Assembly (NCBI GenBank): GCA_003054665.1
Contig: QAYY01000013.1
Coordinates: forward strand, 124,001 to 188,000
Length of the DNA: 64,000 bases
Direction: 5' to 3'
Source: Opitutaceae bacterium EW11
GTDB taxonomy: Bacteria > Verrucomicrobiota > Verrucomicrobiia > Opitutales > Opitutaceae
Shown: positions 1 to 64,000 of the stretch, one piece after another
Layout: every line of letters starts with the position of its first letter
Numbering within the stretch: position 1 is the first letter of the stretch
The notes under the pieces: generated by a model
Told to the model about the DNA's origin: nothing
The model's database searches: none
What the model saw: only the letters and a program-made list of their open reading frames with translations
Made by a program: the position numbers and the translations under genes

Positions 1-635
1 AAATCGCCCGCGCTGCCCGCGAAAAGGCGGCCCAGCAGGCGGACCAGATCGTGAAGGCTGAGATCGACAAGGAACGCGTCCGCATCGATGCCGAAGCCCG
101 AGCGGCACAGACGAAGATTCTTCAAGAAGGCCAAGCCGCAGCGTACATCATTCAGAAACAGGCCGAGGCGGACGGCATCCAACGCGTGGCCGAAGGCGAG
201 GCGAGCGGTATCCGGGCGAAGGTGACGGCTGAAGCCACGGGTATCCAAGCCAAGCTTACCGCGGAAGCCGAAGGCACGCGTGCCTTGCTCGACGCCAAGG
301 CGCAAGGTTTCGAAAAACTGCTCCGGGTCGCCGACGACACCGCCGGCGCCACCCAGCTGCTCATCGCCGAAAACATCGTCCGCATCGCGGAAATCCAGGC
401 CGGCGCGATCAAGGGCCTCCAGTTCGAGAAGGTCGTCGTGATGGGCGGCGGCCAGTCTGGTCAGGCCGGGCCCGGGCAATTCGTCCAGGACCTCTACAAA
501 GGAGTCCTCCCGATCAGCGAGCTTGCGAAGAGCGTGGGGCTGAACCTCCCGGCGTTCCTCGGCACGTCGACTCCGGAGACAACCGACGCCGCCAAAGTCG
601 CCGCGAACCCGAGTTCTTCGCCGGCCAAAGGCTAA
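1..635 (+). CDS. Flotillin/SPFH-family membrane scaffold protein, C-terminal part (5' end outside window)
   Basis: The reading frame is open from base 3 of the window, so the gene starts upstream. What is visible is an Ala/Glu/Lys/Gln-rich heptad-like coiled coil with repeated 'EAxGIxAKxxAEA' units, followed by a region containing FEKVVVMGGG and a Ser/Pro/Ala-rich tail. This is the typical C-terminal half of flotillins (FloT/YuaG type), which oligomerise at the membrane and organise lipid microdomains. The N-terminal SPFH domain and membrane anchor are not in view, so the call rests on the coiled coil and the GGG segment. The stop is followed 31 bases later by a strong terminator, so this is the last gene of its unit. 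Confidence 0.75.
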   Translation, partial: IARAAREKAAQQADQIVKAEIDKERVRIDAEARAAQTKILQEGQAAAYIIQKQAEADGIQRVAEGEASGIRAKVTAEATGIQAKLTAEAEGTRALLDAKAQGFEKLLRVADDTAGATQLLIAENIVRIAEIQAGAIKGLQFEKVVVMGGGQSGQAGPGQFVQDLYKGVLPISELAKSVGLNLPAFLGTSTPETTDAAKVAANPSSSPAKG

Positions 636-666
636 GGCTCAAAATCGTAGCGGTAGGCTCTCACGA

Positions 667-695
667 GGCCGGCGCTCTGCGGCGCCGGCCTTTTC
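667..695 (+). terminator. Rho-independent terminator after the flotillin-like gene
   Basis: A perfect 9-bp stem (GGCCGGCGC at 667-675 with GCGCCGGCC at 682-690) encloses a 6-base loop and is followed directly by TTTT. It lies 31 bases after the flotillin stop. The T tract is only on the plus-strand side, so it does not look like a terminator for the minus-strand gene beyond it. Confidence 0.85.
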
Positions 696-826
696 TGCTT
701 CTCGACTTGGCGTAGCGGCCGAGTCGGGCCGTTGGAGGGTATACGATGGGCTCTGCGCTGTACGTGTCCGCCCACGCAGTGCGGATTGAGCCGAACCAAA
801 TCCGCTGCCTCAATGCAAAGGCGTCC

Positions 827-857
827 CCAACTACCAACTACCAACTACCAACTACCA
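827..857. repeat. Heptanucleotide tandem repeat (CCAACTA)n
   Basis: Four perfect head-to-tail copies of CCAACTA (827-854) plus three more bases (CCA) lie in the convergent gap between the flotillin-like gene and the AOS-family gene. No credible reading frame uses them. Related GTTGGAA-type heptamers lie after hisA (28301-28321), and octamers lie between aroQ and the NIF3 gene (61550-61581). Confidence 0.85.
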
Positions 858-930
858 CGCGCTCGAAAGAAACCGAGTTGGCATTCAGCCGTGTGTCCCT
901 CCGGTCGCCTGAATCTGCCCATCGGCGCGG

Positions 931-2127
931 TCAGAGCTTCTTCACCGCATATGCCATCGCCTCGGCGATGCGGTCGAGTTGTTCGTCCGTATGCATGGCC
1001 GAGACGGCAGTGCGGATCAGGTCTTTGCCCGGAGGCACGGCGGGGGCGATGGACATGACGGTGAACACGCCTTTTTCCATCAGCGCCTGCCAGAAACGGT
1101 AAACGAGTTCCTTCGAACCCAGAACGATGGGAAGGGCGGGCGTTTCGCTGCCCCACGTATCCAAGCCCAGCTTGTGGAGGATCTCCCGGAACCGCCGCGT
1201 GTTTTTCCAGAGGCGCTCCAGGTGCTCCGGCTCGCTCTGCATGAGTTCGAGCGAGGTGAGGGCGCACGCCGCCTGGCTCGGGCTGAGCGCTGCGCTGAAA
1301 ATCGTCTGCTTCGAATTGGTCCGCAGATACTCGATCACCTCGCGCGTACCGGTGACGTAACCGCCGGTGCTGGCGAGCGACTTCGACATGCTCCCGCAAA
1401 TGATGTCGACCTTGTCGTTGAGTCCGAAGTGATCGACCGTGCCGCGACCTTGGCGGCCGAGCACGCCCATGCCATGAGCGTCATCGAGCACGGTGAAGCA
1501 ACCGTAGTCTTCCGCGACCTGAACCAACTCCGGCAGTCGGGCGATGTGGCCCTCCATCGAATAAACGCCCTCGACCACCAGCATCTTGGGCGCAGAGGCC
1601 GCAACCGAGGCGGCGACTTCGCGGAGATCGAGCGGATTGTTGTGCGAGAAGCGCTCGACGCTCGCCATCGAGAGTCGGATCCCATCCCACAGGCACGAAT
1701 GGATGTTTTTGTCGGCCAGGATGACGTCGCCCTTCTGGGCAAAGGACGCGACACTCGCCAGGCAGGAAAGGTAGCCGGCCGCGTGCACGTGACAGGCTTC
1801 ACGACCGAAAAACGCAGCGAGCTTCTCTTCCAGTTCCAGGTGGTAAGTGCGGGAACCGTTGGACGTGCGCGCGCCGGTTGTACTCGTACCCCAACGCAGC
1901 ATCGCCGCCCGCCCGGCCTCGATCACCTTCGGGTGAAACGAGAAGCCGAGATAGTCGTTGCTGGAGAGCATGATCATGTCGCGCCCGTCGAGGCGGACAC
2001 TCGTGCCCTTTTGGGACTCCATGGCGTGGTAGTACGGCGCGTACTTCAGCCGCATCTTTGTCGCATAGTCGTCGCGACAGCGATCGAGCAGGGCCTTCTT
2101 GTTTTTCGAAAAAAGGGAAAACGCCAT
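931..2127 (-). CDS. Alpha-oxoamine synthase family PLP enzyme (BioF/Kbl/serine palmitoyltransferase-like)
   Basis: This 398-residue fold-type I PLP enzyme belongs to the family that condenses an amino acid with an acyl-CoA with loss of CO2. Visible family marks are SSNDYLGF near residue 55, the DDAHG motif (Asp215, His218) that holds the cofactor, and the Schiff-base lysine Lys249 in GSMSKSLASTGGY. The HNNP stretch (residues 162-165) resembles the HND segment of serine palmitoyltransferase and Kbl-like proteins. There is no bio or threonine-catabolism gene nearby. A role in sphingoid-base or related lipid synthesis is therefore possible but is inference. The ATG at 2127 has an AAGGTGG-like ribosome site upstream. 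Confidence 0.85.
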   Translation of the reverse strand: MAFSLFSKNKKALLDRCRDDYATKMRLKYAPYYHAMESQKGTSVRLDGRDMIMLSSNDYLGFSFHPKVIEAGRAAMLRWGTSTTGARTSNGSRTYHLELEEKLAAFFGREACHVHAAGYLSCLASVASFAQKGDVILADKNIHSCLWDGIRLSMASVERFSHNNPLDLREVAASVAASAPKMLVVEGVYSMEGHIARLPELVQVAEDYGCFTVLDDAHGMGVLGRQGRGTVDHFGLNDKVDIICGSMSKSLASTGGYVTGTREVIEYLRTNSKQTIFSAALSPSQAACALTSLELMQSEPEHLERLWKNTRRFREILHKLGLDTWGSETPALPIVLGSKELVYRFWQALMEKGVFTVMSIAPAVPPGKDLIRTAVSAMHTDEQLDRIAEAMAYAVKKL

Positions 2128-2348
2128 GTGTCAGCGGCCCACCTTGAAAAGGCCGGCAGCCGTTAGCAAATCCAAAGCCCGGCACCGTATTCGACCGGAC
2201 CGACCAGCGGACGTGCGAAGGCGCGCAACGTGATCGCCTCCCGTGTGTGCAGAACGGCTTTGTGCGAGTCGCGGCCAGAACCCACAACTATGCACGCAGG
2301 CGGTCTTCCCGCGACGGTTTGACTTGGTTCCCGGCGAACGCGCGGCTT

Positions 2349-3539
2349 CTAGCCTCGCCGGGGAAGTGCTCGCATCCAGGTTGTCAGGTCCGCGGCAAAC
2401 TGTGCCCAGGAACGAAATGTTCGGCGGCAGGCTTGGCGCTCCAACTCCTGCCGAAACGGGACGTCGTTCAGAAGTTTCTGTATCCCTGCCGCAAGTGCGG
2501 ATGCGTCGACGCTCCCAAGGGCGAGGCAACCTCCGCCGCGGGCGGATTCTCCGAGCGCGCCACGCGCCGAGCAGATGCAGGGCTTGCCGTGTGCGAGCGA
2601 TTCCAGCACCGGCAGACCGAAGCCCTCGACGATCGAGGGATAGACCGTGAATGCGCAGTCTCGGTAGGCGGAGTCGAGCGTGGCGTCGTCGACCGGTCCG
2701 TCGTTCTTCAAGGCGTACCCGGCTGACTGGAGTTGTCGGATACGCTCCAGCGCGGCGCGGCCAGTCTGCGGGTGGGCGAGTCCGACGATGCGGAGCTGGA
2801 AACGGGCACCGAGCTTCCATACCCGTTCGCACGCCTCCAGCAGCGCCAAGTGGTTTTTGCGACCTTCAATGCTGCCGACGACCAGAACTACCGGGGGCGG
2901 CTCTTCTGGCTTCGATGCCGCTGCCGTGACCTCACGGTAGTCGCGCTTTTCGGGGACATCCCTCCCGAGCGGAAGCGGCACCGCAACGACAGGGGGAGAC
3001 GATGCGACTCCGAGCCACTTCCAGTAATCGACGAGCGACGCGCGAGAGTCTTCGGAAACGGCCGCCACGCCGTCGAAAGCCAGGAGCTCTTGAAGATAAT
3101 GAGGGAATCTCGCGACGGTCTTTTGCGGCGTGAGTTCGGGGTACTTGAGCGCGATGGCGTCGTGGAAGAGCGCAACGCGCGGGCCGCCGATCGAGGCAAG
3201 CAGCGGCCTGAAGCCAGCCGCAACGGCGGCGGAGAAGACCTCTGGGACGAGCAGCCCGTCTCCGTGTGGCACGGGGGTTCGTTTCAGAAAGCGACGCGCT
3301 TTTCCGGCCAGCCGCGCCCGCATCGGCCAGCGCGCGCCACGGGTGTGCACCGGGATAGTCGAGGAGAGGTTGGCCCGCTCCCATCCGCGCAGCGCACGCC
3401 AACCGCGCTCAAACGGGTCGAACGTGATCGGCTCCACAGGCTGCGTGCGGCTGAGCTCCGCAAGCAGAGCCCGGCAAACACGCTGGATCCCGGTCTGCGC
3501 CGTGGTGTGGCTCGTGTGGGAGAGATCGATCAGCAGCAT
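2349..3539 (-). CDS. Glycosyltransferase family 4 (GT-B fold)
   Basis: This 396-residue protein starts MLLIDLSHTSHTTAQTGIQR, an N-terminus seen in GT4 mannosyltransferase-like enzymes. Its C-terminal domain has VLVVGSIEGRKNHLALLEA, the nucleotide-sugar domain start, and the acidic EX7E-type motif VEGFGLPVLESLAHGKP. It should transfer a sugar from a nucleotide donor to a lipid-linked or growing glycan at the cytoplasmic face. It lies 21 bases after the SGNH-like gene on the same strand, and the MBOAT gene lies upstream of that. The three probably form an operon that extends and acylates a surface polymer. Donor and linkage are unknown. Confidence 0.85.
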   Translation of the reverse strand: MLLIDLSHTSHTTAQTGIQRVCRALLAELSRTQPVEPITFDPFERGWRALRGWERANLSSTIPVHTRGARWPMRARLAGKARRFLKRTPVPHGDGLLVPEVFSAAVAAGFRPLLASIGGPRVALFHDAIALKYPELTPQKTVARFPHYLQELLAFDGVAAVSEDSRASLVDYWKWLGVASSPPVVAVPLPLGRDVPEKRDYREVTAAASKPEEPPPVVLVVGSIEGRKNHLALLEACERVWKLGARFQLRIVGLAHPQTGRAALERIRQLQSAGYALKNDGPVDDATLDSAYRDCAFTVYPSIVEGFGLPVLESLAHGKPCICSARGALGESARGGGCLALGSVDASALAAGIQKLLNDVPFRQELERQACRRTFRSWAQFAADLTTWMRALPRRG

Positions 3540-3560
3540 GTGTTTGCTGAGCGCTTCACG

Positions 3561-4703
3561 CTACTTGACGTCTGCCGGCGGGGCGAGCCCGGCGTCTTTT
3601 GCCGCATCGACGAGGGACGTTCCAAGGAGCGTCCGAAGGCCTTCCTCTCGCAGATGGTCGCCGTCGAAGAAATCGGCTTCACCTACGCCGACCACATTGG
3701 GGTCGTAGGAGCCCACAAGCCGCACTCCCGCGGCGGGCGCGTACCTTCGCACCCTCGTTTCGACCGCCTTGAGCTGGCTCTTCGGGTCCGCGGTCATCTT
3801 TCCGTAGATCGCAGGGTGATACGGGGAAAGGACGAGGACAACCTGGGCGCCGTCGGCCTTCAGGAATTGGACCCATCGTTCGAAGAGCGCCCAAAGCTGG
3901 TCGTCGACCTTCGGATAGATCCCGTAGCGATGTCTGTCGCGATTGACCGAATACTGGTGCAGGGCGATCGAGCGGGCCTCTGCGACGCTGATGTCGCTGT
4001 GATTTCCCGCGGCTTTGATAGCCCCATCGGAGGTCAGTACCGTGCCGAGCGCGTCTTCGACGTCGGCGGGCACGATGACATGCGTATGCTGCCGCACGAA
4101 GTTGTCCGCCATCGAGAGAATCGGTGAAAGGCTGAGCGACGCCTGCGAGCGCGGCCGAAGCTCGTCGGCCACGCGGTTCCGAAAGATCGGCGCGAGCGGC
4201 GGTTGCTCGAGCTCGCTCAGTTTCGCTTCCATCGCGGCGAGCTCGTGCGGCCGGGTTCGCCACTGGCGGAAATCCATCTCGTAGTCGAAAAACCACGAAT
4301 CGACCATGAGAACCCAGACCCTCGGGCGTTTGCCCCGGCGATCGAGGATCTCAGTCGTGACGAGGTGATCCTGCATGAATCCGCCCGAAAGGGAGAAGTT
4401 GGACAACCGGTACGGTTTGCAGTCGGCCGAGGAGAGCTGAAGCGTGTGGCTCGATCCGAGCATCGCGATCTGCGGTGGGGCCTGGATCTCCTCGGCGAGG
4501 CACCAGCGAAGTGTCGCTTCGTCGACCTGAGCCGGAAGGAGGACATTCTGCCCCGACAGACTGGCGGAAGCGAGGCGCCGCTCGACTAGATCCGAGCCGG
4601 TCCCTTGACCGGATTGGATCGCCCAATGCTGAAGCCACCACAGACCGGCGGTTGTGAGAATGGCGGCTGCCGCCGCGACAAGTAATCCGCGGAAGAACGT
4701 CAT
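3561..4703 (-). CDS. Membrane-anchored SGNH hydrolase-like protein, partner of the MBOAT acyltransferase
   Basis: From the ATG at 4703 this is 380 residues. A longer frame would need a TTG at 4751. An N-terminal hydrophobic segment (about residues 4-22) acts as anchor or signal. A GSSH motif about 84 residues in resembles the GDS-type nucleophile block, and DGDH near the C-terminus matches the DxxH catalytic pair of SGNH/AlgJ/AlgX/DltD-like proteins. Such proteins move acyl groups onto periplasmic polysaccharides. It lies directly downstream of an AlgI-like MBOAT gene, the usual pairing. Overall similarity to AlgJ or AlgX cannot be judged by eye, so the exact family is uncertain. Confidence 0.65.
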   Translation of the reverse strand: MTFFRGLLVAAAAAILTTAGLWWLQHWAIQSGQGTGSDLVERRLASASLSGQNVLLPAQVDEATLRWCLAEEIQAPPQIAMLGSSHTLQLSSADCKPYRLSNFSLSGGFMQDHLVTTEILDRRGKRPRVWVLMVDSWFFDYEMDFRQWRTRPHELAAMEAKLSELEQPPLAPIFRNRVADELRPRSQASLSLSPILSMADNFVRQHTHVIVPADVEDALGTVLTSDGAIKAAGNHSDISVAEARSIALHQYSVNRDRHRYGIYPKVDDQLWALFERWVQFLKADGAQVVLVLSPYHPAIYGKMTADPKSQLKAVETRVRRYAPAAGVRLVGSYDPNVVGVGEADFFDGDHLREEGLRTLLGTSLVDAAKDAGLAPPADVK

Positions 4704-4839
4704 GGCTTGGGCGAACGAGCACTTCCGGGGCCTTCGGTCTTCGCGGTGCAACAGGCCCGAGCGACTCGGACACGCTCCGAATACATCCCCGGTTCAGGCC
4801 GGTCGGTTCGCAGCAGCGGTTTCTGATGATTCGTGCGCA

Positions 4840-6372
4840 TCAGAACTGGAAATACAGGAACGGGGATGAACGCGTCAGAGCGGCGATCGCAATCGCGAAC
4901 ATCGCGCCGGCGGCGGCGAGTTTCCATGGATTCAGGACGGAGCCGTTCTCACTGAGTTCCTCGGGCCGAACCTTCTCGGGTGACGTGATATCCTGGGCCG
5001 TAACGCCCAGCCACTTGAGCAGAAACGGGCCGCGAACCGCGAACCAGGCGCACAAGAGGAGGACGATCAGGCCCGTAGGCGCGGCTTGGATACTCGGAAG
5101 CAGGCCGCGGGGGCGGATGACCGGGGCGAGCGGTTCCACGATGCGCGCCCAAGAGATCGGAACGGAGATGCCATGCACGCCGAACAAGCTTTCCACCAGC
5201 AGGCGGGCCGTCGGGAGGTTCGGCGCACGGAAAAGCACCCATCCGAGTCCGGCGGCGAAAAGCGTGAGGGCGAACGCCCAGCCCGGCCCGGCGTGTTCCC
5301 GGGGCAGCTTGTGCCAGCGGCGCCAGAGGTGATTGACGATCAGGGCGGCACCGTGGCCAAAACCCCAGAGCACGAATGTCCACCCCGCGCCGTGCCAGAG
5401 ACCGGCGAGCGTCATGGTGAAAAGCAGGTTTGCCATCTGGCGCGGGTAACCGCGGCGGTTTCCCCCGAGCGGGATGTAGACGTAGTCGCGGAGGAACGAC
5501 GAGAGTGTGATGTGCCAGCGCCGCCAGAATTCGATCATGCTCCGGGCGCGATACGGCGCCATGAAGTTCACCGGAAGACGGAAACCGAAGAGCAGCGCAA
5601 GACCGAGCGCCATGTGCGAATAGCCCGCGAAGTCGTAGAAGAGCTGGAGGCTGTAGGCGGAGACGCCGACCCAGGCTTCCACCAGGCGCAGACGAGCGCC
5701 GTTCGAGACCAGACCGAACGTGCTATCGGCGATCGGCGCGAGGGTGTCGGCGATCGCGGCCTTCTGGAAAAGCCCCGCTGCAAAAAGCGCGCCGCCGAGG
5801 AGCGTGGTTCGGGCGTCGAACTTCCAGAGCGCCTCCCGCTTCAGCTGCGGGATGAACTCTCCGTGATGCACGATCGGACCGGCGATCAACTGGGGAAAAA
5901 AGAGGACGAAGAGGGCGAAATCGGCGAACTGAACGTCACGGACCTCGCCGCGCCGGGCATCGACCAGGAAGGCGATTTTCTGGAAGGTGAAGAACGAGAT
6001 GCCCAGAGGCAGGATGATCTTTTCCAGGGGCAGATTCGCGCCGGTCAGCGCGTTCACGTTTTCCAGGAAGAAATTGAAGTATTTGAAGTAGGCGAGGAGC
6101 CCGAGATTCCAGATCAGGCCGACGCTGAGCCAGCCTCTGCTGCCGGATCGGCCGTCTCGCCGCGAGAGCACGCGCCCGATTCCGAAGTTGATGAGCAGGG
6201 AAACGACCAGGAGCGGAACGTAACGCACATTCCAATACCCATAAAAAAACAGGGAGGCGAGACAGAGCCAGACTACTCCTGCCCGTCGCGCGCCGAATCC
6301 TACCAACGCTCTCCAGCCGAGCCAGACGATCGGAAGGAAAGCGAAGATGAATTCATAGGAGTTGAAGCGCAT
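4840..6372 (-). CDS. MBOAT-family O-acyltransferase (AlgI/PatA-like)
   Basis: This multi-pass membrane protein of 510 residues starts at MRFNSYEFIFAFLPIVWLGW, the typical AlgI-family start. An upstream extension to 6597 would run into the divergent gene's region and is rejected. Family marks include LFFPQLIAGPIVHH, MIEFWRRWHITLSSFLRDYVYIPLGGNRRG, and the active-site histidine in LAGLWHGAGWTF. AlgI-type MBOATs pass acetyl groups across the inner membrane to a periplasmic SGNH partner that acetylates the polymer. That partner is likely the next gene (3561-4703). Neighbouring glycosyltransferases point to exopolysaccharide or lipopolysaccharide acetylation rather than peptidoglycan. Confidence 0.92.
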   Translation of the reverse strand: MRFNSYEFIFAFLPIVWLGWRALVGFGARRAGVVWLCLASLFFYGYWNVRYVPLLVVSLLINFGIGRVLSRRDGRSGSRGWLSVGLIWNLGLLAYFKYFNFFLENVNALTGANLPLEKIILPLGISFFTFQKIAFLVDARRGEVRDVQFADFALFVLFFPQLIAGPIVHHGEFIPQLKREALWKFDARTTLLGGALFAAGLFQKAAIADTLAPIADSTFGLVSNGARLRLVEAWVGVSAYSLQLFYDFAGYSHMALGLALLFGFRLPVNFMAPYRARSMIEFWRRWHITLSSFLRDYVYIPLGGNRRGYPRQMANLLFTMTLAGLWHGAGWTFVLWGFGHGAALIVNHLWRRWHKLPREHAGPGWAFALTLFAAGLGWVLFRAPNLPTARLLVESLFGVHGISVPISWARIVEPLAPVIRPRGLLPSIQAAPTGLIVLLLCAWFAVRGPFLLKWLGVTAQDITSPEKVRPEELSENGSVLNPWKLAAAGAMFAIAIAALTRSSPFLYFQF

Positions 6373-6511
6373 GTGCTGCGGTACGGGCCGGACAGGGCGG
6401 TCGACTACTGCAGAGATTGACGGAGTGTCTGGCAAGCCGAGTTCCAGGACGAAACCTGCGGAAAGCTTGCTGTGCCGCGGCCGGTCCCCTGTGAATACGC
6501 GCCGACTGGTC

Positions 6512-8065
6512 ATGCCCGCATCCAGCCAGAGTCCCACCGGTTCGATTTCGAGCCCTGCCGGCCCTTTCTCGCCGAGTCGGCTTACGGCGTTTCCCAAGTG
6601 GATCCGGTCGGTCCCGATTCTCGTCGGCCTGTTCGTTTACGGGGTTTTCCTCGCCCGCCATTACGGCGCGATCGCAGCTGGTGCCGATTCGGGCGGCTAT
6701 ATGAATAGCGCAAAGCTGCTGGCCGAGGGCAGGCTGACGACACCGGTGCGAAGCGTCCCTGAGTTTCAGCCGCAGACTCGCTGGCCGTATACACCGCTGG
6801 GTTTTGTCGCCTCCGATGGCGCGGCCGAGTTTAAACCGACGTATCCGCTGGGCTTGCCTCTCCACTATGCGGTTGCGGGGAAACTGTTGGGATGGAAGTG
6901 GGGAACGACGATGGTCGCGGTCTTGGCGGCGATCGGATCGGTTCTGTTGACTTACGCCAGTCTGCGGGAATTCGGGGTTTCAGCCGCGCTCTCGTTCGTG
7001 GGTGCCGCTGCCCTCGCGCTTTCTCCCTTGGTGCTGTACATGTCGTTTATCCCGATGAGCGACACGGTGGCGCTGGTCTGGATTTCCGCCGCGATCTACG
7101 CGGCGCTTCGAGCAGGACGCGACGGAGCGTGGATTTGGCCGGCGGTTGCTGGGTTTTCTCTCTCGGTGGCGGTCTTGGTTCGCCCCACCAACCTCTTGGT
7201 GTTGCCGACGCTCGTGTTGTTGCTGCCGGGTGTTCGCGCATGGTGGGTGGCTGCGCTGGCGGCGCTTCCCGGAGGCGCGCTGAACGCCTGGTACAACCAC
7301 GCGTTGTACGGAAGTGCGTTCAAGAATGGATACGGCGGAGTAGGTGAGGAATTCGGCTGGGCCCAGTTTGCCCCGGGCCTGCAGAACTATCTGGCTTCAT
7401 TCCACTGGGTGCTTCCGATCGCGTGGCTCGCGCTGATCGGGCCGGTTTTCCTGCCGTGGCGCCAGCGTGGCCGCGTGCTGGTCGGCCTGTCGCTATGGGC
7501 TTTCGGACTCCCGTTGTTTTACGCGTTTTATCATTTCACCCAACTGACCTGGTGGTTTCTGCGGTTTCTTCTCCCCGCGTTTCCCGCTCTGCTCATGTTG
7601 GGTTTGCTCGCCGAGCAGGAAGCGTTGACGAGGATTCGGCCGGCGTGGCGAAAGCAGGTGTATGCGCTGTCGGTCGCCGTCACGCTGGCGGTATCGCTCG
7701 GTCTCGGGCTTTCCTGGGCGAAAGCTCGGCGGATCATCTATCTCGGCTCGGATCAGGCGACCTACCTGAACGCATCGCTTTGGGCGAAGGACCACCTGCC
7801 GAAGGACGCTCTGGTCGTTTCGTCACAGCTCAGTTCCGCGCTCTATTTCTACACTGATTTTCCGGTCTTCCGCTGGGATTACTCCAAATCGGAAGAGTGC
7901 GCCGCGTTGCTGAATGCGATAGGCCGCACGCGCCGGCCGCTCTATGCGTTGATCTACGAGTTCGAACGCGAAGACGCCTTTCGGAATCTGCCGGGCCGCT
8001 GGACGAAGGTTGCGAGTTTCCGTGCGGCTGACTCCTGGCGCTACGACGGGCCGATGGCGCGCTGA
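6512..8065 (+). CDS. GT39-like integral membrane glycosyltransferase
   Basis: From the ATG at 6512 this is 517 residues. The longer frame to 6362 would overlap the divergent MBOAT start. It has an N-terminal membrane segment, then the acidic loop GADSGGYMNSAKLLAEG of lipid-linked-sugar GT-C enzymes, and many hydrophobic helices up to about residue 410. A soluble C-terminal stretch carries a tyrosine/tryptophan-rich end. GT39/GT83-type enzymes use polyprenyl-phosphate sugars on the periplasmic side. A DPM1-like GT2 that could make such a donor is at 10181-10870. It converges on the next gene with a 31-base gap. Confidence 0.75.
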   Translation: MPASSQSPTGSISSPAGPFSPSRLTAFPKWIRSVPILVGLFVYGVFLARHYGAIAAGADSGGYMNSAKLLAEGRLTTPVRSVPEFQPQTRWPYTPLGFVASDGAAEFKPTYPLGLPLHYAVAGKLLGWKWGTTMVAVLAAIGSVLLTYASLREFGVSAALSFVGAAALALSPLVLYMSFIPMSDTVALVWISAAIYAALRAGRDGAWIWPAVAGFSLSVAVLVRPTNLLVLPTLVLLLPGVRAWWVAALAALPGGALNAWYNHALYGSAFKNGYGGVGEEFGWAQFAPGLQNYLASFHWVLPIAWLALIGPVFLPWRQRGRVLVGLSLWAFGLPLFYAFYHFTQLTWWFLRFLLPAFPALLMLGLLAEQEALTRIRPAWRKQVYALSVAVTLAVSLGLGLSWAKARRIIYLGSDQATYLNASLWAKDHLPKDALVVSSQLSSALYFYTDFPVFRWDYSKSEECAALLNAIGRTRRPLYALIYEFEREDAFRNLPGRWTKVASFRAADSWRYDGPMAR

Positions 8066-8096
8066 TCCTGGGAACGCACCGTGCTCCTCGGGACCG

Positions 8097-10097
8097 TCAC
8101 TTGTCGCCGAGCCTGGTCGTGAGCTTTTTGACCATCAAGCCGAGCCGGCGGGGATCGGCGGAGAGGCCGAGTTCGGCGGGTGATTGCGCGTTTGGCAGGG
8201 AAAGGTGGACGATCGCTTCGGGACGGCTGTTCCAGAGCTCCTTCGGAACGCGTGCTCGGAGCACGCCAGGCTCGGTGAACGGCGCGGCAAAAACGAGTTC
8301 GCCGTTGAAGCGGAGCTCCGAGGGCTGGATGTGCGGCTGCCCGGGCGCGAAGTAGGGGATGGCAATGATCTCGAGTTCGATGTCCTTTTCCGCCGGTTCC
8401 GGCTTGAAGATCAAGATCGCGTCGTTCTGCGCGGTGGGCGCGAATTCGCCGGGAAGCGGCGTGCTGAATCCGAAGACCTGATACCGCTCGAAATTCCCGT
8501 CCGCCGAGAAGTCGATGACGCCGTTGCTCGGCGAGAGAGTGGGAGCGTCAAAGACGACCGTGACGCCCGGCTGGAAGGGAACTCCCGGGGCGTCGGTGTT
8601 GTGGAGGAACCGCCAGATGCTAAGCTTTGTTTTCACGTCTGCCGCCGTCTTGGCCGGCATTTCGTGGTGCCGCTGAAACATGAACGTCCAGCTCGGATCG
8701 ACGTAAAACTGGACGCCTGCCCGCTGGAGAGCCAGGGCGACGGAAGCGATCATGGGCCAGTCGTCATGCGGGAAAACGAGGAGTTTCGGGGCCTCCGGGT
8801 GCGGGTCTGCGGCGAGCACTTCGAGCGTGTGGCGACGGACTATCATGCCTTTGTCCTCGCTCGGAGGCCCGCCCAGGCTGAAGCCGTTCCAGGCCAACGG
8901 CACGGCGGCGAGCACGGCGCCCGCACCGATCCAGCGGCTGGCGCCGGCAGGCACCCATTGGGCGACCAAACCGCAGCCGATCAGGAGCAGCGCGTAGTTC
9001 ACTCCGTAATAGAAGTATCCGTTGAAATCGTACATCGCCCCGGACTGCATCACGCCCCAGACGAGACAAAGCAGCGCGGTGGCGCCCCAGAATCCGGCCG
9101 CGATCCGTATGCGACGCAAACGCTCCGGGGCGGCGCCGAAACCGCGCCACGCGCCGACGCCTACCAGCGCGGCGATCGCCATCCAGGCGACAAAGGGCCA
9201 CGGCCGCTGCCGGATGAACGAGAGGCTGTCGAGGGAAAGAGAGCGGAGCAGCTCGTCCTGATCCCGCGTGTAGCTGAAGAAGCTCAGGAAATAGACGGCG
9301 GCCTTGGAGAGGCGCTTGTGGTCTCCGGCGGTCCGGAGATGGGTCATGATCGCGTGGAAGTTGCTCTCGTCGCCGTGCGTCAGGTCGATCGCAAGCGGGA
9401 GGACGAAAAGCGCGATCACGAGCAGCGCGCCGGCATGAGCCCAGGGAAAGGCGCGAACGGGCATGGGGCGGCGAGCCTGGAGCCAGAGCGCCGCGTAGCT
9501 CAGCACGGTGAGGGAAACGACAAACAGCGGCTGCGCGACGTGGCCGTGAACGAGGAACGAACCCGTCAGGGCGAGCCAGGGAAGATGCCGGCCGCGTCCG
9601 TTTCCTACGGATACGCAGGAGGCCCAGAACGCCAGGAACGGCATCAGCAGGACATGGGGCGGCCAGATGCTCGTGAATGCCTGGCCGGCCCGGGCGAAGT
9701 GAATGGCTCCGCCCAGGAGCGCGAGAGGAATGAAAAGAGGCTGCTCGAAAAGGGAGGCCAGCAAATACAGCGTGAGCGAAAGGAAGGCGGCCTGGAGCAG
9801 CATGTTCGCCAGCGTGTGAGCGCAGTTGGGCGACATGAGATGGAGCCGGTCCGTCAACACGGCTTCGGCGGCGGCATCCACGTAGAAAAAGGCGGGCCCG
9901 GGGTGATTGAAATGAAACCGCGAATAGTTGCCGTGGATCTCCTGAAACGACTTCGCTCGTTCAATCTGCAGGGCGTTGAGCGCCGCATCTCCTTCTTCGT
10001 GCACGGGAGAACGCAGGAAACTCCAACTCGTCAGCACGAGAATCGTCGAGAGTGCTAGGAATACGAAGAGGCTGGCGGTGGAGGTGCGGAGTTTCAC
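8097..10097 (-). CDS. Large integral membrane protein, GT-C glycosyltransferase-like
   Basis: This 666-residue protein starts at GTG. An N-terminal transmembrane helix (residues 9-28) is followed by a periplasmic loop with EEGDAALNALQIERAK and an FNHPGPAFFY motif. Then come roughly 10-12 hydrophobic helices to about residue 410, and a C-terminal soluble domain of about 250 residues. The acidic residue pair in the first loop and the topology fit GT-C enzymes that take polyprenyl-linked sugars, but no specific family is recognised. It lies upstream of, and convergent with, the GT39-like gene. The DPM1-like GT2 just upstream on the same strand (83-base gap) could feed it a polyprenyl-phosphate sugar. 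Confidence 0.6.
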   Translation of the reverse strand: MKLRTSTASLFVFLALSTILVLTSWSFLRSPVHEEGDAALNALQIERAKSFQEIHGNYSRFHFNHPGPAFFYVDAAAEAVLTDRLHLMSPNCAHTLANMLLQAAFLSLTLYLLASLFEQPLFIPLALLGGAIHFARAGQAFTSIWPPHVLLMPFLAFWASCVSVGNGRGRHLPWLALTGSFLVHGHVAQPLFVVSLTVLSYAALWLQARRPMPVRAFPWAHAGALLVIALFVLPLAIDLTHGDESNFHAIMTHLRTAGDHKRLSKAAVYFLSFFSYTRDQDELLRSLSLDSLSFIRQRPWPFVAWMAIAALVGVGAWRGFGAAPERLRRIRIAAGFWGATALLCLVWGVMQSGAMYDFNGYFYYGVNYALLLIGCGLVAQWVPAGASRWIGAGAVLAAVPLAWNGFSLGGPPSEDKGMIVRRHTLEVLAADPHPEAPKLLVFPHDDWPMIASVALALQRAGVQFYVDPSWTFMFQRHHEMPAKTAADVKTKLSIWRFLHNTDAPGVPFQPGVTVVFDAPTLSPSNGVIDFSADGNFERYQVFGFSTPLPGEFAPTAQNDAILIFKPEPAEKDIELEIIAIPYFAPGQPHIQPSELRFNGELVFAAPFTEPGVLRARVPKELWNSRPEAIVHLSLPNAQSPAELGLSADPRRLGLMVKKLTTRLGDK

Positions 10098-10180
10098 TGA
10101 ACGCGTAAACCCGAAGAACTAGGAAAGCCGTCCCGTGAAAGGCGAGTGGAATTCCGGAAGCGCGTGACGCCGCGCAACCT

Positions 10181-10870
10181 TTACCGGAACAGGTTGTATT
10201 TCAGCATCGCGTACAATGCGCGGAATCCGTCGCGAGCGCGGATCTTTTTTCCCTCGGCGTAGGTGCGCCCGTAATAAGAGATGCCAACTTCGTAGATGAC
10301 GCAGCCGAGCTTGGCTAGTTTGGCCGTGATTTCCGGCTCGAAACCGAATCGATCCTCTTCGAGGGTGATTTTCTGCAGGACCTCTCGCCGGAAGACCTTG
10401 TAGCAGGTTTCCATGTCGGTGAGGTTGATGTTGGTCAGCATGTTCGAGACGAGCGTCAGGAACCGATTGCCGACCATGTGCCAGAAATAAACAACGCGGT
10501 GGGCTTCTCCGCCCGCGAACCGAGAACCGAATACGACATCTGCTTTCCCCTGGAGAATGGGCCGCAGCAGCTTCGGGTATTCGTTTGGGTCGTACTCGAG
10601 ATCGGCGTCCTGAACGATGACGATATCGCCCGTGGCTTTTTGGAAACCGCTCCGGAGGGCAGCCCCTTTGCCCTGGTTACGCTCGTGGAACACGACCGTG
10701 CTGACCAGAGAGCCCAGCTCGTTCCGAAGCAGATCTCGCGTGCCGTCGGTCGAGGCGTCGTCGACGACGATGATCTCCGGATTCTCGACCGGCGCCGCGC
10801 GCACGGTGGCGATGATATCGCGGATGCTCCGCGCCTCGTTGTAACACGGGATGACGATCGATACGCGCAT
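10181..10870 (-). CDS. DPM1/DPG-synthase-like family 2 glycosyltransferase
   Basis: This 229-residue GT-A enzyme begins MRVSIVIPCYNEARSI. A longer frame to 11404 is rejected because its extra 178 codons run antisense through tilS. It shows VVDDASTDGTRD (nucleotide site), NQGKGAALRSGF, and the metal-binding DAD in VQDADLEYDP. It ends without membrane helices. This is the pattern of polyprenyl-phosphate mannose/glucose synthases. It likely loads a sugar onto undecaprenyl phosphate for the GT-C-like membrane proteins nearby (8097-10097, 6512-8065). That link is inferred from gene order. Confidence 0.85.
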   Translation of the reverse strand: MRVSIVIPCYNEARSIRDIIATVRAAPVENPEIIVVDDASTDGTRDLLRNELGSLVSTVVFHERNQGKGAALRSGFQKATGDIVIVQDADLEYDPNEYPKLLRPILQGKADVVFGSRFAGGEAHRVVYFWHMVGNRFLTLVSNMLTNINLTDMETCYKVFRREVLQKITLEEDRFGFEPEITAKLAKLGCVIYEVGISYYGRTYAEGKKIRARDGFRALYAMLKYNLFR

Positions 10871-10930
10871 GGACCGGGAGAAAGCGCTCGTATCTGGCAG
10901 CTTGGCCGCGCTTTGACCAGCTTTCCTTCT

Positions 10931-10952
10931 CCGCAAAGGCGCCTGTTTGCGG
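10931..10952. other. Inverted repeat in the GT2-tilS divergent gap
   Basis: CCGCAAA (10931-10937) and TTTGCGG (10946-10952) form a perfect 7-bp inverted repeat with an 8-base spacer. It lies about 39 bases before the tilS ATG, in the only spacer between two divergent genes. It could be an operator or a leader hairpin. No convincing -10/-35 pair was recognised around it. Confidence 0.35.
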
Positions 10953-10990
10953 GCTAGCCGAGCGACGTGGTTTTGGTACGATTCGAATAC

Positions 10991-12427
10991 ATGGATTTCA
11001 CTCCCTGCGCAGAGCAATTGTCTCGGCTGCTCCCTCGCGATCGGCTGGAGGATTCCGCTGTGGAGGCTGCCGACGCCTCGGCGTCCAGGGGAGATCGTTG
11101 GCTGATCGGGTTCTCCGGCGGAGCGGATTCCTTGACCCTGCTGTTGCTCCTTTGGGCCCACTGGCCGGGTCAGCGCGCCCTGATCACCGCAGTTCATTTC
11201 AACCACCGCCTGCGGGCGGACGAAAGCGATGCCGACGAAGCTTTCTGCCGAGAGGTGTGCGAAGCCCTCGGGGTGGCGTACCATGCGGGAAATTGGACTG
11301 ACATTCCTGCGAGCGTGAGTGAAGACGATGCTCGCCGTGCCCGTTTCTCCTGTTTCGAGGAGTTGCGGGCTATCACCGGTGCACGTGTGCTTTTCACCGG
11401 ACATCAGCTGGACGATATCGCGGAGACTCAGCTGATGCGTCTGGCCCGCGGATCAACCTCGGCGGGCCTTGCGGCCCCGCGTCCGGTGAGCGCGTGGAAC
11501 GGTGCGGAAGATGCGTGGATTGTGAGGCCCCTGCTCGCCCTGCGGAAATCGGATATCGCCGCGGCGTTGACCGCCGCGGGAGTCTCCTGGCGGGAGGATT
11601 TGAGCAATCAGGAAGGCATCTTCCTCCGAAATCGCGTGCGAAAGAGTGTATTGCCGGCCTGGCTACACGCCGTCGGCGAAGGCGCGCTCGCAGGAGCGGC
11701 CCTGACGCGCCGCTGGATGGAGGAAGATGATGACGCGCTGGAACGGTGGCTCGACGAACTCGGCCTGCCGCGGCGTTCGGACACGCTGAATCTTTCCGCG
11801 CTCGCCGGGAGACCTCGCGCTCTTTGGAGGCGGGCCTTGCGACGGTGGGCGCCTGCCGCGGTATTCACCCGCGCCGGGTTCGAGACACTGCTCGAACGGG
11901 CGTTGGCCGGTAGGGACTGCACGTTGAGTGCGGGCGCTGGATTCGCGGAGCTTCGAGATTCACAGCTTCTTTGGCGCGAATCTGCGCCGGGGTGTGATCC
12001 ATGGTCGCCCGCTTGGTTGCGGCAGGGGACTGCACTCCTCTTGCCCGACGGGGCGGAATTACGCGCCGAGACGGTGGCGGTTGACCCTGCATTACTCAGC
12101 CGGCTGAGAGAAGGTCGCGTCGATCCTGAAGCTATGGCGTATCTCGACGGCCCAGGGGGGGAACTGATGGTTCGCCCTTGGTATGCCGGGGATCGCTATA
12201 AGCCGCTTGGGTCGCCGGGAAGCGCCAAGCTTCAGGACCTGTTCACCAACCGGCACATTCCCGCCGTCGACCGGCGAAGAATACCTGTAATCTGCGCGCC
12301 GGACGGGCGTATTGTATGGGTGCCCGGTTTTCCTCCTGCAGACTGCTCCAAAGTGACCGATGTCTCTGTAACGGCGGTTCAATTGACTTATCTACGAGGA
12401 ACCTCCACCGTGACCGACTACTCTTAA
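10991..12427 (+). CDS. tilS: tRNA(Ile)-lysidine synthase
   Basis: TilS uses ATP and lysine to convert C34 of the CAU-anticodon tRNA(Ile) into lysidine, so that it reads AUA. The PP-loop SGGADSLTLLL lies at residues 42-52 counting from the ATG at 10991. It is followed by VHFNHRLRADESD and FTGHQLDDIAETQLMRLARG, all conserved N-domain blocks. The C-terminal third contains VRPWYAGDRYKPLGSPGSAK and a TilS C-terminal domain ending near VWVPGF. At about 478 residues it is full length. A GTG at 10967 is an alternative start. The stop lies 10 bases before ftsH, the same tilS-ftsH adjacency found in many bacteria. Confidence 0.95.
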   Translation: MDFTPCAEQLSRLLPRDRLEDSAVEAADASASRGDRWLIGFSGGADSLTLLLLLWAHWPGQRALITAVHFNHRLRADESDADEAFCREVCEALGVAYHAGNWTDIPASVSEDDARRARFSCFEELRAITGARVLFTGHQLDDIAETQLMRLARGSTSAGLAAPRPVSAWNGAEDAWIVRPLLALRKSDIAAALTAAGVSWREDLSNQEGIFLRNRVRKSVLPAWLHAVGEGALAGAALTRRWMEEDDDALERWLDELGLPRRSDTLNLSALAGRPRALWRRALRRWAPAAVFTRAGFETLLERALAGRDCTLSAGAGFAELRDSQLLWRESAPGCDPWSPAWLRQGTALLLPDGAELRAETVAVDPALLSRLREGRVDPEAMAYLDGPGGELMVRPWYAGDRYKPLGSPGSAKLQDLFTNRHIPAVDRRRIPVICAPDGRIVWVPGFPPADCSKVTDVSVTAVQLTYLRGTSTVTDYS

Positions 12428-12437
12428 CTCCCTACTG

Positions 12438-14456
12438 ATGTCCGATAACCGAAACGATAAGAAGCGACGCCCCTTGAAGAATCTGCCGCCGGAGCGTTTC
12501 CAGCCGAAAGTTCTTCTCATCTGGCTGTCCATCGTGGCTGTCGTCCTTGCTCTGTTCTATCTCCCGAGCGGGAAGATGCAGCCCACGAAGAAGCTCAAGG
12601 TACAAGAGGTCGTCGAGCGTGCTGAACGCGGCGAGATTGAAGAGGGCATCATCCGCACCGATCAGTCCGGCGGTCGCGATTGGGCCGAGATCACGGGCGT
12701 CATGAAACAGCCGGTTCTCCAGACAGAAGCCGGTCCGACCCGCAATTTTCGAGCTGCCGGCCGCTTGACCGACAGCAGCATCGAGAAGCTTCAGAAGTCG
12801 AACGTCTTCACGGAGCAGCCTGCGGCCACTCTCGCGGGCACGATCGCGTCGCAGGTGATTCCCTTCGTGGTCATCATCGGCTTGCTGTATTTTCTTTTCG
12901 TGCGGCAGCTTCGCAACGCCGGCCGTGGAGCCCTGAATTTTGGGAAGAGTCGCGCTAAGCTTCTGACTCGCGACCGCGACAAGATCACTTTTTCCGACGT
13001 CGCCGGATGCGACGAAGCCAAGGAGGAAGTCGCCGAGGTCGTCGAATTCCTCAAGGATCCGAAGAAGTTCACCAAAATGGGTGGCAAGATCCCGAAAGGC
13101 ATTTTGATGGTGGGCCCTCCGGGAACCGGAAAGACCCTTCTCGCCAAAGCTGTGGCGGGCGAGGCCGACGTACCGTTCTTCTCGATCAGCGGTTCTGACT
13201 TTGTGGAAATGTTCGTCGGTGTGGGCGCGAGCCGAGTCCGAGACATGTTCGAGCAAGGTCGAAAGAACGCTCCTTGCATCATCTTCATCGACGAAATTGA
13301 CGCGGTGGGCCGCCAGCGCGGTGCCGGTCTCGGCGGCGGAAACGACGAGCGTGAGCAAACGCTCAACTCATTGCTCGTCGAGATGGACGGCTTCGATACC
13401 ACGGAAGGTGTCATTATCATTGCGGCGACGAACCGTCCCGACGTGCTCGACCAGGCCCTGCTGCGTCCGGGCCGTTTCGACCGTTCGATCTATGTCGATC
13501 TTCCCGACCTGATCGGCCGCGAACAGATCCTCCGGGTTCACGCCCGCAAGATCGCACTCGCCGAAGATGTCGACCTCAGCGTCATTGCCCGTGGCACGCC
13601 TGGTCTCTCCGGTGCCGAACTCGCCAACCTGCTCAACGAATCCGCCCTCCTTGCTGCTCGCCGCAACAAGAAGAAGGTCGACATGAGCGATGTCGACGAG
13701 GCCCGCGAGAAGGTCCAGTTCGGCCGCGAACGCCGCCGGATCATGGATGACGAGGATAAGAAGATCGTGGCGTATCACGAAGCTGGACACGCTCTCGTCC
13801 AGGCCGTGATCGACGACGGCCACATGCCTGTCCACAAGGTGACGATCATCCCGCGCGGCCGCAGCCTCGGCAGCACGATGTTCATTCCCAAGAAGGACAC
13901 CTACAATTACGCCAAGCGCCGCATGTTGAACCAGCTGGCCAGCCTGATGGGCGGGCGGATCGCCGAGGAAGTCGTTCTGGGCGATATCACCAGCGGAGCC
14001 TCGGGCGACATCAAGCAGGCCACGAAGCTCGCCCGGCACATGGTTTGTGACTGGGGCATGAGCCCTCTCGGTCCGGTCGCGTACGGCGACAATCAGGATA
14101 CGGTTTTCCTCGGTAGAGAGATCACGCGGAACGAGAACTTCAGCGAAGAGACCGCACGGCGGATCGACGTGGAAGTCCACAAGATCATCGAGGAGCAGTA
14201 TGAACGGGCCAAGAGCATCATGCTCGAGCGCCGGACGGCTCTGGACAAAATCGCCGAGGCTCTGCTCGAGTACGAGACGATCGATGGCAAGCATGTCCAC
14301 GAGATCCTCGAGCACGGCGAGATCCGTTCTCCGGTTCTGAGCAGTGCTCCTCTGCAGGCATCTCAAAAGCCCGAAGATAAAGGCAGCGCGAAGAAGCCGG
14401 CCGACAAACCGGCGCATCCTCCGCTCGGTGGTGCTGCGGCACCGACCCCGGCCTAG
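12438..14456 (+). CDS. ftsH: ATP-dependent zinc metalloprotease FtsH
   Basis: FtsH is a membrane AAA+ protease that degrades misfolded membrane proteins and short-lived regulators. The 672-residue product has two N-terminal membrane helices (about residues 25-43 and 136-156) flanking a periplasmic domain. The Walker A motif GPPGTGKT is at 226-233, Walker B ends in DEID (285-288), and the second-region-of-homology arginines lie in [10 protein letters not shown]. The zinc site HEAGH is at 447-451. A basic/Pro-Ala-rich tail follows residue 630. It lies 10 bases behind tilS, so the two are probably cotranscribed, and a strong terminator follows. Confidence 0.98.
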
Positions 14457-14480
14457 ACAGGGCACTGCCATCAATCTCGA

Positions 14481-14507
14481 GCGCGGACTTCGGTCCGCGC
14501 TTTTTTT
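14481..14507 (+). terminator. Rho-independent terminator after ftsH
   Basis: GCGCGGAC (14481-14488) pairs perfectly with GTCCGCGC (14493-14500) around a TTCG tetraloop closed by a C-G pair, an exceptionally stable loop. Seven T residues follow (14501-14507). It ends the tilS-ftsH unit 24 bases after the ftsH stop. Confidence 0.95.
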
Positions 14508-14663
14508 GTCCATTTCGCGGGATCGCCGTTGGCGCAAACGCGGCCGACCGAGGAAGGCGATCCGCCCAGTCCCGAATAGCAGCGGGCTAGATGCAGGGAT
14601 TTCGCCGTACGAGACAGTCCCTCATTGCGGATCTGCCGTGAGAGACCTGAAACTGGAGGCTCC

Positions 14664-15932
14664 ATGTCGGCAACAACCACGCCCGTTCTGTTCTCTGATC
14701 TCGGCCGTCGCGCGGCTCCGCCGACGATCGCCCGGCTGATGACCGTAGCGATCGAGACTCCGGAGCTGCTTTCGTTGGCTGCTGGTTTCACGGATAACCG
14801 CACTCTCCCGGCCGGCGAGGTGGCGGACGTCGCGCGGTCGCTGGCCGCGGGTTCTTCAGATCCGGAGTATCTGCAGTACGGGACCAACCAAGGCAGGCAG
14901 GGACTCAGGCGTGTACTGGGCGAACGGTTACGCTCCACGGAGCCTGCATACTCGGCTGAGCAGCTGGCGGAACGGATGATCGTTACCAACGGTTCGCAGC
15001 AGGCCCTCTACCTGGCGGCCCAGGTGCTCTGCAATCCAGGCGACATCGTGCTGGTCGATCGGCCCAGTTATTTCGTTTTCCTGGAGGTGCTGCTTGGTCT
15101 GGGAATCCAAGCTCGCTCTCTACCGACGCATGCCGACGGAAGCCTGGACGCGACGAAACTGGGCGAGATGTTGGACGCGATGAAAGCGCGGGGAGAGGCG
15201 GATCGCATCCGGGCCGTGTATTTCGTGAGCTATTTCAGCAATCCCTCGGCTCGTTCCCTGAGCGCGCAAGAGAAGGCCGGCATTGCCGATGCGCTCCAGC
15301 GACGAGGGCTGACGGTTCCGGTGATTGAAGACGCGGCGTATCGCGACCTCTATTTCCAGGCGCCGCACAATGCACCCAGCGTGCTCAGCATGGAAGAGTG
15401 GGGACCATTCCCGAAACTCTACCTATCGACGCTGACCAAGCCGTTCGCGACGGGATTGAAGGTGGGCTACGGAGTCTGCACTCACCCGGAGCTCTTGAAG
15501 AAACTGCTTCACGTCAAAGGGCACCACGACTTCGGCTCGGCGAATTTCAACCAGGCCGTGCTGGAAAAGGTGATCGCCGATGGCGGCTTCGAACGTCAGC
15601 TCAAACGTATTCGCCCGATGTATGCGGCAAAGATGGAGGCCCTTCACGCCTCTCTGGAAGCGGCCGGACTGGAGCGGGCCGGTTGGCGCTGGAACCGTCC
15701 CGACGGCGGACTCTACCTCTGGCTCGAAGCGCCAAGCGACGTGGATACGCGGTTGGATTCGCGTTTCTGCAAGGAGTGTCTGGAAGCCGGAGTCGTGTAC
15801 GTACCCGGCGATCTCTGCTTCGGAGACGAGGCGCCGACCCATTTCGTGCGGTTGAGCTTTGGCGTGCTGGAGCCGAACGATCTGGCCGAAGCCGGTCGCC
15901 GGTTCGGGTCCGTTGCCGCCCGCTTCCGCTAA
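14664..15932 (+). CDS. PLP-dependent class I/II aminotransferase (2-aminoadipate/MocR-like fold-type I)
   Basis: The ATG at 14664 is preceded by CTGGAGG and gives 422 residues. Seen motifs are YGTNQGRQGLR, TNGSQQALYLAAQ, Asn193 in SNPSA, Asp223/Tyr226 in EDAAYRDLYF, and the cofactor lysine Lys259 in STLTKPFATGLKVGYG. This matches the aminotransferase domain of the LysN/AroJ/MocR-type subgroup, but without the GntR DNA-binding domain of MocR regulators. The substrate cannot be told; 2-aminoadipate, aromatic or branched-chain amino acids are the usual ones. It stands alone between a terminator and ugd, on the same strand as both. Confidence 0.85.
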   Translation: MSATTTPVLFSDLGRRAAPPTIARLMTVAIETPELLSLAAGFTDNRTLPAGEVADVARSLAAGSSDPEYLQYGTNQGRQGLRRVLGERLRSTEPAYSAEQLAERMIVTNGSQQALYLAAQVLCNPGDIVLVDRPSYFVFLEVLLGLGIQARSLPTHADGSLDATKLGEMLDAMKARGEADRIRAVYFVSYFSNPSARSLSAQEKAGIADALQRRGLTVPVIEDAAYRDLYFQAPHNAPSVLSMEEWGPFPKLYLSTLTKPFATGLKVGYGVCTHPELLKKLLHVKGHHDFGSANFNQAVLEKVIADGGFERQLKRIRPMYAAKMEALHASLEAAGLERAGWRWNRPDGGLYLWLEAPSDVDTRLDSRFCKECLEAGVVYVPGDLCFGDEAPTHFVRLSFGVLEPNDLAEAGRRFGSVAARFR

Positions 15933-16034
15933 TTCGTGGGAACCAGAGGGTCGGGGCTACCCCGGCGCCATCTTCCGGAAAAAACGTCCTTGGGTCTGGG
16001 CAGTCGAGCGGCCACAGTCGGGGCCATCTTGACT

Positions 16035-17393
16035 ATGAAAATTTGTTGCATTGGCGCAGGTTACGTAGGCGGCCCCACCATGGCGATGATCGCGATGAAG
16101 GCGCCGGACATTCAGGTGACCGTGGTTGATATGAACGTCGCCCGTATCGCTGCCTGGAATTCGGATTCGCTGCCTGTCTACGAGCCGGGGCTCGATGGCG
16201 TGGTGAAACAGTGCCGCGGGCGGAATCTGTTTTTTTCCACGGACGTCGCCAAGGGCATCGCCGAGGCCGAGATCATTTTTGTGGCGGTCAACACTCCGAC
16301 CAAGAACTACGGCGTGGGCGCCGGCCGCGCGGCTGACCTGCGCTATATCGAGTCGGTCGCGCGCACCATCGCCGAAGTGGCGACCGGGCCGAAGATCATC
16401 GTCGAGAAGTCCACGATTCCCGTGAAAACGGCTGAAGCGATCAAGGAGATCCTCGGGGCGAATACGCGCGGCATCAAATTCTCCGTTCTCTCGAATCCCG
16501 AGTTTCTCGCGGAAGGCACTGCCGTCCAGGACCTGCTGAATCCCGATCGCGTGCTGATCGGCGGCGAGAAAAACGAAGATGGCCTCGCCGCGGTGAAGAA
16601 GCTGGTCGATGTCTACGCCCGCTGGGTGCCTCGCGACCGGATCATCACCACCAATCTCTGGTCGTCCGAGCTATCCAAACTCGTTGCGAACGCTTTCCTG
16701 GCGCAGCGCATCTCCTCGATCAATTCAATCTCGGCGCTTTGCGAGGCGACCGGGGCGGACGTCGACGAAGTGGCGAACGCTATCGGCAAGGACAGTCGTA
16801 TCGGCCCGAAATTCCTCAAGGCGTCCGTCGGCTTCGGCGGTTCCTGCTTCCAGAAGGACATCCTCAACCTCGTGTATCTCTGCCAGCACTTCGGCCTGCC
16901 CGAAGTCTCCGCGTATTGGGAGCACGTCGTGCAGATGAACGATTACCAGAAGCAGCGCTTCAGCGCCCGGCTGGTGCGCACGCTCTTCAACACCGTCGCC
17001 GACAAGAGAATCGCCGTCTTGGGTTTTGCCTTCAAGAAAGACACCAACGACACGCGCGAGTCGGCTGCGATCAACATCTGCCGCGACCTGCTCGCTGAAC
17101 AGGCCAACGTCGTCGTCTACGATCCGAAAGTGCCGGCGAACGAGGTGCTCGTGGATGTACTCGGCAAAGGCTGCACGAATCCGCGGCTCTCGGTGGCGCA
17201 GACGCCCTACGAAGCCGCCGCCGGAGCGCACGCCATTGCGGTCGTGACCGAATGGGACGAGTTCAAGACTTTGGACTACGCGAAGATCTATGCCGGCATG
17301 CCGAAGCCCGCGTTCGTTTTCGACGGACGAAACATCCTCGATTTGGCCAAGCTGCGTGAGATCGGCTTCCGCGCTTACGGGATCGGAAAATAA
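16035..17393 (+). CDS. ugd: UDP-glucose 6-dehydrogenase
   Basis: It oxidises UDP-glucose twice with NAD+ to UDP-glucuronate, a donor for acidic polysaccharides. From the ATG at 16035 it is 452 residues, starting [20 protein letters not shown] (Rossmann GxGxxG). The catalytic cysteine Cys271 lies in [14 protein letters not shown], with [20 protein letters not shown] and the C-terminal [13 protein letters not shown] block. [20 protein letters not shown] and the length match the animal-type UGDH rather than the shorter ~390-residue enterobacterial enzyme. It is separated from the big polysaccharide operon by 12 kb but may supply it. A bidirectional terminator follows. Confidence 0.95.
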
Positions 17394-17416
17394 GCTATTC
17401 GTCCGGCATGCAAAAT

Positions 17417-17446
17417 AGGCGACGCCACCACGGCGTCGCCTGTTTT
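17417..17446. terminator. Bidirectional terminator between ugd and the DUF1501 gene
   Basis: AGGCGACGCC (17417-17426) pairs perfectly with GGCGTCGCCT (17432-17441) over a 5-base loop. On the plus strand the stem is followed by GTTTTC. On the minus strand it is followed by ATTTTG. It sits between two convergent genes and can end both. Confidence 0.85.
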
Positions 17447-17530
17447 CGTTCAGGGAGTCGGCCTACGGGTCGAGGTCGCCTATCGAATCCGCCCCTGGCA
17501 TTCCGCCCATGCAACAGGCCCGGACGGGAG

Positions 17531-18772
17531 TTACAGGAACGCAACGGGTTCAAACGACCGGCCCAGGACCTTTTCCGCGGGGCAGTCGAGCCAGCGATCA
17601 AGCACGGTTGCGTAGATTTGGCGGAAGTCGGTGCTGAAGGTGAGGTCTTGGTTGCGGGCGAGATTGAGCTTGGGGGCCTCGCCGTGAAGTCCGCCCTTTA
17701 CGGCTGAGCCCATCACAAAGAGAGGCGCTGCGGTGCCGTGGTCGGTACCTTGGCTTTGGTTTTCCATCGGACGTCGCCCGAATTCGGAAAACGTCATCGT
17801 CAACACCCGCTCTCCGAGCTTGTGCGCTTCCAGATCCTTCTGGAACGCAGCCAATCCTTCCGAGAGCGTCTTCAGCAGGTTGCGGTGGTTGTTCGCCTGA
17901 TTCGCATGGGTGTCGAAACCGGAGAGCGAAACAAAATAGACGCGCGTCGGCAGGTCTGCGGCGATCAGCGCCGCCACGCCCTCCAGCGAGTGGGCGAAGG
18001 GGGTGCCGGGATACGTGGTGCCCGCCTGATACGCCCCGAGGATACCCTGCACGCGGCGCTCGGTGACGAGAGCGTCCATCATCGTTGCCTTGAGGAACGA
18101 GGCGTTGTCGTTCTCCGGAGTGGAGGGCTGCTGCAGCAGTTGTTCGAGCAGCGCCTGATTCCGAGAGCGATCCTTTCGTCCCAGCAGATAAGGATTCACG
18201 CCGAAGGTGGGGTGGACCTGCTGGGAAAGGAACACCTCGGGCGTTTCGTTTCCGACATGAACGGCCAGCGGATCGTGTCCCACGGGAGCGCCGGAGCAGC
18301 AATTGTCGAGATACCGGCCGATCCAGCCCGTGGATACCACCTGATCGCTCTCACTCCCGGTTTCCCAGATGTCCGTGGAGCGGAAGTGACTCCGGTTGGG
18401 GTTAGGGTAACCGACGTTTTGGATCACCGCGAGTTTGCCGTCGTGCACCAGTCCCTGAAGCTCGGTCATCGAGGGATGAAAGGCTTGGTTCTGGCCGACG
18501 GGCAGGACGTCCGTTTTGCGCAGCGCGAGGGTGGGCCGGAGCCGGTGGTAGTCGGCGTCCTCGAACGGAATCAGCGTATTCAAGCCATCGTTACCACCGG
18601 CGAGCTGGACCAGCACGAGAACGGAACGGTCCTTTTCCGGAGCCGGGGCCGCGGCAAGAGTCGATTGGACGAGAAACGAGGGCGCGAAACGGCTGAAGGC
18701 TATCAGTCCGATCCCGCTCGCAGAGTAGCGCAGGAATTCACGACGGGTGGAGGGGAGGAAAGGAGTGCGCAT
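17531..18772 (-). CDS. DUF1501 family protein with Tat signal peptide
   Basis: From the ATG at 18772 it is 413 residues. The N-terminus TRREFLRYSASGIGLIAF is a twin-arginine-type signal ending near the AAAPA at residues 40-44. It is followed by VLVQLAGGNDGLNTLIPFED, the family-defining DUF1501 block. Further conserved parts are YPNPNRSHFRSTDIWETG and TMTFSEFGRRPMENQSQGTDHG. The family has an alkaline-phosphatase/sulfatase-like fold, and its members are exported; function is largely undefined. It lies 8 bases after the DUF1800 gene, the standard pairing in Planctomycetota and Verrucomicrobiota, so the two products probably act together outside the cytoplasm. A longer frame to 19930 overlaps the DUF1800 gene and is rejected. 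Confidence 0.92.
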   Translation of the reverse strand: MRTPFLPSTRREFLRYSASGIGLIAFSRFAPSFLVQSTLAAAPAPEKDRSVLVLVQLAGGNDGLNTLIPFEDADYHRLRPTLALRKTDVLPVGQNQAFHPSMTELQGLVHDGKLAVIQNVGYPNPNRSHFRSTDIWETGSESDQVVSTGWIGRYLDNCCSGAPVGHDPLAVHVGNETPEVFLSQQVHPTFGVNPYLLGRKDRSRNQALLEQLLQQPSTPENDNASFLKATMMDALVTERRVQGILGAYQAGTTYPGTPFAHSLEGVAALIAADLPTRVYFVSLSGFDTHANQANNHRNLLKTLSEGLAAFQKDLEAHKLGERVLTMTFSEFGRRPMENQSQGTDHGTAAPLFVMGSAVKGGLHGEAPKLNLARNQDLTFSTDFRQIYATVLDRWLDCPAEKVLGRSFEPVAFL

Positions 18773-18780
18773 GGCGGGCC

Positions 18781-20313
18781 TCAGGAGAGTTGGTATTCGG
18801 GCGAGTCGAGCAGCGTGAGGAGCGCCGCTCGCACGCGCTCCGGCGATGTCTCGCCGCTTTTTCCCGCGACAAACTTGGCCAGCGGTCCGGCGTACGTGGC
18901 CGTGGCTGCGGGAGCAAGGAACGCTCGCACGAGTCGGTCCGCCGCGTCCTGCGGGCTCGCCACGGCGAAGTCCCTCACACGATCGGGCGAGACGGTAAAT
19001 CGGCTCCGCCCCTCGCTGCGTGCAGCATCGAGCGCCATCACTTCGTCGGCGTTGAGGTTCACTTCGTTGATCGGGTTGAAAAGCGCTTGGACCAGCTGAC
19101 GGCGCGCGGCGAGAGTCGAGGAGTTGATCCAAGATCGGCCGCCCATCCAGCCACGGACATTTGGCGGGTTGAACGGCATCTGTCCCATCTGACGCAGGAG
19201 GCCGACCGCCTGCCGAGGCAGGGGAGGAACGTCGAGAGAGAGATCCTGGACGAGGCCGAGGTAGAACTGGATCGGGCTCTTGATCATCGCGCCGCGATAC
19301 TCCGGCGAGAAAAACAGTTGACTGCCAAAGATGCGGTGCAGGAGGGCGCGGAGGTTGTAGTGCGTGCCCTGCCACCAACGGCCGAGTTCCGCGATTTGGT
19401 TCCGCGGCACAGGCTGTTCGGACAGATAGAAGCGGAGCATCTCGCCGGGAAGGAACGTGCCCGCCGCCGGCTGCTGGTAGGCGAGGTCGATGGCGCCGTC
19501 GCCATCGTACGGGGCCGTTTTGCCGAAGATCTTTTTCGGAGTTGGGTCGTGCTGGCCGCGCGCGAACTGGAATTCGCCGAACCGGTGCCGGTATCCGGTG
19601 AAGGCCCGAGCGGCCTCCTTGATGTCGGTTTCCGTGTAGTTGCCTTCTCCCAACAGGAACAGTTCGAAAAGTTCCCGGGCGAAGTTCTCGTTGGGCGCCT
19701 GTTTCTTGCTCTCCCGCAGATCGAGATAGTCGATCATCGCGGGCGAGCGGGACACCGCCTTGGTCAAGGCAGGCGCGGCGCCCAACGCGCGTTCCCGCAG
19801 GATGGCGTGATGCTGGTAGAGCAGGGCGGGGTTGTGGACTTTCTCGAACGCGACGACGTACACGTCGCTCAAGAAAAGAACCCACTTTTCCGCGGCGGAG
19901 TGTGCGGGATCGGCGGCAAACTGGAGCCACCGAATGGTCAGATCCTGATAGCCTTGTTGCGCTCGGTCTCGCATCTCCTTCCTAAGTTGCCGCTTCTCCG
20001 GTTCGGCGGCGGCGCGAATGCGCTCATGCATGCCCGGTTCTTCCGCCTCGATTTCCGCCACCATTTTCGGCTTGGGAAACGGAATGGCCTTCGCGGGAAA
20101 CAGCCGCGCGAGCGTGGCGGGCAGTCCCTGCTGAAGAGCTGTCTCGACGTCTTCTGGCTTGGCGGTCCAGCCGACGCGCCGGAGCAAGTGGCGGGCGGCA
20201 TCGGCATTCCATTCTGAAGCAGGCAGCGGATCCCAGCGGCTGGCTGGGGCGGCCGAGGGGGTAGAGCGCGATCCCTTTTCGTCGGCCGCAGGTGCCGTGG
20301 CTGGGGAGTTCAT
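18781..20313 (-). CDS. DUF1800 family protein
   Basis: The 510-residue protein carries the DUF1800 hallmarks. These are WNADAARHLLRRVGW near the N-terminus, a central KWVLFLSDVYVVAFEKVHNP and LLYQHHAILRERALG segment, APNENFARELFELFLLGEGNYTETDIKEAARAFTGY (residues about 225-260, split here by description) and GWMGGRSWINSSTLAARRQL near residue 385. No clear signal peptide is seen; a Pro/Ala-rich N-terminal stretch of about 30 residues precedes the domain. The biochemical role is unknown. It is the first gene of a two-gene unit with the Tat-exported DUF1501 protein. Confidence 0.92.
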   Translation of the reverse strand: MNSPATAPAADEKGSRSTPSAAPASRWDPLPASEWNADAARHLLRRVGWTAKPEDVETALQQGLPATLARLFPAKAIPFPKPKMVAEIEAEEPGMHERIRAAAEPEKRQLRKEMRDRAQQGYQDLTIRWLQFAADPAHSAAEKWVLFLSDVYVVAFEKVHNPALLYQHHAILRERALGAAPALTKAVSRSPAMIDYLDLRESKKQAPNENFARELFELFLLGEGNYTETDIKEAARAFTGYRHRFGEFQFARGQHDPTPKKIFGKTAPYDGDGAIDLAYQQPAAGTFLPGEMLRFYLSEQPVPRNQIAELGRWWQGTHYNLRALLHRIFGSQLFFSPEYRGAMIKSPIQFYLGLVQDLSLDVPPLPRQAVGLLRQMGQMPFNPPNVRGWMGGRSWINSSTLAARRQLVQALFNPINEVNLNADEVMALDAARSEGRSRFTVSPDRVRDFAVASPQDAADRLVRAFLAPAATATYAGPLAKFVAGKSGETSPERVRAALLTLLDSPEYQLS

Positions 20314-20370
20314 ACGCCGGATAGACGCAGAATCCCCGGAAACGGTTTCGCTTGGCGATTCCGGCAGCTA

Positions 20371-21519
20371 CTAGAGGCCGAGCGATGTCTTATACAGACG
20401 AGGAACGCGCTTTGTCACCGAACACAGAGTCTCCCAGGGAATTGTATCAGCCCACACGCTGAATTCGGAAATGGATATTTCGGCCGATCCCTGCCGTCCG
20501 ACAATCACCGACTCGTCGCCGCGGGCGGCGTCCGGAACGTCCGAAACGTCGACGATCGTCTGGTCCATCGTCACGCGTCCGAGCACCGGGCAGCGCACGC
20601 CGCGGATCAGGACCGAGGCACGATTGCTGACGGAGCGGGGGATACCGTCGCCGTAACCTGCCGTGAGAATCGCGACCTTGGAGTCGTGCGCCAGAGTATG
20701 GGTGCGGCCGTAGCTGATGGTGGTGCCTTTGGGCAGCATCTTCACGATGCCCACGCGTGTTCTGAAACTGAATACAGGTTCGGTCTTCACCTGCGCGAGC
20801 AGCGAATGGCTGTGCGGCAGGATTCCGAACTGGAGCAGCCCGATGCGCACGGCGTTGAACGGCCCGGCCTTTTCGAGGGTTTCGAGTCCCGCGCTGTTGT
20901 CCGCGTGGATGAACAGCTGGTTGAGCTGGATCCCGCGGCAGCGGTCGAGCGCCGCGAGAAATCGGCGGCGCTGTTCGGCGGTGAAAGGGAGATCGTCGTC
21001 GGGACTGCAGAAATGGGTGAACACGCCCCCGAGTTTCACATGCTTGGCGGCGACGATCTCGTCGTAGAGTTTTTCCGCCTGTTCGTGCCACACGCCCAAT
21101 CGCCCCATGCCGGTGTCGATCTTGAGGTGGACCGTAACCGGACGGCCGCTGGCCCGGCCGACTGCGTCGAAGCGCTGGACCTCGTCGCTGGTCGAAACGG
21201 TCGCGATCAAATCGTATTCCGCCAGGTACGGATCCTCCTCGGGGAGGATCGGGCTGAGCAGAAGAATCGGCCAGCCGGGGCCGATCTCGCGGAGCGCGGC
21301 GGCTTCCGCGATGTTCGCGACGGCGAACAGATCCGCGCCGGCGTGCATCAGCCGGGCCGCGGCTTGAGGGAGCCCGTGTCCGTAGGCGTCGGCCTTCACC
21401 ACTGCGACATAGCGCATGTGTGAGGGAAGCGAGGCCCGGATCAGGCGGAGGTTTCGTTCGAGCGCGGCCAGGTCGATTTCGGCCCAACACCGCAACGGCA
21501 GACGAGAAGCAGCGAACAT
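20371..21519 (-). CDS. alr: Alanine racemase
   Basis: It interconverts L- and D-alanine for peptidoglycan. The 382-residue fold-type III PLP enzyme has the cofactor lysine Lys42 in VVKADAYGHG near the N-terminus. The second catalytic base is probably the tyrosine of TISYGRTHTL in the C-terminal beta domain. GRVTMDQTIVDV and AILTAGYGDGIPR are also conserved. Length is normal. It lies 6 bases after tsaB on the same strand, so the two are likely cotranscribed. Confidence 0.95.
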   Translation of the reverse strand: MFAASRLPLRCWAEIDLAALERNLRLIRASLPSHMRYVAVVKADAYGHGLPQAAARLMHAGADLFAVANIAEAAALREIGPGWPILLLSPILPEEDPYLAEYDLIATVSTSDEVQRFDAVGRASGRPVTVHLKIDTGMGRLGVWHEQAEKLYDEIVAAKHVKLGGVFTHFCSPDDDLPFTAEQRRRFLAALDRCRGIQLNQLFIHADNSAGLETLEKAGPFNAVRIGLLQFGILPHSHSLLAQVKTEPVFSFRTRVGIVKMLPKGTTISYGRTHTLAHDSKVAILTAGYGDGIPRSVSNRASVLIRGVRCPVLGRVTMDQTIVDVSDVPDAARGDESVIVGRQGSAEISISEFSVWADTIPWETLCSVTKRVPRLYKTSLGL

Positions 21520-21525
21520 GGCAGC

Positions 21526-22194
21526 TCAACTAGGAGCACGATGCACTTGCGGAGTCCACGTTTGATAAACCGGCTCCTCGTGAAGAAAGGCGTCCGGCTC
21601 GGACGTTTCGTGGAAGAGCGGCGTGGTCTCGAGCGCGGCGAGCAGATCGCGCACGGAGTACGGGACCTGTCGCGTGCCCGCGGGCAGCGCGGCCCAGGAG
21701 CGAAAATGCTGCGGCGTGAGGAGCGAGCCCGACACGGATGCGCCGGGAGTGCGGTGAAGGGGACTCAATTCGCCGTTTTCCGCGGCGGCCACGCGGTGCC
21801 AGGTGTCGCGCCGGGCATCGGCTATGACCGCGAACGGCGCCGGTTCACCGGCCTGTAGTTGAAAAGCGGCGACCAGGCGGAGGCTGCAGTAGGCGTAGGC
21901 CGGGAGGGCGTGTACGACGCGCCAGGTGCGAAGCGCGACCGCGGCCGTGCGGATTCCGAGAACCGAACCCGGTCCATCGCAGAACGCATAGGCGCGGACG
22001 TCGGCCAGTCTTACGCCTGCCTGGCTGAGCACGCGGTCAGCGCCGGCAAAAACCGCGGTTCCGGCTTCGTCGATTGCTTCGGTCCACACCGGGGCGGCAT
22101 CGGACCGAAGCAGCCCGACCTGGATGTTGGAGGAAGACGAGTCGATCAGCAGCAGGGGCGAGTGCCGGGACAGTAGATCGCGGAGCGACAGCAT
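21526..22194 (-). CDS. tsaB: tRNA threonylcarbamoyladenosine biosynthesis protein TsaB
   Basis: TsaB is the scaffold partner of TsaD in making t6A37 on ANN-decoding tRNAs. The 222-residue protein has the ASKHA N-terminus LLLIDSSSSNIQVGLL and the GPGSVLGIRTAAVALRTW block that corresponds to the family's GPGSFTGxR motif. The start is ATG 22194; an ATG at 22206 would add four residues. The long frame running on to 23718 is an artefact antisense to tig. It precedes alr by 6 bases. Confidence 0.85.
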   Translation of the reverse strand: MLSLRDLLSRHSPLLLIDSSSSNIQVGLLRSDAAPVWTEAIDEAGTAVFAGADRVLSQAGVRLADVRAYAFCDGPGSVLGIRTAAVALRTWRVVHALPAYAYCSLRLVAAFQLQAGEPAPFAVIADARRDTWHRVAAAENGELSPLHRTPGASVSGSLLTPQHFRSWAALPAGTRQVPYSVRDLLAALETTPLFHETSEPDAFLHEEPVYQTWTPQVHRAPS

Positions 22195-22234
22195 GATCAC
22201 GGTCATCGCGCCGCCTGCCGTGCGGCGCAATGAC

Positions 22235-22370
22235 CTAATGAAGAAGGAGGAATGCGGAATGGAGAATTGAGAGGGGTGCGCGTCGGGACCGTCGACCCCG
22301 ACGTTCTGGTTGGTCGCGGGAACCCTCGCGCCTGTGCATTCGTCATTCGTCATCCTGCATTCTTCATTAG
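22235..22370. repeat. Palindromic GAATGC/GCATTC-type intergenic element
   Basis: CTAATGAAGAA (22235-22245) is exactly complementary to TTCTTCATTAG (22360-22370), and the interior of each arm is rich in GAATGC/GGAATG on the left and CATTCGTC/TGCATTC on the right. The ~136-base element fills most of the divergent gap between tsaB and tig. The same GAATGC/GCATTC vocabulary recurs in the elements at 60772-60846 and 60958-61032, suggesting one dispersed family. Confidence 0.6.
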
Positions 22371-22470
22371 CGGACGGCGCTGGCCGCCGCCCGCGCAATG
22401 CGGTGTTGACCGCGTGCGAGGGCGTTCCGTAAGTTGGCCAATTCCGAACCGAAAATCGCTCCTTTCTAAC

Positions 22471-23793
22471 GTGAACATCGAAATCAAAGACGTCTCCGAA
22501 ACCCGCAAGAACCTCGTCGTGTCGCTCGACGCAAACGAGGTTGCCGCCGAGCACCAGGCCACGGTTGCTGAGTTTTCCAAGATGGCGCGGCTTCCCGGAT
22601 TTCGCCCCGGAAAGGCGCCTGCTCAGCTCGTACAGAAGCACTACGGCAAGGAGATCGCCGACGAGTTCAAGCAGAAGGTCGTGAACAAGGCCTACCGGAG
22701 CGGCTTGGAGCAGTCGAAGCTCGACGTTCTCACGATCACGGACGCTCAGCCCGGCACGATCGAGCAGGGGAAGGACGCGAGCATCACCTTCACGGTGGAT
22801 ATTCGCCCGACGTTCCAGCTCCCCAACTACACGGGTCTCCAGACTCAGATCCAGCCGGTGGAGCCCACGCCCGCCGAGATCGATGCGGTCGTCGAAGGAC
22901 TCCGCGCCGAACGCGCCGACTTCAAGGTTGCGGAGCGCGCTGCCCAGAAGGGCGATTACGTGAAGCTCAGCTACGAGGGCACGGTTGAAGGCAAACCGGT
23001 GCTCGAGCTGGTCCCCGATAAACAGGTTTTCGGCAAGGTCCCCCAGACGTGGGAGGAAGTGGAAGGCCAGCAGGAGGGCTTGATCCCCGGACTCGGCAAA
23101 CAGCTCGCCGGCCTGCAGAAGGGCGACAAAAAGGACATCGTCATCACGTTCCCGGCCGAGTTTGCAGCCGCTCCGGCCCTGGCCGGCAAGACCGCCACCT
23201 ACGCCGTGGAAGTGCTGGAAGTGCGCGAGCGCGTGCTGCCGGAGTTGAACGAGGAATTTTTCAAAGCCCAACAGGCGGCCAATCTGGACGAGCTGAAGCA
23301 GAAGATCGCGGCCAATCTGAAAGGCCGGAAGGAATACGAGAACCGCCAAGCCCAGCGTCGCCAGGTGACGGAAGCGCTCCTTGCGCAGGTTGATTTCGCC
23401 GTCCCCGAGAGCCTCGTGGAAGAGGAGACGCAGAACGTTCTCCGCAACTTCATCGAAGAAAATATGCGCCGCGGCGTGCCGCAGGAGCAGTTCGAGAAGG
23501 ACAAGAAGGAGCTCTATGCCGGCGCAAAAAAATCGGCCGCGGCCCGCGTGAAGAGCCGCCTCATCCTCGCCAAGATCGCCGAGCAGGAGAAGGTCACCGT
23601 CACCGAGCAGGATCTCGACGCCTTCATCTACCGCGAGGCCATGATGAACAATGCCCGCCCGGACAAGGTGGTGAAAGATTTGAGCAAGGACCGCGAGCGT
23701 CTCCGCGCCGTGCAGCAATCGATCATTTTCGACAAGGCCCTTGATTTACTTGTCTCCAAGGCTACGGTCACGACAGCTGAAGCGAAGGCCTAA
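22471..23793 (+). CDS. tig: Trigger factor (ribosome-associated chaperone and peptidyl-prolyl isomerase)
   Basis: Trigger factor docks at the ribosome exit and shields nascent chains. The 440-residue product starts at GTG 22471, because [20 protein letters not shown] is the expected N-terminus. The upstream frame to 22252 covers a palindromic repeat. The ribosome-binding signature GFRPGKAP is at 43-50. An FKBP-type domain follows at about residues 155-240 ([15 protein letters not shown]), then a helical C-terminal chaperone domain. It is followed 26 bases later by clpP, the widespread tig-clpP-clpX order. No obvious Shine-Dalgarno precedes the GTG. Confidence 0.93.
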
Positions 23794-23819
23794 CAGACAA
23801 CGCAAAACCAAGGAGCATT

Positions 23820-24437
23820 GTGAGCTATTACGTCCCTATCGTCCTCGAAAACACCGGCCGTGGAGAACGGTCGATGGATATCTATTCGCGGCTGTTGAAG
23901 GACCGTATTATCTTCATCGGTACGCCGATCGACGACATGGTGGCGAACCTCGTCATCGCTCAGATGCTCTTCCTCCAGATGGAGGACCCCAAGAAGGACA
24001 TCTTCCTGTATATCAATTCCCCCGGTGGCGTCGTCACCGGCGGGATGGCGATCTACGATACGATGAACTTCCTGCAGTGCGACATTCAGACGTACTGCAT
24101 CGGCATGGCCGCCAGCATGAGCACCGTGTTGGTGGCGGCCGGCACCAAGGGCAAGCGCTTCGCGCTCCCCAACAGCCGGGTCATGATCCATCAGCCATCG
24201 GGCGGCGCTGGCGGTCAGACGGCCGACATTGCGATCGCGGCGAAGGAAATCCTTCGCTGGCGCCGGACCCTCAACGAGGTCATTTCGAAACACACGGGCA
24301 AAACGCCCGAGCAGGTCGAGCGCGACTCGGACCGCGACTACTACATGAGCGCCCAGGAGGCCAAAGACTACGGGATCGTCGATCACGTCGTTGAGTCCAC
24401 CCGGGAAGCGCAGTCGCTGGCCGTCAGCGCGGCCTGA
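23820..24437 (+). CDS. clpP: ATP-dependent Clp protease proteolytic subunit
   Basis: ClpP forms the double-heptamer serine-protease chamber used with ClpX. The GTG at 23820 has AGGAG four bases upstream and gives 205 residues. The catalytic triad is visible as Ser99 (GMAASMST), His124 (VMIHQPSGG) and Asp173 ([10 protein letters not shown]). [19 protein letters not shown] is the conserved substrate-binding strand region. It sits between tig and clpX on the same strand. The 235-base gap before clpX leaves room for a separate clpX promoter. Confidence 0.97.
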
Positions 24438-24672
24438 CGCGGTTTTTGGTTCCCGGAAGGCTTGGGGTAACCCCTTCAGCCTCCTGGGACTTGCTTCATC
24501 AAGCTCGGGCTCGGCCGGTCGATCACTTCAAGTGAACGCCTCCGCGTGCCGATATTGGGCGGAGGAAACCAAATCAGCCATGTCGCTTGCACGCAGCGGC
24601 CGGTGCCGTTTGTTGCCGGCTACGTGCAGTCTCACCTCGACACTCTCAGCATAGATCCATCAATTTCCGTCC

Positions 24673-25968
24673 ATGGCTAAGTCCTCACGCATGACCCTCT
24701 GTTCGTTCTGCGGCAAGTCGCAGGCGGAGGTGAAGAAGATCATCGCCGGCCCCGGCGTGTACATCTGCGACTCGTGTGTGAACGTCTGCAAGACGATCAT
24801 CGATCGCGAGGTGAAGCAGCCTGCGGTGGAGACGAAGCCCACGGTCCGTCTCGTCAAGCCGTCTGAGATCAAGAAGACCCTCGACGATTTTGTCATCGGC
24901 CAGGACCACGCGAAGAAGGTGCTCTCGGTTGCCGTCTACAACCACTACAAGCGCCTGCTCTTCGATTCCGCCCAGTCCGCCAAGGACGGCAGCACGCTTT
25001 CCCCCGAGTTCAGCGATGTGGAAGTCGAGAAGAGCAACATCCTGCTCGTCGGACCCACGGGCTCCGGCAAGACGCTGCTCGCTCGGACGCTCGCCAAGAT
25101 TCTCGACGTTCCGTTCGCGATCTCCGATGCCACGACCCTCACCGAGGCCGGTTACGTCGGCGAAGACGTGGAGAACGTTGTCCTTCGCCTGCTCCAGTCC
25201 GCGAATTACGACGTGAAGAAGGCCGAGTGCGGCATCATCTACATCGACGAAATCGACAAGATCGGTCGCAAGACGGAGAACGTCTCGATCACGCGCGACG
25301 TTTCCGGCGAAGGTGTGCAGCAGGCGCTCCTCAAGATTCTCGAAGGCACGGTGTGCAATGTCCCCCCGCAGGGTGGCCGCAAGCACCCGAACCAGGAGTA
25401 CGTCCAGGTCAACACCTCGAACATTCTCTTCATCTGCGGCGGCGCGTTTGTCGGCCTCGACCAGATCGTCCAGCGCCGCATGGGTCACCGCAGCGTCGGC
25501 TACTCGGCGATCAAGTCGCAGCAGGAAGCCGCGCTCGATCCGGAGCAGATGATGAAGGCGCTCGCGCCCGAGGACCTTATCCGCTTCGGCATGATCCCGG
25601 AGTTCATCGGCCGCCTGCCGGTCGTCTCCGTCCTCGATCAGCTCGTCGTTGCCGATCTGGAAAAGATCCTTCTCCGCACGAAGAACGCCATGGTGAAGCA
25701 GTACTCGAAACTGTTCGCCATGGACGGAGTTCGCCTCCGCTTCACGCCGGACGCGGTCCGAGCCATCGCCCAGAAGGCGATCGAGCTGAAGACCGGCGCC
25801 CGTGCGCTGCGCTCGATCATGGAAAATCTCATGCTGGAGGTCATGTACGAACTCCCGCAGCGCGAGGACATCGCGGAGGTCGTCATCGATTCCGCCGTCG
25901 TCGCCGGCAAGCGCCGTCCGACTCTGAAGAAGGCCGGCAAGACGGAAAGCACGCAGGACGCAGCCTGA
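24673..25968 (+). CDS. clpX: ATP-dependent Clp protease ATP-binding subunit ClpX
   Basis: ClpX is the AAA+ unfoldase that feeds tagged or damaged proteins into ClpP. The 431-residue protein has the N-terminal zinc-binding domain with Cys10, Cys13, Cys32 and Cys35. Walker A GPTGSGKT is at 127-134, and Walker B ends in DEID (192-195). The ClpP-docking IGF-type loop cannot be pinned by eye. Other ClpX marks include [17 protein letters not shown]-like sequence, GRLPVV and [18 protein letters not shown]. The start ATG fits the family N-terminus. Confidence 0.98.
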
Positions 25969-25988
25969 CCGCTGCACCGTGTGATCCC

Positions 25989-26152
25989 GCGGGGTGAGAC
26001 CCCGCCCACGTCCGGACGGCAGGACGTCCGGATCGAATCTGGAGCGCAGCGACCCGGCGCCGCCTTTCAAGGGCGAGACCTGGCTCGCCCGTCGTGGCGT
26101 GCGCAGGTCACTGCATTCCGAGAGTATTCCCGCGGCATCCGATTCGGATGCC
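25989..26152. repeat. Cluster of small inverted repeats between clpX and the M42 peptidase gene
   Basis: The convergent 194-base gap holds several hairpins. They are GCGGGGT/ACCCCGC (25989-26005), the perfect 10-base palindrome CGTCCGGACG (26009-26018) with a direct repeat of CGTCCGGA at 26025, GGGCGAG/CTCGCCC (26071-26090), and GGCATCCG/CGGATGCC (26134-26152). None is followed by a T tract. The first may act as a terminator for either gene, but the density suggests a composite repeat region. Confidence 0.6.
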
Positions 26153-26162
26153 AAGGCGGGCC

Positions 26163-27230
26163 TCACCAATGCGCGTAGTCGCCCTTCTCGAGGGACAAGG
26201 CGTATTCAACGAGCAACTTCACGCAGGCCTCCACGTCCTCAAGATCGACCATCTCGCTCGGCGTATGCATGTACCGGAGCGGAATCGACACGAGACCGGT
26301 GGCCACGCCCCCGCGGCCCATCTGGAGAGCGCGGGCGTCGGTGCCCGTCGGGCGCGGATCGGCTTCGTACTGGTAGGCGATGCCGGCCTTCTCGGCCGCC
26401 TTCACCAAGCCTTTTAGGACCTTCGGATTGATGTTTGGACCGCGGCAGATGAGCGGCCCGCCGCCGAGTTTCGATTCGCCGAACTTCCGGTTGTCGCAGT
26501 CGGGATGGTCCGTCGCGTGACTGACGTCGATCGCCACCGCGATGTGCGGATTCACCGAATAGACGGCGGTGGTGGCGCCGCGGACGCCGATCTCCTCCTG
26601 TGCGGTGGCGACGGAAACAATTTTCGCCGCGAGCTTCTTCCGCTGTTTGCTCAGTCGAAGCAGCGTCTCGCCGACGATGTAGGCTCCGACTTTGTTGTCG
26701 AAGGCACGGGCGGTGCCGATCGAACCGTGAATGAGTTCGAACTCATGGTCGTAGGTGGCAACGTCGCCGATCGCGACGCGCTCCAGGGCGTCTTTCTTCG
26801 ATTTGGCGCCGATATCGATCCATATCTCGTGGCGCTCGGGGACCTTCTTTCGATCGGCTTCATCCATCAGGTGGATCGCTCGCTTGCCGGTGACACCTTT
26901 GACGGGGCCGTTGGCGGTCTGGATCACCACGCGGCGTCCCGGAATCATCACGCGGTCGTGGCCGCCGATCGTGTCGAAGTAGAGAAATCCCTCCTTGTTG
27001 ATGAAGGTGACGATGAGGCCGAGCTCGTCCATGTGGCCGGCGAACATCAGCACCGGGTCGCCGCGCGGGTTCAGGGTCGCCAGGCGGTTGCCCATCGCGT
27101 CCTTCGCGTATTCGTCGGCCGTGGACTTCACGTACTCGTCGAAAACCTTCTGGGCTTCGAACTCGTACCCCGAGGGAGAGCGCGCGTGGAGCAGTTCGGT
27201 GAGAAATTTCGGAACGTCGTATTTCGGCAT
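26163..27230 (-). CDS. M42 family metallo-aminopeptidase (glutamyl aminopeptidase/endoglucanase-M-like)
   Basis: A 355-residue dinuclear-metal peptidase that trims peptides in the cytoplasm, often as large oligomers. It starts at MPKYDVPKFLTELLHARSPSG. Metal and catalytic residues are visible as His66/Asp68 (GHMDELG), Asp178 (AFDNKVG), Glu212-Glu213 (ATAQEEIGVRG), Asp235 (AIDVSHATDHP) and a late His (RYMHTPSEMV). The M42 family is often misnamed as cellulase. A 324-base divergent gap separates it from hisA. An upstream extension to 27344 has no family sequence. Confidence 0.93.
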   Translation of the reverse strand: MPKYDVPKFLTELLHARSPSGYEFEAQKVFDEYVKSTADEYAKDAMGNRLATLNPRGDPVLMFAGHMDELGLIVTFINKEGFLYFDTIGGHDRVMIPGRRVVIQTANGPVKGVTGKRAIHLMDEADRKKVPERHEIWIDIGAKSKKDALERVAIGDVATYDHEFELIHGSIGTARAFDNKVGAYIVGETLLRLSKQRKKLAAKIVSVATAQEEIGVRGATTAVYSVNPHIAVAIDVSHATDHPDCDNRKFGESKLGGGPLICRGPNINPKVLKGLVKAAEKAGIAYQYEADPRPTGTDARALQMGRGGVATGLVSIPLRYMHTPSEMVDLEDVEACVKLLVEYALSLEKGDYAHW

Positions 27231-27554
27231 GGGCAGAAGATCAGCCAAAACTCCGGCAGCGTAAAACGGTTTTTCGTCGTGGCCCGATCCGCAGGAGAGG
27301 CGGCGGCGAAATGTCGGAGGTCTCTCGAAACCGCTTCGCCGCACTGGCCCTCTTGCGCTGCGCCGTGCTGCGGTCGGGAAATGGTGAGTGCTGCGGCAGT
27401 CGCTCTGCGGGATACAGGAGGATAAGGCCGGGGAGTGTCCGCTGTCTCAGTTCGCCCGCGACAAAACAGTTGTCGCGGTGAAGAGCCGAACAGTTGGACC
27501 GAACGCACTTTCGTTTTGCGTGGTGCGGCATTTGTGCGGTGTGCTTGGCCCGGC
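27231..27554. other. Divergent intergenic region between the M42 peptidase gene and hisA
   Basis: These 324 bases hold no supported gene; short frames here are shadows or N-terminal extensions. The region should carry both promoters, but no clear -35/-10 pair was recognised. The only conspicuous structure is the inverted repeat at 27456-27478. Confidence 0.5.
27456..27478. promoter_or_regulatory. Perfect 9-bp inverted repeat upstream of hisA
   Basis: CCGCGACAA (27456-27464) and TTGTCGCGG (27470-27478) flank a 5-base spacer, 76 bases before the hisA ATG. The spacing and symmetry fit either a repressor operator or a leader hairpin. No T tract follows, so it is not an ordinary terminator. Confidence 0.4.
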
Positions 27555-28286
27555 ATGACCATTTATCCCGCCATCGATATCAAGGGCGGCCGGTGCGTGC
27601 GCCTCACGCAAGGCCGCGCCGACCAGGAAACCGTCTATTCCGACAACCCCGCCGAAGTAGCAGCTGAATTCAAAAAGGCAGGGGCGACCTGGGTGCACGT
27701 GGTCGATCTCGACGGCGCATTTTCCGGTGAATCGCAGAATCTCGGCGTCGTCCGAGCGATCGCTGCGCTAGGCCTGAAGGTCCAGCTGGGCGGAGGAATG
27801 CGCAACCGCCTCGCGGTCGAGCGCGCCCTCGGCATCGGCGCGACCCGCGTCGTCATCGGAACGCGCGCGGCTGAGAGCGAAGCGTTCGTCGCCGAGCTCG
27901 CCCACGTATTTGCAGATCGGATCGCAGTCGGCATCGACGCGAAGAATGGCCAGGTGGCGGTGAAGGGCTGGGTCAATACCACGAACCAGACCGCGCTGGC
28001 GCTTGCCCAGCGGATGGACGCGATTGGCGTCCGCACGCTGATCTACACCGACATCGGCACGGACGGCATGTTGACGGGCCCGAATCTTGCCGCCCAGGAA
28101 GCGATGCTGAAGGCCGTGAAATGCGGAGTGATCGCCTCCGGCGGCGTGTCGCAGCAGTCCGATGTCGATCGGTTGAACACGCTCGGCAAACGCTACTCGA
28201 ACCTCGATGGCGTCATCATCGGCAAGGCGATCTACGAGAAACGCGTCGATGTGGCTGAGGCGTTGAAGACGGCCGCGGCCGGATGA
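27555..28286 (+). CDS. hisA: Phosphoribosylformimino-5-aminoimidazole carboxamide ribotide isomerase
   Basis: HisA carries out the ProFAR to PRFAR Amadori rearrangement in histidine synthesis. From the ATG at 27555 it is a 243-residue (beta-alpha)8 barrel. Catalytic Asp8 is in MTIYPAIDIKGGRCVRL and the second acid, Asp128, in AVGIDAKNGQVAVKGW. Phosphate loops are QLGGGMR and ASGGV. It stands alone rather than in a his operon. Its stop codon lies inside the loop of a 10-bp hairpin. Confidence 0.95.
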   Translation: MTIYPAIDIKGGRCVRLTQGRADQETVYSDNPAEVAAEFKKAGATWVHVVDLDGAFSGESQNLGVVRAIAALGLKVQLGGGMRNRLAVERALGIGATRVVIGTRAAESEAFVAELAHVFADRIAVGIDAKNGQVAVKGWVNTTNQTALALAQRMDAIGVRTLIYTDIGTDGMLTGPNLAAQEAMLKAVKCGVIASGGVSQQSDVDRLNTLGKRYSNLDGVIIGKAIYEKRVDVAEALKTAAAG

Positions 28287-28296
28287 CCGGCCGCGG
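28273..28296 (+). terminator. Strong hairpin containing the hisA stop codon
   Basis: CCGCGGCCGG (28273-28282) pairs perfectly with CCGGCCGCGG (28287-28296) over the 4-base loop ATGA, which includes the hisA TGA. The stem is all G-C. There is no T run after it, so factor-independent termination is uncertain; it may instead protect the transcript's 3' end. Confidence 0.45.
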
Positions 28297-28300
28297 AGAA

Positions 28301-28321
28301 GTTGGAAGTTCGAAGTTGGGT
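28301..28321. repeat. Short GTTGGAA-type heptamer repeat
   Basis: Three consecutive heptamers, GTTGGAA, GTTCGAA and GTTGGGT, follow the hisA hairpin. They resemble the complement of the CCAACTA array at 827-857 and are probably a degenerate member of the same kind of simple repeat. Confidence 0.45.
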
Positions 28322-28357
28322 CTGCTGGGGTGACCTGTAGGGCCGTCGTTACCATTG

Positions 28358-29779
28358 CTACACCGCGCCGGCGGCCCGGGTCTTCCGGGCCTGGAGTTCC
28401 TCGGCGATTTCTTCGAGCGGGTAGGTGATGATTTCAGCCAGCGTCGGGTGGTACCAGGGAGCGCGGAGCATATCGAACACGGTCGCCCCCAGCGTCATCG
28501 CACCGCTGAAGCAGTGGATCAGCTCGCCGGCATCCTTGCCGACGATCTCAGCGCCCAGGATCCGGCCCGTTTCTGCGGCGGCGAGCACCTTCACATACCC
28601 GTAGTTCGCGTCCATCAGGATCGACTTGCCGTGGTCGTTGAACGGGTAGCTGCCGAGCAAATACGGGACGTTCTCCGCTTTTAATTCGCGCTCCAGCTTC
28701 CCGATGGTCGCGAGCTGCGGGTCGGTGAACACCACGTTCAGGAGCAGCGAGTAGTCGATGGGTTGAAGACCGGCGACGCCGCCGGCATGGCGGGCGGCGA
28801 GTTCGCCCTGCTGGATCGCCACGTGGACGATGTCGTGCGGACCGCAGACATCGCCCCCCGCATAGATGTGAGGAACGGAAGTCTGCTGAAAAGCGTTCAC
28901 GACCACGCGCCCTTCGAGGTTCAAATCCACGCCGGCGGCCTGGAGATCGAGACCTTCGGTGTTGGGCGCGCGACCGAGAGCGTTGAAGAGGTACCGCGCC
29001 TGTTTCGTGATGCTTTCGCCGTTGTGCGTGAAGCGGACCGCGACGCGATGCGCGTCGCCGGAGATCTGGTCGAGCCGGGTGCCGACGAAAAGTTCGATCC
29101 CTTCGTCGCGGAACGCCTGCTGCACCACGGTACTGGCCTCCGGCGAATGGTCGCGGAGCACGTACGGGCTGCGCTGGATCTGCGTGACCGAGCTGCCGAT
29201 GCGGCGGAGGAATTGCGAGAGTTCGCAGGCGACGATCCCGCCGCCGAGTACGATCACGCTCTCAGGGACAAAATCGAGATCGAGCACATCGTCGCTGGTC
29301 CACGACGGGGTTTGCGCCAACCCGGGGATCGGCGGCACTTCGATACGGGAGCCGGTTGCAATGAGGAACTTCTCTCCGCGCAGCCGGGTGCCGTCCTGGA
29401 GTTCGATCTCGTGCGGATTCACGAAGCGCGCCCGACTGCGAAAGAGGTCGAAGCGGCCCGAGGTGAGCTGCTGCTCCCGATACGTCGCGAACTCGGCGAT
29501 GATCCGTTTCTTCCTCTCGTGGATCGCCTTCATGTCGGCCGCGGCATGGGGGATATCGAGTCCGAAGGTTTTTCCCTTCTGGGCCAGATGGAGCACCTCC
29601 GCCATGTACAGCAGCGTCTTCGACGGCATGCAGCCGCGAAGGATGCAGAGCCCGCCGAGATCCTTGCCTCCATCCACGATCGCGACACGCATGCCGAGAT
29701 TCAGGGCGGCACGAGCGCCGTTGAAGCCGGCGCTTCCGCCGCCGATCACGATGAAATCGTAGGATTTTTCCGTGGCCAT
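28358..29779 (-). CDS. FAD-dependent pyridine nucleotide-disulfide oxidoreductase (dihydrolipoamide dehydrogenase/mercuric reductase type)
   Basis: From the ATG at 29779 it is 473 residues. It has the FAD site YDFIVIGGGSAG, the redox pair Cys45 and Cys50 in GGLCILRGCMPSK, the NAD(P) site SVIVLGGGIVACELSQFL, and the FAD-contact block IYAGGDVC. The C-terminal catalytic motif is HPTLAEI in the dimerisation domain. It transfers electrons between NAD(P)H and a disulfide substrate. No lipoyl-complex (E1/E2) or mer gene is adjacent, so the substrate is unknown. It converges with hisA and is 100 bases from the end of the polysaccharide operon, on the same strand. Confidence 0.88.
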   Translation of the reverse strand: MATEKSYDFIVIGGGSAGFNGARAALNLGMRVAIVDGGKDLGGLCILRGCMPSKTLLYMAEVLHLAQKGKTFGLDIPHAAADMKAIHERKKRIIAEFATYREQQLTSGRFDLFRSRARFVNPHEIELQDGTRLRGEKFLIATGSRIEVPPIPGLAQTPSWTSDDVLDLDFVPESVIVLGGGIVACELSQFLRRIGSSVTQIQRSPYVLRDHSPEASTVVQQAFRDEGIELFVGTRLDQISGDAHRVAVRFTHNGESITKQARYLFNALGRAPNTEGLDLQAAGVDLNLEGRVVVNAFQQTSVPHIYAGGDVCGPHDIVHVAIQQGELAARHAGGVAGLQPIDYSLLLNVVFTDPQLATIGKLERELKAENVPYLLGSYPFNDHGKSILMDANYGYVKVLAAAETGRILGAEIVGKDAGELIHCFSGAMTLGATVFDMLRAPWYHPTLAEIITYPLEEIAEELQARKTRAAGAV

Positions 29780-29879
29780 GAACCTACGGAATCCCGAATC
29801 GGTTCGGTTGCCAGTTTGGAATGTGGAGAAACCCCAGACGTCGTGCGCTACGTGGGTTTTCCCGCAGGTTGCCGCAGTC

Positions 29880-31250
29880 CTACCGTCCTTTGCCAAACAG
29901 CATCACGTGGATGGTCTTGAGCACGATGGACGCGTCCAGGGTGAAGGAGAAATGACGGATGTAGTACAGGTCGTACTCCAGCTTGCGCAGCGTGTCTTCG
30001 ACGCTCGAGCCGTAGGTGTAGTTGACCTGGGCCCAGCCGGTGATCCCGGGCCGGACGAGATGCCGAAAATGGTAGCTGGGAATCTTCTGCTCGTACTCCG
30101 CGACGAGTTTGTCCCACTCCGCGCGGGGACCGATGAGGCTCATCTCGCCGCGGAGCACGTTGAGCAGCTGGGGCAGTTCGTCCAAACGAGACGCGCGGAG
30201 AAGGCGACCGACGCGGGTCACCCGCAGATCCCCTGGCTGTGCATACGGGCCGCCTTCGCTGCTCGGGCGCATCGTCCGGAATTTGTAGAGGCGGAATGGC
30301 TGCCGGAATTTCCCGATGCGGGTCTGGATGTAGAAAACGGTTCCGCGGTCCTCCGTCCAGACGGCGATCGCGGCCAGGAGTAAGATGGGACTGAATACCA
30401 CCAGGCCGACGAGCGACAGGACGATATCGCTGACGCGCTTCAGGCGATCGAATACCGGCTCGCGCGCGGTGCGAAAGCCCTCCTGGAAAAGCCAGGTTTG
30501 GTTGAGGCGATAGAGCGGGATCTTCCGCCAGTAGACCTGGTGGAAGAGCTCGAGCGTGTAGGTCGGAATGCCGCCGAAATAGAGGTCGACGAGCTGCTGC
30601 GACATCTCCGCGGTGACCTCGCGATTCGATTCGCGGAGGACAATCGCCTCGACCGCAAGCTGGCCCTTGCGCATCCAGCTCAGGATTTCGGAGAAGGGCA
30701 GGGGAACTGCGGGCGCATCGATGCCGGGCGCCGTGTTGCCGGTTTGGCCGGTGGCAAAAATCAACGGCTGCTGCATGCCGGCCCGCGCCCATTCTTCCCG
30801 AAACGTGGCGGCGCTGGCGGGATCGCCGATGAAGACGATGCTGCGCTCTCTCCGGGCGGCCTGAAACCTGCCGTAGAGCCAGCGCCGGTAAGCGAGCGTG
30901 ACCGGGATGAGGACGAGAAAGGTGAGCGCGACGACGGAACGGCTTTGTTGCAGCGGGTATCCTGACGGAATGACGACGAACGTCAGCAGGAGCGTCCCGC
31001 CCATCGCGGCAATCAGGGCGATGGAGTGCTGGCTCGCGTAGTCGAGGCTCAGCATGTCGGTGTGCAGCTTGTAACCGTCGATCAAGTACAGGGCGATGCC
31101 CAGCGCCGCCAGGGGGATGATGAGCGGCTCCACGATCGGACCGCCGAACGCGAGAATGCCGCGCGCCCACGCCATGCCGTTGAGGACGGTCGCGAGTGCG
31201 ATCGTGTCGACGACGACCAGACCGAGGGCGACTTTTCGACCGATGGTCAT
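29880..31250 (-). CDS. Polyprenyl-phosphate sugar-1-phosphate transferase (WcaJ/ExoY-type initiating enzyme)
   Basis: A 456-residue protein with several N-terminal membrane helices (to about residue 120), a central CoA-binding-like domain, and the C-terminal bacterial sugar transferase domain. That domain begins with a re-entrant hydrophobic stretch (VSDIVLSLVGLVVFSPILLL), then LYKFRTMRPSSE, SRLDELPQLLNVLRGEMSLIGPR and RPGITGWAQVNY. It transfers a sugar phosphate from a nucleotide sugar to undecaprenyl phosphate, starting glycan synthesis at the inner membrane. It overlaps the preceding GT4 gene by ATGA and is the last gene of the operon. Confidence 0.93.
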   Translation of the reverse strand: MTIGRKVALGLVVVDTIALATVLNGMAWARGILAFGGPIVEPLIIPLAALGIALYLIDGYKLHTDMLSLDYASQHSIALIAAMGGTLLLTFVVIPSGYPLQQSRSVVALTFLVLIPVTLAYRRWLYGRFQAARRERSIVFIGDPASAATFREEWARAGMQQPLIFATGQTGNTAPGIDAPAVPLPFSEILSWMRKGQLAVEAIVLRESNREVTAEMSQQLVDLYFGGIPTYTLELFHQVYWRKIPLYRLNQTWLFQEGFRTAREPVFDRLKRVSDIVLSLVGLVVFSPILLLAAIAVWTEDRGTVFYIQTRIGKFRQPFRLYKFRTMRPSSEGGPYAQPGDLRVTRVGRLLRASRLDELPQLLNVLRGEMSLIGPRAEWDKLVAEYEQKIPSYHFRHLVRPGITGWAQVNYTYGSSVEDTLRKLEYDLYYIRHFSFTLDASIVLKTIHVMLFGKGR

Positions 31251-32473
31251 GCGTGACTCGTCAGGTCGGCGGGCCCCGCGTCGGCAGTCGCCGGCTTGAG
31301 GCGCGCAAGCAGCGGCTGCCAGACCGCCAGCGCGTGCGAGAGCTGGCCGCGTTGGCGGGAAAATTCCCGGGCTGCGCGGCCCAGCCGGAGCCGCGATTCC
31401 TCGTTGGTCGCGGCCTCGCGGAGGTATCCGGCGATGCGGTCGGTTTCCCTGGGGGTGAATGCGGCTCCGAATCCGAACCAGGAAACGATCCTCGCCGCCT
31501 CGTTGTCCTTGGGGCCGATCACGACCGCCCGGCGGCCGACCGCCGCGACGCCGTAGAGTTTGCTCGGGAAAACGAAATCCTCGCAGCCCGGCCGGAGGGT
31601 GATGAGGTGGATGTCTCCCGCCGAGAGCGTTTCCGAGAGCCGTTCGATGGGTTGCGGGGGCAGGAAGCGCACGTTGGGCAACGCGTGTCTCGCGACGGCT
31701 TTCGCGAGCTCGGCACGGCGGGGGCCGTTCCCCACGAAGACAAAAACAATGCGGGTGTCCGACGCCAGAGCGGCGGCCAGCGGGACGATCGCGCTGAAGT
31801 CGTGCACCCGCCCGATATTACCGGAGTACATGACGACGAACTTGCCGTGCAGATTGTGGTGCTGCCGCCAGGCGGACGGGTTCGACTCCGCCAGCCCGAC
31901 CGGTGCCCAGTTCTCGCTCACCGCAATGCGTTCGGGGGGGACACCCCGGCTGCGCACGAACGCGGCCATGTCGCTGCCCGCAACCACGCAGGCGTCTGCC
32001 CGGAGCCACGCTTGGTCGCGTCTTCCAGCCATCATCATCGGAAGACGGCTTTCATAGACCGCCGCCGCGACCTCGGGAAAGATGTCCTGTATCCAGTGAA
32101 CATGACGCGCTCCCCGCTCCCGGGCGATGGGCTCCACCGCCGACGAGAGCAGCGGGGGATCGGTCATCGACACCGCGATGTCGCCCGGCCGAAGCTCCGC
32201 GCGCAGAGCGCTGCGGAGCTTCCGGAGAAAAACGAGATAATCGATGGCCTTGCCGAAGAAGTTGGTTTTGCCGAACGCCGTGGCCGGGACGCGCACGAGG
32301 TTCACGCCGTTGCGCACCTGCCGCAGCAACGCTCCGGGCGGGCGGCGAGCCAGCACGACGACCGATTCACCTGCAGCCGCGAGGCCTTCGCTCAGGTCGG
32401 TGAGCAGTTGGGCTGTCGCCGGCTGGTCGGGCCAGGCGAATCGATTCACAAAGACAATACGGGGGACGGTCAT
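31247..32473 (-). CDS. Glycosyltransferase family 4 (WbuB/WcaI-like)
   Basis: From the ATG at 32473 it is 408 residues. It shows MTVPRIVFVNRFAWPDQPAT at the start, HWIQDIFPEVAAAVYESRLP in the acceptor domain, and FVVMYSGNIGRVHDFSAIVP at the start of the donor domain. KLYGVAAVGRRAVVIG lies where GT4 enzymes bind the nucleotide. This is the pattern of WbuB/WcaI-like GT4 enzymes that add an early sugar in O-antigen or colanic-type units. It is coupled to both neighbours by ATGA overlaps (32470-32473 and 31247-31250). Confidence 0.85.
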   Translation of the reverse strand: MTVPRIVFVNRFAWPDQPATAQLLTDLSEGLAAAGESVVVLARRPPGALLRQVRNGVNLVRVPATAFGKTNFFGKAIDYLVFLRKLRSALRAELRPGDIAVSMTDPPLLSSAVEPIARERGARHVHWIQDIFPEVAAAVYESRLPMMMAGRRDQAWLRADACVVAGSDMAAFVRSRGVPPERIAVSENWAPVGLAESNPSAWRQHHNLHGKFVVMYSGNIGRVHDFSAIVPLAAALASDTRIVFVFVGNGPRRAELAKAVARHALPNVRFLPPQPIERLSETLSAGDIHLITLRPGCEDFVFPSKLYGVAAVGRRAVVIGPKDNEAARIVSWFGFGAAFTPRETDRIAGYLREAATNEESRLRLGRAAREFSRQRGQLSHALAVWQPLLARLKPATADAGPADLTSHA

Positions 32474-33291
32474 TTGGAGTGCCGCTGGCGACGGATTTCG
32501 TCTGCCACCCATTTCTCATACCTGGCCAGGAGACGGCAATACGCGAAGCCGGGCCGACCGTCGAGAAACCCTCCCCGAAGCCCATATTGGTAAAGAAAGC
32601 GTAAGGACCCGCGGGCCGGAAGGCGGTGACTCAGCGTTTTGAGCGCGCGGCGGCGGACGAGCGCGTCCGAGGCGAAGAGCGCGGACAACCGGAGTTGCTC
32701 TGTAGTTGAACTTCGGAGCGCCTGCTCGGCCTCTTCCCGCGCGTAGCGACGATGTTTCTCCAGCAGGGCATCGTCACCGTCGGCGGAAAGATCGTGGAGA
32801 TAGTTCGCCCGGATTTTCGCCATGCGCATCTCCGGGTGCTCTCGCTGGCCGTGCCCGAACTGGACGAACTGGAAACGCTGCGGCGAGACGAAGCGCGCTT
32901 GGTAGGCGGGAAAATCCGTGCAGTGCCGGATCCAACGGTTCCGAAAATACATCTTCGGCGCGACCCAGAAGCCGTCGACGTCGGCCGGGTTTTCCTCCGA
33001 GCGAGCCTGGCATTCGGCGATCAACTCGGGAGTGAACCGCTCGTCGGCGTCGAGGTGAAACACCCAAGGGTGTCGGTACTCGATCGCGTGGTCGGCGTGA
33101 TTCCTCTGCGCCCCAAAGTTCTCGAAAGCATGGACGGCGACGCGCGCACCGGCTCCGCGAGCGAGCTCCTTAGTGCGGTCGGTCGAGCCCGAGTCGAGGA
33201 CCACGACATCGTCCGACGCCGAAAACGCGCTGCTGAGGCAACCCGGAAGGTTGCGTTCTTCGTTCAAGGTAAGAATGACGACGGAGAACAT
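32470..33291 (-). CDS. Glycosyltransferase family 2 (WaaE/KdtX-like)
   Basis: A 273-residue GT-A enzyme with MFSVVILTLNEERNLPGCL, VLDSGSTDRTKELARGAG, and the DAD metal motif in WVFHLDADERFTPEL. The central KMYFRNRWIRH block and the ~270-residue length match WaaE/KdtX-type transferases, which add glucose-like residues to LPS core. The acceptor here is not known. It is 3 bases from the O-antigen ligase gene and overlaps the next GT4 by 4 bases. Confidence 0.85.
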   Translation of the reverse strand: MFSVVILTLNEERNLPGCLSSAFSASDDVVVLDSGSTDRTKELARGAGARVAVHAFENFGAQRNHADHAIEYRHPWVFHLDADERFTPELIAECQARSEENPADVDGFWVAPKMYFRNRWIRHCTDFPAYQARFVSPQRFQFVQFGHGQREHPEMRMAKIRANYLHDLSADGDDALLEKHRRYAREEAEQALRSSTTEQLRLSALFASDALVRRRALKTLSHRLPARGSLRFLYQYGLRGGFLDGRPGFAYCRLLARYEKWVADEIRRQRHSK

Positions 33292-33294
33292 CGT

Positions 33295-34719
33295 TCAGGT
33301 CTCGCGGTCGCGCGCCTCCAGTTGTGCGAGCCGCACCGCGGAGAAAAAGGAGAACCAAAACGCCGCCGTCACGGCTGCGTTGCCAAATGGAAACTCCACC
33401 CACGCGTAGGCGAGCAGCACGGCGCACCCACCCAGTGGGTACAGGACAAGCGGCGAACGGGGACGGCCCTTCCACAGTGCGGCGAGGGGCAGGAGAATGA
33501 GCAGGCCGCGGCAGGCGGAACCGACCACTCCGACTTCGGCCACCGACTGCAGCCAGTCCGAATGCGCGTCCTCGAAATACACCGGCAGGCCGTCCTTCGA
33601 GGACTGGCGGTTGTAGAGCACGAACACGGTCGGGTAGGAGCCCAGGCCCCAACCGAAAACGACACGATCACGCGCCATCCGCCAGGTGTCGGCGTAGAGC
33701 TGTGCCCGCGCACCGACAGAACTCGTGCGCCGCATTTCGGCGACCTGCTCGCGCGTGTCGGCGGACCGGGTGAGAATCTCGGATTTCGCCAGATAGAGGC
33801 TTCCCAGGAGGCCGACCGCCGCAGCCGTGAGGAGACTGAACGAAATCAGCCAGGACGAGTGAGAAGTGCCCGACCGACGTCGCCGCAGGCGACGAAACGC
33901 ATGGCCCAGGCCGACCAGAAGCACCAGGGCGACGAGCAGCGTGGCCGAGCGCGAGGCGGCCAGCGGCACCGCCCCGGCGAGGATGAGTGCCGCTATGAAT
34001 CCCGCGAAGGCGGGTGAATGAAGAAAATCTCGGTAGCGTCCGGTTTCGGCGGAGTCGTGGAAGAGCAAGCCGAGCCAGCAGCACACCATGAGCGTCGCGA
34101 ACGCGCCCCAGTGATTCGCGTAGATGAAACTCGCGAAGAACCGGGCATTCGGCGAAGGCACCGCGCCAAAAAACAGACCCGAAGCGTGACTCAGCTTCTG
34201 CAGGGCGCCGAATACGGCGAGCATCACGGCGTTGGCTGCGACGACGAAGAGCAGCGCGCGAAGCCGGGATCGGCGGCGCACCGAAACTGCGAGATTAAAC
34301 GCGGGGATGAAAAGGGCGTTGAACAACCAGAGCGCACGCCAGGTGACGGACGGCCGGGCGCTCGTCAGAGCCGCAGAAGCCGCGGTCGGCAAAAAGACGT
34401 CGGCGCCTTCAACGTGTACCGAGTGAAAGCTCGGATGCAGGGTGCTCGAGGCGACCAAGAGATCGAAAACGAGGAGAGGCCAGAGCCAGTGGTACGACGC
34501 GAGCGACGCTTCAGGCGACCGGACGCGGCGAAGAAACTCGGCGGCCGTCAGCAGGAAGCCGAGGCTTCCGAGCCAGCAGAGCACTTCGCGCGACCACGCG
34601 GCGTTTCCCCCGAACGCCCAGGAGGCGAAGACAAGAACGAGTCCGGCGTGGACGAGCGCGGCGGTTTCGAGCGCTGCGCTTGCGGCGCCCGGCGGTCGGA
34701 CGGGGGCTGCTCCGATCAT
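33295..34719 (-). CDS. O-antigen ligase family protein (WaaL-like)
   Basis: From the ATG at 34719 it is 474 residues with about 10-12 hydrophobic helices. The conserved part includes SPNARFFASFIYANHWGAF and the large periplasmic loop ending GWGLGSYPTVFVLYNRQ, with the histidine in EDAHSDWLQSVAEVGVVG. These are the WaaL/O-antigen ligase marks. The family joins lipid-linked glycan to lipid A-core or to other acceptors. Distinguishing ligase from polymerase by sequence is unreliable, but the operon has a separate Wzy-like protein. A long frame up to 35832 is an artefact. Confidence 0.85.
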   Translation of the reverse strand: MIGAAPVRPPGAASAALETAALVHAGLVLVFASWAFGGNAAWSREVLCWLGSLGFLLTAAEFLRRVRSPEASLASYHWLWPLLVFDLLVASSTLHPSFHSVHVEGADVFLPTAASAALTSARPSVTWRALWLFNALFIPAFNLAVSVRRRSRLRALLFVVAANAVMLAVFGALQKLSHASGLFFGAVPSPNARFFASFIYANHWGAFATLMVCCWLGLLFHDSAETGRYRDFLHSPAFAGFIAALILAGAVPLAASRSATLLVALVLLVGLGHAFRRLRRRRSGTSHSSWLISFSLLTAAAVGLLGSLYLAKSEILTRSADTREQVAEMRRTSSVGARAQLYADTWRMARDRVVFGWGLGSYPTVFVLYNRQSSKDGLPVYFEDAHSDWLQSVAEVGVVGSACRGLLILLPLAALWKGRPRSPLVLYPLGGCAVLLAYAWVEFPFGNAAVTAAFWFSFFSAVRLAQLEARDRET

Positions 34720-35906
34720 GGCACCGCCTCCACCACCGCGGCGCGGAGTCCGGCGGTGGCCTGTTCGTAGCTGTAGCGAGCGGCCCGCTCGGTCGCGGCT
34801 CCACGGATACGTTCGCCGTGGCCCTTCAGCTCTGCGAGCGCATCGCGGAGCTTGGTCGCGAGCGCGACGTCGTCGCCGGCGGGGACCACCCATCCCGTTT
34901 GGCCGTCGGTGACCAAGTCGCGCTGGCAACCGACGTGATCGCTGACGAGACACGGCACTCCCATCAGCATCGCCTCGTTCACCGAAAGTCCCCACGTCTC
35001 GTAGAATCCGCGGGAAGGCAGGACAAAAAGCTCCGCCAGCAGATAGCGCGCGGGCATCTCCGACTGGTTGGCGAACGGAAGGAAATGGATTCGGGAGCCG
35101 ACGAGCCCGCTGGCGCGTGCCACCAAATCGGATTTTTCCGGACCGTCGCCGGCGATCAGCAGGACGGAGTCGGGGATCTCGGCGGCGATGAAGGCGTCGA
35201 GCAAGGACCGCGGTTGTTTCGACGAAATCAGTTTTCCCGAGAAAAGAATCACCCGGGCGCTGCCGGGCAGCCCGAGTTCCTTTCGGAGCGCCGAGGCGCG
35301 GATGCGGTGCTCGGCGCGCTTTGGATCGAAAAGAGCGCGGTCGACCGCATGAGGCGCGAAAAAGAGTTTCCCAGCCGGGACGCCGAACGCCTGGAAATAG
35401 TCGCGGTTCGCGTAGCCGACGTAGGTAACGGCGGCGAACTGGCGGTAGAGCGCCCTGAGGCCCCACGAGGCGAAGACGGACCGTTTTTCGCGGCCGATGA
35501 GATGGGAGTCGCCCCGGAAGATGAGCGGGATGCCGTGAAGCCGGGCCCACGCGATAAGGCGGACGTGGGTGTTGTACTTGTATCCGAAGAGGAGAATCGC
35601 GTCCGGCGACCACGCTCTGAGGCGGGCAAACAGCTCGGGGTTCTTCAGCCCGTCGAAGCGAAGCGTGTCGGGCCGTTTGGCGACATTGGCGACGAACTCG
35701 AAATCGTAACCGCTGGTGAGGTCGACGTCCCAGGCGAATTCGCATCCGAACTTCGCGTCGAGCGCGGGTCGGATCCCGAAATCGGAGAGATAGAAAACAC
35801 GGAAGCTCAGGTCGGTGTGCGCGCGCATCCACCGGAACCAGGGGCTGTAGTACTGGATCGGATGCGAAAGGACGATCGCAAGCCGGGGATGGGGCGACGA
35901 TTCCAT
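34716..35906 (-). CDS. Glycosyltransferase family 4
   Basis: From the ATG at 35906 it is 396 residues. It begins RLAIVLSHPIQYYSPWFRWM and carries GYKYNTHVRLIAWARLHGIPL and FRGDSHLIGREKR in the acceptor domain. The donor domain has VILFSGKLISSKQPRSLLDAF and the EX7E motif FYETWGLSVNEAMLMGVPCL. It probably adds one sugar of the repeat on the cytoplasmic face. ATGA coupling with the O-antigen ligase (34716-34719) and a 5-base gap from the polymerase place it in the operon. Sugar donor unknown. Confidence 0.85.
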   Translation of the reverse strand: MESSPHPRLAIVLSHPIQYYSPWFRWMRAHTDLSFRVFYLSDFGIRPALDAKFGCEFAWDVDLTSGYDFEFVANVAKRPDTLRFDGLKNPELFARLRAWSPDAILLFGYKYNTHVRLIAWARLHGIPLIFRGDSHLIGREKRSVFASWGLRALYRQFAAVTYVGYANRDYFQAFGVPAGKLFFAPHAVDRALFDPKRAEHRIRASALRKELGLPGSARVILFSGKLISSKQPRSLLDAFIAAEIPDSVLLIAGDGPEKSDLVARASGLVGSRIHFLPFANQSEMPARYLLAELFVLPSRGFYETWGLSVNEAMLMGVPCLVSDHVGCQRDLVTDGQTGWVVPAGDDVALATKLRDALAELKGHGERIRGAATERAARYSYEQATAGLRAAVVEAVP

Positions 35907-35911
35907 GCGCG

Positions 35912-37345
35912 TCAGGAGAATACTCGACGGAGGGCGAACGGTATCAGCAGGACGGCGACGATCGCCTGGTAAAGCGAGGCGAGCCAGATGCTGAGGGTGA
36001 ATTCGGTCTGAAAGCTCCAGGCCAGCAGCACCACGAGGGTGAGTCCTCCGTAGCTGAAAAGGGAGGCTCCGGCCGACCACGCGTGCAGTTTCTTGATCGC
36101 GGCGGCGAGGAGCGCGGCGACGGCCGCGACGCCATAGAAGCCGAAGTTCGCGTACGCTTCGGTGAGCATGCCGAAGCCGATGGTCGTCTTCTGCGTGTCC
36201 TCCTCGGTTTGGAGGCCGTAGTAGACGGCGAGCCGGCTCGTGCTCACGTGGCCGAGCGGCTTCTCCGGCCAGAAGATCCGAGGGACAAACTGGGCGGGGA
36301 TGTCGCGATAGGTTTCGCCTTCAAGGAAGGGCTGCTGGGCCGGCGTTGTGCTGACGACGAGGCACATCAGGTGAAAGAGCGAAGTGCGGTCGATCAGCTT
36401 GGCGGCGATTCGTCCCTCCTCATCGTTCCGAAAACGAATTCCGTAGCCGATCCATTCCTGAAAGAAGGCGGGGAGTTCGGTCACCGTGGGAGTGCGGCGT
36501 TCGGGTTCCCAATACCGGGCCCGCATTTCGGGTTTCCCGTTGTGCAGCACCGCGATTCCCAGGAGCAGCGAGCCGGCGATCACGAGAGGAAGGCGGCCGC
36601 TGCTGGAAACGTATCCGACGAGTGCGAGAAGGAGCGTCGAAACGGCGCCGACGAGGAACAACGTCGACATCATGCCGACGCACTGGACGGCCAGATTCCC
36701 GACGAAGAACGCGCGTTCGCCGGCGGTGAGCTGACGGGCTCCGAGCCGCCGGCTCATGATGAAGGTGCAGACGATCCCGACGCCGAAGAAAATCGCCCGG
36801 AGGATGCTCTCCAGCTGGTTCGGTATCCAGGTCGTGAACGTGCTCGCCAGCACGTAGCCGGTGTTGAGGACCATGCCGTAGGAGAGCCAACGGCTCACGT
36901 CGCCGGCGATGATCTCGTCTCGCCAGAACGGATGCGTGGACGGTCGGCCTCCGCATATTTCGTACACCGCGATCGCCACGACCTGAAAGAGAAGCACCGC
37001 CAGCGCCGCAGTGGTCACGTCCTCCGGCGAATAGTAGATCAGTTCGCGATGCCCGTTCAGGAGCGGAAAGGCATAGGCATTCGCGGTTGTCAGGAGGAGC
37101 ACCTCGAAAATCGGCAAACTGGAGAGGCCGCGTCTGGCCCAGAGCAGGCCGGGCAGGGTCGCGAAAAAGAGAATGGCCAGACCGAGCGGCAGGTGAAGCG
37201 GGTCGCGGACCTCGGCGTTGAACCACAGGTAACCCTCGAGGCCGACGAGTGCCGCGACGGCCGACCAGAACACGCCCTTGTGCCCCGGACCGCGAACGGG
37301 CGCGGAGGGGACGGCATTGGCCGGGATATCAGACTGTGGGGGCAT
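35912..37345 (-). CDS. Wzy-like polysaccharide repeat-unit polymerase
   Basis: A 477-residue membrane protein with about 11-12 hydrophobic helices. It is recognised by a periplasmic loop that reads YRDIPAQFVPRIFWPEKPLG and then TTIGFGMLTEAYANFGFYGV. This arrangement is typical of O-antigen/EPS polymerases that link lipid-carried repeat units in the periplasm. The name rests on this loop and topology only. It overlaps the upstream GT4 by 17 bases and lies 5 bases before the next, tight coupling within the operon. Confidence 0.7.
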   Translation of the reverse strand: MPPQSDIPANAVPSAPVRGPGHKGVFWSAVAALVGLEGYLWFNAEVRDPLHLPLGLAILFFATLPGLLWARRGLSSLPIFEVLLLTTANAYAFPLLNGHRELIYYSPEDVTTAALAVLLFQVVAIAVYEICGGRPSTHPFWRDEIIAGDVSRWLSYGMVLNTGYVLASTFTTWIPNQLESILRAIFFGVGIVCTFIMSRRLGARQLTAGERAFFVGNLAVQCVGMMSTLFLVGAVSTLLLALVGYVSSSGRLPLVIAGSLLLGIAVLHNGKPEMRARYWEPERRTPTVTELPAFFQEWIGYGIRFRNDEEGRIAAKLIDRTSLFHLMCLVVSTTPAQQPFLEGETYRDIPAQFVPRIFWPEKPLGHVSTSRLAVYYGLQTEEDTQKTTIGFGMLTEAYANFGFYGVAAVAALLAAAIKKLHAWSAGASLFSYGGLTLVVLLAWSFQTEFTLSIWLASLYQAIVAVLLIPFALRRVFS

Positions 37346-38702
37346 CGGGCGGGCGTAGGGCGACGTCGAACAAAGCTGCCTGCTTGGCGGTGAGCGTGCG
37401 AGCCAAGTATTCCCGGCGGAAGAGGTCGTCGTTCCTCACCGGCAGCAGAGACGCCGCGGTTCCGGCAAGAGTCGCGCGGAAAAACGCATGCAGGAGCTGA
37501 ACGGTCGACGAGGAATCGGCCGAGTTTTCGAAGGTGACCAGATACGAGCAGTTCAACTCCCGCAGAATCGTCTCGAGGCAGCTGTTTCTGAATACGAGAG
37601 CGAGGATCGGACGCCCGCTGAGGTAGTACGGGTAGATCTTGGAGGGTGAGTACGCCAGGTCGCTCGAGCCGAGCAGCAGGAGGACATCGGCGTCCGCCTG
37701 CACGCGCAGGGTTTCCAGATGACCCAGACGCGCGGGGTATTCCGTCACCAGATCGGCAATACCGGCCTTTTCCGCCAGAGGCAGGATCGAGGGTCGCGCG
37801 AGATCGCGCGGAGCGTAGCTCGTGCCGAGGAACTCGAAGCGGAGGCGCGACGCCGCTGCCGGCTCCGTGGCGCGGAATTGGCGGGCGGCTTCGAAGAGGA
37901 GGCTCACGGCGTGCGGCGTAATCGGTCCGGCCGCGCCCGTGTAGACGAAACGCACTGCGGGCCCGCTTGCGGAGTCGGGTGCGCGTTCCGCGGAGGCGTC
38001 TTGGGCCCGGGCAATTTCAAGGTCGCGTTCGCTCGCGCCGAAATGCAGCACCTCGCTCGGCACGGAGGAGAACCAGGCGTAGCGGCGGCGAAGATCGAAG
38101 AGGTATTCGGCGGATACGCTGATAAAAGCGGCGACACGGCGGAACGACCACTCCTCCAGCAGCCAAGCCTGGAAACGCGCAAACTGGTATTTCCACCCGC
38201 CCGGGGGACGCCGCACTCCGGGACGTTCATAGTAGTCGGTCCTCCACGGATCCTGAAGATCGACGACGTAAGGCACGCCGCAGAGCCGGCGCCAAATCCG
38301 GCCGAGGGGCAGGGTGACGAACTGTGTCGTGCTGAACAGGACCAGGTCGATTTTCTCCCGCCGGATTGTCCGAACTCCGACGAACAGCAGCGGAAACCAG
38401 GCGCGCAGACCGAGGTTGCCCAGTCCCAGGAGCCGCGCGAATCGGAGCGGCAGCGCCCCGCAGCGGCGGATCGTCACGTCGGGCGGAAGCGTCGCGAGCA
38501 GTCCGTCTTCCCGCGTCTCGGGGATGTGCCGCGGATCGACCGTGAGGACGATCGGCTCCCAGCCGAACTCGCGGTAGTGAGGCAGACTCATGCGAACCCG
38601 CTGGGAGTCCGGGGTGCTGATAGGCGCAAACGCCGGACTCACGATCAGCACACGTTTCCGCGGCGGCGAATCGGGGGAGGATGCGGGGACCGGAGGGCTC
38701 AT
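37329..38702 (-). CDS. Glycosyltransferase family 4-like (GT-B)
   Basis: From the ATG at 38702 it is 457 residues. A disordered Pro/Ser N-terminus is followed by RVLIVSPAFAPISTPDSQRV and FVTLPLGRIWRRLCGVPYVV, then DLQDPWRTDYYERPG, a typical GT4 acceptor-domain block. The donor domain has RFVYTGAAGPITPHAVSLL and, in place of the usual EX7E, YSPSKIYPYYLSGRPILAL, as in glycosyltransferases of exosortase-type clusters. It overlaps the polymerase start by 17 bases. Donor and acceptor are unknown. Confidence 0.75.
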   Translation of the reverse strand: MSPPVPASSPDSPPRKRVLIVSPAFAPISTPDSQRVRMSLPHYREFGWEPIVLTVDPRHIPETREDGLLATLPPDVTIRRCGALPLRFARLLGLGNLGLRAWFPLLFVGVRTIRREKIDLVLFSTTQFVTLPLGRIWRRLCGVPYVVDLQDPWRTDYYERPGVRRPPGGWKYQFARFQAWLLEEWSFRRVAAFISVSAEYLFDLRRRYAWFSSVPSEVLHFGASERDLEIARAQDASAERAPDSASGPAVRFVYTGAAGPITPHAVSLLFEAARQFRATEPAAASRLRFEFLGTSYAPRDLARPSILPLAEKAGIADLVTEYPARLGHLETLRVQADADVLLLLGSSDLAYSPSKIYPYYLSGRPILALVFRNSCLETILRELNCSYLVTFENSADSSSTVQLLHAFFRATLAGTAASLLPVRNDDLFRREYLARTLTAKQAALFDVALRPPDAPTV

Positions 38703-38707
38703 CGGAT

Positions 38708-39757
38708 TCACACGCCGTGCCGTGCGGCCGGGTCCAGCATCTGCTGATACAGACTGAGGTACTGCTCGGCGCAGACGCTGGCGCTGAACTGCGCCTCGAC
38801 CACGGCCCGGCAAGCGGCGCGGTCGAGAAACCGGAGCCGGCCGACGGCGACTGCGCCGTCCTGCTCGTCGGTGACGAAGTACCCGGTGCGGCCGGGCTCC
38901 ACGATCTCCGGCAGAGCGCCTCGCGAGCAAGCAAGCACCGGAGTGCCGGTGGCCATCGCCTCGACGAACACGATGCCGAACGGTTCGTCCCACTGCACGG
39001 GGACCACGAGCGCGGCGGCCGAGCCCAGCAGGACGTTCTTCTGCGCGTCGTCGACCTCGCCGATCCACTCGATGCCGTTTTTCCCCAGGTGTGGCGCGAT
39101 CTGCAGGTCGAAATAGGCGGCCTCGGGTCCGCTCGTCATCCGGTTCCCCGCGAGAATCAGGCGCCGTCCCGCTCGGCGGGCGATGGCGATCGCGAGGTGC
39201 GGACCCTTGATCGATTCGATCCGGCTGAGAAACACGAGCGGCGCGTCGTCCGGCACGCGGGCGACGAACGTGTACCGTTCAACGTTGACGAAGTTGGGAA
39301 TGGCGCGCCAGGCACCGCCGCCGCGCCGGCCTTGTGCACAGATGAATTCGCTGCATCCGGTGAACCGCAGCGATCCTTGCGCCAGGCGTCGCGCCGTGCG
39401 CACCTGGCGGGCGCCGACCTCCCGCTGGTACGACATCACTTTGGCCGCGCCGCCCGGAAGAATCACCGAGAGGTAGGCGAGCCGGGAAAAGCTGTGGACG
39501 AGGTCCGGCCTGAAACTCCGCACGGCACGGCGAAGCGCAAACGCGTTTCTCACCGTGCCGGACAGCGACCGCATCTGCTCCGACGGCCAGGCGAAACGCG
39601 CGTCGGCTTCGCAGGCGGAACCGGCCTTGGAAAGAAGGGCGACGGTGTGTCCAAGCTTCCGATACTCCCGCACGAGCCCGGCTACGATCCGCTCGATCCC
39701 GCCATAGCCGAGCGGCGGGACGGGCAGCATCGGATCTGCAGTGAGGAGAAGTTTCAT
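38708..39757 (-). CDS. Glycosyltransferase family 4
   Basis: From the ATG at 39757 it is 349 residues. It starts MKLLLTADPMLPVPPLGYGG and has the GT4 acceptor signature GGIERIVAGLVREYRKLGH. The donor part shows PLVFLSRIESIKGPHLAIAI and the complete EX7E motif DEPFGIVFVEAMATGTPVLA. It lies 5 bases from the next GT gene and 76 bases from the previous one. The longer frame to 40027 runs into the neighbouring gene. Only family membership can be claimed. Confidence 0.87.
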   Translation of the reverse strand: MKLLLTADPMLPVPPLGYGGIERIVAGLVREYRKLGHTVALLSKAGSACEADARFAWPSEQMRSLSGTVRNAFALRRAVRSFRPDLVHSFSRLAYLSVILPGGAAKVMSYQREVGARQVRTARRLAQGSLRFTGCSEFICAQGRRGGGAWRAIPNFVNVERYTFVARVPDDAPLVFLSRIESIKGPHLAIAIARRAGRRLILAGNRMTSGPEAAYFDLQIAPHLGKNGIEWIGEVDDAQKNVLLGSAAALVVPVQWDEPFGIVFVEAMATGTPVLACSRGALPEIVEPGRTGYFVTDEQDGAVAVGRLRFLDRAACRAVVEAQFSASVCAEQYLSLYQQMLDPAARHGV

Positions 39758-39833
39758 CTCGGGAATACCACCGCCGGACGCGGCGAAAAGGCGGCGCGTC
39801 GGACACGCGCCGGCCTGGGCTGCGCGGAAGAAA

Positions 39834-41108
39834 TCATGCGCCGAGGATCGCGAGCGTCCGGGCCGCGTGGCTGAAAACCGCGTCGATGGTGCGGAGCAGC
39901 GAGATCTGCTCCACCTCCCAATTGAAGCGCGTTTGGGCGAGCCGCCAGGCTTCGGCACGCGCCGTGGCGCGGCGCAGCGGGCTCGCGAAGTAGGAGTCCA
40001 GCTCGGTCGCGGCCTTGGCGGGTTCATCGAGATTGAGCATCACGGCGGAGCTCCCCAACTCCGGCGCCAACTGCAGCTGAGCCTGCGTAGGCGTGAGGGC
40101 GATCGGAAGGCCGGCGAGGAGGTAGGTGAAAATCTTGTTCGTCAGGCAAAGGTCGCGGTTGGCGGGTTTCGTCTGTTCGAGCGAGAGTCCGAGATCGTAG
40201 TGAGTGGCGAGGCGCGCCATTTCGCTGGAGGGGGCCGTGGGCAGAATCTCGATCTTGCCCGTGAAACCGACTGTCGCGGCGATCCCGAGCAGGTCGTCGA
40301 CGAAATCGCCGGCCGGAATGCCTCGGAGGTACAGTTCGCAGTGTGTCTTCATCCGGGCGAGCGTCAGGATGACCTGCTCCAGCCCGCGCCCGGGTCCGAT
40401 TGTCTGGGAAAACCAATACAGCTTCGCCGGTTTACGGGGATCCGTGAGAACCGCCGGCGCCTCGGCGGGCGCCTCGGAGAGCGGAAAGACGTTCAAGATC
40501 GGGACCGGCGGATCGATGGAGTACTTGGTCGAATATGCATGGCTGATCAGCGGCGATGCCGCGGTCATGCAACAACAGCCGGGGAGGAGGGCTGCCTCGA
40601 TCGTGCCGACGATTGCGGCGTCCGCGGCGTTCTCCACGACTGCTGTCGTCTCTGCGCTATGAAAGTCCTCCGCGTCGAAGGCATATCGGGCTTTCCGGGC
40701 GCCGGCCGCGATCGCCGCCGCGGCGAGCCCCGCGATGCCGTGGCCGATGTACAGATCCGCGTCGATCTTCTTGGCGGCCATTGCGAGCAGCCCGATCGCC
40801 GGATGGCAGGCGCGCATCGCGGTCGTGAGCTTCGGCTGCTTTGTCCGCGCGACTTTGCGGTGCGCGAGCTTTCGCCGCGCCTTGGCGAGCAACACGCGCG
40901 GACCGGTGACGTAATACACGGTGGTGCGGTCCCACGTCGCGGCGCTGTAGATCTCACGGTCGAGAGCGTCGAGCGGCTCGAAGTACCAGCCCGCCACCAC
41001 GTGCACGCTGTGACCCGCGGCCTGCAGTGCGTTCGCCTCCTTGACCAGACGAGGGTTGGCGGCGACATGGCTCGGAGAAACGAGGCAAATGCGGCGCGGT
41101 GTAGGCAC
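39834..41108 (-). CDS. Putative GT-B glycosyltransferase
   Basis: From the GTG at 41108 it is 424 residues, beginning (M)PTPRRICLVSPSHVAANPRL. The N-domain has NALQAAGHSVHVVAGWY, and the C-domain has KPAKLYWFSQTIGPGRGLEQ and LCLTNKIFTYLLAGLPIALT, which occupies the place of the GT4 EX7E region. This degenerate motif is common in GT4-like proteins of exopolysaccharide clusters. A long frame reaching 41708 is antisense-free but lies over the neighbour's coding region and is rejected. It sits between gaps of 130 and 76 bases, the widest in the operon. Confidence 0.65.
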   Translation of the reverse strand: MPTPRRICLVSPSHVAANPRLVKEANALQAAGHSVHVVAGWYFEPLDALDREIYSAATWDRTTVYYVTGPRVLLAKARRKLAHRKVARTKQPKLTTAMRACHPAIGLLAMAAKKIDADLYIGHGIAGLAAAAIAAGARKARYAFDAEDFHSAETTAVVENAADAAIVGTIEAALLPGCCCMTAASPLISHAYSTKYSIDPPVPILNVFPLSEAPAEAPAVLTDPRKPAKLYWFSQTIGPGRGLEQVILTLARMKTHCELYLRGIPAGDFVDDLLGIAATVGFTGKIEILPTAPSSEMARLATHYDLGLSLEQTKPANRDLCLTNKIFTYLLAGLPIALTPTQAQLQLAPELGSSAVMLNLDEPAKAATELDSYFASPLRRATARAEAWRLAQTRFNWEVEQISLLRTIDAVFSHAARTLAILGA

Positions 41109-41238
41109 GGTGGTTGTTTGAACAAGTATCTGTGGCCTGGGAGGTTGTCGATTCCGGAAGCGTGCAGAGGCGCGAAAAACCCGAAGGCACACCAGCGGGA
41201 TTCGACCGCCGCAGTTTCGTCGCGGAGGTGGGCCGACT

Positions 41239-42504
41239 CTACGCCCCGACGGCCCGACGCAGAGCGGCGCGATAATCGCTCCATTGCCAGCGAGCTGCTG
41301 TATCCAGCGCGGATTCGCGCAGCGCGGACAACCGTTCCGGAGCGGCGGAGAGTTCGGCCAGACGCGCACCGAGAGTTTCGGCGTCCGCCGCCGGAACGAG
41401 AAAGCCGTTCTCGCCTGAGCGGAGAAGATCCGCTGCGCCGGCGCGATCCGTCGTGATGACGGGCAGTCCCTGCGACCAGGCTTCGGTGACCACCATGCCG
41501 AAACCGTCGCAGAGTGTGGGGAAAACCAGCGCGTCGGCGTCGCGAAATACCGCCAGCAGATCGTCGCGCGAAACCGGTCCGTGGCAGGTGACTCCGGAAG
41601 GAAGGGGCGCCAGAACCGATGGCGGCAGTGCGACCGTGCCGTAGACGTCGAGCGTTGCGAGCCGCCCGAGGTCGTGCGTCCTCCACGCCTGCAGAAGGTA
41701 GTGAGCACCCTTTCTCACGCTGAACGTCCCAGCCCACACAAAACGGGTGGGACCCGAGCGGCGTGCCGGCTTGAGCACGGCTTCACGCCGAGCCGGAGGC
41801 GGCGCTCCGTAGGGGATCACGCGAATCTTGGATACGTCGCGGCCGTCGGCGGCGAAGCTCTTCCGGGTAAACTCGGAGGCCACGATCGCCAGATCAGCCG
41901 CTTCCCACTCGGCTCGTCGATGGGCGGTGCGGCGCTCCTCGAGGGAGGCGGTGTGCCGGGAGTAGGGTGTTTTGAGCTCGGGAAACCGCTCCAACTCGGC
42001 GCGGAGCAGCCCTTCGACGAAGGCGGGCTCGGGAGCGGGGAGATCGTACCAGCGGCGGAGGCCGAGCTGCCTCGCGCGCTCGAAGACGGTCAGGCAGCCG
42101 AATTCGTATCCGTACACCGCCGACAGAGCCGGCTTCAACTCGCGGGCGACACGTCGCGCGAAGGCGCGTTCGCCACGCTCCCAGGCGAGATCCGTCCATC
42201 GCGCGGTGCGATCCACCGCGCCCACCGCGAGACGGAAAAGTTCGTTCCAGGGGAAAGAGCGAACGAATCCCGGGGGCACTTCCGTCACGGCTCTCCGCTG
42301 GAGTTTCCGCCGCAGGTCGACGCCTGCGGCGCGGGCCGCCGCGACCGCCGCGCGCTGGCCGAGGCTCGTCGGATTGGCGCGAAGGCCGGTGCAGAAGCAC
42401 GCCAGCAGATCGGCCTCGAAGAACGCCCGCGCAGCCTGTTGCACGAACGGCGCCACGCTGGGGTGGAAAACGAGAACGGACCGAGGCTGGAGTCGATCGT
42501 TCAT
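41239..42504 (-). CDS. Glycosyltransferase family 4
   Basis: From the ATG at 42504 it is 421 residues. The N-terminal half is GT-B acceptor-like (VLVFHPSVAPFVQQAARAFF). The C-terminal half has the donor block TRFVWAGTFSVRKGAHYLLQ and the EX7E-like CDGFGMVVTEAWSQGLPVIT. DRAGAADLLRSGENGFLVPA also fits GT4. It is joined to the upstream gene by an ATGA overlap (42501-42504). A longer frame up to 42786 lacks the family N-terminus and overlaps that neighbour. Confidence 0.87.
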   Translation of the reverse strand: MNDRLQPRSVLVFHPSVAPFVQQAARAFFEADLLACFCTGLRANPTSLGQRAAVAAARAAGVDLRRKLQRRAVTEVPPGFVRSFPWNELFRLAVGAVDRTARWTDLAWERGERAFARRVARELKPALSAVYGYEFGCLTVFERARQLGLRRWYDLPAPEPAFVEGLLRAELERFPELKTPYSRHTASLEERRTAHRRAEWEAADLAIVASEFTRKSFAADGRDVSKIRVIPYGAPPPARREAVLKPARRSGPTRFVWAGTFSVRKGAHYLLQAWRTHDLGRLATLDVYGTVALPPSVLAPLPSGVTCHGPVSRDDLLAVFRDADALVFPTLCDGFGMVVTEAWSQGLPVITTDRAGAADLLRSGENGFLVPAADAETLGARLAELSAAPERLSALRESALDTAARWQWSDYRAALRRAVGA

Positions 42505-43517
42505 GCGCTGGGCCGGGGCGTCGCGCGGTGCGGTTGGGCCTCGTCGACCAGCTGCACGAAATGCTCCGCGCATTTCTCGAGCGTGAGGTTTTCGAGAATG
42601 TAGTCGCGGGGCGCGTAGCCGCCGGCGTTCAGCTTCTCCCAAAAAACGGGCATCGCGCGCCGGTATTCGTCGAAGTCGCGAAAACGTTCGCCGCAACGCG
42701 CGTCGAAGTAGGGCACCGACGTCGCCGGAATCTCCGGCTGGCCCCAGCGAAAGCGCGCGGGGTCCTGGACAAGGCCGGGATCCCACGCGAGAACCGGCAC
42801 GCCCGACGAGAGGGCCTCCTGGTAGGCGAGGCCCTGGCTCTCGTGGGCGGAAAACACCAGCATCGCTCTGCAGGCGGAGAGCGCTTCGCGGTACTCCGAA
42901 CGGGTGTAGGTGCCGTAGCGGAGAGTGCGATACGTGAGTCCACGACCATTCAAGTCACCCAGGATCGGATCGAGAAGGTCGAGCTGCCGTTGGTCGCGGT
43001 CCCAGTGGATCTTGTCGTAGATCAGGAAATCGAACGACTTCGAAGGCCGCTGCGGCGGCGTCCAGGAAGCGGTGTCGATTCCGACGGGCCAGATCCGGCA
43101 GCGCTCGCCGAACCACGGGCGGTAGACGGCGTCGCACCAGGCCGAATGCTGAAGGTAACGCACGACCGGATACTCCTGGCAGAGATCGGGCCATTCGGAA
43201 GGGTGGGTCATCAAGCCGATCCCGGCCACGATCGGGTTCGGCTGGCGGTAACCGGCCAGGCAGCTTCGACCCCGGCCCAGGACGGCCACCCGGTCGTCGG
43301 GGCGGAGGCGGTCGAACGGCAGGTTGACTTCGTGCTGAATCCCGAGCCGCCCGAGCCCGAGCCGTAGATTGATGAAGACCGTGTCCAGCCCTCCCGGGCG
43401 GGGCTTGCCTCTCACGATTCGGCGCACCAGAGGACGCACGTAGCGGTCGCCGGGAAGCCAGCGGTCGCGCTCCGGTTCGCCGAGGTAATAGAGGCACAGC
43501 CGGCTCATGGCTTCCAT
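42501..43517 (-). CDS. Glycosyltransferase family 1/4-like protein
   Basis: 338 residues; a second ATG at 43508 is equally possible. It carries GLDTVFINLRLGLGRLGIQH at the start and IYDKIHWDRDQRQ in the middle. The C-terminal part has SACRAMLVFSAHESQGLAYQ and EALSSGVPVLAWDPGL, which matches the nucleotide-sugar region of GT-B enzymes. No characterised subgroup is recognised. It couples to the next GT4 by ATGA and lies 31 bases after the CgeB-like gene. It is probably one of the sequential transferases of the repeat. Confidence 0.7.
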   Translation of the reverse strand: MEAMSRLCLYYLGEPERDRWLPGDRYVRPLVRRIVRGKPRPGGLDTVFINLRLGLGRLGIQHEVNLPFDRLRPDDRVAVLGRGRSCLAGYRQPNPIVAGIGLMTHPSEWPDLCQEYPVVRYLQHSAWCDAVYRPWFGERCRIWPVGIDTASWTPPQRPSKSFDFLIYDKIHWDRDQRQLDLLDPILGDLNGRGLTYRTLRYGTYTRSEYREALSACRAMLVFSAHESQGLAYQEALSSGVPVLAWDPGLVQDPARFRWGQPEIPATSVPYFDARCGERFRDFDEYRRAMPVFWEKLNAGGYAPRDYILENLTLEKCAEHFVQLVDEAQPHRATPRPSA

Positions 43518-43548
43518 CGGCGCGAGTTCAGGTCGTGCGACGGGAGGC

Positions 43549-44697
43549 TCATTTCACGCCGAGGAAGGCGCTGATCCTCCCGATGGAACGCGCGATGGTG
43601 TGCTCCGAAAGCGCGCGGCGTTGCGCAGCTTGGCGAAGCGCCTTCCGGCGCTCGGCGTCGGCGAGCAATCCGCCCACCGTCGCGGCGAGTTCTTCCGGCG
43701 TTCGGTAGGCGAGCACCTCTTTCTCCAGATCGTAAAGCCGGTCGAGACCGGGCGCCCATTCGGTGACGTAGCAAGCTCCGGTCATCGGCGCCTCGATGTC
43801 GCGAAGCCGCGAATACGAAGCAGGCGTGTCGAACGGATGCCGAAAACTGGGAAACCGATTCACGCCCACGGCGACGGAGGCGCCGCGAAGGGTGCGAAGC
43901 AGTTCCTCGCCGGAGGCCGGCGCAGTGCGGATGTGCGGCCCGAGCACGGCGCGAAACCGGGAGCTTGCTCCGCGATAGCTGAGCTTGTTAGGCAGCGCGC
44001 GCCAGCCGTCGCGGCGCACGAGCGTCCACTGGTTGGCGAGGGCGCGCGACCAGGAACGTGTTTCCGGAGCGGGTTTGTCGAAGCCGCTTTCCGCCCAGCT
44101 GCCCCCGCGAATCTCGAGGGGCATGCCGAGCGCGACCGCCTGGCCCAGGAGCACTTCGCGAAGGATGTCGTGGGTGCCGATGAAAGTCGGCGGAAGGGTC
44201 TCCGTGTCGGGCGGCGTGCGGGCCCACGCCGGCACCCACGCCGGCATGGGAGCGTGAACGCAGGGCCACCCGGCCATTTCATACCAAGCGACGGCTTCGA
44301 ACTCAGGGACCCAGTGGAGCGCAAACGGGCGAAACTCGGCGGGCGGTTCGCGAAACTCGCGGACGTTGTCGCAGAAGAAATTCACGCACGGAACGCCCGC
44401 AGCCTGGATCTCGGCCACCGCGCCGGCCGCCACCTGCGAAGGGAAAAAATAGCCGAGCAGGAGATCGGGGCGCTGGTCTCGGGCGAACTTTGTCGTCGCG
44501 CTCCAGCTTTCGTCGAGCCAACGCGACCGTTCCGACGGCGAGAGCGGGAGGAGGCCGCGCGCCCAGTCGATCTGTTCGTTTTCGATCACGACATGCCCCG
44601 CTTCGGCGAGTCCGTTGCGCAGGTACTCGGCCCAGAACCCGTACGCGGGGATTGGGTACACGACCTTCGACTGTTGGGCGGCGAGAAGGATTTTCAC
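43549..44697 (-). CDS. CgeB/DUF3880-like glycosyltransferase
   Basis: From the GTG at 44697 it is 382 residues, MKILLAAQQSKVVYPIPAYG. The N-domain has PDLLLGYFFPSQVAAGAVAE and INFFCDN-like sequence (CVNFFCDNVREFREPP). The C-domain has RFPSFRHPFDTPASYSRLRD and EAPMTGACYVTEWAPGLDRL, then EEVLAYRTPEELA-like sequence, the pattern of CgeB/spore-maturation-type glycosyltransferases. Such proteins decorate surface glycans or glycoproteins in several phyla. The GTGA junction (44694-44697) couples it to the GT2 before it. Confidence 0.65.
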   Translation of the reverse strand: MKILLAAQQSKVVYPIPAYGFWAEYLRNGLAEAGHVVIENEQIDWARGLLPLSPSERSRWLDESWSATTKFARDQRPDLLLGYFFPSQVAAGAVAEIQAAGVPCVNFFCDNVREFREPPAEFRPFALHWVPEFEAVAWYEMAGWPCVHAPMPAWVPAWARTPPDTETLPPTFIGTHDILREVLLGQAVALGMPLEIRGGSWAESGFDKPAPETRSWSRALANQWTLVRRDGWRALPNKLSYRGASSRFRAVLGPHIRTAPASGEELLRTLRGASVAVGVNRFPSFRHPFDTPASYSRLRDIEAPMTGACYVTEWAPGLDRLYDLEKEVLAYRTPEELAATVGGLLADAERRKALRQAAQRRALSEHTIARSIGRISAFLGVK

Positions 44698-45650
44698 GGT
44701 CGGGATGCCGTGGCTGGCAGGAGAGTCTTCCTGAGTCGCCGGGCGATACGCCAGCCAAAGCAGCGGGCGAGCAGGTTTTCGCGCGGACCGCCGCGCGGCG
44801 GCTGGACGGAGGCGTCCAGTTCCAGCCAGCGCTGCACCGCACGGCGGACGTAATCGCCGCCTTCGGGATAATTTTCCCAGGCGAATCGGGAGAAGTTCGC
44901 CGCGCAGGCGCGACGGGTCCGGGGCGAGTTCTCGCGGGCGAGCAGTTGGCCGGCCTTCGACTCGCAGGCGCGCAGCGACGAACTCCACGCCTTTTCGCCC
45001 CGGGTGCGGCTGACGCGCTGGCCGTCATGGTTGCGGTAATACGAGCGAGCCTCAGCGGCGAAGCGCACATCGCGACTTGCGAGGACGACCCGGGCGAAAT
45101 ACTCGCCGTCGTCGTCGAGCGAGAGGGTCTCGTCCCAAAGTCCGGCCCGGTCCGCCACGGCCCGCGGGACCAGCCAGGCCGCGGGATGCATCATGCCGCC
45201 CCCGCTCCAGGAAGAGACGAGCCACTCCACGGGCGGAAGAGATGCCCAGACGGGCTCGGGAACAAAAACGGCGTCTTCCGGCGTACGGCGAAACGAGCCC
45301 CAGCTTCCGCAGGCGACGGCGTCCTGGCGATCCGCGAGGGCAGCGAACTGCTTTTCCAGTTTGTCCGGAGCGAGCAGATCGTCGGCGTCGAGAAACTGAA
45401 GAAAGTCTCCTCGCGCTTCCCGGAGGCCGCGATTGCGCGCGGAACTGGCGCCGCGATTCTCCTGCGAAAAAACCCGGAGCGCCGGCGCGGAAAACGAACG
45501 GGCGATCCCGAGAGTGCCGTCGGTCGAACCGTCGTCCACGACCACGATTTCCTTTTCCTGCCAGGTCTGCGCGACCGCGGAGCGCAGGCAATCGGCGAGC
45601 CAAGGCGCGGCGTTGCAGGCCGGGATGACGATCGAGACGAGCGGCATCAT
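44694..45650 (-). CDS. Glycosyltransferase family 2
   Basis: From the ATG at 45650 (a second ATG follows at 45647) it is 318 residues. It opens PLVSIVIPACNAAPWLADCL, with VVDDGSTDGTLGIARSF, NRGASSARNRGLREARGDF and the DADD metal motif in LQFLDADDLLAPDKLE. SLDDDGEYFARVVLASRD is the later conserved acidic block. No membrane helices, so it acts at the cytoplasmic face. ATGA overlap with the upstream gene (45647-45650) and GTGA with the next. Donor unknown. Confidence 0.9.
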   Translation of the reverse strand: MMPLVSIVIPACNAAPWLADCLRSAVAQTWQEKEIVVVDDGSTDGTLGIARSFSAPALRVFSQENRGASSARNRGLREARGDFLQFLDADDLLAPDKLEKQFAALADRQDAVACGSWGSFRRTPEDAVFVPEPVWASLPPVEWLVSSWSGGGMMHPAAWLVPRAVADRAGLWDETLSLDDDGEYFARVVLASRDVRFAAEARSYYRNHDGQRVSRTRGEKAWSSSLRACESKAGQLLARENSPRTRRACAANFSRFAWENYPEGGDYVRRAVQRWLELDASVQPPRGGPRENLLARCFGWRIARRLRKTLLPATASRP

Positions 45651-46645
45651 TGTTGGGCGCCGGAGGTCGCGGACCGAGCTGCCGAGCCGGTCGAGACGCC
45701 GGATGCGGCCCCTAGGCATCGGCGCCAGTTGGACTGAAAATACCAGCGTTTGGAGCCGGCGACGTAATGGTGCATCACGGCGCGGCAGTCCTGCGCCTCC
45801 GGTGGGCGGGGCAGGGTGACATAATCGTTTCCCGGAGCCACGATGCATTCGCGCCCGGCGAGCAGCACGGCCACGAGGGCTTGTTCGAGATAGTAGTTCG
45901 TGCGTTCCCTCTCGATGAGCGTTCGGCAGAGCCACTCGAGTCGGTCCCAATCCATCTCTTCGCTGAGCAGACCGCACAAACCGACGTTGAGTCGGGCCGG
46001 CAACGGAGCGGTGGCGAACGACGACAGCAGCGCGGCGGAGTATCCGTAGGACGAATGCACGTCCACCGCATGGAACGGCCGGGACGGCCGATCCAGCCAA
46101 GCGGTCACAATCGCCGGCGTTCGGAAGAAGAGCAGGTCCGAATCGATCACGAGTTTCCAGCCTTTGGAGCCGAGGTGCGGGTCGATCAGCTTGCGGAGAT
46201 TGGGGTAGTGATCCCAACGCTCGCGCAGCACGGGGAATCGCGCCCGCGGGAGCAGGGTGTCGAGCCGGGTCCGGGTGTCGGTCTGCGGCACGACGACTCC
46301 CAGCCGGAAAAGTCGAAGCAGAGCGGCACACTCCTCGCGCATCAGTGTGCCGTCGTCGTACAGCCTTGGCGCGAGTTGCCGCCCCGAGGTGCGGGCGAGC
46401 GTGTAGAGGCAGAAAGCGGTCTGGTACCAGAATCGGTGGCCGGTGAGCAGGTGAACGACGAGGGGCGGACCGTCGAGCCCCGTCGGGACCGGGAGCGACC
46501 AGGCTGCGGCCTCCATCTGGCGGCGGCCCAACTCGGTCCGTCGCTGCTCGAGGGGCCCTCCGTCGGCGAAGAACGCCCGCACCCGTCCCACCGGCGCGTG
46601 CACGAGCCAGTACAGGGTTCGTCCGGCGGCTTGTCGCGCGGTCAT
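45647..46645 (-). CDS. GT-A glycosyltransferase-like protein with DxD motif, family uncertain
   Basis: 332 residues from the ATG at 46645. It has no GT2 signature. Instead WKLVIDSDLLFFRTPAIVTA holds a DSD motif of nucleotide-sugar, metal-binding GT-A enzymes, set behind WDHYPNLRKLIDPHLGSKG. NVGLCGLLSEEMDWDRLEWL and VMHHYVAGSKRWYFQSNWRR follow; the late histidine is typical of GT8-like folds. It may belong to a GT8/GT32/GT77-like group, but this is inference. ATGA overlaps link it on both sides (46642-46645, 45647-45650). Confidence 0.6.
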   Translation of the reverse strand: MTARQAAGRTLYWLVHAPVGRVRAFFADGGPLEQRRTELGRRQMEAAAWSLPVPTGLDGPPLVVHLLTGHRFWYQTAFCLYTLARTSGRQLAPRLYDDGTLMREECAALLRLFRLGVVVPQTDTRTRLDTLLPRARFPVLRERWDHYPNLRKLIDPHLGSKGWKLVIDSDLLFFRTPAIVTAWLDRPSRPFHAVDVHSSYGYSAALLSSFATAPLPARLNVGLCGLLSEEMDWDRLEWLCRTLIERERTNYYLEQALVAVLLAGRECIVAPGNDYVTLPRPPEAQDCRAVMHHYVAGSKRWYFQSNWRRCLGAASGVSTGSAARSATSGAQQ

Positions 46646-47649
46646 TTCGAGAACAGTTGCCGGTACGCCTCGGGCGAGAGGGAGCGCACGCGCGAGTAAC
46701 GGGGCTGCGAATACCGGATGATTCGGCCCGCGGCTTTCGGTCCGAAGAGGCGGGCGAGTTTTTGGAAAAACGGGCCTCCGAGATGCTCGACGGGACCGCG
46801 GGGTGCGTTTTCCCAGAGTTGAAGAAGCCGGCGATCGAAATCGGGGTCGAAGCCCCGGGGAAGGCGCCGCCAGCTGTCGAACGCGCACTCTCCGGCGACC
46901 CTGCGGGTAGAGAGCAGGTCGGCGACCTGCGGGCACGCGGCGGCGAACGCCTCCATCACGCCGAGCGCGGCGACCGCGATGCGCTCCCAGTGCCGGCTGT
47001 AGCGCTCCTCATTGTGGATTCCGATGGCCGTGAGGGCCCGGTCGACCTTCACGATCGTGGCGGGGAAAGCGCAGAGGTTGTAGTAGAGCCAGACGTCTCC
47101 GGCCGGATCGAATTCCCGCTTCGCCGGAATCAGCGGTTTCTCCAGATGTCGGAGCAGATAGTCGCGGCGATAGGTCGGACTGTGCGGAACGGGCTGTATC
47201 CGAAGATAAAACTCAGCCGGCTCGGAGGAACGCCGGAGCGCCTCTACCGACTCGAAATGCCAGCCGGCGTTTTCCCGGATCGGCCGCGCGAGATCGTCGT
47301 AAGCGACGTCGGCCCGGGCTACGGCGATGGCCGGGAGGATCACGTCGAATTTCTCGGGGTGAACCAGATCGTCGGAATCAAGAAAAAGCACATGGTCGCC
47401 GCGCGCTTCGGCCAGTCCGTGCAGGCGAGCCGCGATCGAGCCCTGGTTCGTCTGGCGGACATGACGGACGAGACCCGCGCCGATATCGCCCAGAATCTCG
47501 GACAGCGGAGGCTCCGAGCCGTCGTCGACGAGCACGATCTCGGCGGCGACACGTCGCGTTGCGGCGAGCACAGACTGAATCGTGTCCCGCAACGGACCGA
47601 CGCGGTTGTGCGCCGGAATGACCACGGAAACCTGAGGCGCCGCGCTCAT
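46642..47649 (-). CDS. Glycosyltransferase family 2
   Basis: 335 residues. It shows QVSVVIPAHNRVGPLRDTIQ, VLVDDGSEPPLSEILGDIG, NQGSIAARLHGLAEARGDHV and the DSDD metal motif in LFLDSDDLVHPEKF. The remaining part is the family's variable acceptor domain, ending in a basic stretch without a membrane anchor. It overlaps its upstream neighbour by ATGA at 47646-47649 and its downstream neighbour at 46642-46645. The sugar it transfers is unknown. Confidence 0.9.
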   Translation of the reverse strand: MSAAPQVSVVIPAHNRVGPLRDTIQSVLAATRRVAAEIVLVDDGSEPPLSEILGDIGAGLVRHVRQTNQGSIAARLHGLAEARGDHVLFLDSDDLVHPEKFDVILPAIAVARADVAYDDLARPIRENAGWHFESVEALRRSSEPAEFYLRIQPVPHSPTYRRDYLLRHLEKPLIPAKREFDPAGDVWLYYNLCAFPATIVKVDRALTAIGIHNEERYSRHWERIAVAALGVMEAFAAACPQVADLLSTRRVAGECAFDSWRRLPRGFDPDFDRRLLQLWENAPRGPVEHLGGPFFQKLARLFGPKAAGRIIRYSQPRYSRVRSLSPEAYRQLFSK

Positions 47650-48623
47650 GAATGCTTCTTCGCGGTTGTGCCCACCGACGGCGTGGCGGACGCGGCCTCT
47701 CCGCGCCTACGGACCCGGCCTTCGAAGTGCCCGCAGGCGCCGGCCCAGCGAACGCGTGGGGCTCCGGCGCGCCACGCTCCGTACGCGCACCAGGCCTTGG
47801 CTTTTCGAAGCGGCACGGTCCAAGGCTCGATCGGATGCCATGGATTGATGCCGTGCTTCGTCAGCACCTGCATCCATGACCGTTGTATGCCCCGATTGAG
47901 GCGCGCCAGGTAGTCGGCCTCGAGTCGCGGTGCGGGGATGAGGTGAGTCAACCGGAGTTTGGGGACATACGCGACGCCCCAGCCGGATTCCAATACGGAA
48001 AGCACGATGTCGTTGTCGCCCCCCGAACTCAGCTCGGTGCCGCTTCGGTCGGATAGATCGGACGAGCGGTCCAACCAGTCCGTGATGGCGGCGCGGCGCA
48101 GACCCATGCCGGCCCCGATGGGCGAGCATGGCGGATAGTTCTGCAACAGCGCGGGCGCGGTTGGCGGCATGAAAATCCGCTCGTCGCCGCCGAGATCGCG
48201 CAGCGCGAGGAGGGGGAAAAACGCGCGCGTCCAATTCGGCGGTGCGACCTCGAACTCGGGAAGCGACTCGCCTCCGATGGCGCCCACCTTCGAGAGGCGC
48301 ACGAAGGCGTAGAGCACGCTCTCGAGGTAGTCGGAGGCGAGGACGTTGTCATCGTCCACCAAGACGAAGAACTCACCCGCGGCGGCGCGGAAACCGGCGC
48401 GCCTCGCGAACGTGAGTCCGAGCGCGGGCTCGCGAACGATGCGGGCGTGGGGCGGAAGCTCCGCCGGCGAAATCTCGACGGACGGTTCGGAAGCGTTGTC
48501 CACCACGATGAGTTCCCAATCGGAAGCACGGAGCGTCTGCGCCCGCAGTCCGGCGAGGGACCGCGCGAGGCGCCCCCGATCCGGGTTGTGCGTTGGCAGG
48601 ATGACGCTGAGGAACGCGCTCAT
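47646..48623 (-). CDS. Glycosyltransferase family 2
   Basis: From the ATG at 48623 it is 325 residues. It opens FLSVILPTHNPDRGRLARSL, with LIVVDNASEPSVEISPAELP, EPALGLTFARRAGFRAAAGE and the DDDN acidic motif in FFVLVDDDNVLASDYL. SSGGDNDIVLSVLESGWGVA lies where GT2 enzymes hold the catalytic base. A basic C-terminal tail follows. Both ends overlap neighbours by 4 bases (48620-48623 and 47646-47649). Confidence 0.9.
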   Translation of the reverse strand: MSAFLSVILPTHNPDRGRLARSLAGLRAQTLRASDWELIVVDNASEPSVEISPAELPPHARIVREPALGLTFARRAGFRAAAGEFFVLVDDDNVLASDYLESVLYAFVRLSKVGAIGGESLPEFEVAPPNWTRAFFPLLALRDLGGDERIFMPPTAPALLQNYPPCSPIGAGMGLRRAAITDWLDRSSDLSDRSGTELSSGGDNDIVLSVLESGWGVAYVPKLRLTHLIPAPRLEADYLARLNRGIQRSWMQVLTKHGINPWHPIEPWTVPLRKAKAWCAYGAWRAGAPRVRWAGACGHFEGRVRRRGEAASATPSVGTTAKKHS

Positions 48624-50122
48624 GGTTGGCCTGACTTCCGTTCGCCCAGGTAAAGCACGTAGAGACCGTCCCGCCAACGTTCGCGTACTTCGCGCCCCGT
48701 GGCGCGGACGTCGTTCAGCAGAGCGTCGAGCCGTTCGTGGTGAGCGGTGAGGTATTGGTCCTCGCGAACGACGACCAGCACGCGACCGTTTTCCGGCAGC
48801 GCCCGGAGCCGCTCGCGAAGAGCCTCGAACGGGCGCGGGTCGGGGTTGGCTTGGTTGAGCTTGATTGGCTGCGTTGCGTCGACGTCGTGCCAATAAGGCC
48901 GAAGGGCGAAATCCAGTGAGCGCATCAACACCAGACAGTCGCCGGGCCGGTAGGCGGACTGCGCCTGGGCGGCGAGGCCCTTGAGGTTCTCAAAGGGCAC
49001 CGATGCAGTGCGCACGGGGTGCACGAGCGCCAGGAGGACGTAGATCGCGACTGCACCGGCACCGACTGTCTGCGCCCGCTCGGATTTCCGATTCGCGATT
49101 CCCCAGGCCCAACTGAGCCCGAGCGGTAGAATCAGCGGAAGCAGGGTGCGGTGCCAGACGATGGGCTCGAAGACGAGCGAGTAGCCCCAGACGGTTGCGA
49201 GGTAGAGTGCGGCGACGGAAAGATAGGCCCAGCATTGCGTCGCAGCGCGCTTCTGTACCCACGCCATGGAGACAGTCAGAATCGCCGTCAGCAGCGCGAG
49301 CGTGGCGAGGACCGATCCGCTGCCGGCGAGCGTGCGTTGGCCCCAGTTGTACAGCCATCCGATGTCGGACCAGGCCGACACCTGATTCAGGCTCCAAACG
49401 ACCTGGTGCACCGTGGCCGGAGGCATCCACCAGCCCTCCTGCATCTTGTCCGGCGCGGAAACGAAACCGAAGCGCCACCCGAGGAGCATGACGGCCGCCG
49501 GAACGACGGGCCAGACGGCGCTCAGCCAGGCTCGCGGCCCGGCCGTGCGAGCCGGCCAGAAGAGCATCGGCGTCAAAGCAACAATGAACGGGAACGTCAG
49601 CAGGTGCGTGCAGGCTGCGATGATCAGCGCGAACGCGAGGAGGACGGATCGGCGAAAAACGACGCCGCGTTCCCACTGCGCCCCGGCCAGCAGGAGGCTG
49701 GCGCCGAGCAGCAGGTACCACAGCGAGTAGGGCCGCAGTTCCTTCCCGTGGTCGACCAAGCCGGGCCAGGCCGCGAAGACGCCGCCGGCGATCAACGCGG
49801 CGAGACGGTGCGCCCGGAGAGCGTAGAGCGTCAGACCGACGAGGCCGACGCCGCAAACGAGGGAGAAGCCGCGGAGAAAAACGAACGACGACGAGACGTG
49901 GAGCAGTCCGCGCAAGACGAGGAAATACAGCGGAGGATGAACGTCGTTTTGCGCCTGCGCCCAGAAGTGGGTGGCCTGTGCCTGATCGAGCGAACCCGCT
50001 TCGTCGATCCAGAGACTCCGGTCGATGCCGAGCGAGCGGAGCACGACCGCGATCAGCACGAGGGCGATGCATCCGGCGAAAAACGCGTTTCTGCCGAGGG
50101 TGCGGGGGGCGGCGGGAATCAT
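48620..50122 (-). CDS. GT-C-type integral membrane glycosyltransferase (PMT/ArnT-like topology)
   Basis: From the ATG at 50122 it is 500 residues. After the first helix comes GIDRSLWIDEAGSLDQAQAT, the acidic first-loop motif of PMT/ArnT-like GT-C enzymes. HPPLYFLVLRGLLHVSSSFV follows, then about ten more helices and a short soluble C-terminus of about 130 residues. Such enzymes take sugars from polyprenyl-phosphate carriers in the periplasm, so it could add a side branch outside the membrane. It is coupled to both neighbours by 4-base overlaps. The substrate is unknown. Confidence 0.75.
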   Translation of the reverse strand: MIPAAPRTLGRNAFFAGCIALVLIAVVLRSLGIDRSLWIDEAGSLDQAQATHFWAQAQNDVHPPLYFLVLRGLLHVSSSFVFLRGFSLVCGVGLVGLTLYALRAHRLAALIAGGVFAAWPGLVDHGKELRPYSLWYLLLGASLLLAGAQWERGVVFRRSVLLAFALIIAACTHLLTFPFIVALTPMLFWPARTAGPRAWLSAVWPVVPAAVMLLGWRFGFVSAPDKMQEGWWMPPATVHQVVWSLNQVSAWSDIGWLYNWGQRTLAGSGSVLATLALLTAILTVSMAWVQKRAATQCWAYLSVAALYLATVWGYSLVFEPIVWHRTLLPLILPLGLSWAWGIANRKSERAQTVGAGAVAIYVLLALVHPVRTASVPFENLKGLAAQAQSAYRPGDCLVLMRSLDFALRPYWHDVDATQPIKLNQANPDPRPFEALRERLRALPENGRVLVVVREDQYLTAHHERLDALLNDVRATGREVRERWRDGLYVLYLGERKSGQP

Positions 50123-50706
50123 GGCGCCGGGTTCGAGGAAGGCTTGCGCGAGCCGGTGACACGGGCCGGCACTCCCATCGCAATCGAATAGGCGGGCAGG
50201 TCGCTGCTGACCACCGCGCCGGCGCCGACGACGCAACCGTCGCCAATCGTCACTCCGGCGAGGACCGTCACGCCGGCTCCGAGCCAGACATCGCGGCCGA
50301 TGGCAGTCGGCCGGGGAACGTCGGGTTCCCATCGAATGCGCCGCCCCGGAGAGGGGATGCCGTGGTTCGAAGAGACGATGCGGCAATGCATCGAGATCAA
50401 CGTGTCATCGCCGATCTCCACGCCGCCGTGGCCGTAGATCACGACGCCCGGGCCGACGAAGACGTTTTTCCCAAGTCGGATCCGTCCGCCGTAGGGATGC
50501 AGGATGACGCCGGCTTCCACGCGGCACCGTTCGCCGAGGACGATGGTGCCCGCGCGTTCGCCGACACGCGTGGGAGCGATTTCGCAGCCGCGACCGATGC
50601 TGCAACCGCCGCCGATGTCCGCACCGCAAAGGCGGGCCAGTCCCACGCGCAGGAAGCTGCACAGGCGTGCGGTCCGATAGTTGAGCGACTGGAAAAGCAG
50701 GCTCAT
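50119..50706 (-). CDS. Hexapeptide-repeat acyltransferase (WcaF/NodL/Maa-like)
   Basis: 195 residues folding as a left-handed beta-helix. Repeated [LIV]-G-x4 hexads run from about residue 30 (IGGGCSIGRGCEIAPTRVG) to 170 (GDGCVVGAGAVVSSDLPAYS). The motif with the catalytic histidine is SSNHGIPSPGRR near residue 113, and SIAMGVPARV closes the domain. These enzymes transfer acetyl or other short acyl groups from CoA to sugars in the cytoplasm. Within this operon it probably modifies one sugar of the glycan or its nucleotide precursor. It lies 16 bases after the Wzt gene and overlaps the GT-C gene. Confidence 0.85.
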   Translation of the reverse strand: MSLLFQSLNYRTARLCSFLRVGLARLCGADIGGGCSIGRGCEIAPTRVGERAGTIVLGERCRVEAGVILHPYGGRIRLGKNVFVGPGVVIYGHGGVEIGDDTLISMHCRIVSSNHGIPSPGRRIRWEPDVPRPTAIGRDVWLGAGVTVLAGVTIGDGCVVGAGAVVSSDLPAYSIAMGVPARVTGSRKPSSNPAP

Positions 50707-50722
50707 CTGGATACGAACCGCC

Positions 50723-51934
50723 TCAGGCGCGGTCCTCCCAACTCCATTTCCACGGCAGATTGAGCGGACCGATCACCTCGGGCGGCGGGCTCTTCGGATG
50801 AAAGTGCGGCGCGACGTAATCGAAAGATAGGGCATCCGCTTGGTGATCGTAATCCTGGCCGGCATCGCCGAGCCAGACGGAGACGCGGTACGAATCGCTC
50901 TGCAGCGGAGGGGACTCGATCGCGGCGGCGATTGTCCCCGCACTGGCGGGGGCCGGCTGCCATTCGGGACCGGTCATCCGCGTGTTCGCGCCGCAGACCG
51001 GCTGGCCGAGTTTGTTGTAGACGATCAGGCCGACGACGGGAGGACGGAGCGGCGTGGGTGACCTGAAGGTGACGCGGAAGCGCAGGTTCCCCGCCTGGAG
51101 CGCGGCCGAATCCAGCTCCACCGACGCGATGCCCGGGCGGTCCGAGGCAACGGCGAACTCGCGTTGCATCGCCGAGCCGGTTTGCAGGTAGGTCGAGAGG
51201 GTTTCGCGGATCGGGCCGTCGCCGGCGCGCCGGCCCTGTTGCAGCCAGATCCCCCGCTCGCAGAGGTCGAGCAGCGCCGAGCTGTTGTGGCTGACGAACA
51301 GCACCGTTCGCCCCTGGCCGGTGGCGACCTCGCGCATCTTGCCGAGGCATTTCTTCTGGAAGGCCGCGTCGCCCACGGCGAGGACCTCGTCGACGATCAG
51401 GATCTCCGGCTCCAGATGCGCGGCCACGGCAAACGCGAGCCGCACGTACATGCCGCTCGAGTAGAACTTCACCGGGGTATCCAGAAATTTCTCCACTTCG
51501 GAGAACGCCACGATCTCGTCGAACTTCGCGCGTATTTCGCGGCGCGTCATGCCGAGAATCGCGCCGTTGAGGAAGATGTTTTCCCGCCCCGTGAGCTCCC
51601 CGTGAAAACCGGTGCCGACCTCCAGCAGGGACGCCACGCGGCCCTGGATGATCGCGCGCCCCGTCGTGGGTTCGGTGATACGGGAGAGGATCTTCAACAG
51701 GGTGGATTTGCCTGCGCCGTTGCGTCCGATGATGCCGACGACCTCGCCCTGTTTCACCTCGAAGCTCAGGTCGCGCAGGGCCCAGAATTCCTCTCGCGAG
51801 CCGGGATCGCGCCGACGGAACGGCGCGCGCAGCAGATTCGCCAGCCGATCCCGGAGCAGGCCCGGACCGCCGGCGCGGTGCCGGAGCGTGTACCGTTTCC
51901 CAAGACCTTCGACCGTGATGGCGGCGGCGCTCAT
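50723..51934 (-). CDS. wzt: ABC transporter ATP-binding protein for polysaccharide export with C-terminal Wzt domain
   Basis: 403 residues. The N-terminal ABC domain has Walker A GRNGAGKST (70-78), the signature YSSGMYVRLAFAVAA (158-172) and Walker B ILIVDEVLAVGD (178-189). The remaining ~150 residues form a beta-rich Wzt C-terminal domain, which in known Wzm/Wzt exporters binds the terminal modification of the finished chain. It energises export of lipid-linked O-antigen or similar glycans. It lies 3 bases from the Wzm gene. The extended C-domain argues against a simple teichoic-acid TagH. Confidence 0.92.
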   Translation of the reverse strand: MSAAAITVEGLGKRYTLRHRAGGPGLLRDRLANLLRAPFRRRDPGSREEFWALRDLSFEVKQGEVVGIIGRNGAGKSTLLKILSRITEPTTGRAIIQGRVASLLEVGTGFHGELTGRENIFLNGAILGMTRREIRAKFDEIVAFSEVEKFLDTPVKFYSSGMYVRLAFAVAAHLEPEILIVDEVLAVGDAAFQKKCLGKMREVATGQGRTVLFVSHNSSALLDLCERGIWLQQGRRAGDGPIRETLSTYLQTGSAMQREFAVASDRPGIASVELDSAALQAGNLRFRVTFRSPTPLRPPVVGLIVYNKLGQPVCGANTRMTGPEWQPAPASAGTIAAAIESPPLQSDSYRVSVWLGDAGQDYDHQADALSFDYVAPHFHPKSPPPEVIGPLNLPWKWSWEDRA

Positions 51935-51937
51935 GGT

Positions 51938-52768
51938 TCAGATCACGTCGGCGAACGTTTTCTCGGTGCGCCGGAAATACCAGATTCCGGAGAAAAGCAC
52001 GGCGGTCACGATCGCGGCGCTCGTGCCCACGCACTGCCAGAGCGAGCCGGTGGCTTGTCCGAGCACGGACCAGCGGAATCCGTCGATGATTCCGACGAGC
52101 GGATTGAGCGAATACAGGGGCCGCCAGCGCTCCGGGACGATGTCGCTCGTGAAGGCCACGGGCGAAATGTAGAGCCCGAACTGCACGATGAACGGCAGGA
52201 CGAAGCGGAAATCGCGGTATTTGACGTTCAGGGCCGTCAGCCAAAGACCGGCGCCCAACGAGGCACAGAACGCGAGGAGGACGAAAAGTGGCAGCGCGAC
52301 GATGGCGGGCCCCGGAGCGACTCCGTAAACCGCCATCAGTACGGCGAGAAAAACCGCCGAGATGAGGAAGTCCACGAGGCTCGTCGCCACTGCGCTGAGC
52401 GGCACGATGAGCCGAGGAAAATATACCTTCGATATGAGGTGGGCGTTGGAGACGAGGCTGTTGCTCGCACCGGAGAGCGAGGCGGAAAAAAACTGCCACG
52501 GCAGCAGCGCGACAAAAACGAAGACGGGCCGCGGCACGCCGCCGGTCGGAACGGCGAGCCATGCTCCGAAAACCGTGAAGACCACCATCGTGAGGAACGG
52601 CTGAAGCAGCGCCCAGGCGACGCCGATGGCGGTCTGCTTGTAGCGCACGAGCAGGTCCCGCCAGGCGAGGAACGCGAACAGTTCCCGGTAACGCCACAGG
52701 TCGGCCCAGTAGTGCCGTTCCGTGCGGCCGGCTTCGATGACCAGCGGCGGGAGTGGGGACGGGTTCAT
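51938..52768 (-). CDS. wzm: ABC-2 type polysaccharide exporter permease
   Basis: 276 residues with six predicted membrane helices. It contains FAFLAWRDLLVRYKQTAIGV and WALLQPFLTMVVFTVFGAWL, plus PFIVQFGLYISPVAFTSDIV and PLYSLNPLVGIIDGFRWSVL, all typical of Wzm/TagG-type ABC-2 permeases. It forms the membrane channel for Wzt and moves polyprenyl-linked glycan across the inner membrane. A 4-base overlap with the upstream GT4 (52765-52768) and a 3-base gap to wzt tie the pair to the operon. Confidence 0.93.
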   Translation of the reverse strand: MNPSPLPPLVIEAGRTERHYWADLWRYRELFAFLAWRDLLVRYKQTAIGVAWALLQPFLTMVVFTVFGAWLAVPTGGVPRPVFVFVALLPWQFFSASLSGASNSLVSNAHLISKVYFPRLIVPLSAVATSLVDFLISAVFLAVLMAVYGVAPGPAIVALPLFVLLAFCASLGAGLWLTALNVKYRDFRFVLPFIVQFGLYISPVAFTSDIVPERWRPLYSLNPLVGIIDGFRWSVLGQATGSLWQCVGTSAAIVTAVLFSGIWYFRRTEKTFADVI

Positions 52769-53829
52769 CCGGGAAGGAGCGCCTTCAAACGGTCACGAAA
52801 CGGTGCATACGAGAAAGCCCGGGCGCGAGCCCGGATTGCTTCTACATCCCAGGTGCGTTCGAGCGCGGCGACGCAGGCGGCGACGAGGCCCGGGACGTTT
52901 TCGGGCGGACAGAGAAGTCCGGTTTCCGGCGAGATCACCTCGGGGATCCCTCCGGCATCGGCGCCCACGCTGGGTTTTCCGTGCGCCATCGCTTCCAGAA
53001 AAACGAGGCCGAAACCCTCGCCGGTGCTGGGCAGCGCGAATACACGGCAGTTGGCGAACTCGCGGTTCAGCGTTTCGTCGTCGAGCCGCCCCAAAAAACG
53101 GATGACCTCGGACACTCCGGCCTCGCGGGCGAGTTTTTCGAGGCGGGCGCGGTCGTCGCCGTCGCCGACGACGCGCAGCATGGTTCCGGGGACAAGCGCC
53201 CGGATCTTGGGCAGAGCCTGGATGAGCAGGTCGACACCCTTGTAGCGGTCGCCCTGGCAGAGCCGCGAAACCGTCAGCACCGCCGGCCCCGAGTCTGAGC
53301 AGCTCTCGGCTGGAGCAAAAGCCGGATCCAGGCCGTTGGGCAGCACGACGGTTCGGCCGGGTTCCAGTCGGACATGTTGGAGCAGGCGCTGACGGGTGAA
53401 CTCGCTCACGCACCAGACCTGGTGGGCGCGGCGCAACGCGAGACGTTCGAGCGGGCTGAACGCACGCCACACTTCGATTCCGTGCGCGACGAGGGTGTAG
53501 CGGAGACGTGGAGACAGAATCCGGCAGGCCCAGGCAACGGGGAGGAGGCCAACGTGGCCACAGACGATGAGGTCGGTTTTCCGCGCACGAAGGAGAGTGG
53601 AGCGGACGAAGCGGGCTTTGCTTCGTGCGCAGGCTTCGACGTCGGCCAGACGCGGACCCGAATGGCAGCTCAACTGGTCGCGAGAAATCGCGGAGTCGTT
53701 GAGCGCGACCAGACGCACGGTCCCGCCGGGTTCCGCCAATTCGCAGAGCGCCTTGAGATAGAGCCGCAGCGCGCGCGCGATCCCGCCGTCGGCGGCGAAG
53801 AGCTCTGGCGCGAGGAGCAGCGTTTTCAT
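52765..53829 (-). CDS. Glycosyltransferase family 4
   Basis: From the ATG at 53829 it is 354 residues. It opens MKTLLLAPELFAADGGIARA and the C-domain has PAVLTVSRLCQGDRYKGVDL, VRFLGRLDDETLNREFANC-like sequence (residues 245-265) and the EX7E motif GEGFGLVFLEAMAHGKPSVG. A classic PimB/WbaZ-like layout. It overlaps the asnB-like gene by 1 base (TGATG) and Wzm by 4 bases, so translational coupling is likely. Donor sugar unknown. Confidence 0.9.
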   Translation of the reverse strand: MKTLLLAPELFAADGGIARALRLYLKALCELAEPGGTVRLVALNDSAISRDQLSCHSGPRLADVEACARSKARFVRSTLLRARKTDLIVCGHVGLLPVAWACRILSPRLRYTLVAHGIEVWRAFSPLERLALRRAHQVWCVSEFTRQRLLQHVRLEPGRTVVLPNGLDPAFAPAESCSDSGPAVLTVSRLCQGDRYKGVDLLIQALPKIRALVPGTMLRVVGDGDDRARLEKLAREAGVSEVIRFLGRLDDETLNREFANCRVFALPSTGEGFGLVFLEAMAHGKPSVGADAGGIPEVISPETGLLCPPENVPGLVAACVAALERTWDVEAIRARARAFSYAPFRDRLKALLPG

Positions 53830-55706
53830 CAGGCGCTCAACCTCCGCCGGTTGAGAAAGGCGATCAACACCGCAAGGCTCCAGACGCGCGACCACTCGCG
53901 CGGATCGTCGTTGGCCAGAAAACCGCGCCAGCGTGCCTGGACGGCTTCGGTATTGAAAAAGCCACTGCGGGCAACCGATGCCTCCGCGAAGGTTTCGTCG
54001 AGGAACGGCCGGAGCGGTCCCCTCATCCAGAGCGCGAACGGAAGCGTGAAGCCCTGCTTCGGCCGCTGCGCCGCGCCGGCGGGCAGAATGTCGGCGACCG
54101 CCTCGGCGAGCGCAGCCTTCGGTTTGGTGCCGTGGATCTTGAAACGCTGGGGCTGGTGCCAGAACCACTCGAGCAGCGGCCGGTCGACGAAGGGCACCCG
54201 GAGTTCGAGCGAGTGGCGCATGCTCATCACGTCGCTGTCGCGCAGCAGCACGTCCGCCATATAGGTGCGGAATTCCCAGGCGCTGATGACGGAAAACGGG
54301 TCCTGTCCGTCGAGCTCGACGGCGAGGTGCTCGAGTTCCGCGTGCCAGGCGAACGACGTCGGTTCCCGAAGAAGCGCCTGACGCGCGGGTTCGGCCAGGC
54401 TGCGCCGCTGGAGAGCGGCCAACTCCTGGAGGTTGCGCCCGTGTTCGAGGAGATCCGCCAGTTTTTCCGCCCGCGAGTCGCCCCGGCGGAGCCGGCGCAG
54501 CACGGCCGACCTGAAGCCGGCCGGAAGCGCGCGCCAGAGCGGCATCAACCGAGCAAGCCGAGGAGTGGCTCGAAACCAGGGATAGCCGCCGAACAACTCG
54601 TCACCGCCCAGCCCGGAGAGGGCCACCGTGACACCGCCGGCCTTTGCGAGGCGGCTCGCGTAGTACGTGTTGACGGCGTCGCCCGTCGGCTGGTCGAGGG
54701 CGTCGAGAATCATGTCGAGGTCGGCGGCGACATCTTTCCCCGTGAGAATCGAGTGCCGATGGGCCGTGCCGAAGTGCCTTGCGGCGGCCGCCGCCTGCGA
54801 CACCTCGGAGTATTCGGTTTCCTCAAAGCCGATGGAAAACGTCTTCAGTTCCGCCCGGTGCTGGCGCGCCATGAGGCCGACGATCGCGATCGAGTCGAGC
54901 CCGCCGGAGAGGAAGGCTCCCACGGGAACGTCGGCCAGGCAGTGCGCGCGAATGGTATCGTCGAGACGGCGCCGAAGCTCGGATACAAACTCGCCGCGAG
55001 TGGCGCTGGCTTCGATCCGAAGCGCGGAGGCGTCGCGGAAACTCCAATACGTGCGAACAGTCATCCGGCCGTTGCGCCAGACGGCGCATTCGCCGGGCCG
55101 GAGGCTGCGCACATCGCGGTAGAAAGTCCGGGGCGCGGAGGGCGCGAGGTAGGCGAGGCTGTCGCTGACAGCCAGCGGATCCACGCGCGAGGTTACGGCC
55201 CCCGATGCGAGCAGGCTCCGTATTTCGGAGGCGAATACCAGACCGCCTTCCGTCGCGGCGTGGTAGAGCGGCTTGATCCCGAATGGGTCGCGGGCGAGGA
55301 AGAGCGTTTCTTCGCGTGCGTCCCAGACGGCGAAGGCGAACATGCCGCGGAGTTCGTGCAGGCAGCGGTCGCCCCATTGGGCGTAGGCGGCGAGCAGCAC
55401 CTCGGTATCGCACTCGGTGGCGAAAGCATGCCCCAGACTGGCGAGCGATCGGCGGAGTTCGCGGAAGTTGTAGATCGCGCCGTTGAAAACGAGGTGGAAC
55501 CGGCCGTCCGCCGTGCTCATCGGCTGCCGTCCGTGCGCCGGATCGAAAATCGCGAGCCGGCGCATGCCGAGTGTCGCGGGTCCCCAATTCCCCACGCCGT
55601 CGTCGTCGGGTCCGCGATGCGCCATGGCCGAGCACATGCGCCCGACCGCTTCGCGCCGGGCTTCGGTGGAGCGGCCCGCGTGAACGAAACCGGCTATGCC
55701 GCACAT
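53829..55706 (-). CDS. asnB: Asparagine synthase (glutamine-hydrolysing)-like protein
   Basis: 625 residues. The N-terminal class II glutaminase starts MCGIAGFVHAG, with Cys2 as nucleophile, and contains HRGPDDDG and FNGAIYNFRELR. The synthetase domain has the PP-loop SGGLDS at 267-272 (GAFLSGGLDSIAIVGL) and LSGLGGDELFGGYPWF. Classic AsnB makes asparagine. Homologues inside polysaccharide operons may instead amidate a uronic acid or amino sugar, as in exosortase-linked clusters. This is the first gene of the 22-gene operon, with a 333-base upstream gap. Which role applies cannot be read from the sequence. Confidence 0.88.
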   Translation of the reverse strand: MCGIAGFVHAGRSTEARREAVGRMCSAMAHRGPDDDGVGNWGPATLGMRRLAIFDPAHGRQPMSTADGRFHLVFNGAIYNFRELRRSLASLGHAFATECDTEVLLAAYAQWGDRCLHELRGMFAFAVWDAREETLFLARDPFGIKPLYHAATEGGLVFASEIRSLLASGAVTSRVDPLAVSDSLAYLAPSAPRTFYRDVRSLRPGECAVWRNGRMTVRTYWSFRDASALRIEASATRGEFVSELRRRLDDTIRAHCLADVPVGAFLSGGLDSIAIVGLMARQHRAELKTFSIGFEETEYSEVSQAAAAARHFGTAHRHSILTGKDVAADLDMILDALDQPTGDAVNTYYASRLAKAGGVTVALSGLGGDELFGGYPWFRATPRLARLMPLWRALPAGFRSAVLRRLRRGDSRAEKLADLLEHGRNLQELAALQRRSLAEPARQALLREPTSFAWHAELEHLAVELDGQDPFSVISAWEFRTYMADVLLRDSDVMSMRHSLELRVPFVDRPLLEWFWHQPQRFKIHGTKPKAALAEAVADILPAGAAQRPKQGFTLPFALWMRGPLRPFLDETFAEASVARSGFFNTEAVQARWRGFLANDDPREWSRVWSLAVLIAFLNRRRLSA

Positions 55707-56039
55707 GACTCAAAACGCCGCGGCGATTCGGCGCGCGGAAGAGAGGGATGGGGCGAGGAGGATGAGGAGGCGATCAAGTCGGGATCGGCGCGTGGGGTTG
55801 ACGTAAAAGCACCGCATCGAGCGGCTTATGGCAATCATCGGATCGCTGCGGCGGGAGTTGAGCGCGATCCCCCGGCGAGTTTCACGGGATTCGCCGCGGC
55901 CCGAGCGGGGCCGTCGAAGTGGCTGGTTGCTCATCAACGGGTGAGCCGTGTTCCCGGCCGGCCGACAGACCCGGCTGCGATCCGTGTCGCGATCCGTCGG
56001 TACGAGACGAAGCGCGGCGGCGATCCAACCGGGGCGGCG
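55707..56039. other. Upstream region of the polysaccharide operon
   Basis: These 333 bases separate asnB from the DJ-1/PfpI gene on the same strand. Short frames here have no family sequence and are not called. Because all the genes below it are packed together, this is the likeliest site for the main operon promoter. I could not identify a convincing -35/-10 pair, a JUMPstart/ops element, or a terminator for the gene upstream. Confidence 0.5.
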
Positions 56040-56579
56040 TCAGGCGCAGATCGCCTTGGCGACCTCGCGGGCCTTTTCGTCGGAGATCAGCAGTGCGACC
56101 AGCTTGAGACCGAAGTCGAGCGCGGTTCCGGCGCCCCGTGACGTCACGATCTTGCCGTCCACGACCACACGTTCGTCGGCGAGGATGTGCGGCAGTTCTT
56201 TGGCCACCGAGAAATGAGCGGTGTAGCGACGGTTCTCGAGCAGCCCGGCGGCATTGAGCACGGTCGGCGCCGCGCAGATGGCGGCAACGAGCCGTCCGGC
56301 GTCGGCTTGGGCGCGAGCGAGCGAAGCCACCCGCGGATCCGAGCGCAGGTTGATCACGCCGGGGCCGCCCGGCAGGAAGATCAGGTCGAACGTCTTTTTT
56401 GCCACGGCAGCGAGCGACGTCTCGGCATGCAGAATCATCCCGGTGCGACCCGCGACGTGGATGTTTTCAGTCAGAGAAGCGATGGTGACTTCGGCGCCGG
56501 CGCGGCGGAGCAGGTCGATGGGCGTAACCGCTTCGATTTCCTCAAAACCCTCTGGCAAAATCGTCAGGACCGTTGGCAT
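56040..56579 (-). CDS. DJ-1/PfpI family protein
   Basis: 179 residues, MPTVLTILPEGFEEIEAVTP. The glutamate of the EEIE segment (about residue 15) and the nucleophile-elbow cysteine of LVAAICAAPTVLNAAG (about residue 100) form the conserved DJ-1 pair. LIFLPGGPG is the strand before the elbow. Members act as protein/nucleotide deglycases, chaperones or stress sensors. YajL-like bacterial proteins are the closest by length. It points away from the divergent NAD-epimerase gene, whose ATG is 18 bases beyond its start. Confidence 0.88.
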   Translation of the reverse strand: MPTVLTILPEGFEEIEAVTPIDLLRRAGAEVTIASLTENIHVAGRTGMILHAETSLAAVAKKTFDLIFLPGGPGVINLRSDPRVASLARAQADAGRLVAAICAAPTVLNAAGLLENRRYTAHFSVAKELPHILADERVVVDGKIVTSRGAGTALDFGLKLVALLISDEKAREVAKAICA

Positions 56580-56597
56580 GCTGCGAAGCTATCCAAG

Positions 56598-57503
56598 ATG
56601 AGCGACGATGCACTCGGAATTTTCACCGGAAAGCATTTGGTCGTCTTCGGGGCTGGGTACGTCGGCGGCGCGGTGGTGGGCGCGGCTCTCCGCTGCGGGC
56701 TCCGCGTCACCGCCCTGACGCGCAACGCCGACGTTGCTTCGCGGCTGCGCGCCGCGGGGGCGGCGACGGTCGTCGCCGAACTCCAGTCGTCCGCCTGGCA
56801 TGCGGAACTGCTCCCGGCCGATCTCGTGGTGAACTGCGTCAGCTCGGGCGGGGCGGGGGAGGCGGGCTATCGCACGAGTTACGTCGAGGGCATGCGTTCG
56901 ATTTCCCGCTGGCTGGCGTCGCGCCGGCCCGCGGAGGCTTTCCTCTACACCAGCAGCACTTCGGTGTATCCGCAGAATGGAGGCGTGGTCGACGAAACGG
57001 CGCCGACCGAAGCGGCCGCGGGCAACGCGCGAATCCTTCTCGAGGCGGAGGACCTTGTGCGTAACCTCGCCGCCGAACGACTGGCGCGACGTTCCGTTGT
57101 CCTGCGGCTCGCGGGAATCTACGGACCGGGCCGCCATTATTTGTTGGACCAGCTGCGGCAGGGCGGAGCGCCCTTTCCGGGCGGGGGAGCGCATCGGCTG
57201 AACCTGGTCTATCTCGACGACATCGTGAGCGCCGTGGGCCGGGCGCTGGCGGCGTCGCGAGAGACCTTCGATACGTTCAATGTCGTTGACGACGCTCCGA
57301 CTCCGAAAGCGGAGGTGGTGCGCTGGCTGGCCGATCGGATTGGCGTGCCGTATCCGGGGTTCTCCGGGGTGGAGGCCGTGGCGGGACGGCGTCCCAATCC
57401 CCCGGATCGCGCGATCAGCAACGCGAAAGCCAAACGCGTCCTGGGGTGGTCGCCGCGTTTCTCCGATTTCCGGGCTGGCTACGAAACCATACTTGGAGCT
57501 TGA
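56598..57503 (+). CDS. NAD(P)-dependent epimerase/dehydratase family protein
   Basis: From the ATG at 56598 it is 301 residues. The Rossmann motif VVFGAGYVGGAVVGAA begins near residue 15, and a serine-rich strand YTSSTSVYPQNGGVVDE holds the conserved Tyr of the SDR-extended family. RLAGIYGPGRHYLLDQL and LNLVYLDDIVSAVGRAL follow. It lacks a perfect YxxxK motif that I can see, so it may be a non-catalytic or atypical member such as the YeeZ-like proteins. Its role in sugar metabolism is unproven. A divergent pair with the DJ-1 gene. Confidence 0.75.
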   Translation: MSDDALGIFTGKHLVVFGAGYVGGAVVGAALRCGLRVTALTRNADVASRLRAAGAATVVAELQSSAWHAELLPADLVVNCVSSGGAGEAGYRTSYVEGMRSISRWLASRRPAEAFLYTSSTSVYPQNGGVVDETAPTEAAAGNARILLEAEDLVRNLAAERLARRSVVLRLAGIYGPGRHYLLDQLRQGGAPFPGGGAHRLNLVYLDDIVSAVGRALAASRETFDTFNVVDDAPTPKAEVVRWLADRIGVPYPGFSGVEAVAGRRPNPPDRAISNAKAKRVLGWSPRFSDFRAGYETILGA

Positions 57504-57587
57504 AGAATTCCCGCTCTTGCGAGCGACTTGTCGCCCCACGGTTACCCCACACGCACTCTCAAAACCTCCTCAACCCTCCACACCACC

Positions 57588-57896
57588 ATGGCCGGCGTAG
57601 GCAAGCTCCTCAAACAAGCGCAGAAAATGCAGCGTCAGATCGAGACGCTCCAAACTCAGCTCGAAGCCAAGGAATTCGACGTCACCAGCGGCGGCGGTGC
57701 GGTGAAGGTGAAGATCAACGGCGCGGGCAAGTTCGTCTCCCTGACCCTCGATCCCGAGTTTCTGAAGGAAGACGCCAAGCTCGTTTCCGACACGATTCTC
57801 GCTGCGATCCAGGACGGCGCAAAACAGGCCAAGGAGTACAACGACTCCGAAATGCAGAAGGTCACGTCGGCCTTCCAGATGCCTGGGCTGTTTTGA
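57588..57896 (+). CDS. YbaB/EbfC family nucleoid-associated protein
   Basis: 102 residues from the ATG at 57588 (MAGVGKLLKQAQKMQRQIET). The N-terminal coiled-coil-like helix and the central ITG-type core FDVTSGGGAVKVKINGAGKF, then ISLTLDPEFLK-like sequence, are the family marks. YbaB proteins form small DNA-binding dimers and are usually found between dnaX and recR. Here recR is 173 bases downstream, but dnaX is replaced by the epimerase gene. A longer frame from 57528 adds 20 residues without family character. Confidence 0.92.
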   Translation: MAGVGKLLKQAQKMQRQIETLQTQLEAKEFDVTSGGGAVKVKINGAGKFVSLTLDPEFLKEDAKLVSDTILAAIQDGAKQAKEYNDSEMQKVTSAFQMPGLF

Positions 57897-58069
57897 TCGG
57901 CCGGACGATTTAGCCCGGAGAGCGTGGGTCCGGTCGCAGGCCCGTATCCACCCGCTGAGGCGACGGTCGGGATTCCGGCGGGAAGCTTTGCCAGATTCCG
58001 GACTTTGCGCAGGTATGTGGCCGACCCGGTGCACGGCCGGTATAGCTCTGCCGCCCACTCGATTTTCCC

Positions 58070-58663
58070 ATGACCCCCGCGTTTGAAAAGCTGCAGAAGC
58101 AGTTGAAACAGCTGCCGGGGCTTGGATTTCGCTCCTCGGAGAGGATTGCGCTCCACCTTCTGGTCGAGAAGCCGGCGAAGCTCCGCGAACTGGTTCAAGC
58201 GCTCGAAGAAGCGTCGGTGTCGGTGCGTCGCTGCAGTCGCTGCGGCAATCTCGCCGAGGGCGAACTTTGCGCCATCTGTGCCGACGCCAAGCGCGATCCT
58301 TCGCTCGTCTGCGTGGTGGAGCATGTGCCCGATCTCGTGGCGCTGGAGCGCTCGGGCGCCTACCGCGGCGTGTACCATGTACTCCACGGAAAGCTCTCCC
58401 CGATCCAGGGCGTAGCGCCCGAAGATTTGAATCTCCCCGCGCTGCTGAAACGTGCGCAGTCTGGCGAAGTGAAAGAGCTGATACTCGCACTCTCCAACGA
58501 TGTGGAAGGCGAAGCGACCTGCCACTACATCACCCAGCACCTCCCTGCAGCCGGGGTGAAGGTCACCCGGATCGGCTTCGGCCTGCCGAGCGGCGCCGGG
58601 GTGCTGTATGCCGACTCGGTGACGCTGAAAAGCGCGCTCGAAGCGCGTCGCGAGTACTCGTAA
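58070..58663 (+). CDS. recR: Recombination mediator protein RecR
   Basis: RecR works with RecO/RecF to load RecA at gaps. The 197-residue protein has the helix-hairpin-helix LPGLGFRSSERIALHLL near residue 15, a C4 zinc finger (Cys55, Cys58, Cys67, Cys70) and a Toprim domain starting VCVVEHVPDLVALERSG (residues 80-96). The C-terminal segment is TRIGFGLPSGAGVLYADSVT, matching the family. Start ATG at 58070. It follows ybaB as in most bacteria. Confidence 0.97.
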   Translation: MTPAFEKLQKQLKQLPGLGFRSSERIALHLLVEKPAKLRELVQALEEASVSVRRCSRCGNLAEGELCAICADAKRDPSLVCVVEHVPDLVALERSGAYRGVYHVLHGKLSPIQGVAPEDLNLPALLKRAQSGEVKELILALSNDVEGEATCHYITQHLPAAGVKVTRIGFGLPSGAGVLYADSVTLKSALEARREYS

Positions 58664-58701
58664 GCCGGCACGCGGCACCACGCGTGCGGGTGCCGGCGGG
58701 C

Positions 58702-58953
58702 TCAGCGCTCCTCGGACTCCTCGCCGCCGTCGCTCTCTGCGCCTTCGCCGTGCGAGGCCTCGAAGAACCCCTCCTCCTCGAGCACCGCCATCACGCCGTC
58801 GATCACAGCCGTGCGATCACGACCTGAGAGGGTCGCATGATGGAGCGTGATCATCTCCGAGATCGCTGCGCGAGCCTGCTCGCGCGACGTGACGCCTTCC
58901 AAGAATTCGTCCGCCTGGTTGGCCAACTGGTCGATGATGGATTTGGGGTGCAT
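58702..58953 (-). CDS. Small acidic protein downstream of coaD, unknown function
   Basis: 83 residues from the ATG at 58953. It begins MHPKSIIDQLANQADEFLEG and is predicted mostly helical, ending with a run of Glu, Ser, Gly and Asp (EGAESDGGEESEER). No family is recognised. It lies 28 bases after coaD on the same strand, so it is likely cotranscribed. The reading frame is supported by GC-rich codon use rather than by homology, and it converges with recR. Confidence 0.6.
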   Translation of the reverse strand: MHPKSIIDQLANQADEFLEGVTSREQARAAISEMITLHHATLSGRDRTAVIDGVMAVLEEEGFFEASHGEGAESDGGEESEER

Positions 58954-58981
58954 GACGTGAGCCCCTGCCAAACGCGACGTG

Positions 58982-59476
58982 TCAGTGGAGCGGCGCTCCG
59001 GCGGCGAACGCGCGTTTCAGCGCCTCGGCGACGTTGGGAGGTACAAAATTGGATACGTCGCCCCCGTAGCGTGCAACCTGTTTGACCAGATTGGAGGACG
59101 TGTAGGAGTACGCCTCGTTGGGCATGACGAAGATCGTTTCGATGGCCGGCTCGAGATGCCGGTTCATCAGGGCCATGTTGAACTCGAACTCGAAGTCGGA
59201 GAGGGCGCGCAGGCCGCGGATGATCGCGATCGCCTTCTGTTTCATCGCGAAGTCGACCAGCAGGCCGTCGAAGGTCGCGAGGCTCACGTTGGGGAGGTCA
59301 GAGACGTTGGGCCGGATCATGTCGAGCCGCTGCTCGGCGGAAAACAGCGGCCCTTTGCCCGGGTTCGGCGCGATCGCGATGGTCACGCGCTCGAAGAGGC
59401 GCGAAGCGCGGGAGAGGACGTCGAGGTGTCCGTAGGTGATCGGGTCGAAGGTCCCCGGATAGATGCAGTGGCGCAT
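58982..59476 (-). CDS. coaD: Phosphopantetheine adenylyltransferase
   Basis: CoaD makes dephospho-CoA from 4'-phosphopantetheine and ATP. The 164-residue protein has the nucleotidyltransferase motif YPGTFDPITYGHLDVLSRA (TxGH at residues 14-17), IIRGLRALSDFEFEFNMAL near residue 90, and the second signature SYTSSNLVKQVARYGG near residue 128. Length is that of the family. Its start lies 142 bases from the divergent pgsA start. Confidence 0.97.
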   Translation of the reverse strand: MRHCIYPGTFDPITYGHLDVLSRASRLFERVTIAIAPNPGKGPLFSAEQRLDMIRPNVSDLPNVSLATFDGLLVDFAMKQKAIAIIRGLRALSDFEFEFNMALMNRHLEPAIETIFVMPNEAYSYTSSNLVKQVARYGGDVSNFVPPNVAEALKRAFAAGAPLH

Positions 59477-59618
59477 AGCTCGAAAGGATTCTTGCTCGCT
59501 CGTGAATTCTCCGTCGTGATCGCGCCTTTGAGAGTGCGACGACCAGCCGAAGCACGATCATGAATAACCCCGGAATGACGAGAAACTTTTCCAACGGTGC
59601 GATGACGCTCGGCCTCGC

Positions 59619-60206
59619 ATGAACCTGCCGAATATCATCACGCTGTCCCGCATCCCGATGATGTTCCTTATCGTCGGCCTGATGTACTGCCGCTTCACGG
59701 GCGCGGCCACGCTGGCGTTCGTGTTGTTCATCGTCACGGCCATCGGCGATTGGCTCGACGGCTATCTCGCGCGGAAGCGCGGCCAGATCTCCAATTTCGG
59801 CAAGTTCATGGACGCCCTGACCGACAAGGTTCTCGTGATCGGAATCATGGTCGCGCTGGTGGAGCAGCAGATGATCCAGCTGGTCTGGGTGCTGATCGTG
59901 CTCGTGCGCGAGTTCATGATCTCGGGAATGCGCATGATGGCGGCGAGCAAGGGTGTGGTCGTGGCCGCCGAGCGCGGCGGAAAACTGAAGACGGTGATCC
60001 AGCTGATCGCGATCGGCGTGCTTCTCTTCGTTCCGGCGGTGCGCACCGACGTCGCGCGGTGGACGGACATCGAATTCGACACCTACGCGGAATCGCTCCA
60101 GCACCTCGGTCTGGTGCTGTTCATCGTGGCGACCGCGTTGACCGTAAGCTCCGGCACCAGCTACGCGCTGAAGTACAGGCAGGTCTTCGGCGAGATCTCG
60201 AAATGA
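59619..60206 (+). CDS. pgsA: CDP-diacylglycerol--glycerol-3-phosphate 3-phosphatidyltransferase
   Basis: PgsA makes phosphatidylglycerol phosphate. The 195-residue protein has about five membrane helices and the CDP-alcohol phosphotransferase motif with Asp44, Asp47, Gly48, Ala51, Arg52, Gly61, Asp65 and Asp69 (GDWLDGYLAR, then GKFMDALTDK). The start MNLPNIITLSRIPM is the family N-terminus. It overlaps pgpA by ATGA, so the synthase and the phosphatase that acts on its product are translated together. Confidence 0.96.
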   Translation: MNLPNIITLSRIPMMFLIVGLMYCRFTGAATLAFVLFIVTAIGDWLDGYLARKRGQISNFGKFMDALTDKVLVIGIMVALVEQQMIQLVWVLIVLVREFMISGMRMMAASKGVVVAAERGGKLKTVIQLIAIGVLLFVPAVRTDVARWTDIEFDTYAESLQHLGLVLFIVATALTVSSGTSYALKYRQVFGEISK

Positions 60207-60745
60207 GCCTCGGCCATCCGATCTGGCCCCGCTTCCTCCCGTCGTCGGTGGTGCTGAACTGCGCGCGTCTCGGGCCGATCGGCCGCGCTCGCCACGCCCC
60301 GGGTACGTGGGGCTCGCTGGCCGGCTTGGTTTACCAGCTGGTCGTTTTTCACCCACTGGCGACGTCGCTGCGCGGGCAGGCGGTGCTGCTCGTCCTTGTG
60401 GCGATTGGACTCTGGTTTGCCGTTGCGATCTGCGCCGAGGCGGAGTTTCGGATCGGGCGGCGGGATCCGGGCGAGATCATCCTGGACGAATTTGTATCCA
60501 TGCCGCTGTGTTTTCTGGGTTGGCCGGCGATGCTCGTCGGACCCTGGCAACGCTGGCCGATCGTGGTGTTTGTCGCGGGCTTCGCGATATTCCGCCTGTT
60601 CGACATCACAAAGCTGCTCGGCATCAAAAAACTCCAGGACCTGCCTGGTGGGCTTGGCGTGGTGATGGACGACGTTGCCGCCGCGCTCCTGACCTGCGCC
60701 GTGATGCACGGGATTGCGGCGGGATTTAGGTATTACGCTGCCTGA
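60203..60745 (+). CDS. pgpA: Phosphatidylglycerophosphatase A
   Basis: It removes phosphate from phosphatidylglycerol phosphate. From the ATG at 60203 it is 180 residues, with the GxxPGTWGS motif (ARHAPGTWGSLAG), RRDPGEIILDEFVSMPLCF and the C-terminal LPGGLGVVMDDVAAALLT, all PgpA marks. Three to four membrane helices are predicted. It overlaps pgsA by 4 bases. The last 34 bases of the gene (from 60712) are duplicated downstream as part of a 186-base tandem repeat. Confidence 0.93.
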   Translation: MSLGHPIWPRFLPSSVVLNCARLGPIGRARHAPGTWGSLAGLVYQLVVFHPLATSLRGQAVLLVLVAIGLWFAVAICAEAEFRIGRRDPGEIILDEFVSMPLCFLGWPAMLVGPWQRWPIVVFVAGFAIFRLFDITKLLGIKKLQDLPGGLGVVMDDVAAALLTCAVMHGIAAGFRYYAA

Positions 60746-60771
60746 GTCGCTGGCCGCCTAAGGAAGAATGT

Positions 60772-60846
60772 AGAATGGTGAATGCAGAATGGGGCGGGAA
60801 GCCACCGGACCGAGGAGCCGGCTCCCGATTCTGCATTCTTCATTCT
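60772..60846. repeat. Palindromic GAATGC element, copy 1
   Basis: AGAATGGTGAATGCAGAAT (60772-60790) is the inverse of ATTCTGCATTCTTCATTCT (60828-60846) with two mismatches. The interior is G+C rich with GAGCCGGCTC, itself a palindrome. The element belongs to the same word family as 22235-22370. Confidence 0.85.
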
Positions 60847-60957
60847 TAATTCCGCATCAGGTTTTTGCTCTGTCAGCGGAGCAAAAAACCGCAGCGCGAT
60901 TGCGGCGGGATTTAGGTATTACGCTGCCTGAGTCGCTGGCCGCCTAAGGAAGAATGT

Positions 60958-61032
60958 AGAATGGTGAATGCAGAATGGGGCGGGAAGCCACCGGACCGAG
61001 GAGCCGGCTCCCGATTCTGCATTCTTCATTCT
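60958..61032. repeat. Palindromic GAATGC element, copy 2
   Basis: The same element as 60772-60846, base-identical, carried by the second unit of the tandem duplication (arms 60958-60976 and 61014-61032). Confidence 0.85.
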
Positions 61033-61042
61033 TAATTCCGCA

Positions 61043-61486
61043 TTAGGTTTTTGCTCCGGTCTGTCGGAGCAAAAACCGCATCGCGGCGTGATAGCCTTCG
61101 AAGCCGAGGCCGGTGATGACGCCGATGCAGGCGGGGGCGGTGAGGGACTGGTGACGAAACTCCTCCCGCTTGTAGATGTTCGAAATGTGAACCTCGACGG
61201 TCGGGAGGTGCGCGCCCATCAACGCGTCGCGGACGGCCACGCTCGTGTGGGTCAGCGCTCCCATGTTGATCACGAGCCCGTCGACCTTGGCGTCGGCCAA
61301 GCTGGCGATCTTGTCGATCAACGCGCCTTCGTGATTCGATTGGAAAAACTCCAGCTTCGCCACCTTCCCGAACTCCGCCCGGAGCTGGTTCTCCAAGTCG
61401 GCGAGGGTCTCGGATCCGTAGACTTCGGGCTCGCGTTTGCCGAGGCGATCGAGGTTCGGTCCGTTGAGGATGGCGATGGTCTTCAT
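61043..61486 (-). CDS. aroQ: Type II 3-dehydroquinate dehydratase
   Basis: AroQ makes 3-dehydroshikimate in the shikimate pathway. From the ATG at 61486 it is 147 residues (a TTG at 61492 is less likely). It begins MKTIAILNGPNLDRLGKREP, with the catalytic tyrosine in PEVYG (residue 23) and the histidine in VEVHISNIYKREEFRHQS (residue 99). NHEGALID and INMGALTHTSVA are conserved substrate contacts. The 3' end lies in the second unit of the 186-base duplication. It is not next to other aro genes. Confidence 0.95.
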   Translation of the reverse strand: MKTIAILNGPNLDRLGKREPEVYGSETLADLENQLRAEFGKVAKLEFFQSNHEGALIDKIASLADAKVDGLVINMGALTHTSVAVRDALMGAHLPTVEVHISNIYKREEFRHQSLTAPACIGVITGLGFEGYHAAMRFLLRQTGAKT

Positions 61487-61549
61487 GGGCAAGTGCGGCG
61501 GAAGCTAGCGGGAAAACCGGCCCCTGGGAAGGCGGGAGAGGGGAGGAAA

Positions 61550-61581
61550 GGGCTGAAGGACTGAAGGGCTGAACGGCTGAA
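61550..61581. repeat. Octanucleotide tandem repeat, [G/C]G[G/A]CTGAA
   Basis: Four consecutive octamers, GGGCTGAA, GGACTGAA, GGGCTGAA and CGGCTGAA, lie in the 247-base gap between aroQ and the NIF3 gene, behind a GGGAGGAAAG stretch. No reading frame uses them. The rest of the gap shows nothing recognisable. Confidence 0.75.
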
Positions 61582-61733
61582 GGAAGCGGAATTCGCTGCT
61601 CGGGGGGGACTGGCCATGGGCCGGTGTTTTCTAGCGGCTCGGGGGCGGGCCCGCATTCAGGCACGGCCCAAGGCCGGCGAATCGCGGCGAGCTTTGGCTG
61701 ACCAATTATCGCGACTATGGGGCCACCGTGCCG

Positions 61734-62486
61734 CTACAGCGGGTTGTCGGTCGCGATGAATTCCCAGGGCAGGTGAAACTTCGCCGACAGCTCGGCGGCG
61801 AGCGCCCGTACGCCGTGAACCTCGGTCGCGTAGTGCCCGCACAGGTACAAGTTGAGTTTTTGCTCCTGCGCGACGTTGAACCATTCTTCACGGAGCTCGC
61901 CGGTCACCAGCGTATCCACGCCTTCTCGTGCCAGATCGGGGACGGCGCTGTTGCCGCTGCCGCTGCAGAAAGCGATGGCCTTTGGCGCCGTCGATCCGCA
62001 CTCCACGGCGACGACGCGTGGGTAGAGTGCGTGCAGATTCCGGCGAAGCGCCGCGCGATCGCCCGTGGCGGCCGCGATCCAGCCGATCGGTTCGCCGTCG
62101 CGGACCAGGAAAGGACGGTCGGGAGTGAGGCCGAGCTGCTGCGCGAGGAGGGCGTTGTTTCCGATCTCGGGGTGAGCGTCGAGGGGCAGGTGATTGGAGT
62201 AGAGCGCGCAGTTGCCTCGAATGAGCGTGGCGACGCGCTCGTACACCGGGCCGACGAGTGGTCGCGGCATGTCCCAGTACATCCCGTGGTGCACGATCAG
62301 AAAATCGATGCCTGCAGCGACGGCCTTCTGAAAAGGAATCAGTCCGGCGTCGACCGCGGCGCCGATGCGCGTGACCTTTCCCGAGTTGGCCACTTGTAGT
62401 CCGTTTTGCGCGCCGGGGGCGTCCTTGAACGCCGTCCGCCGCGTGCGTTGATCGCAATAGTCGACGAGTTCCTGAAGCGTTGCCAT
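61734..62486 (-). CDS. NIF3-like dinuclear metal-center protein
   Basis: 250 residues. Metal-binding residues are visible in FLIVHHGMYWDMP (about residues 63-75), SNHLPLDAHPEIG (about 97-109), and GHYATEVHGVRAL near the C-terminus (HxxxxxH and Glu). This is the NIF3/YbgI-type hexameric fold (GTP cyclohydrolase I type 2-like). The biological reaction is unsettled. No insertion (CutA-like) domain is present, so it is the short form. It follows the ABC ATPase gene by 143 bases on the same strand. Confidence 0.92.
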   Translation of the reverse strand: MATLQELVDYCDQRTRRTAFKDAPGAQNGLQVANSGKVTRIGAAVDAGLIPFQKAVAAGIDFLIVHHGMYWDMPRPLVGPVYERVATLIRGNCALYSNHLPLDAHPEIGNNALLAQQLGLTPDRPFLVRDGEPIGWIAAATGDRAALRRNLHALYPRVVAVECGSTAPKAIAFCSGSGNSAVPDLAREGVDTLVTGELREEWFNVAQEQKLNLYLCGHYATEVHGVRALAAELSAKFHLPWEFIATDNPL

Positions 62487-62629
62487 GGGGCAAACCTGCG
62501 AGGATGCCCGGAAAACTCACGAAAAAAGGAGGCCGGCGCACGGGCGGACGCGGCGGTTTGCCGGCCCAGTTCGACGACTCCAGGGAGTGGCGGGACCAAC
62601 GATTTCCCCGCTGCCCGAATGCCGCTGGT

Positions 62630-63754
62630 TCAGGCGAGCGTCGATCCCGACGCGGCGTCGAATACGTGAGCGCGGGAAAGGTCCAGCTGCAGGTCCACCG
62701 TGCCTCGATGAAGCACCTCGGCTTCGGAGCCGAGCCGGGCGACCAGACGATGCGCGCCCGTCGAAACGTGGAGAAACGTTTCCGCACCCATCGGCTCGAC
62801 GAGCTCGACGGGAAACGAGCGCACCTCGCCGGAGGCCGCACGGCCGTCGGCGAGAGTGACGGCTTCGGGTCTCAGTCCGACGACCACGGCTTTGCCCGCC
62901 TGGGAGCGCGCGGCTTCCGCAAGACCGGCGGGAAGTTTCAGCGTCAGGGGAGTGCCCTTGGAATTCGATTCGACGAATTCCACCGCAGCGTCGGTGGTGC
63001 GCAGGATTCCCTGCAGAAGATTCATCGGAGGGGAGCCGATGAAGCCGGCGACAAAGAGATTCTCCGGCCGCCGGTAGAGATCCAGCGGCTTGGCCACCTG
63101 CATGATTGCACCGTCCTTCATCACGCAGATCCGATCGCCCATCGTCATCGCCTCCACCTGATCGTGCGTGACGTAGATCATCGTCGCGCCGAGCTGCTGG
63201 TGGAGTTTCGAAATCTCGGCGCGCATCGAAACGCGCATCTTGGCGTCGAGGTTGGAAAGGGGTTCGTCGAAGAGGAACACCTTCGGCTTGCGGACAATGG
63301 CGCGGCCGACCGCCACGCGCTGCCGCTGTCCGCCGGAGAGCGCCTTGGGACGCCGCTCAAGGAGCTTCTCCAAGCCGAGAAGGGTGGCCGCTTCGCGAAC
63401 CCGCGTCTCGATTTCCGGCTTTGGCAGCTTCCGGAGTTTTAGGCCGAAAGCCATGTTCTCGAACACCGTCATGTGCGGGTAGAGCGCGTAGTTCTGGAAA
63501 ACCATCGCGATGTCCCGGTCCTTCGGAAGCACCTGGTTCACCACGCGACCGCCGATGGAGACCGTGCCTGCTGAAATCTCCTCCAGCCCGGCGATCATGC
63601 GCAGCGTGGTGCTTTTTCCGCAGCCGCTCGGGCCGACCAGCACCATGAATTCCCCATCGGCGACGCTGAGGTCGATGCCTTTCACCGCCGTCACCTCGCT
63701 GCCCGATTTGTCGGAGAACCGCTTCGTCAGTTGGGTGAGCACTACATCGGCCAT
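62630..63754 (-). CDS. MalK/UgpC-type ABC transporter ATP-binding protein for carbohydrate uptake
   Basis: 374 residues from the ATG at 63754. Walker [10 protein letters not shown] (41-49), signature [14 protein letters not shown] (139-152), Walker [12 protein letters not shown] (160-170) and the switch His in YVTHDQVEA (His197) are all present. The ~130-residue C-terminal OB-fold domain is the MalK/UgpC/MsmK regulatory domain. It powers import of sugars or glycerol-3-phosphate with periplasmic and permease partners that are not in this window, so it may serve several importers. Its upstream neighbour is a truncated gene of unknown function. Confidence 0.93.
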
Positions 63755-63877
63755 CGGGAACGGCTTAACGGCGGCGCGCCCCGAATCGACAAGAAAGCGG
63801 AGTCGAGCGCGGTTGTCGTCTTTCACGCCAGTCGGGCACGGCCGTCCGAGAAAGCGACTCGGAGAAACAACGCCGGC

Positions 63878-64000
63878 TCACTCCGGGCGATCGGCGTTCG
63901 GTTCACCGGGAGTGCTGTCCAGGGGCGAAGCATCGTCGACGACGGGCGGCACGCCGACTGCGGCGGGAGCGACGCAGCCGTGCTTCTCGAAAACGGCCGC
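63878..64000 (-). CDS. C-terminal end of an unidentified gene, cut by the window edge
   Basis: On the minus strand an open frame runs in from the edge of the window and stops at TGA 63878-63880. It encodes a 40-residue tail beginning AAVFEKHGCVAPA and ending in a Pro/Asp/Glu-rich stretch (SPLDSTPGEPNADRPE). It has no recognisable domain and its identity needs the upstream sequence. The next gene on this strand, the MalK/UgpC-like ATPase, starts 123 bases beyond its stop, so cotranscription is possible. Confidence 0.4.
   Translation of the reverse strand, partial: AAVFEKHGCVAPAAVGVPPVVDDASPLDSTPGEPNADRPE

Follow-up and report, generated by a model that had tools for sequence, protein, structure and literature searches.

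In the available portion of PMC3733652, REPs are described as forming head-head and tail-tail dimers, with variable spacers in the tail-tail dimers. The same portion reports that the dimers are reiterated in tandem together with flanking DNA, that in some species REPs are located inside target palindromes, and that Opitutus terrae is highly enriched in GTAG repeats. According to the accessible part of PMC2817692, the copy number of REPs is usually over 100 per genome.

Here we analyse a stretch of 64,000 nucleotides (the window) from the genome of Opitutaceae bacterium EW11, a 6.4-Mb draft in 45 contigs. The organism belongs to the same family as Opitutus terrae. The window contains two genes facing each other, named pgpA and aroQ in the original prediction, and the palindrome between them is one of about 25 dispersed elements in the genome.

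Tandem duplication between pgpA and aroQ

The spacer between pgpA and aroQ contains a tandem duplication of 186 bases. TRF identified an array at 60712–61085 with a period of 186, 2.0 copies and a score of 697, and a repeat finder returned an ungapped repeat of 162 nucleotides with 99% identity at a spacing of 186. Copy 1 occupies positions 60712–60897 and copy 2 positions 60898–61083, with an exact run of 146 nucleotides (60712–60857 identical to 60898–61043). The two copies are adjacent and on the same strand, as in a tandem duplication. A chance origin of the repeat is excluded by its length. The copies differ at several places, and therefore they are not a single stretch printed twice. The duplication with its 146 identical bases, as predicted originally, is thus confirmed.

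The unit contains the tip of pgpA, a palindromic element and the tip of aroQ, in this order. Copy 1 starts within the final codons of pgpA, and the end of copy 2 falls within those of aroQ, so that comparison of the ends of the open reading frames with the unit limits agrees with the predicted joining of the two gene tips through the palindromic element. Mismatches between the copies are confined to the final approximately 40 nucleotides of the unit, which correspond to the aroQ part. The duplication is a small rearrangement, ordinary in kind.

Ends of pgpA and aroQ

The open reading frame of pgpA (60203–60745, plus strand) terminates with the residues GFRYYAA and a stop codon ending at 60745, and its last ten codons and the stop open copy 1. 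The remnant of pgpA expected in copy 2, from the last codons to the stop, is present at 60898–60931 of the plus strand and is unchanged. Matches to pgpA were found in 50 of the 57 genomes searched, including that of EW11. The aroQ gene (61043–61492, minus strand) ends with RFLLRQTGAKT and a stop codon at 61043. The aroQ strand of copy 2 has the sequence CGGTTTTTGCTCCGACAGACCGGAGCAAAAACCTAA, which encodes RFLLRQTGAKT-stop, and that of copy 1 has CGGTTTTTTGCTCCGCTGACAGAGCAAAAACCTGA, which spells RFLLR-stop save for one extra T. The working gene in copy 2 thus has six extra residues, QTGAKT, followed by a TAA codon provided by the CTAATG of the element.

The C-terminus of AroQ was compared with those of homologues ending in R-F/Y-L-L/I in two sets of loci, which have some genomes in common. 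An aroQ scan kept 80 loci, 46 of which (L179–L224) were used for the first set; 11 of them lacked the motif and 13 had other endings, which left 22 for the count. All 22 have one to three residues after the motif, and one of them (L193) ends exactly with RFLLR-stop. The second set contained 29 loci, three without the motif and seven with other endings. Among the remaining 19, one to three residues follow the motif in 16, and the tails after LL in three relatives are longer, with 4, 6 and 19 residues. Tails of 16–22 residues are present in five of 13 more distant homologues with other endings. The AroQ of the window has seven residues after LL, and copy 1 would give one. The comparison suggests that copy 1 most likely keeps the older aroQ stop, which the working gene has lost. 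The original prediction attributed a decayed aroQ end to copy 1. This assignment should probably be reversed, since copy 1 has the native-like RFLLR-stop with one extra T and copy 2 appears to be the altered one. It is likely, though not certain, that the ancestral aroQ ended with RFLLR-stop, because longer AroQ tails occur and a tail of seven residues is not unheard of.

Parts and folding of the element

The element in copy 1 is preceded by a hairpin over the end of pgpA (60716–60757, plus strand), positioned directly before TAAGG. This hairpin was identified by DNA folding and needs G-T pairs; stem scoring found only five strict pairs in it. The first heptad arm (60757–60794, plus strand) consists of CCTAAGG and subsequent GAATGNN units. 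The second, inverted arm (60824–60861) starts with CCTGATG on the minus strand and borders on the hairpin of the aroQ remnant (60860–60890, minus strand), which carries the RFLLR-stop with the extra T. The corresponding arms of copy 2 are at 60943–60980 (plus strand) and 61010–61047 (minus strand), and the CTAATG of the latter supplies the stop codon of aroQ. The hairpin next to it (61046–61077, minus strand) has 13 base pairs and a loop of six. Its outer arm is formed by aroQ codons, which are conserved coding sequence, and its inner arm, adjoining TAATG, is an exact inverted copy of them.

The folds of two 206-base stretches each beat all 200 shuffles, with z values of −4.7 and −5.8. The limits of the 186-base unit lie just outside the two flanking hairpins. 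Pairing between the two ends of the unit is seen in the fold of copy 2, and not in that of copy 1. An Rfam search of 60600–61200 produced one match, the 20.7 bits of which are below the gathering score of the family (90).

Comparison with relatives

Of 104 loci compared, 42 contained aroQ and pgpA facing each other; some were fetched twice, so that at most 33 are distinct, and all belong to genera other than that of the source. Gaps between the gene matches range from 37 to 1707 bases, and the longer ones contain another gene. None of the 42 spacers contains a direct repeat of at least 18 bases, and none contains GAATG heptads. These 42 loci thus lack the element as well as its second copy. 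The duplication event is therefore not common to these relatives. The best AroQ matches, in a list that may leave out records very near the window, belong to uncultured Opitutaceae, Opitutae or Verrucomicrobia bacteria, and the first twelve are 78–85% identical. A pgpA scan of contigs from named organisms found no relative.

A dispersed family of GAATGNN elements

The pattern GAATGNNGAATG occurs at 63 sites in the genome, which we counted as 25 clusters, and the reversed pattern used as a control gave none. The elements are built from one arm or two inverted arms of approximately five GAATGNN heptads, mostly starting with CTAATG. A longer pattern, GAATGNAGAATGNNGAAT, was found in 12 of the 95 genomes searched, including that of EW11, with a maximum of 39 sites in one genome (G006). 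Some elements are located between genes resembling nuoC and nuoD or nuoD and nuoE (names assigned by eye), and some are at contig ends, such as the start of C15 and the end of C20. Heptad elements directly follow a nuoD-like 3′ end, named by eye, at L095 and L173, which belong to two different genera. Elements also adjoin tRNA-Ser genes (L104 and L106, both found by a tRNA search) or tRNA-Ser-like 3′ ends (L100 and L109), in some cases at contig ends. The window contains a second element at 22201–22394, which comprises a hairpin (22201–22235), two heptad arms and another hairpin (22370–22394). It is located upstream of a gene that resembles, by eye, the one for trigger factor.

The heptad arrays are frequently bounded by hairpins. 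Stem scoring was applied to the 53 of 86 array ends that start with TAATG, TAAGG, TGATG or CAATG. A stem score of at least 7 was reached at 29 of the 53 ends, compared with 36 of 1590 random positions from the same loci; two of the other 33 ends also reach this score. Among 50 independent ends, the stem stops exactly at the array boundary in 27 cases and one base further in for two. The hairpins differ from site to site, except for those in the two copies of the window and at the ends beside tRNA-Ser. At aroQ, L095, L110, L147, L152 and L160, where the neighbouring frames were chosen by eye, the outer hairpin arm includes all or part of the stop or last codons of the neighbouring frame. According to a rough codon measure, 24 of the 50 array ends adjoin a gene end and 15 a gene start, and 11 are undecided.

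One explanation for the paired arms was rejected. If the arms were inverted copies of each other, their free heptad positions should agree, but the matches number 15 of 48 within ten two-armed elements, compared with 109 of 424 for arms from different elements. As the free bases are uncorrelated, neither arm is a copy of the other. Miniature elements of the IS630 type insert at a CTAG target with duplication of the TA. The two-armed elements read C-TA...TA-G; however, the single-armed elements do not fit such an origin, and no matching filled and empty sites were found.

A sister family with GAAGTTN heptads

A member of a sister family is located at 28273–28319 of the plus strand. It consists of a 24-base hairpin and the sequence A-GAAGTTG-GAAGTTC-GAAGTTG, so that the hairpin adjoins GAAGTTN heptads at a gene end. 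With one mismatch allowed, GAAGTTNGAAGTTNGAAGTT has 56 sites in the genome and none in the reversed orientation; without mismatches it was found in three of 57 genomes, including that of EW11. After the omission of 12 loci representing the same site as L287, 18 of 30 loci were used for counting array ends. A stem of at least 7 is located within eight bases before the array in 12 of 15 independent ends, compared with 23 of 600 control positions, and in the other three the hairpin, judged by eye, is slightly further out. Two families in one genome thus share an unusual build, in which a hairpin particular to the site is followed by heptads, with the arrays frequently paired in inverted orientation.

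The whole window contains 13 strong hairpins (score of at least 9, loop of at most 12), and a strong hairpin is near the stop codon in seven of its 47 roughly predicted genes. The strong gene-end hairpins are followed by TTTTTT or TTTCT in two cases, by TAATG in two and by GAAGTT heptads in one. Other short repeats in the window include a perfect 7-base array at 827–857 (CCAACTA in 4.4 copies) and imperfect 8-base repeats (AAGGGCTG) at 61548–61583, just outside the start of aroQ.

Discussion

The GAATGNN elements resemble the REP dimers, or BIMEs, of the GTAG class, as these are presented in the available portion of PMC3733652, in being short dispersed palindromes with inverted pairs and variable spacers. 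As in those dimers, a short tag adjoins a hairpin; here the order is CATTAG-hairpin with the tag inside, similar to tail-to-tail dimers. The tandem reiteration with flanking DNA is a further likeness to what that portion describes. In contrast to REPs of the GTAG class, the tag of the elements is TTAG, mostly CATTAG on that strand, rather than GTAG. The body of the hairpin is not conserved within the family, about 25 loci are present instead of the usual more than 100 (accessible part of PMC2817692), and arrays of approximately five heptads are located inside the tag. REPs of this class are further marked by a RAYT gene with the repeat on its flanks; here, the transposase locus L092 is flanked by CCC-TAATG without heptads. 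Lacking a GTAG tag, a conserved hairpin body and a high copy number, the elements are REP-like and are not REP members. They also share features with the TAACTGA heptamers of marine Beggiatoaceae, described in the available text of PMC4679880 as direct 7-base repeats that occur in small numbers at intergenic sites throughout the genome. Unlike the GAATGNN elements, those heptamers have a fixed unit and are mostly oriented toward start codons, and the available text mentions neither inverted arms nor abutting hairpins.

We propose that slippage or template switching probably gave rise to the tandem duplication of a REP-like dimer and its flanks, and that RFLLR-stop was the end of the ancestral aroQ. 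An element with two inverted GAATGNN arrays, with CTAAGG and CTAATG outermost, would have been located between the facing pgpA and aroQ genes, with each of its ends abutting a hairpin that reached into the neighbouring gene. Slippage or template switching, aided by the folded element, would then have produced a tandem copy of the element along with its two hairpins and the tips of the two genes. Both genes remain whole because each outer copy retains one working tip. Copy 2 may subsequently have lost the aroQ stop through a small change in a hairpin loop, so that AroQ now ends with QTGAKT. In the simplest path, the ancestor would have contained both loop segments, of which copy 2 lost three bases and copy 1 five; alternatively, a single complex template switch in copy 2 is possible. 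Some observations speak against this reading. The clustering of the differences between the copies in the last approximately 40 bases is not expected from even decay. The duplication junction has about one base of microhomology, and homologous recombination is therefore unlikely. The two unit ends also share a 13-base similarity (11 of 13 positions, by eye), of which the junction made no use.

The best-supported mechanism, although an inferred one, is slippage or template switching across the folded element, and this explanation needs no function for the second copy. The suggestion that the palindrome promoted slippage is plausible: the unit limits just outside the hairpins and the strong fold are consistent with it, but tandem copies are rare at other elements. 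In a survey of 56 loci, two of which were pieces of the window and two of which (L141 and L143) gave no array, one of 55 other element loci (L100) has a tandem copy that includes an element arm, with copies 140 bases apart. The repeats at L160, also among the 55, are away from the element. Repeats of any kind were found in one of 52 other tiles of the window, and a raised rate of duplication at elements is therefore not supported. L100 is at a contig end and contains a stretch resembling, by eye, a 3′ fragment of tRNA-Ser; no whole tRNA was found there. The duplication at L100 is beside what appears by eye to be an ISL3-type transposase.

An unlikely alternative is that an HUH/Y1 transposase (RAYT or TIRYT) recognising the hairpin and CTAATG excised the dimer and reinserted it with its flanks, which would make the tandem copy a transposition product. 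The genome has two Y1_Tnp matches, and tandem groups of REP dimers have been described (available portion of PMC3733652). The Y1 gene of L092 lies inside a 29-base inverted repeat, GATGGGGTCAG[G/A]CCC-TAATGTCTGTG, with one mismatch between its ends and CCC directly before TAATG. The gene and the repeat, with GGGGTCAG and CCCTAATG, span positions 1383–2460 of that locus. The GGGGTCAG ends and the CCC-TAATG in the repeat resemble the TIR families of TIRYTs with their GGGGWSAS motif, as given in the same portion of PMC3733652, and the L092 transposase fits the TIRYT group; the CCC-TAATG motif is its only link to the elements. However, among 30 transposase loci from a longer list, L092 alone carries CTAATG in its inverted repeat, which could be due to chance. 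Neither GAATG nor GAAGTT heptads occur at any of the 30, and any 7-base periodicity in the tails that follow GGGGTCA is marginal (0.33 at lag 7 compared with 0.21–0.31 at other lags). The connection to a RAYT through the CTAATG ends of L092 is therefore a lead only.

It is distinctly improbable that the doubled spacer has been retained for the better insulation that two palindromes would give the facing genes, by stopping transcription or protecting mRNA 3′ ends. The genes face each other, the folds are strong, and a simple terminator scan of 60500–61300 identified four minus-strand sites, compared with 0.8 in shuffled sequences. However, the T's used by three of the four sites belong to the aroQ hairpin arm, and the remaining site is within pgpA. 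An intrinsic terminator has a GC-rich hairpin and a T-run, whereas the element hairpins are followed by TAATG; at two other gene ends of the window, TTTTTT or TTTCT comes after the hairpin. G-T pairs do not outnumber A-C pairs (three compared with six in 31 stems, a count with little power), which gives no indication of hairpins at the RNA level. Furthermore, 15 of 50 element ends are next to gene starts, and some elements sit between genes like nuoC/nuoD and nuoD/nuoE. An assembly artefact is very unlikely: the assembly is a draft and some elements are at contig ends, but the copies differ by several changes and are both inside a 596-kb contig. Two independent insertions of the same element, conceivable for a dispersed family, are contradicted by the gene tips that the copies share, as pgpA coding sequence and a central sequence absent from other loci both belong to the identical stretch, which makes this origin extremely improbable.

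The tandem reiteration of REP dimers with flanks is already known, and the hairpin-heptad build, to which the duplicated element belongs, is the more interesting part of the finding. The literature searched contained no description of this class, which is weak evidence of novelty, and no paper with any of the three literal heptad strings. We tentatively speculate, while regarding it as doubtful, that the elements represent an Opitutaceae repeat class with a family-specific heptad array and an outer hairpin newly formed from host sequence at each site, emplaced by fold-back synthesis on the target. In that case, the strand beside the array would repeat, in inverted form, the final bases of the adjacent gene. 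We know of no small bacterial repeat that inserts by fold-back synthesis. Should the target prove to be the template for the hairpin during insertion, this would be a new route by which small repeats enter DNA.
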